Assembly (NCBI GenBank): GCA_018902915.1
Contig: JAHIPS010000082.1
Coordinates: 1-51,172, forward strand
Source of the DNA: Candidatus Omnitrophota bacterium
GTDB lineage: Bacteria > Omnitrophota > Gorgyraeia > Gorgyraeales > Gorgyraeaceae
Length of the DNA stretch: 51,172 nucleotides
Direction of reading: 5' to 3'
Shown here: positions 1 to 51,172 of the stretch, piece by piece
Layout: the number at the start of each line of letters is the position of its first letter
Numbering within the stretch: position 1 is the stretch's first letter
Made by a program: the position numbers and the translations under genes
The notes under the pieces: model-generated
Database searches by the model: none
What the model saw: only the letters and a program-made list of their open reading frames with translations
What the model was told of the DNA's origin: nothing

Positions 1-21
1 CCTCTCCCCTGAGGGGAGAGG
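1..21. repeat. Perfect short palindrome at the window edge
   Basis: Positions 1-9 and 13-21 are exact inverted copies (CCTCTCCCC / GGGGAGAGG) around a 3-nt TGA loop. It lies in frame with, and just upstream of, the broken gene that follows, so it may be another of the small palindromes that sit in or beside coding sequence in this window. Confidence 0.7.
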
Positions 22-370
22 GAATAATATCTTGGAGCTTTTTAGCCACGAACCCGCCATAAGAGAGGTCCAGAATGCAGCTATCGAATACGCAGAGGTA
101 AATCCTGATAAAATAAAAAACTGGAGGAAGCGCGCTAAGATTAAAGCATTCTTGCCCGAGCTCTCGCTCGACTATGACAAAACAATCACCTATGACAGCG
201 GCGTAGACAGATACTATATCGGCCCCTCCGACTGGGGAGCAAGCGTCAAATGGGACCTCGGCGAGATCATATGGAACACTGACCAGACCTCGATAGACGT
301 GCGTTCAAAATTAATGGGACAGTTACGAGATGATATTTTGGGTGAAGGATGCTCAAATTCTCGACATTAA
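2..370 (+). pseudogene. 3' fragment of an exported/outer-membrane-type protein, truncated
   Basis: The frame is open to the left edge of the window, so the true start is not visible; the TTG at 32 is only the first possible in-window start. The translated stretch (FSHEPAIREVQ, YAEVNP, WRKRAKIKAFLP, then WDLGEIIWNTDQ and RSKLMGQLRDDI) resembles, from memory, a conserved stretch of large uncharacterised exported proteins of delta-proteobacteria and Omnitrophota that precedes a beta-barrel-like region. I expect the family to continue with a helix after RDDI(L); here it ends after nine unrelated residues at a TAA. I therefore read it as a decayed or truncated gene. Function unknown. Confidence 0.45.
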
Positions 371-402
371 ATATGTATTTTACCTTTTAGCTTTTAAACA
401 TG

Positions 403-687
403 TGTATCTCTTCAGGACTGGCAGGCCGGAAAAAAGCATCGTAATTTTTTGCGGGTACGGTGTCATTTTGTCCAAGGCGAAGCTTTGGACAAAATGACGA
501 GCAAAAAATTACAATGAGCGAAGGCCGCCTCGCCCCGTTCCAAATTCTAATCGATTATCGATTTACTATTTGTAGCTGATTACGTACAATTCTCATATAT
601 CATTTAACCGATACTTAAGAATTTGGAACGGGGCTCGCTGGGGCGGCCGAGCGTCTTTTTGTAGGCCTGCCATGCCTGAAGAGATAC
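403..687. repeat. 285-bp foldback element between genes
   Basis: This fills most of the 380-bp gap 371-750. The outer arms 403-425 and 665-687 are inverted copies with 21 of 23 matches. Nested inside are a strong hairpin at 441-512 (arms 441-452/501-512 and 462-475/485-498, all exact), a GGCCGCC/GGCGGCC pair (523-529/642-648) and the 103-bp repeat at 532-634. The whole can fold into one branched hairpin. The loop-side core GTCCAAGGC..GCTTTGGAC at 470-490 resembles the double palindromes in batC and behind hypF. No ORF is convincing here. Confidence 0.7.
532..634. repeat. MITE-like terminal-inverted-repeat element, copy 1
   Basis: Exact 17-bp terminal inverted repeats (GCCCCGTTCCAAATTCT at 532-548 and its reverse complement at 618-634) flank 69 bp of AT-rich sequence. 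Copy 2 at 30631-30732 has identical ends and a nearly identical interior. Copy 3 at 44064-44166 has the same length and ends but a different interior. The element is too short to code for a transposase. Confidence 0.85.
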
Positions 688-712
688 GTTGCCTAATGCC
701 TAATGCTTAATC

Positions 713-740
713 TTGACATATAGAATATATAGTTTAAAAT
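713..740 (+). promoter_or_regulatory. Sigma-70-like promoter of the helicase gene
   Basis: TTGACA at 713-718 and TAAAAT at 735-740 with a 16-nt spacer. The ATG at 751 is only 10 nt beyond the -10 box, so the mRNA would be leaderless or nearly so. Confidence 0.65.
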
Positions 741-750
741 ATAGCTATAT

Positions 751-3700
751 ATGCCTAGCCTTGAGAATTTTTATGAAGAGTTAAATACCGAGCAGAAACA
801 AGCTGTGGATGCGCTGGACGGGCCAGTGCTGGTCTTGGCCGGTCCTGGAACAGGAAAAACCCAGCTTCTTTCTGTTCGTGCCGCAAACATAATCCGCCAG
901 GAAAAGGCCCTGCCTGAGAATATCCTCATCCTCACCTACACAAACGCCGCAGCGAAGACAATGAAGGAGCGCCTCGCAAAGATCATTGGCCTGAAAGGCT
1001 ATGACGTCCACATCTCCACCTTTCACAGCTTTGCCAATTCTATAATATTAGATTCAGAGGAGGCGAGTAATTATATCCAGGAACGCATCCAGATCACAGA
1101 AATAGAAAATGTAAAGGCAATAGAATACGTCCTTGATCATACAAAAGGCCTTTCTGAGATAAGGCCGTTCAGGGCGCCTTATTTTTATGTAAGCGAGATA
1201 CAAAAAAGGATAAGCGACTTAAAAAGAGAAGGCATAACCCCGGAAGAGTTTCTAAAACACGTTGAGAGATTAAGACCGGACCGGATCTACATAGAAGAAA
1301 AGCACATCCCCAGGATAAAGGCCCTTTCAATCGTATACGAGCAGTACGAAAAACTTAAGGAAGGCAGGAACAGGGATATATTTGACGAGCGCGGCAGGTA
1401 TGATTATGACGACATGATCATGCTCGCGACAAACGCGTTAAACGGGGAAAAGCTCTTAAAGAAAAAATACGAGGACCAGTTCAGCTACATAATGGTGGAC
1501 GAGTTCCAGGATACAAACGGCGCTCAGCTGAAACTCCTGCTCTCTCTTATGGAAGGCGCGCATTCCAATCTCTGCTGCGTGGGCGATGATGACCAGTCTA
1601 TATACAGGTTTCAGGGCGCGAGCGTCGCTAATTTCAGAGAATTAAAGAAAAAATTCAAAAACCTTAAGACAATTTCGCTTAAAAATAATTACCGCTCGGC
1701 AAAAGAGATAATAGACCTGTCGCAGGATCTCATAAATGAACTTCCTAAAAACGAGAGGACAGGCCAGAAGTCTCTCGTGCCAATCCGGGATTTTAAGAAA
1801 AAATCAATCGAATGCCATGAATTTACCACTGGGGAAGAAGAGATGTGCTTCGTGGTGGACAAGGTAAAAGAGTTTAAGTCTCAGATCTCCTCCTCAAAAG
1901 AATTAAGCCCTGAAGAAAATAAATTCCCGTATAATAACATCGCTATACTGGTGAGAAAAAGGATCCTTATCCCGAGGCTAATTGACGCGTTTCTCAAGGC
2001 AGGTATCCCGTATGCGACGGACGGCAAAGAGGACATAAGGGCCGAGGTGCGCGTGAGACAGATGCTGGATATACTGGAGTTTGCAGATATGGACCCGGAG
2101 AACGTAAAGGATAAGGACAGGCTGCTCTATAATCTTCTTATATCCGATTATTTCCAGATCCCTCACAGGGACACCCTGAATTTTATAAACAGGGTGAATA
2201 AGAAAAAAAGAAATAAGGAAAGCGTGACATTTTTATCAGAGCTTTACAATGATAAGGACCTTACCCCAGCCCTTAAAAAAGCGGGAGACATAATAGAACG
2301 TCTCGCAGATGCCAGGCTAAGGCCGGTCCACGCGGTTTTGATGGATTATATAAAGGAGGCCGGCGTATTTAAATTTATCCTGGAAAAATATGAGAAGGAC
2401 CAGATAGTGAGGATCAGGGAGCTGCGCGCGCTCGCATCTTTTATAAATAAGGTAAAGGAATCTGATCTTTCAGATCCAGGCATAACCTTGAGGGATTTTG
2501 TCGAGGAGATAAAGACGTGCAACGAGCACAATCTTCCTGTAAAGGGAGAGCTGGTTACAATGACGCAGAACGGCGTCAGGATCTTTACGGCGCATGGCTC
2601 AAAGGGCCAGGAGTTTCACAGCGTCCTGATCCCGTTTTGCCTGCAGGACGCGAACTGGCCGATAAAAGCAAGACCTGACATAATCCCTTTGCCGCCGCAC
2701 ATAGTGAGAAGCATGGAAAAGGTGAGTTCCAAAGAAAGGATAAAAGAGCTCCGTCTTTATGACGAGACAAGACTTTTTTACGTGGCTGTAAGCCGGGCAA
2801 AAAGCAATGTTTTATTTACATCCAGCCCTAAGGAAAACGAGATATCGAGTTCATTCATTCATCGATTAGGCATTGAACCGAAGCGGGAGCGGTTCAGCGA
2901 AGAGGATACCCTGATCAAATCCTTAAGCAAGTCCGAAGCCAAGGATCCTTTTATAGGCACTGAGTCGGTGTTGAGGGATATGGTCTCACAGATGAGCCTG
3001 AATCCCACGAGTTTAAATAATTATTTAAGGTGCAGGAAAAAATTTCTCTACGACAATATCCTGATGATTCCTTCTTCAAAAAAGCAGAGCCTCATGTTCG
3101 GGACAGCGGTCCACGACAGCCTGGAACAGGTTTTCAGGCATTACATGAAGGCGAAAGAATTTCCTGATTTTCAGTTTTTCAAGAGCGCATTTGTAGATTC
3201 GTTAAAATTCCAGGGGCCTGAAAAGAACATGGAGCTCCGCTGCATAGAAGAGTTTGAAGGGATGAGAAAATACTTTGATAAAATATCCTCGAATCCCATT
3301 ATGCCCCTGGGACTCGAGAACCGCATGCCAATAAATATAGACGGCATTGTATTTACCGGGAAATACGACAAGATGGAGATGGAGGATGAAAAGGCAGGGG
3401 CCGCAAGGGTCATAGATTATAAAACAGGTGTTTCTAAAAAGCACGCCAGAGGCATATTTGAAGTGAGAAGTTTAGAAGATGATGAATGCGATGATTACCT
3501 GCGCCAGCTTGTCTCTTATAAACTTTTGTACGAGAAGGACAAGACGCGGCAGGATAAGGATTTATTCGTGAGTCATGGCGTGCTCGTGTTCGTGGAGCCG
3601 TCCAAAGAAGAACTGAGAAAATATGGTGTAAAAAAAGGCGAGCCGACCGAGTTTAAGGTCGAGCTCACTGGCGAGATGGTGGACGAACTGGTCGGCCTGA

Positions 3701-3807
3701 TAAAAAATACATGGACAGATATACAGGGGCTTCGTTTTGAAAAGCTGAAAGAACGCGACAGAAATAAATGCGGGTTTTGTGATTTTGACCACATATGTTG
3801 GGGATAG
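751..3807 (+). CDS. UvrD/PcrA-type DNA helicase fused to a PD-(D/E)XK nuclease
   Basis: A 1018-residue superfamily-1 DNA helicase for recombination or repair. Seen directly: Walker A GPGTGKT (31-37), Walker B VDEFQD (about 249-254), motif III GDDDQSIYRFQGA (about 278-290), motif V TAHGSKGQEF (about 612-621) and motif VI YVAVSRAK (about 676-683). The C-terminal third carries a RecB-like nuclease: FGTAVHDSLE near 785 and the catalytic VIDYKTG near 887. A Cys near 760 (YLRCRKK) plus the terminal CGFCDFDHIC form the cysteine pattern of an AddB/Cas4-type Fe-S cluster. The all-in-one layout resembles AdnA/AdnB-like or AddAB-derived enzymes. No Shine-Dalgarno sequence precedes the ATG, and the promoter sits immediately upstream. 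An end-processing role is inferred from the domains. Confidence 0.9.
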   Translation: MPSLENFYEELNTEQKQAVDALDGPVLVLAGPGTGKTQLLSVRAANIIRQEKALPENILILTYTNAAAKTMKERLAKIIGLKGYDVHISTFHSFANSIILDSEEASNYIQERIQITEIENVKAIEYVLDHTKGLSEIRPFRAPYFYVSEIQKRISDLKREGITPEEFLKHVERLRPDRIYIEEKHIPRIKALSIVYEQYEKLKEGRNRDIFDERGRYDYDDMIMLATNALNGEKLLKKKYEDQFSYIMVDEFQDTNGAQLKLLLSLMEGAHSNLCCVGDDDQSIYRFQGASVANFRELKKKFKNLKTISLKNNYRSAKEIIDLSQDLINELPKNERTGQKSLVPIRDFKKKSIECHEFTTGEEEMCFVVDKVKEFKSQISSSKELSPEENKFPYNNIAILVRKRILIPRLIDAFLKAGIPYATDGKEDIRAEVRVRQMLDILEFADMDPENVKDKDRLLYNLLISDYFQIPHRDTLNFINRVNKKKRNKESVTFLSELYNDKDLTPALKKAGDIIERLADARLRPVHAVLMDYIKEAGVFKFILEKYEKDQIVRIRELRALASFINKVKESDLSDPGITLRDFVEEIKTCNEHNLPVKGELVTMTQNGVRIFTAHGSKGQEFHSVLIPFCLQDANWPIKARPDIIPLPPHIVRSMEKVSSKERIKELRLYDETRLFYVAVSRAKSNVLFTSSPKENEISSSFIHRLGIEPKRERFSEEDTLIKSLSKSEAKDPFIGTESVLRDMVSQMSLNPTSLNNYLRCRKKFLYDNILMIPSSKKQSLMFGTAVHDSLEQVFRHYMKAKEFPDFQFFKSAFVDSLKFQGPEKNMELRCIEEFEGMRKYFDKISSNPIMPLGLENRMPINIDGIVFTGKYDKMEMEDEKAGAARVIDYKTGVSKKHARGIFEVRSLEDDECDDYLRQLVSYKLLYEKDKTRQDKDLFVSHGVLVFVEPSKEELRKYGVKKGEPTEFKVELTGEMVDELVGLIKNTWTDIQGLRFEKLKERDRNKCGFCDFDHICWG

Positions 3808-3818
3808 GGGGTTTTATT

Positions 3819-4391
3819 ATGAGAAATATTTTAATCGCTTTAATTATTTTAATGATCCTGCCGGCGTGTAATATCGTCCCGAAATCAGTGCAGTATCAGA
3901 AGGAAGAAGAAGGTACAATAGGCAGCGTGGATGGCATTAATCTTCTGGTTGAAGAGGCACAGGTCATGTTCTCTAATCTCGGTTATGATACTGGAAACAA
4001 GGACGGCAGGATGGGGCAGAAGACGCGCGAGGCAATAAGGGAGTTTCAGGAATCAATAGGGCTTAAGAGCACAGGCTATATAGATAAGCTTACGTGGCGG
4101 GCGATAGAGGATATACGCAGAGACATTGAAAGAAGCGAGATGAAAGAAAAATACATTGTGACCGTCAAAAGCGCTTATAAAGAAGAGATCTCGAGTCCTG
4201 ATTTCAATGTTACTATAAAGGAGATACAGGCTGCCTTGAAGAACGCGGGTTTTGATCCTGGGACTTTAGACGGGAAAATGGGGCCAAGGACGCAGCAGGC
4301 AGCAAAGGAATTCCAGAGGGCAAAGGGCCTCAAGGTTGACGGCAAGGTCGGCCCTAAGACGTGGTCGGAGTTAAAAAAGTATGCTGAGTAG
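3819..4391 (+). CDS. Lipoprotein with two peptidoglycan-binding domains
   Basis: The start at 3819 is chosen because GGGGATAGGGGG lies 6-8 nt upstream and the protein then begins with a clean lipoprotein signal (MRNILIALIILMILPAC; lipobox LPAC with Cys at 17). The upstream in-frame ATG at 3795 would put charged-free extra residues ahead of the signal. The mature part holds two PG_binding_1 repeats, at about 42-92 (DGRMGQKTREAIREFQ) and about 132-188 (DGKMGPRTQQAAKEFQ). Expected to be a lipid-anchored periplasmic protein that holds or senses the cell wall. It overlaps the helicase reading frame if started early; with the chosen start it follows by 11 nt. Confidence 0.85.
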   Translation: MRNILIALIILMILPACNIVPKSVQYQKEEEGTIGSVDGINLLVEEAQVMFSNLGYDTGNKDGRMGQKTREAIREFQESIGLKSTGYIDKLTWRAIEDIRRDIERSEMKEKYIVTVKSAYKEEISSPDFNVTIKEIQAALKNAGFDPGTLDGKMGPRTQQAAKEFQRAKGLKVDGKVGPKTWSELKKYAE

Positions 4392-4401
4392 ATTTTTCAA
4401 A

Positions 4402-4468
4402 CCCTTATCTGACAATCTTGACTGACAATCTTGACACGTACGTTTTGTCAAATAAGGGATTGACAAAA
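4402..4468. promoter_or_regulatory. Nested inverted and tandem repeats over a promoter
   Basis: A 13-bp unit (TGACAATCTTGAC) is repeated in tandem at 4410-4422 and 4423-4435. An inverted pair 4402-4415/4446-4459 has one mismatch, and TTTTGTCAA at 4443-4451 is exactly inverted at 4460-4468, covering the -35 box of the next promoter. It could be an operator or another TTGACAA-type palindrome; the sequence does not decide between these. Confidence 0.5.
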
Positions 4469-4487
4469 TGGATCCGAGTGGTATAAA
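4460..4487 (+). promoter_or_regulatory. Sigma-70-like promoter
   Basis: TTGACA at 4460-4465 and TATAAA at 4482-4487 with a 16-nt spacer, 29 nt ahead of the next ATG, which has a GAGGGAGGG ribosome-binding site. The -35 box is inside a palindrome arm. Confidence 0.65.
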
Positions 4488-4516
4488 ATGTTATTCAAGA
4501 GGGAGGGATTCGCGAA

Positions 4517-4729
4517 ATGGGTAAATACATAACTGTGCTTGGTGGTATAATAAGTATTCTGATAGGAATATGGGGCATAACTACCTGGTGGTGGAGCTTT
4601 GCAGAGCTTTTAAAAGGGGCTGTGCCACCTGTTCTTGTTTTAGGCGGGCTTGCAGCGCTTTTTGCTGGCATAGGCGAGATAAAGGATTCTGGCAAGGCAA
4701 AGAAAGATGAGGGAAAAGAGAAAAGTTAA
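4517..4729 (+). CDS. Small two-helix membrane protein
   Basis: 70 residues. Two hydrophobic helices (about 5-28 and 34-52) are separated by a short loop and followed by a lysine-rich cytoplasmic-looking tail (KAKKDEGKEKS). A GAGGGAGGG ribosome-binding site lies 8-9 nt upstream, and the gene has its own promoter. I do not recognise a family. It precedes htpX and the Bat operon but is separated from them by a weak terminator-like hairpin, so a link to envelope stress is only a guess. Confidence 0.6.
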   Translation: MGKYITVLGGIISILIGIWGITTWWWSFAELLKGAVPPVLVLGGLAALFAGIGEIKDSGKAKKDEGKEKS

Positions 4730-4752
4730 AAATATAGATATATTAATGAAGG

Positions 4753-4782
4753 TAGGCCCTATAAAATAAGAGGGTCTATTTT
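4753..4782 (+). terminator. Weak terminator or attenuator hairpin ahead of htpX
   Basis: TAGGCCCT (4753-4760) pairs with AGGGTCTA (4771-4778) with one G-U pair and is followed by TTTT. The stem is short, so readthrough into htpX is likely. Confidence 0.4.
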
Positions 4783-4803
4783 CATTTAAGGAGGGTAATT
4801 TTT

Positions 4804-5631
4804 ATGAATTATATAAAGACAGGTTTACTCTTAGCTGCGCTTACCATGCTCTTTGTGTGGATAGGCGGATATTTTGGCGGCCAGAGCGGGGCCACGTTCG
4901 CGTTGATATTTGCGCTGATGATGAATTTCGGGGCATACTGGTTTAGCGACAGGATCGTGCTTTCAATGTATAGCGCCAAGGAAGTCGAGCCGCAGGAAGT
5001 ACCTGAACTTTACAATATAGTCCGCGAATTGACATCTCACGCAAAGCTTCCAATGCCAAAGATATATATAGCGCCGCAAAGTTGTCCGAATGCCTTTGCA
5101 ACTGGCCGCAATCCAAAGCATTCAGCAGTGTGCGTGACGCAGGGCATACTGAATCTTTTGAACCGGGAAGAGCTAAAAGGCGTGATAGCGCATGAACTTT
5201 CCCACATTAAAAACAGGGACACATTGATAATGACTGTTGCGGCAACTATTGCAGGCGCGATTACCATGCTCAGGTGGCTTGCTATATTTGGCGGCAGGGG
5301 CGGAAGAAATAGAGATTCTAATGCCCTTATGTATCTAGTCATGTTTATACTAGCGCCCATAGCAGCGATGCTTATACAGCTGGCCATATCACGCTCGAGA
5401 GAGTATGCTGCTGATAAAAGGGCTGCGCATGTTGCAGGCACACCTGCGGGACTGGCTTCAGCACTTTTGAAATTGGAAAAAGGAGTAAAGACATATCCAA
5501 TGAAGGCAAACGAGACCACAGCGCATTTATTTATTGTCAATCCATTGCGCGGACAGGGACTGGCAGCGCTCTTCAGCACGCACCCGCCAATCCAGGAAAG
5601 AGTAAAGCGTCTACAAACCATGAACCCTTAA
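4804..5631 (+). CDS. htpX: HtpX-like membrane zinc metalloprotease (M48)
   Basis: 275 residues, the usual HtpX length. The zinc-binding HEXXH is HELSH at 130-134. The third-ligand region REYAADKRA (Glu200, Asp204) follows two further hydrophobic segments. Two N-terminal membrane helices lie in the first 50 residues. HtpX enzymes degrade damaged inner-membrane proteins together with FtsH. A strong AAGGAGGG ribosome-binding site precedes the ATG. The moxR gene begins 21 nt downstream, so the protease is probably co-transcribed with the Bat operon; both serve envelope integrity. Confidence 0.92.
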
Positions 5632-5652
5632 TTTACAAAGAAGGAGGCAGGC

Positions 5653-6660
5653 ATGGCAGAGTTCAATGCGAAATACGGTCACGACATAAAGGCGATAAAC
5701 GAAAAGGTGAAAGAGGCAAGCCTTTTTGTGCAACAGCTTAATAACGAGCTGTCAAAGGTTATCGTGGGGCAGAAATATATGATGGACAGGCTTTTGGTAG
5801 CGCTTCTTGCAAATGGCCATATTTTAATAGAGGGGGTGCCAGGGCTTGCAAAGACGCTTGCTGTCAAGACATTGTCGAGCTGCATACAGACAAAATTCCA
5901 GAGGATACAGTTTACGCCTGATCTATTGCCGGCAGATCTGATCGGCACGCTTGTCTATAATCCAAAGGACGGCAAGTTTACCACAAAAAAAGGCCCAGTT
6001 TTCGCGAATCTCATACTCGCGGATGAAATAAATAGGGCCCCTGCAAAGGTGCAGTCAGCGCTTTTAGAGGCAATGCAGGAGCGCCAGGTCACAATAGGAG
6101 ATTCTACCTTTAAATTGGACGAGCCGTTTCTGGTGCTTGCCACACAGAATCCAATAGAGCAGGAAGGAACGTACCCTCTTCCAGAGGCGCAGGTTGACCG
6201 ATTCATGCTAAAGATAAAAATCAGCTATCCTGACAAAAAAGAAGAAAAAGAAATCATGGAACGCATGGCAGGCCATGAACCGCAAGAGGTGAAACCCGTA
6301 GTTTCTTCTGATGACATTGCTAAGGCAAGGGAGATAGTGAGCGAGATCTATATAGATGAAAAGGTAAAAGACTATATAGTGGATCTGGTTTGCGCGACAC
6401 GCAATCCCGAGGAATATAATCTCGATATAAAAAATCTTGTAGCTTATGGCGCGTCTCCAAGGGCATCTATATATCTGAATATAGCAAGCAAGGCGCACGC
6501 CTTTATCCGAGGCAGAGGATTTGTCACGCCAGAAGACGTGAAGACAGTAGGCATGGATATTTTGCGGCATCGCATCATAATTACGTATGAAGCAGAGGCA
6601 GAAGAGATGACCAGCGAGGATATTGTAAAACGAGTATTTGATCAAATCGAGGTCCCGTGA
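5653..6660 (+). CDS. moxR: MoxR-family AAA+ ATPase
   Basis: 335 residues. Walker A GVPGLAKT (61-68), Walker B LADEINRAP (Asp124, Glu125) and sensor 1 LATQNPIEQEGTYPLPEAQ, which is the MoxR signature. MoxR ATPases are metal-linked chaperones that act on VWA-domain proteins. Here the partners are encoded directly behind: a DUF58 protein and the VWA proteins BatA and BatB. The ribosome-binding site AAGGAGGC lies 8 nt ahead. It overlaps the next gene by 4 nt (GTGA). Confidence 0.93.
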   Translation: MAEFNAKYGHDIKAINEKVKEASLFVQQLNNELSKVIVGQKYMMDRLLVALLANGHILIEGVPGLAKTLAVKTLSSCIQTKFQRIQFTPDLLPADLIGTLVYNPKDGKFTTKKGPVFANLILADEINRAPAKVQSALLEAMQERQVTIGDSTFKLDEPFLVLATQNPIEQEGTYPLPEAQVDRFMLKIKISYPDKKEEKEIMERMAGHEPQEVKPVVSSDDIAKAREIVSEIYIDEKVKDYIVDLVCATRNPEEYNLDIKNLVAYGASPRASIYLNIASKAHAFIRGRGFVTPEDVKTVGMDILRHRIIITYEAEAEEMTSEDIVKRVFDQIEVP

Positions 6661-7535
6661 TCCCCAAGGAAATCCTGAAAAAGGTCCGCCAGATCGAGAT
6701 CCGGACCGGCAAGCTCGTCAATGACGTGTTTGCGGGAAGCTACGAGTCTGTATTCAAAGGCCGCGGCATGGAGTTTCACGAGGTGCGCGAGTATGTGCCG
6801 GGGGACGACATCCGTTCCATTGACTGGAATGTCACGGCTCGCACAGGAAACCCGTACGTAAAAAAGTTTGTCGAAGAAAGGGAATTGACGGTTTTGCTGA
6901 TGGCTGACATGAGCGGTTCAGGTTATTTTGGCACAAAAGAAAAGATGAAAAAGGAAATAATGGCAGAGATAGGCGCGCTCCTTGCGTTTAGCGCGATAAA
7001 AAACAATGATAAAGTGGGCCTGATTCTTTTTACAGATCAGGTGGAAAAATTTATCGCGCCAAAAAAAGGGAGACCCCACGTCCTCAGGGTCATAAGGGAG
7101 CTTTTATATTATAAACCGCAGGGCAAAAAGACCAGCATTAATGCCGCGCTCGAATATTTAGGCAAGGTCTTGAAGAAACGCGCAGTCGTATTTCTTATCT
7201 CGGATTTTATGGATTCTAATTACGAAAGACTTTTGCGGATCCTGAACAAGCGCCACGATATTATAGGCATATCTATTTCCGACCCGAGGGAAACGCACCT
7301 GCCTGACGTGGGACTCATAGAGTTTGAAGACGCTGAGACCGGGGAGATGATCTGCGTGGATACCAGCGATGTTCTTTTAAAAAACGAGATCATAAAAAGA
7401 AAAAGGTCTTTTATGGAAAACCGCAACAGGATTTTTAAATCAATGGCCCTGGATTCAATAGATCTGTCAACCAGGGAATCTTATATAAAGCCCCTTATGC
7501 TTTTCTTCAGGGCGCGCGCCAAAAGATTTAGGTAA
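6657..7535 (+). CDS. DUF58 protein (VWA-like, MoxR partner)
   Basis: 292 residues starting at a GTG that overlaps the moxR stop. The DUF58 hallmark is clear: GRGMEFHEVREYVPGDDIRSIDWNVTAR written in pieces around residues 37-64, then a VWA-like fold with a degenerate metal site (LMADMSGSG). Members are cytoplasmic or membrane-peripheral adaptors in MoxR-Bat operons. The tight overlap fits a complex with MoxR. Confidence 0.88.
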   Translation: MIPKEILKKVRQIEIRTGKLVNDVFAGSYESVFKGRGMEFHEVREYVPGDDIRSIDWNVTARTGNPYVKKFVEERELTVLLMADMSGSGYFGTKEKMKKEIMAEIGALLAFSAIKNNDKVGLILFTDQVEKFIAPKKGRPHVLRVIRELLYYKPQGKKTSINAALEYLGKVLKKRAVVFLISDFMDSNYERLLRILNKRHDIIGISISDPRETHLPDVGLIEFEDAETGEMICVDTSDVLLKNEIIKRKRSFMENRNRIFKSMALDSIDLSTRESYIKPLMLFFRARAKRFR

Positions 7536-7545
7536 AAATATAATC

Positions 7546-8031
7546 ATGGACGATATAAGGCCGTTAAAGGATTTAGTAGAGATCAGGGGAGGGCTTTCAT
7601 TTTTGGCCCTGATCTTGTTGATTTTGCTATTGGCCGCCGCCATAGCTTTGGTCATCTATTTCAGAAAAAGAAAAAAGGCCGTCGAAGAGCCTGTCTTGCC
7701 GCCTCGGCCGCCAGAGGAGATCGCAATGGAGGCCCTGAGGGCGCTTATAGAGATGCGATTGGTCGAGAAAGGCATGATAAAGGAATATTACGTGCGTCTT
7801 TCAGATATTATCCGCACTTATATACAAGGGAGATTCAGGATCTTTGCGCTGGATATGACCACGTGGGAGCTCTATCAGGAGATGCGTCTTAAAAAGCTCG
7901 ACAGGCCGCGCGTCGCTCAGATGCGGGATTTTCTGGAAGATTGCGACCTTGTAAAATTTGCAAAGTATATTCCTGTAAAAAAGGAAATCGAGGAAGCATA
8001 TACCATGGCAGAAGAGATCGTACAGGCCTAA
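7546..8031 (+). CDS. DUF4381-like single-pass membrane protein of the Bat operon
   Basis: 161 residues. A short N-terminus is followed by one long helix (about 19-41), a proline-rich linker (PVLPPRPPEE) and a helical domain ending DLVKFAKYIPVKKEIEEAYTMAEEIV. Such proteins stand between DUF58 and BatA in Bat operons of many phyla. The C-terminal motif is related to the C-terminus of BatD here and is a useful ruler for the insertion seen in that protein. Confidence 0.75.
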   Translation: MDDIRPLKDLVEIRGGLSFLALILLILLLAAAIALVIYFRKRKKAVEEPVLPPRPPEEIAMEALRALIEMRLVEKGMIKEYYVRLSDIIRTYIQGRFRIFALDMTTWELYQEMRLKKLDRPRVAQMRDFLEDCDLVKFAKYIPVKKEIEEAYTMAEEIVQA

Positions 8032-8064
8032 GTTGACAATTTTGACATTGTCAAAATTGTCAAC
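8032..8064. repeat. Perfect palindrome between DUF4381 gene and batA
   Basis: Arms 8032-8046 and 8050-8064 (GTTGACAATTTTGAC and its reverse complement) are exact around a 3-nt loop. It follows the stop codon directly and ends 14 nt before the batA ATG. With no T-run it is an unlikely terminator. Similar TTGACAA-rich palindromes occur at 4443-4468 and 32734-32768. Confidence 0.8.
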
Positions 8065-8077
8065 TTGAGGGGTGGGT

Positions 8078-9067
8078 ATGAGGTTTGCGAGTCCGTTGTT
8101 TTTGATATTGCTGGGGATTATCCCGCTAGTTATCTGGGATTTCCTCAGGCGCGCTAAGACCAGCGAGGCGAGTATTTTATTTTCAGATGTATCTATTGTA
8201 AAGGGTATCCGGCTTGGATTCAAGGTCAGGTATAGACACGTACCGATGATCCTGAAAATGGTCGCCATATTTATTTTTATTCTGGCTATGGCAAGGCCCC
8301 AGGCAGGACAGAAAGAAGAAGAGATTATAACCGAGGGCATTGACATCATGCTTACCCTTGATACCTCGAGCAGCATGAAGGCAGAGGATTTCAAGCCCCA
8401 AAATAGATTAGGCGCGGCAAAAGAGGTAATAGAGGAGTTTATAAAATCGCGGCACAATGACAGGATCGGCCTCGTGGTATTTTCGCGCCAAAGCTTTACG
8501 CAGTGCCCTCTCACGCTTGATTATGATGTGCTGTTGGATCTCCTGGAAAAGATAGAGATAGGCATGATAGAAGACGGCACAGCCATAGGGACAGCTATTG
8601 CAAATTCTGTAAACAGGCTGAGGGATTCTAAGGCTAAAAGCAAGATCGTAATACTTTTAACAGACGGGATAAATAACGCAGGGAAGATAGACCCGCAGAC
8701 AGCGGCAAAGACTGCAACAGCGCTCGGTATAAAGATATACACGATAGGCGCTGGCAAGCCCGGGGCTGCGCTTTATCCAGTAGAGGATCCTATATTCGGG
8801 AAAAGATACGTAAAGATGGATACAGAGATAGACGAGGGCCTGTTAGAAGAGATCGCAGAAGAGACAGGAGGCCTGTATTTCAGGGCTAAAGACGAACAAG
8901 GCCTAAAAGAAATCTATGAAACCATTGGGAAATTGGAAAAGACAGAAATCGAGACCAAGGAATACGCGAATTACACTGAGCTGGCCGATGGTTTTATTTT
9001 ACCAGGCCTCATATTATTTTTAATGGGCATAACATTGGGCAACACCTTGTTTAGAAAGATCCCGTGA
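8078..9067 (+). CDS. batA: BatA-like VWA membrane protein
   Basis: 329 residues from the ATG at 8078, which sits behind TTGAGGGG; the in-frame GTG at 8072 lies on top of the ribosome-binding site and is less likely. Two N-terminal membrane segments precede a VWA domain with an intact MIDAS motif (LDTSSSMKAED near 92-102), and a last membrane helix (LPGLILFLMGITLG) closes the protein. BatA and BatB hold a periplasmic VWA domain in the inner membrane; in Bacteroides the bat genes support oxygen tolerance. Close paralogue of the next gene. Confidence 0.88.
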   Translation: MRFASPLFLILLGIIPLVIWDFLRRAKTSEASILFSDVSIVKGIRLGFKVRYRHVPMILKMVAIFIFILAMARPQAGQKEEEIITEGIDIMLTLDTSSSMKAEDFKPQNRLGAAKEVIEEFIKSRHNDRIGLVVFSRQSFTQCPLTLDYDVLLDLLEKIEIGMIEDGTAIGTAIANSVNRLRDSKAKSKIVILLTDGINNAGKIDPQTAAKTATALGIKIYTIGAGKPGAALYPVEDPIFGKRYVKMDTEIDEGLLEEIAEETGGLYFRAKDEQGLKEIYETIGKLEKTEIETKEYANYTELADGFILPGLILFLMGITLGNTLFRKIP

Positions 9068-9075
9068 GGTAGCAC

Positions 9076-10077
9076 ATGCATTGGGGCGCGCCAATATATT
9101 TAAATTTCCTTCTACTTATTCCCGCGTTAATAATATTTTTTATCATTGTCTCTATCAGGAAAAACAGGGCCATCGGGGTATTTGGAAACAAGGCCCTGAT
9201 GGAGAAACTTTCTCTATCAAAGAGCGCGGCAAAAGAAAAGACAAAGAGGATTTTAATCATAATAGGCGCCATTTTCCTGATCCTGGCGCTTGCGAGGCCA
9301 CAGATAGGCACGAGACTTGCCATGACAAAACGCAGCGGAGTGGATGTCCTGATAGCAATAGATACTTCGACGAGCATGATGGCCCAGGATATAAAACCAA
9401 ATCGTTTGGAAAAGGCAAAGCTGGAGGTGGCCTCGCTTATAGATAAATTAAAAGGGGACAGGGTCGGCATCCTGACATTCGCGGGCAATAGTTTTGTCCA
9501 GTGCCCCCTCACGCTTGATTACAACGCGGCCAAGATGTTTTTAAGCATCGTAGAGACAGGCATGATGCCCAAGCCAGGAACAGCCATAGGCGACGCAATA
9601 GAGAGGGCCGCGAAATCCTTTGTTAAAAAACAGAGAAAACACAAGGTCCTGGTCCTTTTGACAGACGGCGAAGACCACGAGCAGGATCCTGTAAAGGCTG
9701 CAAAAGAGGCAAAGAAAGAGGGTATAAGGATCTATACAATAGGCATTGGCAGTAAACATGGCGAGCCCATACCTATTATGGATGAATCAGGCAATGTCTC
9801 GGGGTATAAAAAGGATTCTAGCGGCGAGGTGGTAATGTCAAGACTCGATGATGAGACGCTTCAGAGGATAGCCTTTATTACAGACGGGAAATATTATAAT
9901 GCCACGCCAGGCGAATTTGAGCTGGACAGTATCTATGACGAGATACAGGGGATGGAGAAAAAAGAACTCTCGAGCAGGTTATTTATGCAGTACGAGGAGA
10001 GGTTCCAGTATTTTCTCGGCATAGCCCTGGCGCTATTGTGTATTGAACTTGTAATCGGAGACAGGAAGAGAACATGA
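9076..10077 (+). CDS. batB: BatB-like VWA membrane protein
   Basis: 333 residues, same layout as BatA: membrane helices at about 8-26 and 57-75, VWA domain with MIDAS AIDTSTSMMAQD, and a C-terminal helix near 312-328. GAGGTAG lies ahead of the ATG. The two paralogues lie 8 nt apart, evidence of tandem duplication. The last 4 nt overlap batC (ATGA). Confidence 0.88.
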   Translation: MHWGAPIYLNFLLLIPALIIFFIIVSIRKNRAIGVFGNKALMEKLSLSKSAAKEKTKRILIIIGAIFLILALARPQIGTRLAMTKRSGVDVLIAIDTSTSMMAQDIKPNRLEKAKLEVASLIDKLKGDRVGILTFAGNSFVQCPLTLDYNAAKMFLSIVETGMMPKPGTAIGDAIERAAKSFVKKQRKHKVLVLLTDGEDHEQDPVKAAKEAKKEGIRIYTIGIGSKHGEPIPIMDESGNVSGYKKDSSGEVVMSRLDDETLQRIAFITDGKYYNATPGEFELDSIYDEIQGMEKKELSSRLFMQYEERFQYFLGIALALLCIELVIGDRKRT

Positions 10078-10895
10078 GACTTACGATTGTTCACTGTTCA
10101 AGGCTAAGCCTTGAACAGGGAAATGTTCAAGGCTTAGCCTTGAACAGGAGACTGGCCCGGGCACTTGCAATTCTATTGGTTTGTTTTTTTACCATAGGCT
10201 GGATATGGAATTCTGTTGCGACAAAGGATAAAGAGGCGAGGAAGCTGTATGAGGAGGGAAATCTCGACGATGCATTGGCAAAATGGCGCGACGCGCAGAT
10301 CGACGAGCCTGATAAGAAGGAGCTGCATTATAATATAGGCAATGCATTGTATGAGAAAAGCGAGTATGAGGACGCGTTTAGCGAATACCAGAAATTAATT
10401 GATTCAAAAGATGATGAACTTCGGGCAAAAACATATTATAATATTGGAAACACGCATTACAGGATGGGGAAACTGCCTGAGGCAATAGAGGATTATGAAA
10501 AAGGCCTTGAGATAACGCCTGATGACGAGGACGCGAAGTACAATATAGAGTTTATCAAGAAATTATTAGAAGAGCAGGAAAAGCAGCAATCAACGAGTAA
10601 AGAAGAGCAGGAAGAAAAGAAAGAAGAGGAAGAACAGGAACAGCAGGCGCAGCAGGAGCAACAAGATAAATCTAGCGGAGAGCAAAGACAGGAAGAAAAA
10701 CAGGAAGAATCTGGAAAAGAGGAAAGAGAAGAAAGGCAAGAGGCAAAGAAAGATAAGACAAGCGACGAAAAGGAGATGTCAGAAGAAGACGCTGTTCGCC
10801 TGCTCGACGCTTTAAAGGATGACGAAAAAGAGCTGCAAAAAGAACTAAGGATGCAGCCTATCGAGGGTAGGTATAGAGTAGAAAAAGACTGGTAG
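10074..10895 (+). CDS. batC: BatC-like TPR protein with palindrome-encoded N-terminus
   Basis: 273 residues. A membrane helix (about 30-48) anchors two to three TPR units (about 56-160: KLYEEGNLDDALAKW, HYNIGNALYEKSEYEDAF, YYNIGNTHYRMGKLPEAIEDY), followed by a very charged Glu/Gln/Lys tail and a conserved end MSEEDAVRLLDALKDDEKE. Residues about 8-25, before the membrane helix, are encoded by a 52-bp double palindrome (10095-10146) and have no expected counterpart in the family. The start is fixed by the ATGA overlap with batB; a TTG at 10140, just past the element, is an alternative. TPR proteins of this operon are thought to hold the Bat complex together. Confidence 0.85.
   Translation: MRLTIVHCSRLSLEQGNVQGLALNRRLARALAILLVCFFTIGWIWNSVATKDKEARKLYEEGNLDDALAKWRDAQIDEPDKKELHYNIGNALYEKSEYEDAFSEYQKLIDSKDDELRAKTYYNIGNTHYRMGKLPEAIEDYEKGLEITPDDEDAKYNIEFIKKLLEEQEKQQSTSKEEQEEKKEEEEQEQQAQQEQQDKSSGEQRQEEKQEESGKEEREERQEAKKDKTSDEKEMSEEDAVRLLDALKDDEKELQKELRMQPIEGRYRVEKDW
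10095..10146. repeat. Double palindrome (23-6-23), copy in batC
   Basis: Two 23-bp palindromes (10095-10117 and 10124-10146), each with 10-bp arms TGTTCAAGGC/GCCTTGAACA and a 3-nt loop (TAA, then TTA), are exact reverse complements of each other across a 6-bp spacer. The element at 47145-47196 has the same architecture and differs by one base pair per arm. Here it lies inside coding sequence. Confidence 0.9.
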
Positions 10896-10898
10896 GAT

Positions 10899-12797
10899 AT
10901 GAAAAAGTTTTTATTTACGGTTTTATTTTTGTGCATGGCAGGTGTTTTATACGGCCAGGATATCTCTATCGAGGCCGGAGTTGACAGGCAGGAGATCTCA
11001 CTGGACGAGCAGATCACGCTTACCATAGTAGTGAGCGGCAATGTGTCCAATATCCCGCAGCCTACTGTGCCGAACATGGACGGGTTTACAGCGTATTCTT
11101 CCGGCAGGTCCCAGAATATCTCGATAATAAACGGCCAGTTTACAAGCTCTGTAACCTTTACATATATACTCGTGCCCAATGACGAAGGTGAATATACCCT
11201 GGGGCCGTTCAGCATTGATTACAAAGGCAATACCTATTCGGCAGACGCGATCAATATAAAGGTTTCGCCGCGCTCTAGCGCGCAGCCTTCTGCGCCGTCC
11301 TACGCTGCGCCAGACAAATACGAGAGCGGGGCAGCGCCGGGCGCCGGGCAACATAAAGAATTATTTATAGAGACGTACGTTGATAAGCTCAGGGCATATG
11401 TAAACGAGCAGGTAACCCTGACGTTCGCGTTTTACCAGGCAGTAAATCTGTTTGAAAACCCTGTCTATAGCGCGCCTTCCACGACCGGCTTCTGGACAGA
11501 AGATATGCCGCCCCAGAAAAAATATTATAAGGTCATAGACGGCGTGAAGTATCTCGTGACCGAGATAAAGACAGCGCTTTTCGCGACCAGCCCAGGCGAA
11601 TTTATAGTAGGCCAGGCAAGGCTTGAGGCAAGCGTTGAAGACCTGGAGAGATTTTCTTCGCGCAGCCCTTTTGATATCTTTGACAGGGACCCGTTCAGCA
11701 TGTTTAGAAGGGGAAAACCCATAATTCTTACAACAGACCCCATAACGCTCGAGATCCTGCCTTTGCCGGAAGAGGGTAGGCCCGAAAATTTCAAAGGCGA
11801 TGTAGGAAGTTTTGATATTTCTTCCGAGATAGACAAGGACAAGGTCGAGGAAAACCAGCCTGTAAACCTGAAGATAGCCATAAAGGGAAAAGGCAACATA
11901 AAGACGATCTCTTCTCCTGATATCCCTGAACCGCCTGATGTAAAGTTTTATGATTCCGCGAGCTCTGAAAATATATCCAAACTGGATTATGTTGTACAGG
12001 GGGAAAAGATATTTGAAAAGGTCATTATACCTAAGCGCGCCGGTAGCTTTACGCTCGGTCCTGTAGAATATTCTTATTTTGATCCACAGGAGGAGACCTA
12101 CATAGAAAAAAGGATCTCGCCGATAGAAATACAGGCCACAGAATCAGATGAAGAGGCCCCTGTCGAGGTCCCGCTCTCAATACCAGGCCTCACAAAGGAA
12201 GAGATAAGACTCCTTAAAAAAGACATATGTCATATAAAAGGCGCGCTGCCAGATTTAGGAGCCAGGGATAATTTCCTGTATAAAAATAAGATGTTTCTCT
12301 TATCTCTTATTATACCGCTCGCCCTTTTAGTATTCCTTTATATATACGAACTTCACAGGCAAAAACTGATGACAGATATCGGATACGCCCGTTCCCGTCG
12401 CGCAAGAGGCGCTGCTTCAAAACGTCTTAAAAAGGCGAGGGGCGTGATGTCAAAGGGCGACGTAAAAGGATTTTATGCCGAGATATACAAAGCAGCGATA
12501 GAATATATAGCCGATAAATTAAATATCCCGCATCCATCCATAACAAAAGACATATTAGAAGAGAGATTAAAAGAAAAAGATATATCCGCGGAGCTTATAG
12601 AAAAATTAAAGGAGCTATTTGATATCTGCGACATGGCCAGGTTTGCCCCGTCCGAAGTCCGCACTAAAGGTGCGGCACTCATCTCTGGCGACTCACTTCA
12701 GACGGGGTATACTTCAGGCAGATTTACCGAAGAGGATATGAAGAAGTCGATCGAGGAGGCAGCCGATATCATCGCGGGCCTTGAGAGGATAGGATGA
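10899..12797 (+). CDS. batD: BatD-like exported protein with in-frame palindrome insertion
   Basis: 632 residues. Signal peptide (MKKFLFTVLFLCMAGVLYG), then repeated Ig-like BatD domains, with ISIEAGVDRQEISLDEQITLTI-type openings at about 22 and VEENQPVNLKIAIKGKGNI near 317. One membrane helix near 465-485 leads to a cytoplasmic domain related to the DUF4381 protein. In that domain, between MARFAPSE and FTEEDMKKSIEEAADII, about 22 extra residues (about 584-605) are encoded by a palindromic element. The frame stays open, so the gene appears functional. It overlaps batE by 4 nt. Confidence 0.85.
   Translation: MKKFLFTVLFLCMAGVLYGQDISIEAGVDRQEISLDEQITLTIVVSGNVSNIPQPTVPNMDGFTAYSSGRSQNISIINGQFTSSVTFTYILVPNDEGEYTLGPFSIDYKGNTYSADAINIKVSPRSSAQPSAPSYAAPDKYESGAAPGAGQHKELFIETYVDKLRAYVNEQVTLTFAFYQAVNLFENPVYSAPSTTGFWTEDMPPQKKYYKVIDGVKYLVTEIKTALFATSPGEFIVGQARLEASVEDLERFSSRSPFDIFDRDPFSMFRRGKPIILTTDPITLEILPLPEEGRPENFKGDVGSFDISSEIDKDKVEENQPVNLKIAIKGKGNIKTISSPDIPEPPDVKFYDSASSENISKLDYVVQGEKIFEKVIIPKRAGSFTLGPVEYSYFDPQEETYIEKRISPIEIQATESDEEAPVEVPLSIPGLTKEEIRLLKKDICHIKGALPDLGARDNFLYKNKMFLLSLIIPLALLVFLYIYELHRQKLMTDIGYARSRRARGAASKRLKKARGVMSKGDVKGFYAEIYKAAIEYIADKLNIPHPSITKDILEERLKEKDISAELIEKLKELFDICDMARFAPSEVRTKGAALISGDSLQTGYTSGRFTEEDMKKSIEEAADIIAGLERIG
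12646..12707. repeat. Palindromic element inside batD
   Basis: CCCCGTCCGAAGT (12646-12658) pairs with ACTTCAGACGGGG (12695-12707) with one mismatch, and an inner stem CCGCAC/GTGCGG lies at 12659-12664/12670-12675. The element codes for most of the extra residues of BatD. Confidence 0.8.
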
Positions 12798-13549
12798 AAA
12801 AGATAATCTTAATCGCGCTCTCTATATTTTTTATTTTCTGCGGCCTGAGTTTTGCAGAATCCGCGGAAAAACTCTATAAGGATGCATGCCAGAGTTATGA
12901 AAACGAGGATTACCAGACAGCGGTCTCGCTTTACGAGACTCTTATAGCCATGGACAAGGTCTCATCCGAGGTGTTTTATAATCTCGGCAATAGTTATTTT
13001 AAATTAAAAAATATCGGCAAGGCCATTGTGAATTACGAGAGGGCCGTGCGCCTCGCGCCGCGCGATAGAGACATAAAAATAAATTTAAAACTTGCAAAGT
13101 CAATGACAGTTGATAAAATAGAGACACCTGAAAAAGGTTTTATCTTGAACCTGGCGCTCTTGCCGTACGATAAGCTCAATATAAATGAATTGACGAAATT
13201 TATTTTAGTTTTTTACCTGGCGATAATTTTACCTCTGATCCTTTCCATATTTTTTATAGCAAAAAGGCGCGGTATCTTTTATGGCGCAGGCTCCTCCGCG
13301 GTTTTATTAATACTCTTCTCCATATTTTTATTTGCAAAGATTCACAATGAAAATATCTTGAGAAAGGCAGTGGTGATTTCCAATAAGGTGGATGTAAGAA
13401 GCGGCCCGAAAGAGGATTATCTTTTGCAGTTTACGCTGCACGAAGGCACGATTCTCAGCGTCGTGGAAGAAAGACAGGACTGGTACGAGGTTGACCTTTC
13501 AAAGGACCTCAGGGGATGGCTTCCCAAGGATAGCGTCGAAGCCATATAA
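12794..13549 (+). CDS. batE: BatE-like TPR plus SH3 protein
   Basis: 251 residues. Signal peptide (to about 22), TPR units at about 24-100 (YENEDYQTAVSLYETLI, VFYNLGNSYFKLKNIGKAIVNYERA), two membrane helices (about 134-155 and 160-180) and a C-terminal bacterial SH3 domain (VVISNKVDVRSGPKEDYLLQFTLHEGT...WYEV..RGWLPKDSVE). This is the BatE layout and closes the operon. The SH3 part probably contacts the cell wall. Confidence 0.85.
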   Translation: MKKIILIALSIFFIFCGLSFAESAEKLYKDACQSYENEDYQTAVSLYETLIAMDKVSSEVFYNLGNSYFKLKNIGKAIVNYERAVRLAPRDRDIKINLKLAKSMTVDKIETPEKGFILNLALLPYDKLNINELTKFILVFYLAIILPLILSIFFIAKRRGIFYGAGSSAVLLILFSIFLFAKIHNENILRKAVVISNKVDVRSGPKEDYLLQFTLHEGTILSVVEERQDWYEVDLSKDLRGWLPKDSVEAI

Positions 13550-13603
13550 CCACAATATATAGTTGTTTACCAGCCAGAAATAGCAATATATGGTATTTTT
13601 GAC

Positions 13604-13631
13604 TTGACACCGGATTTTTAAGTGATATACT
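13604..13631 (+). promoter_or_regulatory. Sigma-70-like promoter of the ribonucleotide reductase gene
   Basis: TTGACA at 13604-13609 and TATACT at 13626-13631, 16-nt spacer. Transcription would start near 13638. Confidence 0.75.
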
Positions 13632-13710
13632 TTTCTGTATCTCTATGAAACAATTCAATCCGCTAATAACCAACCAAAATATTGACAGACTGGAATCCCA
13701 GGAGGTGAAG

Positions 13711-16700
13711 ATGCAGGCAGGAACAACTGGCGCAAAAAAATTGGATATCTCTGAAAACTGTCTGAAGGTACTTGAGAAAAGGTACCTGAAAAAAGACAAG
13801 GAAGGCAAGATCATAGAGACTCCTGATGAGATGTTCAGGAGGGTAGCCCGGCATATCGCGCAGGCAGATAAATTATACGGGGCAGGCGATCAAGAAGTAA
13901 AAGAAACAGAGGATAATTTTTACAATATCATGTCTTCATTCGAATTCATGCCGAACAGCCCCACCCTGATGAACGCGGGGAGAGATCTTGCGCAGTTATC
14001 AGCCTGCTTTGTTTTGCCTGTTGAGGATTCGATGGAATCTATTTTTGAGGCAGTAAAGAATACTGCTTTGATTCATCGCTCTGGAGGTGGAACAGGTTTT
14101 AGTTTTTCCAGATTGCGTCCCAAAAATAGCATGGTTCGGTCTACGGGTGGAATTTCAAGCGGTCCAATTTCTTTCATGAAAGTCTTTAATGCCGCAACGC
14201 AGGCTGTGAAACAGGGGGGTTGCGTAGTCCCTTCAACGCGGATTTCTACCGTTAAAGGGTTGGTGAAGATAGAAGGATTGGGTCCCGTTGATGCAAAGCC
14301 AAATACCTGGCATCCGTACAATCCCCATCCTTTAGGTATTTTTACTGACGAGGGAATTGAAATTTCAAATGAATTTTATAACAATGGAGTTTCTAAGATA
14401 TTAAAATTAACTACGCGAAACGGTTATTCCATTTCCACCACCCCAGAACATCGTTTAAGAATTATCGACGAAAATGGCAATTATATTTGGCGATGTGTAA
14501 GGCATATAAAGGACGGCGATTGGGTAGCTCTGCAAAAAAATACTTATGCAGGAGAAATTCAATACAAATTTCCTGAGTTTAAAGGAATCGCACATTTTAA
14601 TGCTACAAGAATTAAGCTTCCTTCAAGCCCGACTAAAGAACTGGGAGAATTTATCGGCTTGGTGATTGGTGACGGAGCCATAAGTATAAATCAAAAAGGA
14701 TGTGGGCGTCTGATTATAAGCATAGAAGATAAAGATGTAGATGTGATTGATTATTTATTTAAAATTAGCGATGAGCTATTTGGACTAAATCCAAAAAAAC
14801 AAAAGAAAATCGATGATAAGAGTTCCAATTATTTCTTTAATTCTACAATATTGGTTAGCTGGTTAAGACATATAGGTGTAGAAAAGTCTTCCGCTCTTGA
14901 GGCGTATGTACCAGAGTTAATATTTCGAGCAGGTAGAGAATTTGTAATTGGATTTTTGAGAGGGCTTTTTACCGCTGATGGAACGGTGACAAAAGAAGGT
15001 TACCCTTCACTTTGCAGTATTTCCAAGAATCTTATAGAAGGAACACAGCAGCTACTGTTGTCTCTGGGCATCCCCAGTGGCATATCCGAAAAGAAAAATC
15101 GTAAAAATGCTTTTGGGAAATTGCCCCTTTATCAGTTGAGAATTATTACTAATGCAGGGCTAATAGAGTTTGCAAGAGACATAGGTTTTATTACTAAACA
15201 AAAGAACTCACGTCTAAAGAATGGACTGGAGAAGATTTGCGAATTTAACGATGTAATCCCCAATATAAGTGTTATCTTAAAAGCTATATACAATGGTCCT
15301 GGTAGAGGTACTGGTCCGGGCCGTTCTCGAAGAGGTGCAAATCGTAAATTATATCGAGACATTCAGCATTACCTACCTGAAATATTTGCATCTCGCCATT
15401 TGTCTCGATTACGCCTTAAAAGATTAGTTAATAAATATAAGGAAATAAGAAACAATCCGCGCATTTCATGGTTTTTTAATAATAATCAATTCTACGATCA
15501 AATAGTGAATATCCAAGAGGATGAATTTTTAACTTTAGATATCGCAGTCCCTAAAAATAATACTTATATTGCCAATGGTTTTGTCAGCCATAATACCAGG
15601 CGGGGCGCGAATATGGGAATACTTCGCGTAGATCATCCCGATATCCTCGAGTTTATAAAATGCAAGGAAGAAGACAAGGAGATAACAAATTTCAATATCT
15701 CCGTTGCGGTTACAGAAGATTTTATGGATAAGGTCATAAAGGATAAAGAGTATGATTTAATAGATCCGCATACAAAGCAAGCAAAAGATCGTCTTAAGGC
15801 AAAAGAGGTTTTTGAGCTGATTGTTTCGATGGCATGGAAAAACGGCGAACCAGGTATTATTTTTATTGATAGGATGAATCAGTTTAACCCCACGCCTAAA
15901 CTGGGCCAATATGAATCGACTAACCCATGCGGGGAACAAGTGCTCTTGCCATTCGAAAGTTGTAATTTAGGTAGCATAAATCTTTCTAAGGTAGTTTGTT
16001 GTGAAAATGGGAAAAAACAAGTGAATTGGGGGAATCTTAAAAGGCTTGTGCATTCAGGCGTACATTTTCTCGATAATGTCATTGACATGAATAAGTTTCC
16101 TTTGTCAGAGATAGAAGAGATGACAAAGAAGAATCGTAAAATTGGTCTTGGCGTAATGGGTCTGGCAGATATGCTGATACAGCTGGAGATGCCTTATAAT
16201 AGTGACGAAGCTGTAGAACTGGCAGAAAAGATTATGAGTTTTATAAGTGATGAGGCAAAGAATAAATCTAGAGAACTAGTGGAGACCAAAGGTGAATTCC
16301 CTTCCTTTAATGACAGTGTGTTTTCTGAAAAGGGTCAGGAAAAAATGAGGAATGCTACCTTGACAACCATTGCGCCCACAGGGACCATCTCGATCATATC
16401 CAATGCCTCGAGCGGCATCGAACCCCTGTTCGCGATCTCGTATTACAGGAACGTGATGGACAATGACAAGCTTATAGAGGTAAACCCCTTGTTTGAAGAA
16501 ATAGCGAAAAGAGAAGGTTTTTATTCAAGGAAGCTCATGGAAGAGATCGCCGAGAAGGGCTCTATAAAGGATATATCAGAAGTACCCGAGAAGTACAAAA
16601 AGATATTTGTCACGTCTCATGATATCGCGCCTATCTGGCACATAAGGATGCAGGCCGCGTTCCAGAAACATACTGACAATGCTGTATCAAAGACAGTGAA

Positions 16701-17373
16701 TTTTCACAACGAGGCCACAAAAGATGACGTGAAAGAAGTTTATATGCTGGCGTATAAATTGGGGTGCAAAGGCGTTACTATTTACAGGGATAAGAGCAGG
16801 GAGGAACAGGTATTGAATATTTCATCAAAGGATAAAAAGGGTAAATCCAGCGCTGCTGTTTCAGCAATAGAGGTGATTGCGCCAAGGCCAAGGCCTGCTG
16901 TTACAAAAGGCACGACAACAAAGGTTGCCACAGGATGCGGCAATCTCTACATTACAATAAATGAAGACGACAAGGGCATGCCTTTTGAGGTGTTTATACA
17001 GATGGGAAAGGCCGGCGGCTGCGCAGCGAGCCAGCTCGAGGCAACAGGAAGATTGGTTTCCCTGGCGCTTCGCTCGGGCGTTGAAAATAAAAAGATTATA
17101 GATCAATTGCGCGGCATTCGTTGCCCGTCGCCTTCATGGGAAAAGGGCGGAAGGATATTTTCATGCGCTGACGCGATCGCAAGGGTGCTGGAGCTCAGAT
17201 TAGGAAATGGCAAGATGTACCACGAGGAAGAGGACCTGGAAAAGCATTCTCCTCACACAATGATAGAGGATAAGTTAGGCAATGTCGTTGGCGTGTGCCC
17301 TGATTGCGGAGCAGCGCTCAGGCACGAGGAAGGCTGCGTTGTCTGCCGCTCCTGCGGTTACTCCAAATGCTAA
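13711..17373 (+). CDS. nrdJ: Adenosylcobalamin-dependent (class II) ribonucleotide reductase with intein
   Basis: 1220 residues, of which 458 are an intein, leaving a 762-residue enzyme, normal for NrdJ. It reduces ribonucleotides to deoxyribonucleotides using a B12 radical. Seen: [12 protein letters not shown] near 93, the active-site loop NPCGE...[10 protein letters not shown], the barrel strand [22 protein letters not shown], a TSCPD-type domain ([11 protein letters not shown].. to IRCPSPSW) and a C-terminal zinc ribbon (CPDCG...CRSCGYSKC). The ATG at 13711 is chosen for its AGGAGGTGA ribosome-binding site. An in-frame ATG at 13645 lies only about 7 nt after the predicted transcription start and would add 22 residues if leaderless initiation is used. 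Confidence 0.92.
14221..15594 (+). other. Intein with LAGLIDADG homing endonuclease in NrdJ
   Basis: The intein begins at Cys ([11 protein letters not shown]) and ends with VSHN, followed by Thr as the +1 nucleophile. Removing it joins AVKQGG to TRRGANMG, the expected NrdJ sequence. Two dodecapeptide motifs are visible: [13 protein letters not shown] (about 140 residues in) and [13 protein letters not shown] (about 242 residues in), each with an acidic catalytic residue. Block B is [12 protein letters not shown], with the usual His. Splicing residues at both ends are intact, so it should be active. It is more AT-rich in feel than the far ends of the host gene. Confidence 0.93.
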
Positions 17374-17374
17374 C

Positions 17375-17926
17375 ATGTCAATAAGACCTGATACATGGAT
17401 CAAGAGAATGGCTTTGGAGAATGAAATGATAAAGCCATTTGAACCGGATCAGATCAAACAAGGCAATATATCCTATGGTCTTTCCAGCTATGGATATGAC
17501 ATAAGGATTGCTGACGAGTTTAAGATATTCAGGGGTTCTAGAGATACGGTCCTGGATCCGAAAAACATGAACCCTGATTTATTCGAGGATTTTCAAGGAG
17601 AATCCTGCATTATCCCGGCTAATTCATATATCCTGGCCAGGTCTTTAGAGTATTTCAAAATACCCAGAAATGTCCTGGTGCTCTGCACAGGAAAAAGTAC
17701 CTATGCCAGGACAGGTGTAGTAGTAAATGTCACGCCATTAGAGCCAGCCTGGGAAGGATACATCACAATGGCAATAAGTAACACATCTAATTGCCCTGTA
17801 AGGCTTTACGCAAATGAAGGAATTGCCCAGATTGTCTTCTTTGAGTCTAGTGATGCCTGCCAGATCAGCTATGCTGACCGAAAGGGCAGCTACCAAGCCC
17901 AGAAAACCATAACCCTCCCTAAATAA
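17375..17926 (+). CDS. dcd: dCTP deaminase homologue lacking the catalytic glutamate
   Basis: 183 residues, starting 1 nt after the nrdJ stop; an earlier in-frame start at 17282 would lie inside nrdJ and is not used. The sequence follows the Dcd family closely: [67 protein letters not shown] and the end TLPK. Dcd deaminates dCTP to dUTP. At the position of E. coli Glu138 (in VLEFYN; family TLEFSN) this protein reads TMAISN, Ala133, encoded by GCA at 17771-17773. It may be inactive, altered or regulatory. The pairing with NrdJ fits nucleotide-pool control. Confidence 0.85.
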
Positions 17927-17937
17927 CCAGGCTTAAG

Positions 17938-17966
17938 TTGACAAATGAGGTATTTTAGGGTATACT
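17938..17966 (+). promoter_or_regulatory. Near-consensus sigma-70 promoter
   Basis: TTGACA at 17938-17943 and TATACT at 17961-17966 with a 17-nt spacer. It would drive a leader of about 270 nt ahead of the large ORF at 18244. Confidence 0.82.
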
Positions 17967-18042
17967 AATTACAGAGATTGTAAAAGTATTTAGTATGTGA
18001 ATAAACTGTGTAAAACCAATTAAAACTAGAGAAAATAGCCAT

Positions 18043-18102
18043 GGGTCTCTATAAGATAATAAAATTTCTAACTGAACCAGGTTCCAGAGACCTGGTCTTT
18101 TT
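18043..18102 (+). terminator. Attenuator-like terminator with competing upstream arm
   Basis: ACCAGGT (18076-18082) pairs with ACCTGGT (18090-18096), followed by CTTTTT: an intrinsic terminator. Upstream, GGGTCTCT (18043-18050) can pair over 8 bp with AGAGACCT (18086-18093), which includes half of the terminator's 3' arm. The two foldings exclude each other. This lies in the 317-bp gap 17927-18243, which contains no supportable ORF. Confidence 0.6.
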
Positions 18103-18108
18103 ATTTCT

Positions 18109-18186
18109 CGGGCGCTGCCTCTTATTGGATAGGGCCTCTCTCCCATGGCGGGGGACCAAACTACTCAATTTAAAGAGACGCGCCCG
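18109..18186 (+). ncRNA. Possible structured leader RNA segment
   Basis: CGGGCGC (18109-18115) and GCGCCCG (18180-18186) can close a 78-nt structure, followed by GGTCTTTT. The interior contains GCGGGGGACC (18149-18158), but I cannot match the rest to a known riboswitch. Confidence 0.3.
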
Positions 18187-18243
18187 GGTCTTTTATCATT
18201 AGGTCGACAGGTTTGTGTAATGTGTAAAGTGTAATGGAGAGTT

Positions 18244-21200
18244 ATGTTGAGCTTACAGGAAGGGAAAAATCGAATAGCGCTTAAGGCCATCTCACTTGTG
18301 ATAGTGCAGGTGTTTTTGGCTACATCTCTGGTCTATCCATCTTCTATTAAGGATATGGCAGCTATATATAAGCTGAATAGTAAATTAAGAGTGCCGCTTG
18401 CTAATTCAGAGGAGGAAAAAAGCTGGTTTTCCTCCAGATTTTTAGATAAGACTAATGAACAGTCGAGTGATAGAAAAAGTAATGCATCTTTTCCCTTAAG
18501 AGGAGAATATTCCCGCAGAAGATCGCCTAAATACATTTTAGCTTCTTTAATAGATATGTTAGTAGGGAATCCGGCTAACACGCTCAGCGACAGCGAATTA
18601 AATAAAAATCTCGAAGATTTTAAGGCCTCGTTCTTAGAAAAAATCCCTGTAAGCGATAGGCCGGCTTATTTAAAAGAGATGGTTAATTACTTAAGTGCGC
18701 AGGCAATAAGATTTCGTTCCAGTTTTCCTGAGGTAGAAAAATTAAGACAAAGGTTCGAGCGATACATAAATAACAGTCGTAAGATCATGGCTGATGCCGG
18801 TGATACTGTTTTGAAAAAAGATATAAAGACGCAGGAGGTCATAAACCGCTTTGAAGAAAAAGGCGGAGACTATTACAAAAAAGCAATAGATCATTTTAAA
18901 GACTCTAAAACAGATAAAGGTACGCAATTTATTGATTTGGGAACTCCTGCCAGGCTGACCAGGGTTTACGAAGTAATCGAACACTATGGCGGTGAGTTGA
19001 AAACAAAGAACATCCTGGATATAGGCTGCTCCTACGGGCTGTTTTTGCATATCTTAAAGGGGTTAGGTATCGAGGCAAGCGGCCTGGATCAGGATGAGGA
19101 TTTCGTAGAATATGGCAAAAACGATGGTCTTGATATCAGAAAATCTGATATTACCGAAAAAGATATACCGGTAGATGAAAGGTTTGATATTACAACAAGC
19201 GTATATGTCCTTGATCATATTTCGTTAAATGATCAGGATGCCTTCCTTCGTACGTTCAATAATATTTTCGATCTGACAAAAGACGAAGGGCTCAGCATAC
19301 ACTATCTGTCAGAGGATAAATATACTTTCTTTGAAAAGAATCTCGATAAACTGGAGTCTTATCTATTGGATAGAATTTTTGTTGATGGAGGAGTTATTCT
19401 GGTGTTCAGGAAACCAGCCCAGGGCGATATGACTCTTGCCAGTGCAGAAGACAGGCAAGTGGATCATACCTTTAGCGGAAGCGGTGATAGTGAGGCGACT
19501 CGCATTGGTTCTCTCTCTGCGGGGGAGATGGCTCAGGAGATCTGGCGCGAGGCAGAGACGCGCGGAGAAGCGTTGCCGGAGACCAGGTTAAGTCATTTGA
19601 AAGAATCATTCGAGAGATTCTTTGGAACCATGCCGGCAATAAGACTTCTCTCTCAGGAAATCATGAGTGGTTTTGGAGCAAGAAGCGAACCCGTAATCCG
19701 CTACGGAAATAACATCGTGATTTCAAAGGAATATTATGATGAGAACGGATTTGCCAATGCAGTGACTGATGAAGAGGCTCTGGCTGCAGCAGGCGAGGGC
19801 AGGGCAATAATGGATCCTTTGCTCAATATCCTTGCGCACGAGCAGGTGGCGAGCGTGGCAGAGGAAAAAGGCGTGCTGTCAGACGAGCTTCCTATGCTTG
19901 CAGAAGGAGTGCTTAACGAGGCGGATCATGAAACGCGCAGACAGGCGCACCTTGGCGGGGGCGTGGACCAGGCGTTCAGGGGAAGGAAAAAGAAGGATAC
20001 AAGGATTCCTGCTGATTTTGCAGACAAGACATGGCTGAGAAAGATGATAGAGGAAGAGAGGGCAAAGCACGGCCCGAAAGAAGCAAAAAAGATATCCAGA
20101 AGGGATGTATTAAAATTCATGGCAGGCATAGGTGCTGTGGCTGCAACTGGAAGGATTGCTTATGAATTGGGAGAGGCGCCAAAAGACATCAAAGAAGAGC
20201 ACGAGTATTTGATGCAGTCGTTGCACGAGAATTTTTATGATACCATGTCTCATTTCAGCGCTCAGGTAAGGTATCTGGAGACATCAAGAAGTACCAAGAA
20301 AAATCTTTTATCAAGAGAGGATATGGCAAGGGTCGAGAACTTCTTGAGCCCTTCCAGAGTGGATGCGATAAGATTTGCTGCTAAAGAGTATGACCTGGAG
20401 CCAGAGCTTATCGTAGGATTCGTATATGAAGAAGAGACATACCAGAATTCCGAAAACAGAATAAAAAAGGTGGTAAAGGAATTTCTATCAAGGGTTGGCG
20501 GAGAGCTTGATATGAGAAATACAGCCGGCATTGGAAATACAAGCGCCATCTATATGCTGGAGGACAGAAGCTTTTTAGATACTGTATATGAAAACAAAGA
20601 ATTTTTCCTGAAGCTTTTAAAAGATAGAGGGGCTATTTCGGTATTCAATCAATTCATAGATGCCTATAAGGAAATAATAGAAATAAGATATGAGCCCTCA
20701 TGGAAGGCCTACATACAAAATGACGCAGGTGTATTTATCAGCTTAGTAGACCGTGTAGAGCCCGTAGGCATATTGTACGCTGCTTATATTATGCGAAAGG
20801 ACGCAAACGAGATACATGAAAGAAATAGAAACGAAACAAAGATCCCGGATACTTCAGTAATGGCAGGACATTCCAGGCATTGGACTTTAAGGGATAGAAA
20901 AGAGGATTATAAGCCAATACCAGATGTTTACAATGAGAGGTACAAAAGGGCCTTTAACCAGAGTTATTACCCGCCTTATTGCTACCAGTATTTTGTGGCT
21001 GCTGATTATACAGGTATAATCGTGTCAAGAAGAGGCCAGGCCAGGGCCCGCGGCAAGATAAAGGCATATCTTATGTTTCTGCGAAGCTCGATTTTTAAGG
21101 CCTATGATGAACAGGAGCGATTAAGAGAAATAGAACAAAAAGAAAAGAAACCACCAGCGCCTATAAAACGAAAAATAGACACTAAAGAGACAAGAAAACT

Positions 21201-21708
21201 GGCTTCTAGACAAAAAGACAAAGGCCCTTCGCGCAAATTCTGGAACTTAAGGCGCAAGGCTGCTTTGGGTGTTGTAGCTTTATCATTAGCTGGCGCTAAG
21301 CTGCCTGGCGTAATACCTGGAGAGATAGCGCCTCGCAGCGAGGTAAGGATCGAACAAGGTATTGTAGAAGACGACAAATCTGAACGCCAAATACAGAAAG
21401 ATGTACGCGCATGTCTTGAGATTATATTTGATTTACCCGAAGAATATATTACAGGCTGGGAAAAAGACAAGTCATTTGAAGAGCAGAATAGTTATAGTAA
21501 ATTTATTTATACTGTATTGCAGGATCTAAAACAGGATATAGAATCTGGAAAGGTTGAAGTCCATCCGCTTGATAGGTTTATACTTGGATTAGCAGGGCTA
21601 CTGGAAATCCATGGTAATACTATAGTGATAAAGGTTCCGAGTGGAATTATTACCAGTGGTAAGATAGAACCTTATGGTAGTTTCTCTGGTTTCAACGACA
21701 ATACATGA
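18244..21708 (+). CDS. Giant multi-module exported protein, first part
   Basis: 1154 residues. An N-terminal hydrophobic segment (about 13-33) looks like a signal or anchor. Residues about 215-395 are a class I SAM-methyltransferase-like domain (ILDIGCSYG at 257-265, GLDQDE). A helical region with LNILAHEQVASVAEEKG follows. At 618-636 SRRDVLKFMAGIGAVAATG reads like an internal twin-arginine signal with its hydrophobic core. Residues about 695-870 (ARVENFLSPSRVDAIRFAAKEY..ELIVGFVYEEETY..AGIGNTSAIY) resemble DUF1402/lysozyme-like domains, with acidic EEET at 729-732. A further hydrophobic stretch lies at about 1005-1025. The frame stops 1-2 residues from a zinc-protease motif read in the next frame, so this is probably one gene with the following ORF. 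Function unknown. Confidence 0.7.
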   Translation: MLSLQEGKNRIALKAISLVIVQVFLATSLVYPSSIKDMAAIYKLNSKLRVPLANSEEEKSWFSSRFLDKTNEQSSDRKSNASFPLRGEYSRRRSPKYILASLIDMLVGNPANTLSDSELNKNLEDFKASFLEKIPVSDRPAYLKEMVNYLSAQAIRFRSSFPEVEKLRQRFERYINNSRKIMADAGDTVLKKDIKTQEVINRFEEKGGDYYKKAIDHFKDSKTDKGTQFIDLGTPARLTRVYEVIEHYGGELKTKNILDIGCSYGLFLHILKGLGIEASGLDQDEDFVEYGKNDGLDIRKSDITEKDIPVDERFDITTSVYVLDHISLNDQDAFLRTFNNIFDLTKDEGLSIHYLSEDKYTFFEKNLDKLESYLLDRIFVDGGVILVFRKPAQGDMTLASAEDRQVDHTFSGSGDSEATRIGSLSAGEMAQEIWREAETRGEALPETRLSHLKESFERFFGTMPAIRLLSQEIMSGFGARSEPVIRYGNNIVISKEYYDENGFANAVTDEEALAAAGEGRAIMDPLLNILAHEQVASVAEEKGVLSDELPMLAEGVLNEADHETRRQAHLGGGVDQAFRGRKKKDTRIPADFADKTWLRKMIEEERAKHGPKEAKKISRRDVLKFMAGIGAVAATGRIAYELGEAPKDIKEEHEYLMQSLHENFYDTMSHFSAQVRYLETSRSTKKNLLSREDMARVENFLSPSRVDAIRFAAKEYDLEPELIVGFVYEEETYQNSENRIKKVVKEFLSRVGGELDMRNTAGIGNTSAIYMLEDRSFLDTVYENKEFFLKLLKDRGAISVFNQFIDAYKEIIEIRYEPSWKAYIQNDAGVFISLVDRVEPVGILYAAYIMRKDANEIHERNRNETKIPDTSVMAGHSRHWTLRDRKEDYKPIPDVYNERYKRAFNQSYYPPYCYQYFVAADYTGIIVSRRGQARARGKIKAYLMFLRSSIFKAYDEQERLREIEQKEKKPPAPIKRKIDTKETRKLASRQKDKGPSRKFWNLRRKAALGVVALSLAGAKLPGVIPGEIAPRSEVRIEQGIVEDDKSERQIQKDVRACLEIIFDLPEEYITGWEKDKSFEEQNSYSKFIYTVLQDLKQDIESGKVEVHPLDRFILGLAGLLEIHGNTIVIKVPSGIITSGKIEPYGSFSGFNDNT

Positions 21709-24700
21709 GTATGGCCATGGTCTGCAGTGGAAATATAAATTAACTAATGCAATGCTAAAGGTATCTCAGTTTGCTGGTGATCATCAGGTGCGCAATGATA
21801 CTGAAAAATTTATAAAGGAGATAATATCAAAGATTTTAGAGGCAGGCATAAGGCTGGATAAAAGCGGCCAAGCACCACAGTATATAACTGACGCTATTGG
21901 TGGGGCAGAGGCCTTGAAGAATGCTGCGATAAATGGCGAGACCTTTGCTGAATATATATGGAAGGTCTATGCTGACAAGCGCCCACAGGTTAATATCTGG
22001 AATATCATGGAAGGCTTTACAGTATTTGAAGAGCATTTTGACGAGATAGTAGGTGCAAACAATGCCTTAGCCAGGCTGTTTGATGATTTAGGAATCAATA
22101 AAAGAGTTATTCATGATATGCGGCTGAGTTTCCAGAAGCCTGAGAGACTAAAGTCAGGTTCTATTGCACATAATGTCTTTGATAAAGATGATACAAGGGC
22201 TATCCAGGATTATGTGCATCAGGTATGGCAGAAGACAAGCACTAAATACGAAGGCAAAGAATTAATAGGTGCAGTTGCCCCATTTATTGAAGATGGAGTT
22301 GAAAAACAGGCAGTATATGTGTATATGAGAGATCAAATAGACATTAATAGATTCTACTTGCCAGCCCTTGAAGCATTTAATGCCAAAGATGTCATATTAA
22401 TTCACGCAAAACCATCCATTACTCCAAACGCTGAAGATATTGTCCATTTAATAGTAGATAGTAATAAAAAGCTATGGATTATTTCTGATGAAGGTGTCGC
22501 GCAATTAGAAAAATCTGAAACTTCACAGGCAGTCGGGGTTAATTCATTTATATCTGACATTAGAGATATTAGACACGATGAATTGAATCCAAGAGAAAAG
22601 AGCGTCCAGAGGTTCAAGCGCTATGTTAGAAATAATAACCTTCCTGACCAAGATTTTAGAGAGATTGCGCAAGGCCTTGGGATATCTACTGATATTAAAT
22701 CCATAGAGAGAGGGCCTGTCAGAGACAAAATCGTTTTATCCTCATCTGCCACAAAAAAACTTCAACAGGGAAGGGATGACAGGGATAGGAGAATGTTGGA
22801 GATATCAGATAGCATTGCTGAGATAGCCGGTCAGCTTACATATATTGGCGATACTGAAGGCGCTGAAGAACTGAGAATTCTTTCGCACAAGTTAGGATTT
22901 GGAGAGGTGGCTGAAAATATAATAGAAAGAGCAACGCAGTTGCTAGAGGATTCTCGCGGCGTAAGGCTTGGGAATGCATATATGCGGTTGGCAAGGCTTT
23001 ATTTTGATATTGCTATTAAATATAACAGACTTGATAAACCTGAACAAGCCAGTATCTGGGTTAATAAACTTCTGAATATTACATTAGATGAAGTTAATGA
23101 GACAGTTTCCAGAGGAATAAAAAGGCTCCAGGCAAGAGGAAATAAACTTTTAGAAAAAATAGAGAAAAAGATGGAGTCATTAGAGATAAAATTAACGATG
23201 AAGCCACAGCGGCTTATTCATATAATTGCTGGTACAGAAGATCATTTATTTAGCGGATGGATGCATAAATGGTCAAATATCTTAGATATAGATGTGTATC
23301 CCACGTTGCATAATATCATTATACAGCATCGCTCAGATCCTGAAACTATGCGAGATATATCCTTTGGCTATCTATCAGACTGGATCAAGGCAGATTTAAT
23401 AGAGACAAAAGACCCGGAAAAAAGAGCCGCGAAGGAAACAGAGATCAGGAAGTGGATTTCTGAAATCGTGGATTCCTTGCCAGAATCAAAACTCAAAGAA
23501 GATATAGCCGCACACCCTCTTCTAAAAATATCCCCGGATCCAAAGATAGCAAGAGAAATTATGCTGGAGATGTGCGGCATACTGAAGGAAATCTCACCCC
23601 ATCGCGCGAAGTTTGAAGGAAGTATAAAAAGTGTTTCAGGTGAAGAACATCCAATATTATCTTTGGGAGCTGGCACCAGGGAGCATGACCAGAGACTGAC
23701 TGAGTATCTCAACGGCGATTTAACCTTGGACACGAAATCCCTCGGTATATCTCCGATCTATGCCAATGCCCCTAACTTCTTTGAAACCATTTACGGCAAA
23801 AAGATAAACCATACACACCTTTTAGGTATGCTTCAGAGTGAAGGACGAAAAGACTATTTCTATCTTGTAAAAGTCGGGGACCAGTTGAAGGTAGCGGTCA
23901 TGGGCGGCGGGATGAGAAAAGAGGATGATGAGAGAATAAAGATCGAAAAGATGTTAACCAAATTACCCATATGGAACAATGCTATGATGGGAAAAATTAG
24001 GGAAAGAGGAGCTCATACTATAAGAGGGGAGCATTCTGTAATAGGTAGATTAAGAGAGATTATACTGGCTTTTATCTTGGACAAGCCTGATATTTATCCT
24101 GAAATGGATAAGAAATTATTTGCTAGAATAAAAGAGATTGTAAGAGAAATCGACGCCCTTTATGAGAACAATCCCGGGCGATTAATGAAACAGGCAGATG
24201 AGATTTGTCTCGGCCATGATCCGTCAGGAAATCATACGTTAAAAGAACTTTTAGAGAGCGGTACTCAGGGTGGTGATGATATTTTCCAGTTGTTGATTGG
24301 TAAAACAGGGAATATTGAGAGTTCTTTGATAAAGATACTCCCAGCAGAAGGTATAGAAAATGATTTTAGAGAGACGTATATAATACTAAAAGCTATGCAG
24401 GTATTGTCTGGAATTGCAGCTATTGCTGGGACAGGAACTACTGCAATTTTTCCTGACATTGGCGAGTCTGGTTCAGAAGAGAGAAAGGAATTCTATAAAG
24501 CTTTAGCAGGATACATCCACAACCATTTGCCTAAGAGTCTGCTTTGTAAGATGCATTCCATGGCTATAGTAGAAGCGCTGAAAGATCTGGGAATAGAGGC
24601 AGTTATTATGGAAAAAAAGATGGGAGAAGGCGCGCATTATTGGGTTAAGACTAGAGATGGTTTTACTATAGATGCTTTTACTTTAGGTTATGGTTTTGAT

Positions 24701-24931
24701 TTGAGAAAAGCCATAGATTATAAAGATGTTATCGTCATAAAAGATGATAGTGGCGATAAGACAGAGCAAGGCATTTTAGAGAGATTTTATAAATCGGGAT
24801 TTTATCAAGCGCAACTTACAGAAGAGGTATGGAGTGGATACGCATCAGTTTTAAGGTACCTGAAATCATTTAGAAGTCTGACTCATATAATCGAAGATTT
24901 AAAAACAAGCAGTTCTCGCCATCAACTTTAA
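21674..24931 (+). CDS. Giant multi-module protein, second part: HEXXH domain and Cys-His-Asp domain
   Basis: 1085 residues, overlapping the previous ORF by 35 nt in the +1 frame and lacking a ribosome-binding site. The zinc-protease motif HEYGH is at 11-15, too close to the apparent start for a folded domain; the missing strands would be in the previous ORF. Residues about 370-480 look like TPR-like helices (AEELRILSHKLGFGEVAENII, RLARLYFDIAIKY). The C-terminal 150 residues hold a cysteine-protease/transglutaminase-like triad: Cys958 (LCKMHSMAIVEAL), His988 (GAHYWV) and Asp1000 (TIDAFTLGYGF). I do not recognise the middle. Candidate role: large cell-surface or periplasmic processing protein, unproven. 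Confidence 0.7.
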   Translation: MVVSLVSTTIHEYGHGLQWKYKLTNAMLKVSQFAGDHQVRNDTEKFIKEIISKILEAGIRLDKSGQAPQYITDAIGGAEALKNAAINGETFAEYIWKVYADKRPQVNIWNIMEGFTVFEEHFDEIVGANNALARLFDDLGINKRVIHDMRLSFQKPERLKSGSIAHNVFDKDDTRAIQDYVHQVWQKTSTKYEGKELIGAVAPFIEDGVEKQAVYVYMRDQIDINRFYLPALEAFNAKDVILIHAKPSITPNAEDIVHLIVDSNKKLWIISDEGVAQLEKSETSQAVGVNSFISDIRDIRHDELNPREKSVQRFKRYVRNNNLPDQDFREIAQGLGISTDIKSIERGPVRDKIVLSSSATKKLQQGRDDRDRRMLEISDSIAEIAGQLTYIGDTEGAEELRILSHKLGFGEVAENIIERATQLLEDSRGVRLGNAYMRLARLYFDIAIKYNRLDKPEQASIWVNKLLNITLDEVNETVSRGIKRLQARGNKLLEKIEKKMESLEIKLTMKPQRLIHIIAGTEDHLFSGWMHKWSNILDIDVYPTLHNIIIQHRSDPETMRDISFGYLSDWIKADLIETKDPEKRAAKETEIRKWISEIVDSLPESKLKEDIAAHPLLKISPDPKIAREIMLEMCGILKEISPHRAKFEGSIKSVSGEEHPILSLGAGTREHDQRLTEYLNGDLTLDTKSLGISPIYANAPNFFETIYGKKINHTHLLGMLQSEGRKDYFYLVKVGDQLKVAVMGGGMRKEDDERIKIEKMLTKLPIWNNAMMGKIRERGAHTIRGEHSVIGRLREIILAFILDKPDIYPEMDKKLFARIKEIVREIDALYENNPGRLMKQADEICLGHDPSGNHTLKELLESGTQGGDDIFQLLIGKTGNIESSLIKILPAEGIENDFRETYIILKAMQVLSGIAAIAGTGTTAIFPDIGESGSEERKEFYKALAGYIHNHLPKSLLCKMHSMAIVEALKDLGIEAVIMEKKMGEGAHYWVKTRDGFTIDAFTLGYGFDLRKAIDYKDVIVIKDDSGDKTEQGILERFYKSGFYQAQLTEEVWSGYASVLRYLKSFRSLTHIIEDLKTSSSRHQL

Positions 24932-24952
24932 TCCCACCTACAAATATTTCCT

Positions 24953-24981
24953 TTGATTTTCCCATGGCATTGGTGTAACAT
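24953..24981 (+). promoter_or_regulatory. Possible promoter of the nucleotidyltransferase operon
   Basis: TTGATT at 24953-24958 and TAACAT at 24976-24981 with a 17-nt spacer; the ATG at 25007 has GAGGTGAGGA ahead of it. Confidence 0.45.
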
Positions 24982-25006
24982 TAAGAGTGAAATATAGAGG
25001 TGAGGA

Positions 25007-25516
25007 ATGTTTTACGAGAATGTTTTTAGAGAGTTGAATAAAAGAAAGATAAGGTATGTAGTAGTTGGTGGCGGGGCAGTTGTACTTCACGGAGTCGTAA
25101 GGTCTACTGCTGATTTGGATTTATTTGTGGATTTCAATGAAAAGAATTTATTGAAATTCACAGAGGCCTTGACAAGATTAGGTTATAGGCCTAAGGTGCC
25201 TGTAAAAGCGTCTGAGTTTGCCAAAAAATCAAACAGGGAAAAATGGAAAAAAGAAAAAGGGATGGTTGTTTTTTCTTTTTATCACTTGAAGAGACAGTAT
25301 GAACTGATAGACGTTTTTATCTACGAGCCGCTGAAATTTGGTAGTGTCTATAAAAATAAAAAATTAATAAAAGCTGGCAGGATAAATGTGCCTATAATAT
25401 CGATAAAAGATTTGAAGAATTTAAAAAAAATAGCAGGCAGGCCTCAAGACTTGGCTGACATAGAGGCGCTGAAAGATGTTGAGCGGCTAAGAAAAAATGA
25501 AAAGAAAAAAAGATAA
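25007..25516 (+). CDS. Nucleotidyltransferase-fold protein
   Basis: 169 residues. The first 40 residues carry the nucleotidyltransferase signature: GGGAVVLHG (21-29) followed by RSTADLDLFVD with Asp36 and Asp38 as metal ligands. A later SIKDLKNLKKIAGRPQDLADIEAL is the usual ending of this group (AbiEii-/DUF6036-like). Such proteins occur alone or as toxin/antitoxin components. It overlaps a 61-residue basic partner by 20 nt. Confidence 0.75.
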   Translation: MFYENVFRELNKRKIRYVVVGGGAVVLHGVVRSTADLDLFVDFNEKNLLKFTEALTRLGYRPKVPVKASEFAKKSNREKWKKEKGMVVFSFYHLKRQYELIDVFIYEPLKFGSVYKNKKLIKAGRINVPIISIKDLKNLKKIAGRPQDLADIEALKDVERLRKNEKKKR

Positions 25517-25682
25517 AAAAGCTTTTTCCTTTAGACCGGATATAGAATATATAAAGCGCACTATGAATATGTCTGCGCGTTTCAAACTGGAGTGGCTTGA
25601 AGAGTTTAATATTTTTATAAATAAGGCCTTATCAAAGAGAAAGAAAGGTATCTGGGAAAAGTTCAGGAGAGGGGAAATATGA
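25497..25682 (+). CDS. Small basic partner of the nucleotidyltransferase
   Basis: 61 residues, with the ending [21 protein letters not shown]...[10 protein letters not shown]. Short proteins with an ARxKLEWLEExxxF motif often lie next to nucleotidyltransferase-fold genes, so a two-component module is likely. Its 5' end overlaps the previous gene by 20 nt and its stop overlaps gpmA (ATGA). A start at 25563 or 25569 would give just the conserved part. Function not known. Confidence 0.6.
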
Positions 25683-26428
25683 GTGTAATAAAGGTAGTAC
25701 TTTTACGCCACGGCGAGAGCACGTGGAATAAGGAAAACAGATTCACTGGCTGGACTGATGTGGATCTGTCTCCCAAGGGAGTTGAGGAGGCAAAGGAGTC
25801 TGGTAAGGTGTTGAAGAAAGAGGGCTATACGTTCGATGTCGCGTTTACGTCTGTATTGAAGCGGGCGATAAGGACATTGTGGATTGCGCTGGATGAGATG
25901 GATCTTATGTGGATCCCGGTTTACAGGTCGTGGAGATTGAATGAGAGACATTACGGGGCATTGCAGGGCCTGAATAAATCAGAGACAGCCAAGAAATTTG
26001 GCGATAAGCAGGTCCTTATCTGGAGACGAAGCTACGATGTGCCGCCTCAGGCATTGACAAAGGATGATCCGCGCTATCCTGGAAATGACCCCAGGTATAA
26101 AGATTTGAATGATAAAGAAGTCCCTCTTACAGAATGCCTAAAGGATACTGTAGAAAGATTTATACCATACTGGAAGTTTACACTTGCGCCTGCGATAAAA
26201 TCCGGCAAAAAGGTCTTGATAGCCGCGCATGGCAATAGCCTGCGCGCGCTTGTAAAATATTTAGACAATATCTCGGATGAAGAAATTGTAAAGCTGAATA
26301 TCCCCACAGGCATACCTCTAATATACGAACTCACCAAAGACCTCAAGCCAATAAAGCACGACTATCTCGGCGACCCTGAGAAGATCAAGAAGGCCATGTC
26401 TTCCGTAGCCAACCAGGGCAAAGCATAG
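25679..26428 (+). CDS. gpmA: 2,3-bisphosphoglycerate-dependent phosphoglycerate mutase
   Basis: 249 residues, the standard length. [10 protein letters not shown] holds the phosphorylated His11; [35 protein letters not shown] and the second catalytic His184 ([10 protein letters not shown]) are all present. It interconverts 3- and 2-phosphoglycerate in glycolysis and gluconeogenesis. It is translationally coupled (ATGA) to the small partner gene upstream, an unexpected neighbour. Confidence 0.95.
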
Positions 26429-26435
26429 CCTACCC

Positions 26436-26464
26436 TTGACGATTGGATAGACGTCAGGTATACT
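26436..26464 (+). promoter_or_regulatory. Sigma-70-like promoter
   Basis: TTGACG at 26436-26441 and TATACT at 26459-26464, 17-nt spacer. The next ATG (26492) has GAGAGGGGG in its leader. Confidence 0.75.
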
Positions 26465-26491
26465 TCATTGTTTAGAGAGAGGGGGTAGATT

Positions 26492-27166
26492 ATGGATTGG
26501 AATGCTGTAGTTATGGAGCCAGTATCAGCGATGCTGGCAAGGGTGGCTGGATTTTTGCCTATACTTTTAGGTGTCCTTGTAATACTGGTAGTTGGTTGGA
26601 TAATCGCAGGGATGCTTAAGAACGTCGTGGTAAAGGTATTAAAGCTGATCCAGCTGGATACTGCCAGTGAAAAGGCAGGTCTGGGTGATGTGCTGAGAAG
26701 AGGCGGCATAAGGCAGACACTTTCTGAGTTAATAGGCGTACTTATCTATTGGTTAGTAATGTTAATGGTATTTATGACTGCCTTGAATGCCCTGGGAATG
26801 ACAGTTGCCGCGTCACTACTAGACAAGGTAATACTTTACATTCCTAATGTAATAGCAGCTGTGTTTATCCTGGCGCTGGGTATATTTTTCTCCAGCATGG
26901 TCGGAACGATTGTCAGGACTGCTTCAAGCAATGCTGGTATTACACAGGCGAAGTTTTTAGGCCAGCTCACACAGATAGTTATTATGATATTCACTGCCAT
27001 AATAACACTGGAGCAGCTGAACATAGCATCGTCAGTGTTGACTTTTGCTATAAATATCATCCTGGCTTCCTTAGGTCTTGGCCTGGCTATAGCGTTGGGG
27101 CTTGGCTCAAAGGATCTTGTCGGCAAGATGGTGCAGGATATGGTAGGTAAGATGAAGGGTAAGTAA
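26492..27166 (+). CDS. Small mechanosensitive-channel-like membrane protein
   Basis: 224 residues with four hydrophobic segments (about 19-42, 84-108, 116-140 and 170-205). The motif pattern (LPILLGVLVILVVGWIIAG, then VLRRGGIRQTLSELIG and the Gly-Ala-rich last helix LGLGLAIALGLGSKDLVGKM) is that of the TM-helix family related to the MscS pore helix, but the soluble MscS domain is absent. It probably forms or modulates a stress-gated channel. Own promoter and a strong terminator make it a single-gene unit. Confidence 0.75.
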   Translation: MDWNAVVMEPVSAMLARVAGFLPILLGVLVILVVGWIIAGMLKNVVVKVLKLIQLDTASEKAGLGDVLRRGGIRQTLSELIGVLIYWLVMLMVFMTALNALGMTVAASLLDKVILYIPNVIAAVFILALGIFFSSMVGTIVRTASSNAGITQAKFLGQLTQIVIMIFTAIITLEQLNIASSVLTFAINIILASLGLGLAIALGLGSKDLVGKMVQDMVGKMKGK

Positions 27167-27190
27167 GGCAGCGAGTAATTTTTGGTCTCG

Positions 27191-27227
27191 AACCCCGCGT
27201 TTCCTATAAGGAGACGCGGGGTTTTTT
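27191..27227 (+). terminator. Strong intrinsic terminator
   Basis: AACCCCGC with GTTTCC (27191-27204) pairs with GGAGAC and GCGGGGTT (27210-27223), allowing one G-U pair, around a 5-nt loop; six T residues follow (27222-27227). Confidence 0.93.
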
Positions 27228-27234
27228 GTGCGGC

Positions 27235-27263
27235 TTGACAGGGTTGGGAAAATAGGGGATAAT
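27235..27263 (+). promoter_or_regulatory. Promoter of the GspK-like gene
   Basis: TTGACA at 27235-27240 and GATAAT at 27258-27263 with a 17-nt spacer. The ATG at 27272 is 8 nt beyond the -10 box, at the expected transcription start. Confidence 0.75.
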
Positions 27264-27271
27264 GATTGAGA

Positions 27272-30200
27272 ATGAGGGAAAATAAAGGTGTTGCGTTAAT
27301 ACTGGTGGTGAGCGTTTTGGCTGTCGCGGGCATAATGGCAGTGTCGTTCGCGTTTACCATGCGGCTGGAGCTGAAGGCCGCCACGAATTTTTTAGAGGCG
27401 ACACGAGCGTCGTATCTGGCAGAGGCTGGCGTGAGCTACGCGCAGTCAGTTTTGAAAGAGGACGAGAACGATATTGATAGCTTCGAAGACTCGTGGTACA
27501 CGCTCTTTACAGGCGCGGATGTTGATAATGACGATGATGGAGATCGAGATTCAAAATGGATATACGTGTATAACGAGCTGGATGAGCCGGTCGGCCGGTA
27601 CGCGGTTTTAGTAAGAGACGAGACAAGTTTTTTAAATATAAATATTGCCACAAAACAGAATATCTCTCCTTTAAAGGTCACGGAAGGATGGACGCCTTAC
27701 GAACTTGATCTTCAGAGATTTCTTTCCTATTTTGAATTGGACGATTCAGAAAAGACATACGAGGAACTCCTTGATTACAGGTATGGGCTGGATGGGGAGC
27801 CGGGTGAGGCAGGCCTGGATGACAATGGCAACCAGAGGATCCTTGGTTCAGACGGCATAGACAACAACTCCGACGGCATTATAGACGAGGCAGGCGAGGG
27901 CATTGACGAGCCAATGGAATTTTTCCCTGGCGCGCCCTATGGCGATGATAGAGCGTTCGAGACTCCATTCGAGCTAGCGAAGCTCGAAACAATAAAAGAC
28001 GATAGCTTTAAAAAGCTATACGCCTACGTTACTTCTTATTCAGTGGATGATAACCTGGACGTGGAAGGAAGGGTCAGGGAAAATATAAATTTCATGGACG
28101 CCGCGTCTCTTGCAATACTTTTAGAAGACGCTGGCGTGACCGACCCGTTTCAAAAGGCGGTCAATATCGCAGATGCCTGCGACGAGGATTTCAGCCAGAG
28201 CGTAATATCGAAATTATATAATAAATTATCTGCTATTAACAGGGGGCCGCAGGGCGACTGGGTATGGAATGGCAGCCGTTATGAAACCGATGTAAAAGAC
28301 GGCGAGCCAGTTACGGTCACATGGATAAATCTTCCTGAGGGCGAATTTTATATAGGTATGTTTGGCGTGGAAGATGAGCTGGTGGGCGATGTCACTATTA
28401 ATGGCATGACACAGCATTCAGTCAGGCATGGCGAGCTTCTGAGATTTGGCGCAATAGCATTTGAAAGCAGGATCCTGAACCTGTCCATTACAAACAGTGA
28501 AGAAGAGGGAGAGTTTTGTTATTTCTCGCATCTGGAATTATATCCGAGAGAGGGCGAGGAAAAGTTTAGCTCTTCCGAGATCAGGGGCGTGGAGGGCATA
28601 AGGATAAACGAGATAATGGTAAAACCTGTTATTACTAAAACTGTTTTAAGCGGCCAGGACCCGCGTGGTGATTGGGATCTTAATGGAAATTATTATATGA
28701 ACAATGACCCCAATGGCGGCAAACAGGGTGAAGGCAGCTGGACATGGAAGGATGTCCCTGATGGTAAATATTATGTAAGGGTGTTTGCGGGCATGACAGG
28801 CGAGTACGTAGGGGACGTGGAAATAAGTGGCGCGCGCTCAAGCAACATGCTGGATGGCGAGCTGTTCGGGGCCGGAAGGGTCATTACTGTTTCAGGAGGA
28901 AAACTAACCGTTAACATACAGAATAATCTTTCGTCAGGCTCGACATATTTTGGTTCAATTGAATTAAGGCAGGAGCCTGACGCCGAGTATATAGAACTGG
29001 TGAATCTTACGCCGAGAGATGTGGACCTTGGCGGCTGGAGCGTTGAAGGGCCGAGCAAGGAAGGCTGGCCCGCGTCTATCCCGCTTGGCACTGTTATCGG
29101 GTCTTACGAGCATATGGCGCTCTGTGTTGATAAAAATGATTCACAGGATGGCGTGAACGGAAATGGGATATCATTTTTTTCAATATGGGGCAAGGACAAA
29201 AAAGCAGCAGAGCTTCATTTTGTGCGTTCGATCACGCCCGATGCGGATTTGCTTTCTGACGAGCCTGAGCCAGGCGGGAATATCATAACATTAAAAGACG
29301 AGATGGGGCATGTGGTAGACCAGGTTGAATATTTTAGCGGCAATTTTTCTGACAACAAAAGTTTAGAACGTTCAGACCCGAGCTATATCGTGGATTCGAA
29401 TTCCAATGGCATCCCAGACGGGTGGTATACATCTGAAGCAGAGGATGGGGCCACGCCCGCGCTTCCGAATGACAATGACGGCATGACAGAAGAGATAGGC
29501 TCCGGGGAAGATATTGAAATAATAGAGCACGATGTAACAGAGGTCGTTGTTAAAAATAAAGGTTTTACATCTGTTGGGGAGATGGCGTTTGTTACCCTGG
29601 GCAGCAAGGAGTGGGAGAGCATGCCGCTCGAGGATGTAGCGAAGATCGCTGACAGGCTTACAGTGTTCGGAATCAGATTGGAAGCAGAAGGCCATGTTAT
29701 TGCTGGTTCCGGGAGCGGGTGGAAGTTTGTCCAGAGGGCCGCGCCTATGACAGATCATTTTGAAAGCGGGAAAATAGATTCTGTTGGCGCGTGGAAATGG
29801 GAAGAAAAAGATGGACTCAAGGACGGGTATTATACCTTGAGGATATTTGGAGGGGAAGAGGAGGAGATCGCAGTGTCCATGCATCTTGCTGATGATACAT
29901 GGACTACTTTTACGCCTTCTCTGTCGCCAGGTCCTGGCTGTAGTATATTGTTTGGCAACATAGAGGTTGGTACCGGAAGCGACATATCCACGCCTTCTGG
30001 CGAGCTGGAATTAAAGATAAAGAATTCATCGAAGACAGGCGGCGCGCATTTTGATTTCATACGCATGGATCCTGCAAATTCTATGGAGGGAAGGATTAAT
30101 ATAAATACAGCGTCAAAAAAGGTCATTGGCGTGATGCCTGGCATGAGTGAGGGGGGAGCGGATGATATTATAGCTGGCAGGGTTTACGGGAATAAAAACG

Positions 30201-30400
30201 GCCTGCGGCTCGGCATCGGAGATCTGATTGCAGGCGATGCATTGGGCTCAGAGGACGAGGATAAAAAGACCAGGTTCAAGCAGATCTCTAATCTCGTGAC
30301 CGTGCACTCTGACATATACAGGATTATCGTGACCGCGCAGACACTTGACGAGGGCCGGGTCCTATCCGAGAAAAAAATCTGGGCCATCTTCGATCGGTAA
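27272..30400 (+). CDS. GspK-like giant pseudopilin with lamin-tail and repeated beta modules
   Basis: 1042 residues from the ATG at 27272 (a TTG at 27266 would add two residues). The N-terminus has the class III/pseudopilin pattern (RENKGVALILVVSVLAVAG, then MRLELKAATNFLEATRASYLAEAGVSYA), and the C-terminus near 940-965 has the GspK-type helix-hairpin-helix (GRININTASKKVIGVMPGM). GspK caps the type II secretion pseudopilus and is usually about 300-350 residues. The extra 700 hold Asp-rich calcium-like loops (about 83-96 and 192-215), a lamin-tail domain (about 572-680: YIELVNLTPRDVDLGGWSV) and three related beta modules (about 328-430, 467-570 and 837-935). No ribosome-binding site; likely leaderless. 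Confidence 0.8.
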   Translation: MRENKGVALILVVSVLAVAGIMAVSFAFTMRLELKAATNFLEATRASYLAEAGVSYAQSVLKEDENDIDSFEDSWYTLFTGADVDNDDDGDRDSKWIYVYNELDEPVGRYAVLVRDETSFLNINIATKQNISPLKVTEGWTPYELDLQRFLSYFELDDSEKTYEELLDYRYGLDGEPGEAGLDDNGNQRILGSDGIDNNSDGIIDEAGEGIDEPMEFFPGAPYGDDRAFETPFELAKLETIKDDSFKKLYAYVTSYSVDDNLDVEGRVRENINFMDAASLAILLEDAGVTDPFQKAVNIADACDEDFSQSVISKLYNKLSAINRGPQGDWVWNGSRYETDVKDGEPVTVTWINLPEGEFYIGMFGVEDELVGDVTINGMTQHSVRHGELLRFGAIAFESRILNLSITNSEEEGEFCYFSHLELYPREGEEKFSSSEIRGVEGIRINEIMVKPVITKTVLSGQDPRGDWDLNGNYYMNNDPNGGKQGEGSWTWKDVPDGKYYVRVFAGMTGEYVGDVEISGARSSNMLDGELFGAGRVITVSGGKLTVNIQNNLSSGSTYFGSIELRQEPDAEYIELVNLTPRDVDLGGWSVEGPSKEGWPASIPLGTVIGSYEHMALCVDKNDSQDGVNGNGISFFSIWGKDKKAAELHFVRSITPDADLLSDEPEPGGNIITLKDEMGHVVDQVEYFSGNFSDNKSLERSDPSYIVDSNSNGIPDGWYTSEAEDGATPALPNDNDGMTEEIGSGEDIEIIEHDVTEVVVKNKGFTSVGEMAFVTLGSKEWESMPLEDVAKIADRLTVFGIRLEAEGHVIAGSGSGWKFVQRAAPMTDHFESGKIDSVGAWKWEEKDGLKDGYYTLRIFGGEEEEIAVSMHLADDTWTTFTPSLSPGPGCSILFGNIEVGTGSDISTPSGELELKIKNSSKTGGAHFDFIRMDPANSMEGRININTASKKVIGVMPGMSEGGADDIIAGRVYGNKNGLRLGIGDLIAGDALGSEDEDKKTRFKQISNLVTVHSDIYRIIVTAQTLDEGRVLSEKKIWAIFDR

Positions 30401-30422
30401 TCTCTTTATTAATTTGATAGTA

Positions 30423-30597
30423 TCTTCCGGCAGGCTGGGGTCATTCGGCACTGGAATGATTTTGCCGTGCGCTACGGTTTACGACTCGCTTTTACTGTGG
30501 GGCTATCGCTGGCCAAACGTTCAAAGCTCGCCGTAATCCCTTGCGCACATCTGCCAAAATCTTCCTAATGTGCCTCAGACCCCAGCCTGCCGGAAGA
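30423..30597. repeat. Long foldback behind the GspK-like gene
   Basis: Arms 30423-30442 and 30578-30597 (TCTTCCGGCAGGCTGGGGTC and its reverse complement) are exact over 20 bp. The interior shows weaker inverted similarity near both ends (GATTTTG.C..TGCGC), so the whole 175 bp can fold. With the next element it fills most of the 433-bp gap 30401-30833, which has no supportable gene. Confidence 0.8.
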
Positions 30598-30630
30598 CCC
30601 AACACGTTTCTTATTTGACAAATCCGACGC

Positions 30631-30732
30631 GCCCCGTTCCAAATTCTAATCGATAATCGATTTATCGTTTGTAGCTGATTGCGTACAACTCTCATATATC
30701 ATTTACCGATACTTAAGAATTTGGAACGGGGC
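30631..30732. repeat. MITE-like terminal-inverted-repeat element, copy 2
   Basis: 17-bp exact terminal inverted repeats (30631-30647/30716-30732) identical to those of copy 1 at 532-634. The interior differs from copy 1 by a handful of substitutions and one deletion (for example CGATAATCGATTTATCG versus CGATTATCGATTTACTA). Confidence 0.88.
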
Positions 30733-30793
30733 GAGCGTCCTTCCAAACCCTGCTGCCTGCTGACCGTGACTGAGGGATTATCAAACTTTCCCC

Positions 30794-30821
30794 TTGCATA
30801 TTCGGGATTTGGTATTATAAT
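30794..30821 (+). promoter_or_regulatory. Promoter of the Ig-like exported protein
   Basis: TTGCAT at 30794-30799 and a consensus TATAAT at 30816-30821, 16-nt spacer. The ATG follows 12 nt after the -10 box, with no ribosome-binding site. Confidence 0.72.
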
Positions 30822-30833
30822 TATATCTAGCAT

Positions 30834-32630
30834 ATGAATAAGGTTAGAGATTATACCTTTATATTAAAGACCGCTGTGATCAGTGTCGCGGTCTTTTTTG
30901 TTTTTGTAGGGTCATCTGTTGCCAGTATCGCGAGCAGTGAAAATTATAAGCTCCACACTGCCATGGCAGATGGCGGAGGCGCGAGCGGCTCTTCAACGAG
31001 TTATAGCGCTGAAAATAGTGTTGGCTCGCCAATAGGAACAGAGATCACCATTGGCACTAACTACAAGATATATCCCGGTGTCCTTAGCACCTACAACACC
31101 ATACCTGAGGTTGCAGTCGCGTCCCATAATACGGGTGAGCTTATTGATGATGACACGCCTAAATTAGAATGGACCTACACAGACAAAGACGAAGATAGCC
31201 AGCGCTACTACCAGGTCCAGGTATCAAAGGATAATTTCCTGACAGCTATAGTAGATTCCGGGCTTATTGAATCTAGCGATACCAGTTTTACCACGCCGAT
31301 TCTGCCCACGGATGAGGCAGGAGTCAGTTACAGATGGCGTGTCAGGACCAGCGATGGTTATGATTATTCAGGATGGGAAGTTGCCACAAATGGTTTCAGG
31401 CTTACCACAGCGGCAATGGAGGTTCCTATAATATGGGCGAAGGTATCCGCAGTAGGCGATGAGGTTCCTTCTAAACTATGGCAGGATTGCGGCGCGCCTT
31501 ACATGTATTGGGACTACCCGGTTACAGGACAGACAGTGGCTGGTTATAGCTATGCGTGGGGAAGCGTGCCCAATGATGATCTTGATACAGCAGGCGAATC
31601 TTACCAGACGCCTGGTGATCTGCTCTCTGACGGCATAAGGGTGTTTAACCTGAAGGCGCAGAATACAGCTGGCAGCTGGAGCGAGACAGCGTCATTTGAG
31701 ATATGGATAGACAGGGCAGCTCCGGTAGTGGGCATGTATTCTCCTACAAACAGCTCTACCATATCAACAGACACGCCTACGATCTCAATCAGCGTTTCAG
31801 ACGAGAATAGCGGTGTGGTGACAGACGGCATTGATATGACGATAAATAGATCAAGCGTCAGGGCGACATATGACGAGGGCGCCGGGAGAGTTGTTTATAT
31901 ACCTTCCATACCTTTAAGCGAAGGCGACAATGTTGTTTCTCTTAAGGTGAGCGATTTGGTTGGAAATACAACATCGCCCCTTGTCTGGAGTTTTGTGGTT
32001 GATACAAGAGGCCCGAGCGGCTCTATTATTATAAACAATCAGGACGCGCTTACGAATTCTATTTATGTCAATCTCACGTTGAGCGCGTCTGACTCAACAA
32101 CAGGGGTGAATTCCATGTCGATCTCGAACGACGGCGTCTTTGATAGAGAGGGCTGGGAGAATTTCGCTACAAAGAGGGACAGCTGGGGACTTCCAGCTAT
32201 AAGCGGCACCAGAAAGGTCTATGTAAAGTTTAAGGATAATGCAGGGAATGAATCAGAGATATTCAGCGATACGATCGAGCTCATTATAATAGCGCCGGAC
32301 ACCATCATAACCAGCGGCCCGAGCCTGTCCACAAAATCCAGCAAGGCCTTATTTACCTTTAAGGCGACTGTGTATGGCTGTGTGTTCAGGTGGAAGTTTG
32401 ACGACGAGGAATGGTCAGACTTCTCCAGCGATACTTCTATTGAGAAAGAGGATCTGGCAGACGGCAATCATTACTTCAAGGTCCAGGCTGCAAAAGATGT
32501 CAATAATAACGGCGAGATCGACGCTGATGAGGTAGACCCTGTGCCGGAAGAAAGGACCTGGACCATAGGTGAGATAGCAAGGCCTGATATGCCCAAAAAA
32601 CGGCCTTTTAGATTCTGGAAAAAGGAATAG
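30834..32630 (+). CDS. Exported Ig/FN3-like repeat protein
   Basis: 598 residues. Signal peptide (ILKTAVISVAVFFVFVGSSVA), then an N-terminal domain of the type SENYKLHTAMADGGG..SSTSYSAENSVGSPIG...NYKIYPGV, seen in surface proteins with a pilus/secretion context. FN3-like (about 95-195: TPKLEWTYTDKD...YRWRVRTSDG) and Ig-like modules follow (about 295-390 and 393-485: GSIIINNQDALT..VYVKFKDNAGNES). The C-terminus is basic (PKKRPFRFWKKE). Probably a surface or periplasmic adhesion-type protein; substrate or partner unknown. Confidence 0.72.
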   Translation: MNKVRDYTFILKTAVISVAVFFVFVGSSVASIASSENYKLHTAMADGGGASGSSTSYSAENSVGSPIGTEITIGTNYKIYPGVLSTYNTIPEVAVASHNTGELIDDDTPKLEWTYTDKDEDSQRYYQVQVSKDNFLTAIVDSGLIESSDTSFTTPILPTDEAGVSYRWRVRTSDGYDYSGWEVATNGFRLTTAAMEVPIIWAKVSAVGDEVPSKLWQDCGAPYMYWDYPVTGQTVAGYSYAWGSVPNDDLDTAGESYQTPGDLLSDGIRVFNLKAQNTAGSWSETASFEIWIDRAAPVVGMYSPTNSSTISTDTPTISISVSDENSGVVTDGIDMTINRSSVRATYDEGAGRVVYIPSIPLSEGDNVVSLKVSDLVGNTTSPLVWSFVVDTRGPSGSIIINNQDALTNSIYVNLTLSASDSTTGVNSMSISNDGVFDREGWENFATKRDSWGLPAISGTRKVYVKFKDNAGNESEIFSDTIELIIIAPDTIITSGPSLSTKSSKALFTFKATVYGCVFRWKFDDEEWSDFSSDTSIEKEDLADGNHYFKVQAAKDVNNNGEIDADEVDPVPEERTWTIGEIARPDMPKKRPFRFWKKE

Positions 32631-32640
32631 CCTCCCTCCC

Positions 32641-32669
32641 TTGACAAATACCATCAGGTAGTATATAGT
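32641..32669 (+). promoter_or_regulatory. Promoter of the pil operon leader
   Basis: TTGACA at 32641-32646 and TATAGT at 32664-32669 (17-nt spacer; overlapping TATATA at 32662). The predicted start is at about 32676, exactly where the following hairpin begins. Confidence 0.7.
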
Positions 32670-32675
32670 TGTACC

Positions 32676-32727
32676 AACCCCTATCAGCAGCAGTTGCCTT
32701 ATTGTGACTGTGCGATAGGGGTTTTTT
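32676..32727 (+). terminator. Terminator hairpin directly at the transcription start
   Basis: AACCCCTATC (32676-32685) pairs exactly with GATAGGGGTT (32714-32723) around a 28-nt loop, followed by a T-run. Nearly the whole transcript up to here would be the hairpin, so it is either an attenuator for the pil operon or a 50-nt small RNA. Confidence 0.7.
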
Positions 32728-32733
32728 GTCTCT

Positions 32734-32768
32734 ATTTGACAAAACGTGCAATGCTCATTTTGTCAAAT
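32734..32768. repeat. TTTGACAAAA palindrome ahead of the MerR-like gene
   Basis: ATTTGACAAAA (32734-32744) and its exact reverse complement (32758-32768) flank a 13-nt loop, 15 nt before the next start codon. It could be an operator for the regulator that follows or a dispersed palindrome of the same type as those at 4443-4468 and 8032-8064. Confidence 0.7.
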
Positions 32769-32783
32769 ATTGTGGAGGGGGAT

Positions 32784-32972
32784 ATGAATAAGGAAAGATA
32801 TTATTCAACAACAGAAGCTGCCGGGTTTTTAGGCATATCCAAGCAGACCCTGATCCGCTATGAGAACAAGAGGATATTCCCCAGGTCCAAGCGCAATGCT
32901 GTTAATGGATGGAGAGAGTACACAGAGGATGAGATACGAAAGCTAAGGGTCATAATGGGAAGGGCCAGATAA
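32784..32972 (+). CDS. Mini MerR-type DNA-binding protein
   Basis: 62 residues. The ATG at 32784 is chosen for GGAGGGGG 3-4 nt upstream; an in-frame start at 32694 would read through the terminator hairpin. The protein is just a winged helix-turn-helix of MerR type: YYSTTEAAGFLGISKQTLIRYENKRIFP...NGWREYTEDEIRKLR. It has no effector domain. Its stop overlaps pilM by 1 nt (TAATG), an unusual place for a regulator and a hint that it controls the pil operon. Confidence 0.8.
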   Translation: MNKERYYSTTEAAGFLGISKQTLIRYENKRIFPRSKRNAVNGWREYTEDEIRKLRVIMGRAR

Positions 32973-34498
32973 TGCGCAAATTTAACAAGACCTCTATAGG
33001 GTTGGATATCGGCACCCGCTTTATAAAGTTTGTCGAGCTCAAAAGGACAGGTGACGCCATTGCGCTCTCGAGGTGCGGTATAAAGGAAATCCCTCAGGAG
33101 GAAAATATTGACAGGGACCAGGTCGTCCTCCAATTGATCTCGCAATTGTTTTCCGAGAACAATATAAAGGCCCGCAGCGTAAACATCTCGGCAGGCGGCC
33201 AGTCTGTGTTCGTGAGATTCGTAAAACTCCTTCAGGTAAAAGAGGAGAAGCTCAAACAGACAATGAAGTTCGAGGCCCAGAATCAGATACCGTTTCCTTT
33301 AAACGAGGTGGCATGGGATTGGTCCTTGCTGGACAAGGACAAGAAGACCACGAAAAAGGCGGTCATAGTCGCCATAAAAAAGAATCTCGTGGAAGGCATG
33401 GTCTCAAATTTAAAATCCATAAAGCTTGCCACTGACGTAATAGATGTCTCGCCCATAGTTCTCTATAACTCTATGGCATTTAATGAAGATTACAGCCAGG
33501 AAAAACTCGGGGCGATACTGGATATAGGAGTCAAGGTTACGAACCTCGTTATATTTAAAGGCGGGAATATCTGGATAAGAAGTTTTCCTATAGCCTCGGA
33601 GAGGATAGAAGGGGCAAAAGATCAGGGCATGGAGGAATTCATAGGAGAGGTAGAGCGTTCAATAGAATATTATTTTATGCAGGGTGAAGAGCCAGCGCAG
33701 GGCGATAAAAAACTGGACGACCTGGTCCTGACAGGAGGCGGCAGCTCTATAGAAGGTATAGAGTCTAAGCTGGCTGCGAAGTTCAATGTAAAACCAAGGG
33801 CCCTGGACCCATTCAAGAGGTTAAAAGTAGAGCAGCATATATTTTCAGATCTGGATGAAAAAACGAGCAAAAATAGATTCGCGATAGCGACTGGATTGGC
33901 GCTGAGGGGCGTGACAGATTTAAAGATAGAGGTGAATTTCCTAAAAGAGATGCTTTCCGAGACACGCCTTTCAAAAGAAAAGGTTTTATATTCGCGCTTC
34001 TCCATCGCGATGGCCGCAATAATAACAGTGAGCTTTTCTATGTTTATGAGGCAGGATTATTCTGTAAAGAGATTAAAACTGGACAGTGTCGGCGAGATGC
34101 TGGATATATATGGGACCTATGAGCCAAAGATAAAAAAGATACAGAACGAGGAAGATGTTTTAAAGGAAAAGATCGGGGTTTTGTATCAGACAGCTGACTC
34201 AAGGGCCGTATGGCTGGATGTATTCAGGATAATATCTGAGATGTTGCCCAAGGATGTATGGATTACAGATGTCTCTGGTATCGTGTCTCTGGAAAAGGGC
34301 GGGCCTGGGAGGCTCGATCTTAGCGGCAAGGCAATGTCGTATCAGGATGTAAATGACTTTGTGTCGTCTCTAAAATCCTCGCCCAGTTTCAAGGACGTCA
34401 AGCCGTTATCCTCTTCCATAGAGACGGATGAAATTACAGGCGAGGAGATAGTGAAGTTTTCGATAACAATGGATGTCGTTGTGACAGAACAAGGGTGA
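32972..34498 (+). CDS. pilM: PilM-PilN fusion, type IV pilus/secretion assembly
   Basis: 508 residues. Residues 1-325 are a PilM actin-like ATPase (SIGLDIGTRFIKFVELK, ILDIGVKVTNLVIF, LVLTGGGSSIEGI). A membrane helix at about 341-358 is followed by a PilN-like periplasmic part (AVWLDVFRIISEMLPKDVWITDVSG, DLSGKAMSYQDVNDFVSSLKSSPSF). PilM normally binds the short cytoplasmic tail of PilN; here both are one chain. It forms the inner-membrane platform with the next two genes. Confidence 0.85.
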   Translation: MRKFNKTSIGLDIGTRFIKFVELKRTGDAIALSRCGIKEIPQEENIDRDQVVLQLISQLFSENNIKARSVNISAGGQSVFVRFVKLLQVKEEKLKQTMKFEAQNQIPFPLNEVAWDWSLLDKDKKTTKKAVIVAIKKNLVEGMVSNLKSIKLATDVIDVSPIVLYNSMAFNEDYSQEKLGAILDIGVKVTNLVIFKGGNIWIRSFPIASERIEGAKDQGMEEFIGEVERSIEYYFMQGEEPAQGDKKLDDLVLTGGGSSIEGIESKLAAKFNVKPRALDPFKRLKVEQHIFSDLDEKTSKNRFAIATGLALRGVTDLKIEVNFLKEMLSETRLSKEKVLYSRFSIAMAAIITVSFSMFMRQDYSVKRLKLDSVGEMLDIYGTYEPKIKKIQNEEDVLKEKIGVLYQTADSRAVWLDVFRIISEMLPKDVWITDVSGIVSLEKGGPGRLDLSGKAMSYQDVNDFVSSLKSSPSFKDVKPLSSSIETDEITGEEIVKFSITMDVVVTEQG

Positions 34499-34568
34499 TG
34501 TCATTGCGAGGCCCGAAGGGCCGAAGCAATCTCAAAAAAGAGATTGCTTCGCTTCGCTCGCAATGACA
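34499..34568. repeat. Palindrome of the TCATTGCGAG type between pilM and pilO
   Basis: TGTCATTGCGAG (34499-34510) and GAAGCAATCTC (34523-34533) are matched by inverted copies in 34540-34568 around an A-run; the centre differs in length on the two sides. This sequence type is widely dispersed in many bacterial genomes. It begins right after the pilM stop and contains the annotated pilO ATG at 34563. Confidence 0.85.
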
Positions 34569-35345
34569 GTAGAAGTTATGCTTAAAACGCAAAGAGAAAA
34601 GACGATTTTAAAACAGGGTCTGATAGCTGTCGGCGTTATAGCGGGGCTCTATGTATTTATACTGAGCCCGTTTTTAAGAGAAGGAAGCTCTATATTGGAC
34701 GACGAGTTAGAGCGAAAGACAAGGGAGATAAAAAAGTACATCGCGGCCACGGGTTCTTTTCCGTCAAAAGAGAGTTTTGATAAATTGGAAAAGGAAGGCA
34801 TGGCATTGCAGCGAAAATTTGAAGAGCTGGCGGATTTTATAGATCCTGAAAAGACGCGCATCTCTGATGCCAGTTCAGAGGCAGGCCTTTATTTTATAGA
34901 AAAACTGCACGATTTAATGAAGAGATTTTCAGAAGAAGCGAGCTCGAAAGGCGTGGAGCTTCCCGAGAACCTGGGATTTGGCGACGGCCTTCCAAAGGAG
35001 AGCATGGTCGAGTCACTCTTGAGGCAGCTCGAGACAGCGGAGCTTGCGATCAGCGTGTTACTGGAAAGTGAGACAATAGAATTTTCAGCGATAAAACCAT
35101 TAAAATCCATCGAGTACATAGAGCCGTTAAGCAAGGATGTTTTATATACTGAGTTGCCGCTACAGATTTCAATGAGACTGGACACGGATGCATTTGTAAA
35201 TCTTTTGCTGGAGCTCAAGAACGCCAGTCCAATAGTTTCAGTGAAAGAGGTGCATATAAAGAGCGACGAGGAAAACCTGGGCGATATAGAAGCGAGCCTG
35301 GTATTAAGTACCTTTAGGGTGGCGCGGCGGGGAACAGAGAAATGA
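34563..35345 (+). CDS. pilO: PilO-like inner-membrane platform protein
   Basis: 260 residues, or 255 if the ATG at 34578 is used; the first ATG lies in the palindrome and neither has a clear ribosome-binding site. One membrane helix (about 19-38), then coiled coil (about 42-80) and a ferredoxin-like periplasmic domain ending VSVKEVHIKSDEENLGDIEASLVLSTFRV. PilO pairs with PilN. The assignment rests on order, topology and size rather than a sharp motif. It overlaps pilP by 4 nt. Confidence 0.72.
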   Translation: MTVEVMLKTQREKTILKQGLIAVGVIAGLYVFILSPFLREGSSILDDELERKTREIKKYIAATGSFPSKESFDKLEKEGMALQRKFEELADFIDPEKTRISDASSEAGLYFIEKLHDLMKRFSEEASSKGVELPENLGFGDGLPKESMVESLLRQLETAELAISVLLESETIEFSAIKPLKSIEYIEPLSKDVLYTELPLQISMRLDTDAFVNLLLELKNASPIVSVKEVHIKSDEENLGDIEASLVLSTFRVARRGTEK

Positions 35346-35911
35346 TTACAAAGGAAAAGATTATTTTCTGGCCGCTTTTAGCGATAGCAATAGGGGTATT
35401 TATATTTGGCTTTATATCACAGGGTAAGAAAAAAGAGGCGCTGGATGGACTGCTTAAGGATATTGAGTTAGCGACAAAGAAATCAAAGGCAAAGAAGAAG
35501 GCGCTCATTAAGGATAAATGGGATTTTGAGGACGTAAAGGTAAAGGAGGAGATGAGCGCGTACGACCTTCTTTTAAAAAGGAGCCCGTTTTTCAAGGTCG
35601 TGCCTGAAGGAAAGGTCAAAAGCGTAGAGCCGATCGTAGTTGAAAAAGAAGAACCCATGGAGCCCCTGTTCAAGTATAAAGGCAGGGTTATGATGGGTGA
35701 GAAGGTCATGGTTGTTATTGAGGACCAGGGCACGGGAAAGAGCTATTTTGCTAAAGAAGGCGATACGATAGGGGATTTCCTGGTCTCCAGCATAGACGAC
35801 AAGGAAGTCGTGCTTCATAAAAAAGGCGGCGACGAGATAGTCTTAAGCGTTGCCAAGAAAAAACAAGAGGAACAAGGAAAAGAAAAAGATGAAGAAACAG
35901 ACGACTTATAA
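35342..35911 (+). CDS. PilP/GspC-like periplasmic linker
   Basis: 189 residues. One N-terminal helix (about 8-24), a Lys-rich coil and a small beta domain (about 112-170: FKYKGRVMMGEKVMVVIEDQGTGKSYFAKEGDTIGDFLVSSID) like the homology region of PilP or GspC, which docks to the N-terminal domain of the secretin. This fits its place immediately before the secretin gene, which it overlaps by 23 nt. Confidence 0.72.
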   Translation: MITKEKIIFWPLLAIAIGVFIFGFISQGKKKEALDGLLKDIELATKKSKAKKKALIKDKWDFEDVKVKEEMSAYDLLLKRSPFFKVVPEGKVKSVEPIVVEKEEPMEPLFKYKGRVMMGEKVMVVIEDQGTGKSYFAKEGDTIGDFLVSSIDDKEVVLHKKGGDEIVLSVAKKKQEEQGKEKDEETDDL

Positions 35912-38420
35912 AACAGGTGTCGCGGTTTTAACACTGCTTCTGTCAGTGTCCCTGTGCGGCCGCGGGTTTGCGCTGGTGAGCTCCTCTGATTACTCCTCAA
36001 GCAGGATGCTTTCAAGGGTCGATCTTAAGAAGTATTTTGAAAAGGCCATGACCTTGTTTGAATCAGGCAAGTACAAAGAGACAGTGGCTGTACTGGAAAA
36101 CCTGATCGAGATAGAAAGGTCCCAGAAGGAAAATTATTTCACGCCTTTTGCAGAGATATATATTGAAAAATCACGTTCTAGGATGAAGGACCTCTTGATG
36201 CTGGAGGACAGGAAATGGGCAAGGATGAAGAAAAATGTCGTGGATGAGGCTACCCGCATAGCCCAGGAAGAGTCAGAAAGAACAGCAAGGCAAAGAGAGG
36301 CCGAGATCCTGCGCGATGAAGAAACAAAGTGGAAGGCTGCGCAGGAATTAGAAAGATTAAACGCCTACGAGCTAGAAAAAGAACTCAGGGATAGATATGC
36401 CAAGGCCATGCAGTATTATAAGGAAGCAAATTACCCTGCTTCTATCGTGGAGTTTAAGAAGATAAGGGAATTAGATCCGGGCAGTAGATTCGTTTCTCAG
36501 GCAGAGGATTATATTAAGAAGGCGCAGGCACAGATAAAGAAAGAGGAAGAAAAAGAGGTTCTGGCCAGGATGGAGGCAGCTCGCCTTGCCAGACTCGAGA
36601 TGGAACGCGAGGAAAAACTCCAGGAAGAGGGCCGCGCGAAAAAAGAGAGACAGATGCAGAGAAAGGAAAGGGAAAAGCAGGAGCTCAAGAAAGTCTTTGA
36701 GGCAAGGCTCAGGGCCAGGGAGTGGAAAGACAGGATCGTGCGGACAGAGGAATTAATGGATAAGATAAGAAGGCACGTGACAGAGCGTAAATTTGAAGAA
36801 GCAGGGAGTGTCTTGTATTTAGCCATGGCAGAGTTTCCCGAAAACGAGAGATTTAAAGACATACTACATTATATTGATAAAGAAAAGCTAAAGATGGAGG
36901 AGAATGCGCTAAAGAGGGCAAGGGAGATCGTGGAAGAAAACATGCTTTTGGAGGTCGCGAAAAAGCATATAGTGCCTGAGGAAAAATTCGCCAAATTGGA
37001 GACTACCAATAAGATAACGCCGCTTGTAAAGGTGCCTGAGATCAGGAAGCGTCTCAAGATACCCATAAGCGTTAATTTTGAAGACGTGGAGCTGGATTAT
37101 GTCCTGGATTTTCTCTCAGACGCAACAGGCGTAAACATCATACCTTCGAGCGAAATAGACATGGAAACAAAAAAGGTCACTATAAAGATAAAGAATATGC
37201 CGCTCGAGGAGGCGCTACGTTATATACTGAAGGCGCAGGAACTTATTTACAGGATAGAAGAGGATGCTGTATGGGTGGCCACAAAAGAAGAGCTGGACAA
37301 TGAACAGGTGGAGACAAGGGTGTATTTTCTGAATCAGGGCATTGGCAGGTTTGCGGAGTTTACAGGGACGTTTGACGAGGATAGCGGCAGAACTGGCTCT
37401 ACAGAGGTAAAGACAGTAAAGGATATACTGGAGAACGCAGTGGATTGGCCAAAGGATTCAAAGCTGACCATGGATAACAGGACCGGCGCGCTTATAATAA
37501 GCAATATACCTTCAAATCTGGAGGTCGTGGAAAATCTCATCTATAACCTGGATGTTACACCTAAACAGGTCCTTATAGAGGCGAGATTTTTAGAGGTAAA
37601 GGTTACTGATGCAGATGAGCTCGGCGTCGAGTGGAAATTAAACAGCGACTGGGGCACCAAGCAGAATAATGAAAAACAGAACCTGCATGGCTTTGCCTCC
37701 AGTAGCGGCGTGGATTTTGCAGATTTTTCCAACAAGGATTATGGTTTTAATCTGACATATCAAGGTATATTAAGCCATCCGCAGTTCCAGGCAATATTAC
37801 ACGCGTTCCAGCAAAAACAGAACGTAAAGACCTTATCCTCCCCCAGGATAACCACATTAAATAACCAGACAGCCACAATAGAGGTAATAGATGAGTTTAT
37901 ATACCCTACCAGGTACGAGGTAAGTCTGGTTCAGTATGATATAAATGGCGACGGTGATTTTAACGACGGGGGCGAGACAGAATGGGCAAATATACCACAG
38001 GATTTCGTGACAAGGGACGTGGGCATACTCTTACATGTCAAGCCGAGCGTAGGAGTAGATAATAAGACTATTACGCTTGCGTTGACCCCGGAGGTAAGCG
38101 AGCAGGATTCTACTACCTCTTCATATTCGTATTCAGGCAGTGTATCGATCCCTAATTTTAAGACAAGGAATCTTTCGACGAGTATTATAGTCCAGAGCGG
38201 TGAGACAGTTGTAATGGGAGGCCTTATAAGCGAGAGCAATACCAATACAAAGACCAAGGTGCCGTTTCTTGGAGATCTGCCGCTCGTAGGCGGTTTATTC
38301 AGAAAAAATAGCGAGAGTGTCGAGCGCAGGAATCTATTGATATTCGTTACCGCGACTGTTTTGGATGAAACAGAAGAGATAGTAGCAAGCGCTTCTGGAG
38401 GGAACGAGCAAGGCATATGA
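35889..38420 (+). CDS. Secretin (PilQ/GspD-like), long form
   Basis: 843 residues from the ATG at 35889, which gives a proper signal peptide (MKKQTTYKTGVAVLTLLLSVSLCGRGFA); an in-frame ATG at 35850 would spoil it. A TPR/coiled-coil region (about 40-360, very rich in Glu/Lys/Arg) is unusual for a secretin. Then an STN-like domain (about 386-480: ISVNFEDVELDYVLDFLSDATGVNI), an N-domain and the secretin pore domain (about 555-830: TTLNNQTATIEV, SGETVVMGGLI, VPFLGDLPLVGGLFR). Forms the outer-membrane channel. It overlaps the next gene by 4 nt. Confidence 0.92.
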   Translation: MKKQTTYKTGVAVLTLLLSVSLCGRGFALVSSSDYSSSRMLSRVDLKKYFEKAMTLFESGKYKETVAVLENLIEIERSQKENYFTPFAEIYIEKSRSRMKDLLMLEDRKWARMKKNVVDEATRIAQEESERTARQREAEILRDEETKWKAAQELERLNAYELEKELRDRYAKAMQYYKEANYPASIVEFKKIRELDPGSRFVSQAEDYIKKAQAQIKKEEEKEVLARMEAARLARLEMEREEKLQEEGRAKKERQMQRKEREKQELKKVFEARLRAREWKDRIVRTEELMDKIRRHVTERKFEEAGSVLYLAMAEFPENERFKDILHYIDKEKLKMEENALKRAREIVEENMLLEVAKKHIVPEEKFAKLETTNKITPLVKVPEIRKRLKIPISVNFEDVELDYVLDFLSDATGVNIIPSSEIDMETKKVTIKIKNMPLEEALRYILKAQELIYRIEEDAVWVATKEELDNEQVETRVYFLNQGIGRFAEFTGTFDEDSGRTGSTEVKTVKDILENAVDWPKDSKLTMDNRTGALIISNIPSNLEVVENLIYNLDVTPKQVLIEARFLEVKVTDADELGVEWKLNSDWGTKQNNEKQNLHGFASSSGVDFADFSNKDYGFNLTYQGILSHPQFQAILHAFQQKQNVKTLSSPRITTLNNQTATIEVIDEFIYPTRYEVSLVQYDINGDGDFNDGGETEWANIPQDFVTRDVGILLHVKPSVGVDNKTITLALTPEVSEQDSTTSSYSYSGSVSIPNFKTRNLSTSIIVQSGETVVMGGLISESNTNTKTKVPFLGDLPLVGGLFRKNSESVERRNLLIFVTATVLDETEEIVASASGGNEQGI

Positions 38421-39925
38421 GTATACAAAAGATAATATTATTTATGATTTTAATTTTTTCCAGCACCAGCCTTGTATCTGGCTACGAGGCCAAGTCACTA
38501 AAAGGCGGGGAAGACTTGTCCAGTCATACGATCCTCGAGGTGCCAGAGATAAGAAGTAAACTTCAGACACCCATAACAGTGGATTTCAGGGATGTGAGCC
38601 TTGATTATGTCCTGGATTTTTTATCAGACGCAGCAGGCGTGAATATAATTACAGGCGCAGGGGTTGAGTCAGGGGACAAAAAGGTCACTATCAGGGTAAA
38701 GGACATGGCGTTAGGGGGCCTTTTAAAATATATTTTCAGGAACCAAGGACTTATTTACAGGATCGAGGAAAGCGCGGTGTGGGTGGATACATTTGACGCA
38801 ATGGAAGGAGAGGATTTAGAGACGCGGATCTATTACCTGGACCAGGGACTCGCCATGTTTACTGAATTCAGCGGAAAGACTGCCAGTTCTGGCGGGGGAT
38901 TTGGCGGCGCAGCAGGCATATCAGAAGTAAATACTATCAAGGACGTGCTTGATGACGCTATCGTCTGGCCAAGTGACGCCAAGATCAACCTGGACGAGCG
39001 CACAGGCGCGCTAATTGTCACAAACACGCCTTCAAATTTAAAGGTAATCGAAGAGATCCTATATAATCTTGACATAGACGCGACGCAGGTCCTTATAGAG
39101 ACGAGGTTTGTGGAAATAAATGTCACAGATACAAGCGAGCTGGGAATAAATCTTTCCTTGAGCAGCCCTTTTGCTATTTATAAAGACGCTGGCGAGTCAG
39201 TGAATGAGATAGCCTCTGGCAGCGGTTCAGCTTTTTCATCTTTTACGAACGCGAGCGAAGGGCTGAACCTTGCTTACCAGGGCATGCTTACAAAGCCCCA
39301 GTTTTCAGCAGTCTTGCACGCGCTTGAGAAGAATACAAAACTAAAGACTCTTTCTGCGCCAAAGATCACCACATTGAATAACCAGACAGCCACAATAGAG
39401 ATAGTGAATGAATTTGTATATCCGACAAGATATGAGCCGACATTGATAAAAAAGGATTTAAACGAAGATGGAGATTTTCTTGATGAAGAATTAGTAGATG
39501 GAGTCCTTACAAAAGAAACAAGGTTTGTAAATGCGCCGCAGGGTTTTGAAACGCGGGATATAGGGATAATTCTCCAGGTAACGCCAAATATAGGCGCGGA
39601 TAAACGGGCAATAACATTGACGCTAAGGCCAGAGGTAAGCGAGGCATCTCCGAACGCGTTTGAATATAGCGGCGAGGTAAAACTGCCGAAGTTTACAACA
39701 AGGAGCCTTACCACGAATATAGTCGTAAAGAACGGGGAGACCATAATGCTGGGAGGACTCATAAAAGAGACAAGGATCAATACCAGGACAAAGACACCTT
39801 TTTTAGGCGACCTGCCTTTATTGGGCCCACTCTTCAGAAAGGACTCGGACAGCGTGGAGAGAAAGAATCTTTTGATATTTGTCACTGCCAGTATCCTGAG
39901 TCGGAAAGGCGAGATATTACAATGA
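38417..39925 (+). CDS. Secretin paralogue, short form
   Basis: 502 residues. Signal peptide followed directly by the STN-like domain (about 55-140) and pore domain (about 215-495), with long stretches matching the preceding secretin (LDYVLDFLSDA, NNQTATIE, FVYPTRYEP, ETIMLGGLI, PFLGDLPLLGPLFR). It lacks the coiled-coil N-terminus. Tandem duplication followed by specialisation is the simplest reading; mixed rings are possible. Confidence 0.92.
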   Translation: MSIQKIILFMILIFSSTSLVSGYEAKSLKGGEDLSSHTILEVPEIRSKLQTPITVDFRDVSLDYVLDFLSDAAGVNIITGAGVESGDKKVTIRVKDMALGGLLKYIFRNQGLIYRIEESAVWVDTFDAMEGEDLETRIYYLDQGLAMFTEFSGKTASSGGGFGGAAGISEVNTIKDVLDDAIVWPSDAKINLDERTGALIVTNTPSNLKVIEEILYNLDIDATQVLIETRFVEINVTDTSELGINLSLSSPFAIYKDAGESVNEIASGSGSAFSSFTNASEGLNLAYQGMLTKPQFSAVLHALEKNTKLKTLSAPKITTLNNQTATIEIVNEFVYPTRYEPTLIKKDLNEDGDFLDEELVDGVLTKETRFVNAPQGFETRDIGIILQVTPNIGADKRAITLTLRPEVSEASPNAFEYSGEVKLPKFTTRSLTTNIVVKNGETIMLGGLIKETRINTRTKTPFLGDLPLLGPLFRKDSDSVERKNLLIFVTASILSRKGEILQ

Positions 39926-40923
39926 GTAAGATCATCAACATTAAAGACGTGGCCAGGGAAGCGGGTGTTTCAATCGCGACTGTCTCAAGGGTCGTGAATA
40001 AATTATCGACGGTAAAACGCTCTAATAAGATCAGGGTCGAGAGGGCGGTTAAGAAACTCAAGTTTACGCCCAATGTGAGCGCGCAGAGGCTCGCGGCAAA
40101 AAGCAACAATGCGATCGGCCTTGTCATCCCCAGATATTCTGATATATTTCATTCATTCTACGCGCTGCAGATCCTGCAGGGTATTGGCCTTGCAGTAGAA
40201 AGGATGAAGCTGGATTTATTACTTCATATAACAGACGGCGATAGTTTTTTGAATACATCAGCAGTGGAAGGCGTGATATTCTCTGATATTATAGGCAATG
40301 AAGAGCAGGTGGACAATGTGCTCGAGAAGGACATGCCGTGCGTTATCATGAATTATCTTACAAAGGATCTGCCGGTCTCGTGCGTGGCAATAGATAATTT
40401 TAACGCAGCCGCGAAGGCAGTGCAGTATCTCATCAAGCTCGGCCACTCAAAGATCGCCACGATTACAGGCGAGTTAAAATCCCAGGTAGCCATAGATAGA
40501 TTAGATGGGTACCTAAAGACGCTTGAAAAAAACAAGATAGACAAAAAAAAGAATTATATAAAATACGGTGATTTTGGAAGGGATCTAGCTATAAAGGCCA
40601 CAAAGGAACTCATAGACTCAAAGACACCCCCAACAGCCATATTCGCCGCGAGCGATGAAATGGCTGTAGGCGCGATACAGGTCTTGATCGAGAATGGCAT
40701 AAACGTGCCCCATGATGTTTCAGTAATAGGTTTTGACGACAACCAGCTTGCGTTGGGTTTTTCTCCAGTGCCGCTCACTACTATGAGGCAGCCATTGCAT
40801 AAAATGGCTGTTACAGCCACAGAAACGCTTTACAATATCATCACCAAAAAGACAAAGGGCCATAAAAGGATAATTCTTCCGGCAGAACTCATTGAGCGGT
40901 CTTCCTGTCAATCGTTAACCTGA
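39922..40923 (+). CDS. LacI-family transcriptional regulator
   Basis: 333 residues. N-terminal helix-turn-helix (IKDVAREAGVSIATVSRVVN, about 6-25) with hinge and a periplasmic-binding-type effector domain (AIGLVIPRYSDIFHSFYALQ; AIFAASDEMAVGAIQVL; VSVIGFDDNQLALGFSPVPLTTMRQP). It is coupled by a 4-nt overlap to the secretin, so it is made with the pilus platform. The effector, usually a sugar or nucleobase, cannot be read from sequence. The biotin operon begins 47 nt downstream. Confidence 0.9.
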   Translation: MSKIINIKDVAREAGVSIATVSRVVNKLSTVKRSNKIRVERAVKKLKFTPNVSAQRLAAKSNNAIGLVIPRYSDIFHSFYALQILQGIGLAVERMKLDLLLHITDGDSFLNTSAVEGVIFSDIIGNEEQVDNVLEKDMPCVIMNYLTKDLPVSCVAIDNFNAAAKAVQYLIKLGHSKIATITGELKSQVAIDRLDGYLKTLEKNKIDKKKNYIKYGDFGRDLAIKATKELIDSKTPPTAIFAASDEMAVGAIQVLIENGINVPHDVSVIGFDDNQLALGFSPVPLTTMRQPLHKMAVTATETLYNIITKKTKGHKRIILPAELIERSSCQSLT

Positions 40924-40936
40924 TCCCACACTTAGG

Positions 40937-40964
40937 TTGACAATCCCCAAATCCCATATAAAAT
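40937..40964 (+). promoter_or_regulatory. Promoter of the biotin operon
   Basis: TTGACA at 40937-40942, TAAAAT at 40959-40964, 16-nt spacer. The bioB ATG is 6 nt after the -10 box, so transcription should begin at or beside the start codon. Confidence 0.75.
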
Positions 40965-40970
40965 ATATCT

Positions 40971-41933
40971 ATGATAAGAGATATCCTTGATAATGTATTA
41001 AATGGTAAGGAGTTAGGCCTTGAAGAGGCAAAGACGCTTTTAGATGCAAAAAGGGATGAGGTCTATTTTCTTATGCACGCGGCCAATGCAGTGAGAGAGA
41101 GGTTCTGCGGCAATAAGATCGACCTTTGTTCTTTGATAAATGCGAAGAGCGGACTTTGCTCAGAGGATTGCAAATTCTGCGCCCAATCCTCAAGGTACAA
41201 GACAGGCTGCGAGGTCTACCCGCTGGTCAGTGTTGAGGAAATGGTAAAGGCGGCAAAAAAGGCAAAAAGAATAGGCGCTGCTAATTTTTGCATTGTCATT
41301 AGCGGGGGAGGGCCCACGGAAAGCGAATTCAAGAAGATAAAGAAGGCGATAGCAAGGATCAATAAAGAAGTAGGCATAAGCGTGGATTGTTCGCTGGGAA
41401 ATCTTGCGATAGGCATGGTTAAACAGTTAAAGGAATTGGGCATAGCGCGATATAATCATAATCTAGAGACGTCAAAGAATTTCTACAAAAATATTTGCAC
41501 GACACATTCTTATGAAAACAGGCTGAACATGGTGCGCATGCTGAAGGACGTGGGCCTGAATCCTTGTTGCGGCGGGATAATCGGACTGGGCGAGTCAATA
41601 GAGGATAGGGCGGACCTCGCGTTCAGCTTAAAGGAGCTGGATGTTAAATGCGTGCCAGTGAATATACTTAATGCGAGAAAAGGTACGCCTCTTGGAAACA
41701 TTGAGCCGCTTCCGCCCATGGAGATAATAAAGACGATCGCGGTTTTCAGGCTGGTTTTGCCGCGCTCGGTTATAAAGATCGCGGGCGGCAGGGAGAGTGC
41801 GCTGCGTGACATGCAGGCAATGGCATTTCTGGCAGGCGCGAATGGTATGATAATAGGCGGATATCTTACTACAAAAGGAAGATCTGCGGCTGAGGACCTG
41901 CGGATGATACGCGACCTCGGCTTCACCACATAA
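40971..41933 (+). CDS. bioB: Biotin synthase
   Basis: 320 residues. Radical-SAM enzyme that inserts sulfur into dethiobiotin. The cluster motif CSEDCKFC gives Cys63, Cys67 and Cys70, and further family marks are NAKSGLCSEDCKFCAQS, YNHNLETSKNFY, GGIIGLGES and the end ANGMIIGGYLTTKGRS. No ribosome-binding site precedes the ATG; the promoter position suggests a leaderless mRNA. First gene of the cluster. Confidence 0.96.
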   Translation: MIRDILDNVLNGKELGLEEAKTLLDAKRDEVYFLMHAANAVRERFCGNKIDLCSLINAKSGLCSEDCKFCAQSSRYKTGCEVYPLVSVEEMVKAAKKAKRIGAANFCIVISGGGPTESEFKKIKKAIARINKEVGISVDCSLGNLAIGMVKQLKELGIARYNHNLETSKNFYKNICTTHSYENRLNMVRMLKDVGLNPCCGGIIGLGESIEDRADLAFSLKELDVKCVPVNILNARKGTPLGNIEPLPPMEIIKTIAVFRLVLPRSVIKIAGGRESALRDMQAMAFLAGANGMIIGGYLTTKGRSAAEDLRMIRDLGFTT

Positions 41934-41950
41934 CTTAAAGAGGAGGACTT

Positions 41951-42898
41951 ATGAAAAAGATGCGGATAGCAGTATTGGGCGCAGGGGGTTTAGGAAAGGC
42001 ATGTCTTGAAGTCGTGGCAAAGAAAAAAGAGGCGGAGGTCGTTGCTATTTGCGATTCGCATGGCTATTTGTATTCTGGAAAAGGGATAGGGGTGGAAGAT
42101 CTGATGCGACTCAAGCCTTCCAGGGATCCCATAGGCGAAATTATAAAGTTAAAGAATAGATTTGACGGGATCTTTGTGGCGCTTCCGAATTTGCCGAATG
42201 AATTTATTCCAGGCGTGGCAAAGCGGTTCATGAAGGCAGGGTACAGCGGGGTCTATACGTGCGCGTTAAAACGAACAGCCGCAATTAAATTGATGATGAA
42301 ACTAGATAGCGGGCTCAAAAAAAATAATAGCATCTATATAGCCGGCTGCGGCGCAACGCCTGGACTTTTGTCAGCTGCGGCAGTGCTGGCAGCGCAATCA
42401 TTTACAGAGATCGAGAATGTTAATATATGGTGGGGCGTGGGTATTTCAAACTGGGATGCATACAAGGCCACTATAAGGGAAGATATCGCGCATTTACCAG
42501 GATATACTGTTTTAAAGGCAAAAAGGATGACAGACACGCAGGTCGATAAGCTTTTGGACAGGACAGAGGGCAGGCTTGAGCTGCATAATATGGAGCATGC
42601 CGACGATATTTTGCTTAAAAATGTCGGGGTGGTTGATTCGCTGGACAAGGTTTCAGTGGGAGGCGTTATGGATACAAGGCACGCGAAAAAACCTGTCTCT
42701 ACCACAATGACGCTTACCGGCACTACATTTGAAGGCAAACGTTCCAGTCATAGGTTCATACTAGGAGATGAGACCTCTATGGCAGCCAATGTCATAGGAC
42801 CTGCCCTCGGATACATGAAGCGGGCGCTCTGGCTGAAGCAGCGCAAGATATACGGCATGTTCGGTTCCACTGAATTCATGCCGATGATAGTGAAATAA
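41951..42898 (+). CDS. Rossmann oxidoreductase in the biotin cluster, BioU candidate
   Basis: 315 residues with a strong ribosome-binding site (AGAGGAGGA). The N-terminus binds NAD(P)H (RIAVLGAGGLGKACLEVV, 5-22). The body recalls saccharopine/homoserine dehydrogenase-like proteins: FVALPN, CALKRTAAIK, AGCGATPGLLSAAAVLA. It sits between bioB and bioF while no bioA-like aminotransferase is visible. In cyanobacteria BioA is replaced by BioU, a dehydrogenase-like suicide enzyme that donates the amino group of its own active-site lysine. Lys107 (CALKRT) is one candidate for such a residue. The BioU reading is an inference from context and fold; a different oxidoreductase role cannot be excluded. 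Confidence 0.6.
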   Translation: MKKMRIAVLGAGGLGKACLEVVAKKKEAEVVAICDSHGYLYSGKGIGVEDLMRLKPSRDPIGEIIKLKNRFDGIFVALPNLPNEFIPGVAKRFMKAGYSGVYTCALKRTAAIKLMMKLDSGLKKNNSIYIAGCGATPGLLSAAAVLAAQSFTEIENVNIWWGVGISNWDAYKATIREDIAHLPGYTVLKAKRMTDTQVDKLLDRTEGRLELHNMEHADDILLKNVGVVDSLDKVSVGGVMDTRHAKKPVSTTMTLTGTTFEGKRSSHRFILGDETSMAANVIGPALGYMKRALWLKQRKIYGMFGSTEFMPMIVK

Positions 42899-42902
42899 GA
42901 CT

Positions 42903-44081
42903 ATGGATTTCGACTCAATGTTACAGAAGGAACTGGGCGAGCTGAAAAGCAAAGGGCTTTTCAGGGAGATGAAAGAGATCAGCGGAATGCAGGGTCCTTT
43001 AGTAGTGATTGATAATAGAGAAGTAATCCTTCTTTCCTCTAATAATTATTTAGGGCTGGCCTCTCATCCTGAAGTGATCAAGGCGCAGATAGAAGCTGCA
43101 AAAGAATTTGGCGCAGGCGCGTCTGCCTCCCGTCTTATTTCAGGTAATATGATTTTGCATGAAAGATTAGAGAAAAAAATAGCTGATTTTAAGGGTACCG
43201 AGGCCGCGATTATTTTTACCACAGGATACATGGCGAATATCGGGACCATAAGCGCGCTTATGGGAGAAAAGGATCTTGTGATCTGTGATAAATTAAACCA
43301 TGCCAGTATTATAGATGGTGTACGTCTGAGCGGCGCGGCATTGAGGACATATCCTCACAAGAATGTCGAAAGGTTAGAGGATATTTTAAAAAAAGAGATT
43401 TCGTATAAAAAGAAACTCATTGTCACCGACGGTGTTTTCAGTATGGATGGCGACGTAGCGCCTTTGTCTGAGCTCGTAAGGATTGCGGAAACCTACGATG
43501 CTATTTTGATGCTGGACGACGCGCACGCAACAGGCGTTATTGGAAAAAACGGAAAGGGCACGTGTGAGCATTTTGGAATAAAAGAGGGTGTTCATGTGCA
43601 GATGGGGACATTCAGCAAGGCACTGGGAAATCTGGGAGGATTCGTAGCCGGCTCAAAGGTCTTGATCGATTACATTCGCAACAAGGCCAGGTCTTTTATA
43701 TATTCAACTGCCCTGCCGCCTGCAATAGTCGGTGGCTGTATAAAGGCTATCGAGATAATAGAAAAAGATAATAGCTTAAGGGAGAAACTCTGGTCTAATG
43801 TCGCAAGATTCCGCGACGCGCTATTAAAATTAGATTTTAATATTATGGAGACAGAGTCGCAGATAATCCCGATACGCACGCGAGATGCCTCTTTGACCAT
43901 GAAGTCAGCTGAATTTTTACTGAAAAATGGAATATTTGCGCCGGGCATAAGACCGCCAACAGTGCCAAAGGCAAAATGCAGGATCCGCGCATCACTGATG
44001 GCCACGCATACCGATGAGCATATTGATAAAGCAGTAGAGGTATTTAAGAGGTTAAAAAGTGAACCCCATTCCAAATTTTAA
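42903..44081 (+). CDS. bioF: 8-amino-7-oxononanoate synthase
   Basis: 392 residues of the PLP-dependent alpha-oxoamine synthase family: SNNYLGLASHPEV, GAGASASRLISGN, MLDDAHATGV and the PLP lysine Lys239 in FSKALGNLGGF. It condenses pimeloyl-thioester with alanine. The related 2-amino-3-ketobutyrate ligase is an alternative by sequence alone, but the biotin neighbours decide. The last few residues (HSKF) and the stop are encoded by the left end of a terminal-inverted-repeat element starting at 44064. Confidence 0.93.
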   Translation: MDFDSMLQKELGELKSKGLFREMKEISGMQGPLVVIDNREVILLSSNNYLGLASHPEVIKAQIEAAKEFGAGASASRLISGNMILHERLEKKIADFKGTEAAIIFTTGYMANIGTISALMGEKDLVICDKLNHASIIDGVRLSGAALRTYPHKNVERLEDILKKEISYKKKLIVTDGVFSMDGDVAPLSELVRIAETYDAILMLDDAHATGVIGKNGKGTCEHFGIKEGVHVQMGTFSKALGNLGGFVAGSKVLIDYIRNKARSFIYSTALPPAIVGGCIKAIEIIEKDNSLREKLWSNVARFRDALLKLDFNIMETESQIIPIRTRDASLTMKSAEFLLKNGIFAPGIRPPTVPKAKCRIRASLMATHTDEHIDKAVEVFKRLKSEPHSKF

Positions 44082-44166
44082 AGGATTCTTATATATTTGG
44101 AAGGATTGATAATGAAAAAGAATCGTAGTAATATTATGCGTTACTATCCAAAAATTTGGAACGGGG
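44064..44166. repeat. MITE-like element, copy 3, joining bioF and bioD
   Basis: CCCCATTCCAAATTTT (44064-44079) is inverted at 44151-44166 with one mismatch. Length (103 bp) and ends match copies 1 and 2, but the interior is unrelated. It holds the bioF stop, the bioD ribosome-binding site GGAAGGA (44099-44105), the bioD ATG (44112) and its first 18 codons. Confidence 0.75.
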
Positions 44167-44783
44167 CAAGGGGATTTTTTGTAACAGGAACTGACACAGG
44201 CGTTGGAAAGACTGAAGTCGCAGCCTATCTGGCAGAGAGTTTTTCCAAAAAAGGTTTCAAGGTAGGCACGATGAAACCTATTGCGACAGGTAGCTCTAAG
44301 GATGCGAGGATCCTAAAGGCAGACCCGGTGATTTCGTTTAGGTTACCCTTGGCGCCGTTGGTAGCAGGTAAGGTAAATAAAGGGAGGATATGGCAGGCCT
44401 TTGAGAAACTAAAGGCCAATAGCGATATCGTTATTGTGGAGGGCATTGGCGGCGTGATGGTGCCAATATCTGGAAAAGGCAAAAAGGCGTTTTATGTTTC
44501 AAATATGATTTCAAAGATGAACCTCCCAGCTATTATAGTAGCAAGGCCAAATTCAGGCACTATAAACCATACTTTAATGACTATAGAAGTGCTCCGAAGA
44601 AAAAAGATTAAAATAGCTGGTATTATATTTAATCACTCCTCCCGCGTAAAAAACGATATTTCAATAAAGACAAATCCCGGGATAATCCAGGGGCTTTCCG
44701 GGGTTAAGACCCTGGGTGTCATGCATTATAACAAAAACAGGAGCAAAAGGAGGATGAAATGGTTAAAGAGAATCGAATTTTAA
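44112..44783 (+). CDS. bioD: Dethiobiotin synthetase
   Basis: 223 residues from the ATG at 44112, 6 nt after GGAAGGA; an in-frame TTG at 44097 would add five residues and lacks a ribosome-binding site. The P-loop GTDTGVGKTE, IVEGIGGVMVPI and the late NHSSR region identify BioD. The family normally starts 3-5 residues before GFFVTGTDTG; here about 18 extra residues (MKKNRSNIMRYYPKIWNG) are encoded by the inserted repeat. It overlaps the next gene by 25 nt. Confidence 0.92.
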   Translation: MKKNRSNIMRYYPKIWNGARGFFVTGTDTGVGKTEVAAYLAESFSKKGFKVGTMKPIATGSSKDARILKADPVISFRLPLAPLVAGKVNKGRIWQAFEKLKANSDIVIVEGIGGVMVPISGKGKKAFYVSNMISKMNLPAIIVARPNSGTINHTLMTIEVLRRKKIKIAGIIFNHSSRVKNDISIKTNPGIIQGLSGVKTLGVMHYNKNRSKRRMKWLKRIEF

Positions 44784-45007
44784 TATTTATAATCGGATTT
44801 TTGTGCGCATGGACATTTTTTTCTAATTTCACAGGAGAAACCAAGGCCCAGTCTGCGCTGCCATCCAACATTACTTTTTCAGGCGAGAGCAATGTGATCT
44901 ATTTCCTGGACAGGGATAATGGAATTGTCTACAGGTATAATACTCAGGGCAGATTTACCCGCTCCTATATTATAGAGGAACTCGGTAAAGATTTGAAATC
45001 CAAGTAG
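44759..45007 (+). CDS. Small exported protein of unknown function
   Basis: 82 residues with an excellent ribosome-binding site (AAAGGAGG, 5 nt spacing) inside the end of bioD. A signal peptide or anchor (ILIFIIGFLCAWTFFSNF) is followed by a short beta-rich part (NVIYFLDRDNGIVYRYNTQGRFTRSYI split around 50-70) resembling a single beta-propeller-like strand pair. I do not recognise a family. Co-translated with bioD. Confidence 0.7.
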   Translation: MVKENRILIFIIGFLCAWTFFSNFTGETKAQSALPSNITFSGESNVIYFLDRDNGIVYRYNTQGRFTRSYIIEELGKDLKSK

Positions 45008-45021
45008 GAAAGTGCTAAAAT
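44993..45021 (+). promoter_or_regulatory. Promoter of the MetE-like gene
   Basis: TTGAAA at 44993-44998 and TAAAAT at 45016-45021, 17-nt spacer, partly inside the end of the previous gene. The ATG at 45030 is 8 nt beyond the -10 box. Confidence 0.68.
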
Positions 45022-45029
45022 AAGATATT

Positions 45030-46061
45030 ATGAAGATCAGGGAAAAATTTCTCACAACTGGAATAGGTAGCCTGCCGTATCTTGACGCAGGAAAGAGCGT
45101 TAAACAGGTCTGCGCCAATTTTGACATACCTTTCTGGCCACAGCTGCCAAAAAGAGGTTTTAAGGAAAATATGTTTGTCCAGTTTGCCCAGGGGCTGCCA
45201 TCGCTTGTTATCGACGAGAAAAATCGAAAGATATACGTTGATAGCGCCAAGGATTTGAGCGGAGAATTAGGGAAGCTATACGAGATATATCTTTCAGGAG
45301 ATTATAGTAGTCTCGCGCCTACAAGGGATTTTGCAGAGGGTTTTTATGCCTTTCTGGATATTACAAAGGGGTCAAGGCCCGGTTATGTGAAAGGCCATGT
45401 CACAGGCCCTGTTAGTTTTGGCTTGAGTGTCGTTGACGAAAAGGGTAAATCCATAATATACAACGATACCCTTAAAGAAGCGCTTGTCAAGCTCCTGGAG
45501 ATGAAGGCCGCGTACCAGATAGATAGATTAAAGGATATCTCCAAAAATGTCATAATCTTTATAGATGAACCATCTCTTACTGGTTTTGGCTCCAGTTTTG
45601 TGAGCATTGAAAGACAGGACGTGATATTGATGTTGAATTCTATAATAGACAAGATCCATTCAAGGGGCGCTTTGAGCGGTATTCACTGTTGCGGAAATAC
45701 AGATTGGTCGCTTCTTACTGAAACAGAAGTCGATATTATAAACTTTGATGCATACTCATATGCTGAAAATCTTTCATTGTATGTCAAGGATATAGCAGAG
45801 TTTTTAAAAAAAGGAAAAAGATTAGCATGGGGTATTGTGCCTACTTCTCAGGCAGTGACGAAAGAAACTGAGAACACACTTTTTGATAAATTAACAGAAG
45901 AAATAGGAGTTTTAGATAAAAAAGGAGTTCCGCGGGATCTACTGATCTCGCATTCATTGCTCACGCCAAGTTGCGGCATGGGTACTCTCTCCAATGAATT
46001 GACGGAAGATATCTTAACCAAGCTTACCAAAGTCGCACAATTAGCAAAAGACGCCTTATAA
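45030..46061 (+). CDS. Core MetE-like cobalamin-independent methionine synthase
   Basis: 343 residues, matching only the catalytic barrel of MetE. The zinc ligands are readable: His219-x-Cys221 in GIHCCGNTDW and Cys315 in LTPSCGMGTL; FIDEPSLTGFG and TTGIGSLPY are also MetE/UROD-like marks. The N-terminal folate-binding half of classical MetE is absent, as in the short archaeal and Dehalococcoides-type enzymes, which may take methyl groups from methylcobalamin or corrinoid proteins. A methyltransferase with another thiol acceptor is possible. The UPF0280 and NIL-ferredoxin genes downstream favour a homocysteine/methionine role. Confidence 0.75.
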   Translation: MKIREKFLTTGIGSLPYLDAGKSVKQVCANFDIPFWPQLPKRGFKENMFVQFAQGLPSLVIDEKNRKIYVDSAKDLSGELGKLYEIYLSGDYSSLAPTRDFAEGFYAFLDITKGSRPGYVKGHVTGPVSFGLSVVDEKGKSIIYNDTLKEALVKLLEMKAAYQIDRLKDISKNVIIFIDEPSLTGFGSSFVSIERQDVILMLNSIIDKIHSRGALSGIHCCGNTDWSLLTETEVDIINFDAYSYAENLSLYVKDIAEFLKKGKRLAWGIVPTSQAVTKETENTLFDKLTEEIGVLDKKGVPRDLLISHSLLTPSCGMGTLSNELTEDILTKLTKVAQLAKDAL

Positions 46062-46071
46062 ACTGACCAGT

Positions 46072-47157
46072 ATGAATGATATTCTTGCCTTAGGGGCGCA
46101 GTCTAAAAGCAGCTTTTGTTTTGTTAAATCCGGAGGCTTTCATATTTCGGATTACAGCGGAGACCTGGGCGACATACATAATCTCAGGAATTTTGAGAGA
46201 GATATAAAAAAGATGCAAAAGAAACTCAAAGTCACGCCGGGTATTATCGCCTGCGATTTGCACCCTGAATATATTTCAAGTAAGTTAGCAGCAGAGTGGC
46301 TCAAGGTCCGAGGCTCGAGGCTCAAGGCAATCCAGCACCATAAAGCGCATGTGGCAAGTTGTATATTTGACAATGACGTCGAAGGTAAAGTAATAGGTAT
46401 AGCATTTGACGGCACAGGGTATGGCCTGGACGGGAATATCTGGGGAGGCGAGTTTTTTGTAGGCACTCTTAAAGGGCTGAGGAGAGTCGCGTATTTAAAA
46501 TATATTCCTATGCCTGGGGGAGAGACAGCTGTTCGCGAGCCATGGCGCATGGCGCTGAGCTATCTCTATAATATATATGGAAAGAGTTTTAATTTTGCCA
46601 GGATGGATAAGCAGAAGGCCAGACTTCTTACCCAGATGATAGATAAGGGCATAAATTCGCCTTTGACATCAAGCATGGGCAGGCTTTTTGACGCGGTTTC
46701 AGCGCTTACAGGGATTTGTCATGTAGCAAAATACGAAGGACAGGCAGCAATTGAGTTAGAAAGAGCTATCAGCTATCAGCCATCAGCTTTCAGCTTAAAT
46801 AATGGATATAATTTTAGCTATTTTAACGATAAAGGCTTAGTTATAGTAGATTGGGCGCCGGTTATTAAAGGCATAGTTAAGGATTTACAAGCCAAAAAGA
46901 CCAGGACAGAGATTTCAGTAAAGTTTCACAACGCGGTTTGTTATATGATAAGAGACGTGTGCAGGTTATTGAGAAAAAAATATAAAATAGACAAGGTCTG
47001 TATGAGCGGAGGCGTGTTTCAAAATAAGTTTCTTGCGACTCACGCAAAACCTCTTTTGGAAAAAGAAGATTTTAAAGTATATTTACACAAAAACCTGCCA
47101 GCCCACGACGGTAATATTGCATTGGGTCAGGCAATTTTAGCATCTGTCCAAGGCTAA
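46072..47157 (+). CDS. hypF: HypF C-terminal (carbamoyltransferase) half only
   Basis: 361 residues against about 750 for normal HypF. It begins exactly where the Kae1-like domain starts (ALGAQSKSSFCFVK) and contains GDLGDIHNL, DLHPEYISSKLA, the metal-site region HHKAH (about 89-93), FDGTGYGLDGNIWGGEF and SGGVFQNKFL. The acylphosphatase, zinc-finger and YrdC-like domains, which make carbamoyl-AMP, are missing. HypF loads carbamoyl onto HypE for the CN ligands of [NiFe] hydrogenase. Residues about 232-242 (SYQPSAFSL) come from a tandem heptamer repeat. The stop codon is in the loop of a palindrome. Confidence 0.85.
   Translation: MNDILALGAQSKSSFCFVKSGGFHISDYSGDLGDIHNLRNFERDIKKMQKKLKVTPGIIACDLHPEYISSKLAAEWLKVRGSRLKAIQHHKAHVASCIFDNDVEGKVIGIAFDGTGYGLDGNIWGGEFFVGTLKGLRRVAYLKYIPMPGGETAVREPWRMALSYLYNIYGKSFNFARMDKQKARLLTQMIDKGINSPLTSSMGRLFDAVSALTGICHVAKYEGQAAIELERAISYQPSAFSLNNGYNFSYFNDKGLVIVDWAPVIKGIVKDLQAKKTRTEISVKFHNAVCYMIRDVCRLLRKKYKIDKVCMSGGVFQNKFLATHAKPLLEKEDFKVYLHKNLPAHDGNIALGQAILASVQG
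46764..46796. repeat. Tandem heptamer AGCTATC repeat in hypF
   Basis: Four and a half 7-bp units (AGCTATC, AGCTATC, AGCCATC, AGCTTTC, AGCTT) lie in frame and encode SYQPSAFSL, which is not part of the conserved HypF domain. Confidence 0.8.
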
Positions 47158-47196
47158 GCCTTGGACAAAGCTTTGTCCAAGGCTTAGCCTTGGACA
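47145..47196. repeat. Double palindrome (23-6-23), copy at hypF-hypC
   Basis: Two 23-bp palindromes (47145-47167 and 47174-47196; arms TGTCCAAGGC/GCCTTGGACA) are reverse complements of each other across a 6-bp spacer, the same design as 10095-10146. The TAA loop of the first (47155-47157) is the hypF stop codon. The hypC ribosome-binding site AGGAG starts at the last base. Confidence 0.9.
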
Positions 47197-47210
47197 GGAG
47201 AAGCAGTGAT

Positions 47211-47417
47211 ATGTGCTTAGCAATACCTATGAAGATCGTAAAGATAGAAGGCGACAGGGCAGTGGTGTCTGCCGGCAGGGTCGAGCGCAGGGTAGCTATT
47301 AATTTTTTGAAGAACCCTATGGTGGGGGATTACGTGATGATACACGCTGGCTTTGCCATTGAAAAGCTCGATACTAAAAAAGCAGAAGAAACACTTCGCA
47401 TGCTGGAAGAGATCTGA
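47211..47417 (+). CDS. hypC: [NiFe]-hydrogenase maturation chaperone HypC
   Basis: 68 residues. The ATG at 47211 is required because HypC must begin Met-Cys (MCLAIPMKIV); the in-frame ATG at 47190 lies in the palindrome. Cys2 binds the Fe(CN)2CO unit with HypD. GDYVMIHAGFAIEKLD is the second family motif. It overlaps hypD by 1 nt. Confidence 0.95.
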   Translation: MCLAIPMKIVKIEGDRAVVSAGRVERRVAINFLKNPMVGDYVMIHAGFAIEKLDTKKAEETLRMLEEI

Positions 47418-48532
47418 TGAAATATATCGACGAATTCAGAGACAATAAAATAGCGAAAAATATCTCAAGGGCAATTTTTGAAAAGGCCGGGACATCAGGA
47501 CCTGTAAATATAATGGAGGTGTGCGGCACGCATACAATGTCTATCTGTAATTTTGGTATTCGCGACATGCTGCCTGAGAATATAAATCTTATCTCAGGGC
47601 CTGGATGCCCTGTCTGCGTTACGCCAAAAGCATACATTGACAGGGCAGTGGCGCTTGCCGGGATCCAGGATACTGTCGTGACGACATTTGGGGATATGAT
47701 GAAGGTGCCTGGTTCGCGTTCCAGCCTGACGCAGGAAAGGACAAAGGGCGCATCGGTAAAGGTTGTTTATTCTACGCTGGATGCAGTGGATATTGCTGAA
47801 AAAAACCCGGATAAAAAAGTGATCTTTCTCGGCATAGGCTTTGAGACCACATCGCCCACTGTGGCTGCTAGCCTGGCATACGCAAAAAAGAAAAGGCTAA
47901 AAAACTTTTTTGTATACTCTGGGCACAAGGTAATACTTCCGGCTATGAAGGCGTTGATGGAAGACCGCGACGCAAAGATAGACGCGTTTTTATGTCCCGC
48001 GCATGTAAGCACTATTATAGGTATGACGCCTTATAACATTATTGCCACAAAATACAAGACGCCGTGCGTGATAACAGGATTTGAGCCACTGGATATCCTG
48101 CAGGGCATTTTAATGATCATAGAGCAGATCACATCTAAAAGATCAGAGGTTGAAAATCAGTATAAAAGGATCGCTACAAGGTCCGGAAATAAAAAGGCCC
48201 TTGATCTGCTGGATGATGTTTTTGAGATAGAGGATTCTGAATGGCGCAGCATCGGTATTATCCCTAAAAGCGGCATGAGATTGAAAAGAAAGTATTCAGT
48301 ATTCGATGTTGAGAAAAATTTTGATCTACCTGCGATAAAAACCAGGCCTGATACAGGATGCATGTGCGGGAGCGTGTTGAAAGGCATAAAGACGCCGTTT
48401 GATTGCCCACTCTTTAACAAAAAATGCACGCCTGAACATCCTGTGGGGCCATGCATGGTCTCCAGCGAGGGTACATGCGCTGCGTATTATAGGTACCCCG
48501 TACCACAAGGGTACGGGGCAGGCAGAAGATGA
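47417..48532 (+). CDS. hypD: [NiFe]-hydrogenase maturation protein HypD
   Basis: 371 residues. Scaffold on which Fe(CN)2CO is assembled. Cys36 in MEVCGTHTMS, SGPGCPVCVTP, GFETTSP, and the C-terminal cysteine cluster (TGCMCG...DCPLF..KCTP..PVGPCMVSSEGTCAAYY) that holds the 4Fe-4S cluster. The last dozen residues after YYRY are encoded by a small palindrome. It overlaps hypE by 4 nt. Confidence 0.96.
   Translation: MKYIDEFRDNKIAKNISRAIFEKAGTSGPVNIMEVCGTHTMSICNFGIRDMLPENINLISGPGCPVCVTPKAYIDRAVALAGIQDTVVTTFGDMMKVPGSRSSLTQERTKGASVKVVYSTLDAVDIAEKNPDKKVIFLGIGFETTSPTVAASLAYAKKKRLKNFFVYSGHKVILPAMKALMEDRDAKIDAFLCPAHVSTIIGMTPYNIIATKYKTPCVITGFEPLDILQGILMIIEQITSKRSEVENQYKRIATRSGNKKALDLLDDVFEIEDSEWRSIGIIPKSGMRLKRKYSVFDVEKNFDLPAIKTRPDTGCMCGSVLKGIKTPFDCPLFNKKCTPEHPVGPCMVSSEGTCAAYYRYPVPQGYGAGRR
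48496..48518. repeat. Short palindrome at the 3' end of hypD
   Basis: CCCCGTACC (48496-48504) and its exact reverse complement (48510-48518) around a 5-nt loop, inside the last codons of hypD. Confidence 0.8.
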
Positions 48533-49518
48533 GAAAAATCACATTAGCCCATGGAAGCGGCGGAAGCCTGATGCATGAATTGATAAAGGATCTGTTCGTG
48601 AAGAACCTGGACAACCCTTATTTAAACAATCTTGGGGATTCAGCTTTGATCAATAAAAACCTGGCATACACTACAGATTCGTTCGTGATCAACCCTATAT
48701 TTTTTCCAGGCGGAGACATAGGAAAGCTGTCTATCTGCGGCACAGTGAATGATCTGTGCGTTTCCGGAGCCAAGCCAAAATATTTGTCATGCGGCATGAT
48801 AGTTGAAGAGGGATTTGATTATAAAGATCTGGAGAAAATAACATTATCAATAAAGAAGACCTGTAAAAAGGCGGGCGTATATGTAGTTGCGGGGGATTTC
48901 AAGGTTGTTGAAAAAGGCGCGGTGGATAAGATTTTTATAAATACATCAGGTATTGGAGAGATGTATCAGAATGCCATGCTTTCGGCCAGCCGCATAAGAC
49001 CAGGCGACAAGATCATCGTAAGCGGCACAATAGGCGACCACGGCGCGTCAGTACTTTTGGCAAGGGAAGAACTGAAATTTAAATCAAGGATCTTTAGCGA
49101 CTGCGAGTGTCTTAATGGCCTGATATCATCGATAATATGCAAGGATATAAGGTTTATGAGGGACCCTACCAGGGGCGGGCTCGCGACTACATTGAACGAG
49201 ATCAACGCGCAGTGCAGTTATGATATGACTATTGACGAAAGAACTATCCCTGTAAAAGAAAAGGTAAGGGCATTGTGCGAGATACTTGGTATGGACCCTT
49301 TATATATGGCAAACGAGGGCAAGGCGCTCTTTATAGTCTCTCCGAAATCAGCGTCAAGGATCTTGTCGCGTATGAAAAGCCATCCTCTCGGCAAAAACAG
49401 CAGGATCATCGGAGAGGTTGAAAAACGCAAAGCCAAAAAAGTTTATTTAAAGACAAAAATAGGCGGCACGCGTATCCTGGACATGCTAAGAGGCGAGCAG
49501 TTGCCCAGGATCTGCTAA
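48529..49518 (+). CDS. hypE: Carbamoyl-dehydratase HypE
   Basis: 329 residues of the PurM-like family: LAHGSGGSLMHELI, TTDSFVINPIFFPGGDIGKL, SGTIGDHG, MRDPTRGGLATTLNE. The chain ends PRIC, so the C-terminal cysteine that carries the carbamoyl/cyano group is present. It would accept carbamoyl from the HypF-like protein and dehydrate it with ATP. Confidence 0.96.
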   Translation: MRKITLAHGSGGSLMHELIKDLFVKNLDNPYLNNLGDSALINKNLAYTTDSFVINPIFFPGGDIGKLSICGTVNDLCVSGAKPKYLSCGMIVEEGFDYKDLEKITLSIKKTCKKAGVYVVAGDFKVVEKGAVDKIFINTSGIGEMYQNAMLSASRIRPGDKIIVSGTIGDHGASVLLAREELKFKSRIFSDCECLNGLISSIICKDIRFMRDPTRGGLATTLNEINAQCSYDMTIDERTIPVKEKVRALCEILGMDPLYMANEGKALFIVSPKSASRILSRMKSHPLGKNSRIIGEVEKRKAKKVYLKTKIGGTRILDMLRGEQLPRIC

Positions 49519-49527
49519 AGGTGATTT

Positions 49528-49875
49528 ATGCATGAGATCGGACTGGTAGACGATATAATCAGCGTGATCAGGGCCAGGCTGAAGGCGTCAGGCGAGGATT
49601 CAAAGGTCAAAAAGGTCAATATCCTTATAGGTGAATTAGAGCATGTTACGCCAGATCATTTTGAGTTTCATTTCAGGGAAAGGGCAAAGGGCACGAGTCT
49701 TGAAAATGCAGAGTTAAGTTTTAAAAAAGTCGTTGCAAAGTTTAAATGCAAAGGCTGCAAAAAAGAGTTTTCAGGACGGGAAGGGCTGAATGGATGCCCT
49801 GGCTGTGGAAGCAAGATAAATGATATTATAGCTGGCTCAGGGATTAGCGTAGAGTCAGTGGAGATATATGACTAA
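49528..49875 (+). CDS. hypA: Nickel-delivery protein HypA
   Basis: 115 residues. Begins MHE with the nickel-binding His2; zinc site Cys74/Cys77 (CKGC) and Cys90/Cys93 (CPGC). Delivers nickel to the hydrogenase large subunit, normally with HypB, which is not in this window. It overlaps the next gene by 8 nt. Confidence 0.95.
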   Translation: MHEIGLVDDIISVIRARLKASGEDSKVKKVNILIGELEHVTPDHFEFHFRERAKGTSLENAELSFKKVVAKFKCKGCKKEFSGREGLNGCPGCGSKINDIIAGSGISVESVEIYD

Positions 49876-50596
49876 AAAAGATTACAAGGAAAGATTTTAC
49901 AGGGGCTGGGTCAAAGGCAAGGATCTTCTCACGCAGGAGATTGTTGTTGCCGAGACAGATCTTTATATTTCCGCGGAAAAGGATATAAAAGAGATCGCGG
50001 AAAGAATTGTAAAAAAATACAGGAGCGAAATAGAAGGCTATATAAAAAAGCTGCCTGAATTCAGGACCAGTCTCCAACCATTGGATCCAGATTCTGGCGC
50101 GCCTGATATTGTTAAAGACATGATTCGCGCTTCAAAGGCAGCGGGTGTTGGACCAATGGCAAGCGTGGCTGGCGCAATGGCAGAATTTGTTGGAAAAGAA
50201 CTTTTATCAAATTCAAACCAGGTTATAGTCGAAAATGGCGGGGATATATTTATAGCTTCAGACATAGAGCGAACTGTCGCAATATTTGCAGGTGATTCAC
50301 CATTGAGCAAAAAACTTTCTATAAAGGTAAGACCAGGGGATATGCCGCTGGGGATCTGCACGTCTTCTGGCACGATCGGTCATTCTTTGAGCTTTGGAAA
50401 AGCAGATGCGTGTGTTATAATATCTAAGTCTACATCACTGGCAGACGCAGTAGCGACTGCCGCGTGTAATAAGGTAAAGACAAGGGAAGATATAAAACCA
50501 GCACTTGGGTTTGCCACATCTATTAAAGGTATACAGGGCGCATTGATAGTTTTAGGCAAGGATTTCGGCGCCTCAGGCAACATAGAGCTGGCTTAA
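49868..50596 (+). CDS. UPF0280 (COG2122, ApbE-like) protein
   Basis: 242 residues of the UPF0280 family: YRGWVKGKDLLTQEIVVAETDL, MIRASKAAGVGPMASVAGAMAE, VENGGDIFI, GICTSSGTIGHSLSFGKADA, ADAVATAA. The fold is related to the flavin transferase ApbE. In Methanosarcina the COG2122 protein was linked to homocysteine biosynthesis together with a DUF39 protein and a NIL-ferredoxin. The NIL-ferredoxin gene is directly downstream here. No DUF39 gene is seen before the window ends. Confidence 0.88.
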   Translation: MTKKDYKERFYRGWVKGKDLLTQEIVVAETDLYISAEKDIKEIAERIVKKYRSEIEGYIKKLPEFRTSLQPLDPDSGAPDIVKDMIRASKAAGVGPMASVAGAMAEFVGKELLSNSNQVIVENGGDIFIASDIERTVAIFAGDSPLSKKLSIKVRPGDMPLGICTSSGTIGHSLSFGKADACVIISKSTSLADAVATAACNKVKTREDIKPALGFATSIKGIQGALIVLGKDFGASGNIELA

Positions 50597-50609
50597 GGTG
50601 GAGGAAGAC

Positions 50610-51017
50610 ATGGTTTCAAAGAAGATTGTTTTGAAGTTTCCGCATAGATTGGTGGATCAGCCTGTGATATGCAGGATGGTCAAGGACTATGGTCTGGAGT
50701 TTAATATATTGAAGGCATATGTTACGCCAAGAGAAGAGGGGCTTCTTGTGCTCGAGCTCAGCGGCGATGACAAGAATTTTGACAAGGCAATAGCGTATGC
50801 GAAAAAGCTTGGCGTGAGCGTGCAGCCGCTTTCAAAGGATATAAAGCGAAACGAGAAAAAGTGCACGCACTGCGGGGCATGCGTTCCAATATGCCCGACA
50901 GAGGCGCTTGTAGTGGATCCAAAAACGCGCAGGGTGGATTTTTATAGCGAGAAATGCATTGCGTGCGAGCTCTGTATAAATGCCTGCCCGCCAAGGGCAA
51001 TGGAGCTGCATTTCTGA
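50610..51017 (+). CDS. NIL domain plus 2[4Fe-4S] ferredoxin
   Basis: 135 residues from the ATG at 50610, which has GGAGG well placed; the in-frame GTG at 50598 overlaps that ribosome-binding site. Residues about 1-72 are a NIL domain (KKIVLKFPHRLVDQPVICRM), then two cluster motifs (CTHCGACVPICP and CIACELCINACPP). A small electron or persulfide carrier; the pairing with UPF0280 fits the homocysteine-synthesis set. Confidence 0.9.
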   Translation: MVSKKIVLKFPHRLVDQPVICRMVKDYGLEFNILKAYVTPREEGLLVLELSGDDKNFDKAIAYAKKLGVSVQPLSKDIKRNEKKCTHCGACVPICPTEALVVDPKTRRVDFYSEKCIACELCINACPPRAMELHF

Positions 51018-51078
51018 TAGTTGAAAAAAATTCCTTGATAGCATAGGAAATTATACCACCCCATTTGAGCACAGATTA

Positions 51079-51087
51079 TGCTATAAT
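51079..51087 (+). promoter_or_regulatory. Extended -10 promoter
   Basis: TGCTATAAT, an extended -10 element with no good -35 box, 13 nt ahead of the ATG at 51101. Confidence 0.5.
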
Positions 51088-51100
51088 TGAGACAATCCCA

Positions 51101-51172
51101 TGTTAAATAATCGCCCCATTTATCACAAAAACAGGCTCATCCAGATATTCAGTGACCATTGGGAGCAGTTCA
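51101..51172 (+). mobile_element. Start of a probable IS91-type transposase (cut by window end)
   Basis: Only 24 codons are visible (MLNNRPIYHKNRLIQIFSDH, then WEQF). The HKNRLIQIFSDHWEQF stretch resembles the opening of IS91-family transposases, before their zinc-binding domain. The call is tentative because the rest is outside the window. Confidence 0.4.

Follow-up and report, generated by a model that had tools for sequence, protein, structure and literature searches.

Which enzyme performs the 7,8-diaminononanoate step of biotin synthesis when a cluster of bio genes holds no BioA-type aminotransferase? The question is raised by a contig of an uncultured Omnitrophota bacterium (JAHIPS010000082.1; the whole 51,172-nucleotide stretch analyzed is referred to as the window), in which bioB, bioF, and bioD are accompanied by a gene for a 315-residue Rossmann-fold protein. 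We put the probability that this gene is bioU, supplying the step done elsewhere by bioA, at about 95%, on the basis of its orthology and fold, the two catalytic residues, the operon context, the lack of bioA, and the phylum-wide mutual exclusion of bioU and bioA, all of which were observed here.

Gene content of the biotin cluster

The four genes are tightly packed on the plus strand between positions 40971 and 44783, in the order bioB-bioU-bioF-bioD (Table 1), with gaps of 17 bp between bioB and bioU, 4 bp between bioU and bioF, and about 30 bp between bioF and bioD; the sequence GGAGGA precedes the bioU start within the first of these gaps. A sequence-only reading of the window had described this run as bioB, a 315-residue Rossmann protein, bioF, and bioD without BioA, and all four ORFs were confirmed, with the bioB, bioF, and bioD products scoring above the curated cut-offs of their families and no BioA-type aminotransferase encoded within the cluster. 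The closest PDB chain to the bioB product is the biotin synthase 8vdw (E = 5e-93). For bioD, an alternative TTG start at position 44097 is possible.

Table 1. Features of the biotin cluster and its borders (positions in the window)
Feature	Position	Strand	Evidence or remark
LacI-family regulator, left edge of the bioBUFD block	39922..40923	+	directly upstream of bioB
bioB, biotin synthase, radical SAM, 320 aa	40971..41933	+	TIGR00433, 408 bits (cut-off 225)
bioU, (S)-8-amino-7-oxononanoate synthase BioU, 315 aa	41951..42898	+	NF047886, 389 bits, E = 1.6e-116
K107 codon (suicide lysine by alignment with K124 of Slr0355)	42269..42271	+	alignment
bioF	42903..44081	+	TIGR00858, 480 bits (cut-off 426)
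bioD, dethiobiotin synthase, ATG start	44112..44783	+	TIGR00347, 130 bits (cut-off 83)
Small ORF with N-terminal hydrophobic stretch, right edge of the bioBUFD block	44759..45007	+	orthologues in genus g2

The genome to which the window belongs (1.80 Mb in 128 contigs, 86% complete) contains bioB, bioF, and bioD without bioA: a search of this 86% complete genome returned no bioA match at E <= 1e-100, and its only class III aminotransferases (PF00202) are ArgD, whose gene is flanked by argB and argF, and two HemL proteins, each encoded next to hemB. A bioA or bioK gene elsewhere in the genome, which the sequence-only reading had named as evidence that would count against it, was looked for, and no bioA was found; BioK was covered through the PF00202 class III search. 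Because the genome is 86% complete, the absence of bioA alone is no proof, but it is backed by the phylum-wide pattern described below. The genome also encodes one match to BPL_LplA_LipB, a family with biotin protein ligases among its members, and yielded no match to the BioY transporter, a combination consistent with an organism that makes its own biotin.

Identity and active-site residues of the 315-residue protein

BioU of Synechocystis PCC 6803 (Slr0355) is reportedly the subject of Sakaki et al. 2020 (doi 10.1038/s41589-019-0461-9), and its structures are available as PDB entries 6ir4, 6k36, 6itd, 6k37, and 6k38. When the window protein was compared with PDB sequences using phmmer, the Slr0355 chains 6ir4, 6k36, 6itd, and 6k38 were matched at E of about 1e-97, with 51% identity over 311 aligned residues, and the next match (E = 5e-4) was confined to the Rossmann nucleotide-binding motif. 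The predicted NAD(P)-binding Rossmann motif GxGxxG reads GAGGLG at residues 10-15, with G10, G12, G13, and G15 conserved in at least 98% of sequences, and, relative to Slr0355, the linker that follows residue 66 is shortened by about 12 residues. The AlphaFold (AF2) model (pLDDT 93.3) has five BioU crystal structures as its top five PDB matches (TM-score 0.96-0.97, rmsd 1.4-1.5 A), and the next fold, that of the D-amino acid and diaminopimelate dehydrogenases, reaches a TM-score of only 0.58. The latter are NAD(P)-linked Rossmann enzymes, with about 15% identity to the window protein and without full-length homology to it.

Among protein families, the best match is NF047886, over the full length of the protein. 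The 389-bit score falls below the curated NCBIfam cut-off of 600, which is reached in none of the Omnitrophota genomes and in 0 of 14 control genomes, so that this threshold looks like a narrow naming cut-off, tuned to proteins closely related to the type enzyme, and not a defining trait of the enzyme. The protein matches neither PF00202 nor TIGR00508 and so does not classify as a PLP class III aminotransferase. Families of amino-acid and diaminopimelate dehydrogenases gave no full-length match either; their matches are confined to the N-terminal Rossmann region, and PF00208 (residues 2-66) is the sole dehydrogenase family passing its cut-off.

Lys107 of the window protein aligns with the suicide lysine Lys124 of Slr0355, and His216 aligns with His233; the PDB entries titled K124A (6itd) and H233A (6k38) carry alanine at exactly these two positions. 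Across an alignment of 99 BioU sequences, comprising the window protein, those of other Omnitrophota, and those from the GTDB scan described below, K107, R108, E177, D178, H181, E215, H216, D218, and D219 are invariant (99/99), and the equivalents of the lysine and histidine are also present in four haloarchaeal homologues that are 44-45% identical to the window protein. As a literal string, LKRT seemed to be missing from many cyanobacteria and archaea; the alignment gave IKRT or LKRS there, with the lysine intact, and the string was dropped as a motif. Overall, structure prediction and alignment with Slr0355, both proposed as checks by the sequence-only reading, upheld its guess of Lys107 and revealed homology over the full length, whereas no clear assignment to a different dehydrogenase family, which would have spoken against it, came up. 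Its description of the gene as "a BioU analogue or a new BioA substitute" needs correction: the protein, a full-length orthologue of Slr0355, is BioU itself.

Distribution of bioU and bioA

BioA (adenosylmethionine-8-amino-7-oxononanoate transaminase, TIGR00508) acts at the same pathway step as BioU, with the unrelated fold of PLP class III aminotransferases. Among 384 Omnitrophota genomes, bioA was found in 186, including members of the sister genus g2, and bioU in 18, with no genome containing both. When only bioB-positive genomes are considered, bioA is present in 0 of the 16 that have bioU and in 178 of the 202 that do not (Fisher p = 9e-14, a value that treats related genomes as independent). 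Seven further genomes with weak NF047886 matches (E from 1e-7 to 1e-3) were left out of the count, the matches having been rejected as fragments or generic Rossmann matches; the match in genome G288 probably comes from a genuine bioU truncated at a contig end.

Within the family to which the window belongs, genera g1 and g3-g6 carry bioU, as do two more (represented by loci L153 and L154), and the gene is missing from the nine g2 genomes of the phylum sample, five of which contain bioA. Three g2 loci have the classical operon bioB-bioF-(alpha/beta hydrolase)-bioC-bioD-bioA. At the site corresponding to the window cluster, g2 genomes have two secretin genes and the LacI gene, as upstream of bioB in the window, followed directly by an orthologue of the small ORF (45-52% identity, E from 1e-22 to 1e-26 in five g2 genomes). 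Thus, bioBUFD forms a clean block between the LacI gene and the small ORF that is absent from this site in g2. A second BioU-bearing Omnitrophota group (f30) displays the order secretin-secretin-LacI-bioU-bioF-bioD, with bioB located elsewhere, and a single clade uniting the BioU proteins of the two Omnitrophota groups scores above the free tree (p-AU 0.69). Probably, bioU was at this site in a common ancestor and was subsequently lost in g2, the alternative being parallel gain. With bioA in one genus and bioU in its sisters at a clean insertion/deletion site, the family offers a good natural system for asking why cells use a one-shot enzyme. The LacI-family protein itself is probably not biotin-specific: a role as biotin regulator is unlikely because in g2 the gene and the secretins are retained at a site that has no bio genes.

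When GTDB species genomes, those of Omnitrophota included, were scanned with a profile, 476 BioU relatives were confirmed, which occur in at least 10 phyla and in archaea. Among the 80 of these 476 matches that are listed, the record titles name Omnitrophota, cyanobacteria, Desantisbacteria, Schekmanbacteria, Armatimonadetes, Abditibacteriaceae, Nitrospinae, Planctomycetales, Poribacteria, Sumerlaeota, Coatesbacteria, and Candidatus Methanoperedens; these taxa are those given by the submitters, and contigs of metagenome-assembled genomes may be mis-binned. The archaeal BioU proteins (haloarchaea and Methanoperedens; loci L156-L159, L069, L094, and L100) are 44-56% identical to the window protein, share its conserved lysine and histidine, and are encoded in the same gene order: bioB-bioU-bioF-bioD on haloarchaeal plasmids, where BioU is annotated as a "transcriptional regulator" or "hypothetical protein," and bioB-bioW-bioU-bioF-bioD in Methanoperedens, which, unlike the window, has bioW in the operon. 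That the gene order is identical in bacteria and archaea provides good support for a shared role in the pathway. The literature searched describes BioU as cyanobacterial, yet the pathway is evidently far wider than cyanobacteria. No description of it in Omnitrophota was found in the literature searched. Omnitrophota nevertheless stand out less than the sequence-only reading had implied, since BioU spans at least 10 phyla as well as Methanoperedens and haloarchaea. Given that BioU is the only identifiable diaminononanoate route in the Omnitrophota genomes with bioU, and given the haloarchaeal gene order, genomes scored as bioA-negative may still make biotin. The haloarchaeal annotation as a regulator is exposed as erroneous by these comparisons, and the NF047886 cut-off misses such members.

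Proposed mechanism, alternatives, and the pimeloyl source

Primary metabolism has few enzymes that are spent in making a single vitamin molecule. The Synechocystis and window proteins share full-length homology, fold, the suicide lysine, the His233 equivalent, and the replacement of bioA; the host of the latter is an uncultured member of Omnitrophota, with bioU in a compact bioB-U-F-D operon. According to PMC12915131, Slr0355 conjugates 8-amino-7-oxononanoate to Lys124 in an NAD(P)H-dependent reaction, the conjugate is carboxylated, and NAD(P)+ drives the release of diaminononanoate carbamate, leaving the lysine irreversibly modified. By homology to this cyanobacterial enzyme, the epsilon-amino group of Lys107 in the window protein would form an imine with the ketone of 8-amino-7-oxononanoate, the substrate of BioU being the product of bioF, and NAD(P)H would reduce this imine to a covalent BioU conjugate. 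Carboxylation of the conjugate would yield a carbamate, and oxidation of the lysine-side bond by NAD(P)+ would free 7,8-diaminononanoate carbamate for BioD, which would close the ring before BioB inserts sulphur. Lys107 would end up as an aldehyde, limiting each BioU molecule to one turnover. Judging from orthology and the conserved residues, we consider such single turnover in the window protein highly probable.

The single-turnover reading has a competitor in which the protein belongs to the BioU family but works repeatedly in this lineage, either with a free amine donor or by regeneration of the spent residue. Single turnover is costly and, in the literature found, is shown only for the cyanobacterial enzyme, and regeneration of the spent residue is compatible with the sequence data; an enzyme with a free donor, however, would be expected to let the lysine drift, which it does in none of the 99 aligned sequences nor in haloarchaea, and no extra partner gene, bio genes aside, is conserved with bioU across phyla. 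We therefore regard repeated turnover as improbable. Even harder to sustain is the idea that an amino-acid or diaminopimelate dehydrogenase of the ordinary kind lies in the bio operon by chance, with BioA supplied by an unassembled gene. The Rossmann fold, the weak similarity to glutamate and diaminopimelate dehydrogenases, and the 86% completeness of the genome would all accommodate it, but it is contradicted by full-length BioU orthology, by a TM-score of 0.96 to BioU, where the nearest amino-acid dehydrogenase reaches 0.58, by the retention of the catalytic residues, and by the presence of bioA in 0 of 18 genomes with bioU, and we give it almost no credence.

If BioU is accepted, the literature searched, which describes the enzyme from cyanobacteria, might suggest that the cluster was recently acquired from them. 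The window BioU is, however, closer to homologues outside its own phylum (identity of up to 65-68%) than to cyanobacterial ones (about 51-52%), and in the tree the cyanobacterial proteins form one clade with support of 100, apart from the group of the window. Forcing the window family together with cyanobacteria costs 39.7 log-likelihood units, although this arrangement is not formally rejected (p-AU 0.088), whereas the single Omnitrophota clade, also not rejected, outscores the free tree, and both Omnitrophota groups carry bioU beside secretins and LacI. Recent transfer from cyanobacteria is thus unsupported by the tree and identity data and appears very unlikely.

The source of the pimeloyl moiety in organisms with BioU is a more novel question than BioU itself. 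No BioC above the cut-off was found in the genome (best match 44 bits, to generic methyltransferases), and BioW was not found in it. Across the phylum, bioC is present in 138 of the 384 genomes and in 0 of the 18 with bioU (p = 5e-4, uncorrected); many Omnitrophota genomes with bioA likewise lack bioC. The absence of bioC is shared with Synechocystis, which also lacks bioH and whose pimeloyl source is described as undetermined. The chances seem to us about even that BioU is a widespread, anciently distributed substitute for BioA among archaea and uncultured bacteria, not a cyanobacterial specialty, and that Omnitrophota without BioC (and, for this genome, without BioW), like cyanobacteria, use an undiscovered pimeloyl route. 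Among recurrent neighbours of bioU, no candidates for the pimeloyl step emerged beyond bioB, bioF, bioD, and, in Methanoperedens, bioW. In one Desantisbacteria locus, a gene that by eye looks like bioY lies near bioU.

Archaeal operons and an extended BioU

In anaerobic methane-oxidising archaea, BioU takes the place of BioA in a compact biotin operon (Table). The BioU proteins of haloarchaeal plasmids carry the annotation "transcriptional regulator" or "hypothetical protein", a mis-annotation that is likely systematic. In another genome, G280, the additional residues of BioU precede the active-site half and include a repeated VPQAR-type stretch; it looks as if a repeat had been inserted in frame where the two halves of the protein join.

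Features discussed in the text
Feature	Locus	Positions	Remarks
BioB	window	40971-41933 (+)	Cys within ICTTHSY
MetE-like protein, HypF-like carbamoyltransferase, HypD, HypE, HypA, then ApbE-like protein	window	45030-50596	by eye
BioU reading frame	L018 (G280; L064 is the same)	1498-2799	~85 additional residues
BioU, haloarchaeal plasmids	L156-L159	5001-6071	order bioB-bioU-bioF-bioD
bioB-bioW-bioU-bioF-bioD operon	L069, L094, L100		Methanoperedens and an uncultured archaeon
Alpha/beta hydrolase	L111	7374-8075	genus g2
Alpha/beta hydrolase	L112	6233-6919	genus g2
Alpha/beta hydrolase	L113	6944-7630	genus g2

Biotin synthase type and pimeloyl genes

PDB comparison showed that the ICTTHSY cysteine of the window BioB is common to the biotin synthases 8vdw and 8vcw; at this position E. 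coli BioB has Ile. The window protein is possibly a biotin synthase of type II, carrying a 4Fe-5S auxiliary cluster. Neither bioC nor bioW was found in the window's own genome (86% complete), despite the presence of bioF, bioD, bioB, and bioU, and bioC was found in none of the 18 Omnitrophota genomes with bioU. In the BioA-type operon of the sister genus g2, the alpha/beta hydrolase gene lies between bioF and bioC, in that order. The L111 copy has no match in NCBIfam and could therefore be an esterase of BioH type that has no name yet.

Neighboring and duplicated genes

By eye, the run downstream of the biotin genes appears to be a hydrogenase maturation block, and another genome, G025, keeps it. 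The hemB-hemL pair is present twice in the window's genome, on contigs C61 and C82 (L028 and L029); with contamination estimated at 3.6%, the second pair may represent a duplication or a contaminating contig.

Follow-up and report, generated by a model that had tools for sequence, protein, structure and literature searches.

A mobile palindrome appears to supply the translation signals of bioD in the window, the 51,172-nucleotide stretch of DNA analyzed here: the sequence supports the conclusion that an inserted element now gives the gene its ribosome-binding site, its start codon and its first residues. Judged from the comparison of genomes, this bioD is one instance of a wide habit of start-codon insertion that extends over several phyla, whereas the first-pass annotation, although correct for bioD, had seen in it a single case. 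In the reading that we favor, with a probability of roughly 85%, a MITE-like element would have inserted into the bioD start at A^TGAR, the junction would have rebuilt a GTG, and such rebuilding of the interrupted signal would be a general habit. Its observed basis is the position of the element, its arms, its target repeats, the empty sites, and parallel insertions in other genes and other phyla.

The element at the bioF-bioD junction is a 103-bp palindrome at positions 44064-44166, with 16-bp inverted ends complementary at 15 of 16 positions (all features of this junction are on the forward strand); the coordinates given in the first-pass annotation are exact to the base. The left arm, CCCCATTCCAAATTTT (44064-44079), encodes the bioF C-terminus PHSKF; bioF spans 42903-44081, and its last codons, CCC CAT TCC AAA TTT TAA, with the stop codon at 44079-44081, fall inside the element. 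Downstream we read a Shine-Dalgarno-like GGAAGGA (44099-44105) 6 nt upstream of an in-frame bioD ATG (44112-44114), a second in-frame ATG (44136-44138), and the right arm, AAAATTTGGAACGGGG (44151-44166), which encodes KIWNG. The element-coded BioD residues are MKKNRSNIMRYYPKIWNG, and the reading enters the conserved FFVTGTDTGVGKT directly after the right arm. The earlier claim that the end and stop of bioF, GGAAGGA, ATG 44112 and 18 BioD residues are encoded by the element is confirmed on the sequence.

The element is flanked by TGAA (44060-44063), the left target repeat, in the region of the old start codon, and by CAAG (44167-44170), a decayed right target repeat. The present mismatch of the two (TGAA/CAAG) counts against the reading of a MITE-like start-codon insertion. 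The old bioD ATG is now GTG (44059-44061), and the codon at the right-hand junction (44166-44168), a start codon that has apparently decayed, is GCA. In the window sequence no in-frame ATG, GTG or TTG occurs between the right arm and FFVTGTDTGVGKT, so that, rarer start codons aside, bioD starts within the element; with the junction codon changed from GTG to GCA, BioD translation must begin there. The alignment to the BioD family model TIGR00347 starts at ORF residue 23.

We found BioD in 13 of the 19 genomes of the family. In G003 and G006 there is no element: bioD starts ATGAAGGGATT.. (MKGFFVTG) and overlaps the end of bioF, and G002 likewise has a junction without the element at which bioD overlaps the bioF end. 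In agreement with the first-pass annotation, element-free relatives lack the extra N-terminal residues and start straight at (M)KGFFVTG. In G001 the contig end beside bioD (L054, end of C45) carries adapter-like sequence, an assembly artefact, and for this reason the bioD start is unreadable. Only in one relative, G004 (MRYSPKIWNGVRG), do the N-terminal residues recur, and there the inverted repeats are present as well: this genome, from another genus of the same family, carries an element at the same place in bioD, between two TGAG repeats. Neither of the two observations that the first-pass annotation had named as refuting was therefore made. Its junction reads GGATGAG, then CCCC..GGGG for the element, then TGAGGGGATTTTTTGTAACA (the right-hand side also given as TGAGGGGATTTTTTG), and GTG AGG GGA TTT at the junction supplies a start that keeps the original frame. 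This A^TGAG layout indicates that the insertion split an old start, ATGAGG, behind its first A and left a 4-bp target duplication, TGAG. The right-hand TGAG and the junction GTG of G004 correspond to CAAG and GCA in the window. G004 keeps the second ATG (window 44136) as well as the junction GTG, and has no equivalent of ATG 44112. The proposal that the element acts as the bioD translation signal probably stands as regards a start inside the element; the ATG used may be 44112 or 44136. In a comparison bearing on shared ancestry of the two insertions, the window bioD element is 74% identical to the G004 copy versus 78% to a copy on contig C48 of its own genome, and the BioD proteins lie at about equal distances.

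In genus g8, the start codon of another bioD holds an element of a different type (CCCCGCCC..GAGCGGGG): G007 and G013 have it, G009 has a variant, and in G018, G010, G011 and G016 the site is empty. In G013 an element copy also splits the start of a glycosyltransferase-like ORF.

Further copies with these ends exist in the window's genome (G000; 1.80 Mb in 128 contigs, 86% complete), where the two-end pattern finds 16 copies versus 0 for the reversed pattern. The two intergenic copies that had been reported to share the ends lie in the window at 533-633, with the target repeat CTCG on both sides, and at 30632-30731, without an exact target repeat (CGCG/CGAG). We read 24 distinct copies with their flanks: an exact 4-bp direct repeat is present in 14/24, and the position is at a gene start in just 2/24, a figure that counts against the favored reading. 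The copy closest to that of the window, on C48 (78-79% identical), splits the start of an ORF that is ABC-transporter permease-like, a label taken from its sequence only. There ATGAA precedes the element and TGAATAAATTAATG follows it; the junction GTG is kept and opens a 264-aa frame, and the ATG equivalent to 44136 is conserved.

Many G000 copies (~100 bp or 38-47 bp) lie in the centre of another palindrome, with TTGACAAA..CACG on one side of the element and CACG..TTTGTCAA on the other (L005, L007, L014, L016, L026, L037-L041, L044). A second palindromic repeat, CAAGGCTAAGCCTTG, occurs in the window at 467-491, 10093-10151 and 47143-47201, paired at the latter two sites, both of which end in AGGAGA. 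The stop codon of ORF 46072-47157 falls within it, and it overlaps ORF 10074-10895 at the first codons; this repeat, too, may provide gene ends and ribosome-binding sites. At 12646-12707 the window has a 62-bp inverted repeat, CCCCG..CGGGG, whose sequence differs and which shows no obvious target repeat.

How can a gene survive the interruption of its own start codon? The junctions suggest an answer. A non-autonomous, MITE-like palindromic mobile element would have entered the ancestral bioD start codon at A^TGAR and duplicated 4 bp (TGAR); since the element ends in ..CGGGG, its last G and the following TG would have formed a GTG that again opened the old reading frame, and bioD would have survived because this junction GTG restored the start. 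Later, in the window lineage, the junction GTG would have been lost (GCA) and initiation would have moved to ATG 44112, with GGAAGGA, or to ATG 44136, so that BioD gained 18 or 10 element-coded residues, respectively. The target is probably a loose TNNA (YNNR), and elements are found where the duplicated bases and terminal G's would rebuild the interrupted signal: mainly at start codons and, in two Patescibacteria, at -35 boxes and some -10 boxes. The target repeat has T..A at its outer positions in 87-97% of cases, and the bases on either side of it show no consensus. A TNNA/YNNR tetramer is present in start codons that continue with AR, in the -35 box (TTGA) and in the -10 box (TATA, TAAA); in each of these the right-hand repeat copy together with the element's terminal G's leaves the interrupted signal whole.

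We followed the leader from the old ATG in the start-codon elements of all loci collected, 159 in number. It ends ahead of the GTG in 74 and at an overlapping TGA (GTGA) in 26; 44 leaders are fused in frame, 12 are in frame with a stop, and 3 continue out of frame. These fates (TGA, TAA or fusion, according to frame) follow from the GGGG-TGA junction and the TCTAACGGGG arm. A Shine-Dalgarno-like string lies near the GTG in 64/159 of these elements and is absent from 95/159, which counts against the favored reading. So does the pairing of the ribosome-binding site in the predicted mRNA hairpins, with a mean unpaired probability of about 0.1-0.26; buried in this way, the site would leave GTG initiation dependent, as we assume, on coupling to translation from the old start. 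A decoy third arm that frees the ribosome-binding site was considered and dropped, since computed access was not consistently higher with it; partial third arms are present in 7/27 G032 elements and 7/26 class loci, with other counts of 21/64 and 3/12.

Start-codon insertion is widespread in the class: the pattern ATGAR-CCCC..GGGG-TGAR matches 81/384 genomes, with at least one reversed-control match, in G025. Elements longer than ~90 bp escape it, among them the two start-codon copies of G000. We selected G032 for having the most pattern matches (40), a choice biased toward start-codon copies. There, an arms-only search blind to the flanks gave 70 elements; 50 of the 70 were listed and, with tandem copies merged, yielded 42 loci. 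By a strict rule 34/42 loci are at start codons, and 36/42 after two were read by hand (a GTG-start copy and the degenerate C48:46137). In the other 6/42 the target repeat is TAAA, TAAG, CGAG or CGAA or, in one case, a decayed sequence. Within 253 kb of G032 (four contigs, whole or nearly so), 13/16 entries are at starts by rule, or 14/15 loci after one tandem is merged and the degenerate copy is read; this region has 219 crudely called genes, 19.2 kb of intergenic DNA and 256 non-start intergenic TGAR sites. The genes with start-codon elements in G032 include ribBA, truB, purA, leuD, rplR and mtaB, and alignments to the NCBIfam models RibBA, TruB, PurA, IlvE, LeuD, L18 and MtaB begin at residue 1-7 of GTG-started ORFs. 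In G064 the purA start is uninterrupted (ATGAATGTAGTC..), an empty site. Exact repeats flank 42 G032 elements; for 15 of them a copy of at least 92% identity exists, and 15/15 of these are at ATG or GTG, versus 22/27 of the elements that have no such copy.

Beyond the class, a strict pattern (CCCCGTTAGA..TCTAACGGGG in ATGAR/TGAR) occurs in at least 118 stretches of a one-genome-per-species collection. The hosts among the 80 matches listed are Omnitrophota, many Patescibacteria, Planctomycetota, Nitrospinota, Nitrospirota, Elusimicrobia, Cloacimonadota, WOR-3 and single proteobacterial records; Rickettsia is not among them. Among 80 elements listed with such a pattern, several precede frames of fewer than 20 codons, so not all are gene starts. 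Viral contigs gave 0 matches. Flank-blind searches in two Patescibacteria gave 50 elements in the Nealsonbacteria genome G388 (11 at starts, 18 in frame in ORFs (NPVR..SNG), 21 other) and 19 in the Kaiserbacteria genome G385 (11 at starts, 1 in frame, 7 other), where one or two of the start calls depend on TTG or GTG. The exact 4-bp target repeat is present in 42/50 and 15/19, respectively. A TTGAC -35 box is the exact site of 11 of the 28 "other" copies in these two genomes, and TATAAT or TAAAAT that of 5. TTGAC makes up 0.5% (G388) and 0.4% (G385) of intergenic YNNR sites, versus 7/21 and 4/7 of the "other" insertions (p 1e-9 and 1e-7), and where -35 insertions were read by eye, a -10-like hexamer lies downstream at the usual spacing.

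The in-frame copies of G388 (L311-L350) are mostly a 59-bp class; 59 bp plus the 4-bp repeat is 63 bp, or 21 codons, so the frame is preserved on insertion. Type IV pilin-like leaders (L069, L071, L392, L398, L400) also contain in-frame elements, with a GFTLIEL-like cleavage motif rebuilt after the insert. As a general class, prepilin leader insertion was set aside as real but minor: it accounts for 2 cases (G007, G013) and 3/30 TTTA-type loci. The TTTA pattern itself matches 76/384 class genomes, with a few control matches, and 27/30 TTTA copies are outside any motif.

That an insertion took place at all is hardly in doubt. Chance inverted ends in an ordinary bioF-bioD spacer, with an extension native to BioD, would agree with the folding of the window junction RNA, which is not unusual (z -1.3) and is uninformative, and with the lack of an intact target repeat around the window copy; this account is already refuted by the genomic copies, by the empty sites in relatives and by the intact TGAG repeats of G004, and we give it almost no weight. 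More demanding is the question of why so many copies sit in expression signals. Filtering alone may be the cause: insertion would be random at TNNA, copies would survive where nothing breaks (starts, -35 boxes, in-frame or spacer sites), and those in starts and -35 boxes would be locked in because their deletion would kill the gene. The absence of a target consensus past the 4-bp repeat favors this account, as do insertions not confined to signals, namely the 18/50 in-frame copies of G388 and the 27/30 TTTA copies outside motifs; the last figure and the missing wider consensus together argue against a strict sequence target. However, under filtering alone plain intergenic sites should tolerate insertion at least equally, and in the 253 kb of G032, a genome chosen for its high start-codon count, the TGAR insertions comprise 14 loci at starts versus 0 elsewhere ((219/475)^14, ~2e-5). 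The TTGAC excess in the two Patescibacteria is also unexpected, and the near-identical, presumably young copies of G032 are all at starts, which is not so for the older ones. We rate filtering alone as a serious contender that falls somewhat short of even odds.

Positive selection offers another route to the same pattern: hosts would keep the elements for the strong ribosome-binding site of the right arm and for a hairpin through which translation is coupled or regulated. In many G032 copies the right arm indeed has GGAGG 9 nt upstream of the GTG, and the 64/159 elements with a Shine-Dalgarno-like string agree with this; but 95/159 have none, folding predicts that the hairpin buries the site, the decoy-arm comparison did not point to any opening of it by the element, and the genes entered are unrelated housekeeping genes, which makes such selection improbable. 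The excess over other tolerated sites points to some targeting or very strong retention; most G000 copies being away from gene starts also bears on the matter. A multi-phylum element system directed to start codons and -35/-10 boxes, whose end and 4-bp duplication regenerate the signal and make entry into essential genes nearly free of cost, is a proposal that we advance only tentatively, below even odds.

If the favored reading of a signal-rebuilding, MITE-like insertion is true, then transposons have made start codons and ribosome-binding sites in many housekeeping genes of uncultivated bacteria, and gene callers misplace starts in these genomes. It would also provide a natural case of neutral insertion into an essential gene, in which the junction rebuilds the signal. 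A question thereby becomes testable: does the transposase favor expression signals, or is selection acting on random insertions enough to sort them this sharply?

Bacterial MITEs are short, have terminal inverted repeats and a target site duplication, lack a gene of their own and occur in many copies. The elements described here are 29-103 bp long with complementary arms (reversed-pattern controls, 0), have target site duplications (14/24 in G000, 42/50 in G388, 15/19 in G385), and have empty sites (bioD in G003 and G006, purA in G064). Unlike MITEs in general, they occupy start codons and -35 boxes, where the signal is rebuilt, and they re-insert in tandem at the same TGAA. No partner transposase or autonomous relative was found among the element loci examined, which counts against the favored reading: each of 13 distant arm pairs proved to be two separate short elements, and no transposase was obvious by eye in the ORFs of two inter-arm stretches. 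REPs are described as extragenic and as carrying GTAG or CGTC tags (PMC3733652). Our elements resemble REPs and REPINs in being short palindromes of many copies, but have CCCC..GGGG ends and lie in many cases in coding sequence. The main text of a 2024 MITE review (PMC10969869) does not contain the term "start codon", and we found no description of start-codon insertion with a rebuilt GTG in the literature searched, which covered few subscription journals and no preprints. Rickettsia palindromic elements, palindromes some 100-150 bp long, occur as translated in-frame insertions within unrelated protein genes (PMC10969869, PMC2229807); the passages on them in these sources describe in-frame insertion and not start-codon insertion with a rebuilt GTG. 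The present elements are found in other hosts and are shorter, a comparison made by description, and they likewise have in-frame copies in unrelated protein genes (18/50 in G388, 1/19 in G385). Taken together, the anatomy of these elements appears MITE-like, while their habit seems closest to that of the Rickettsia palindromic elements.
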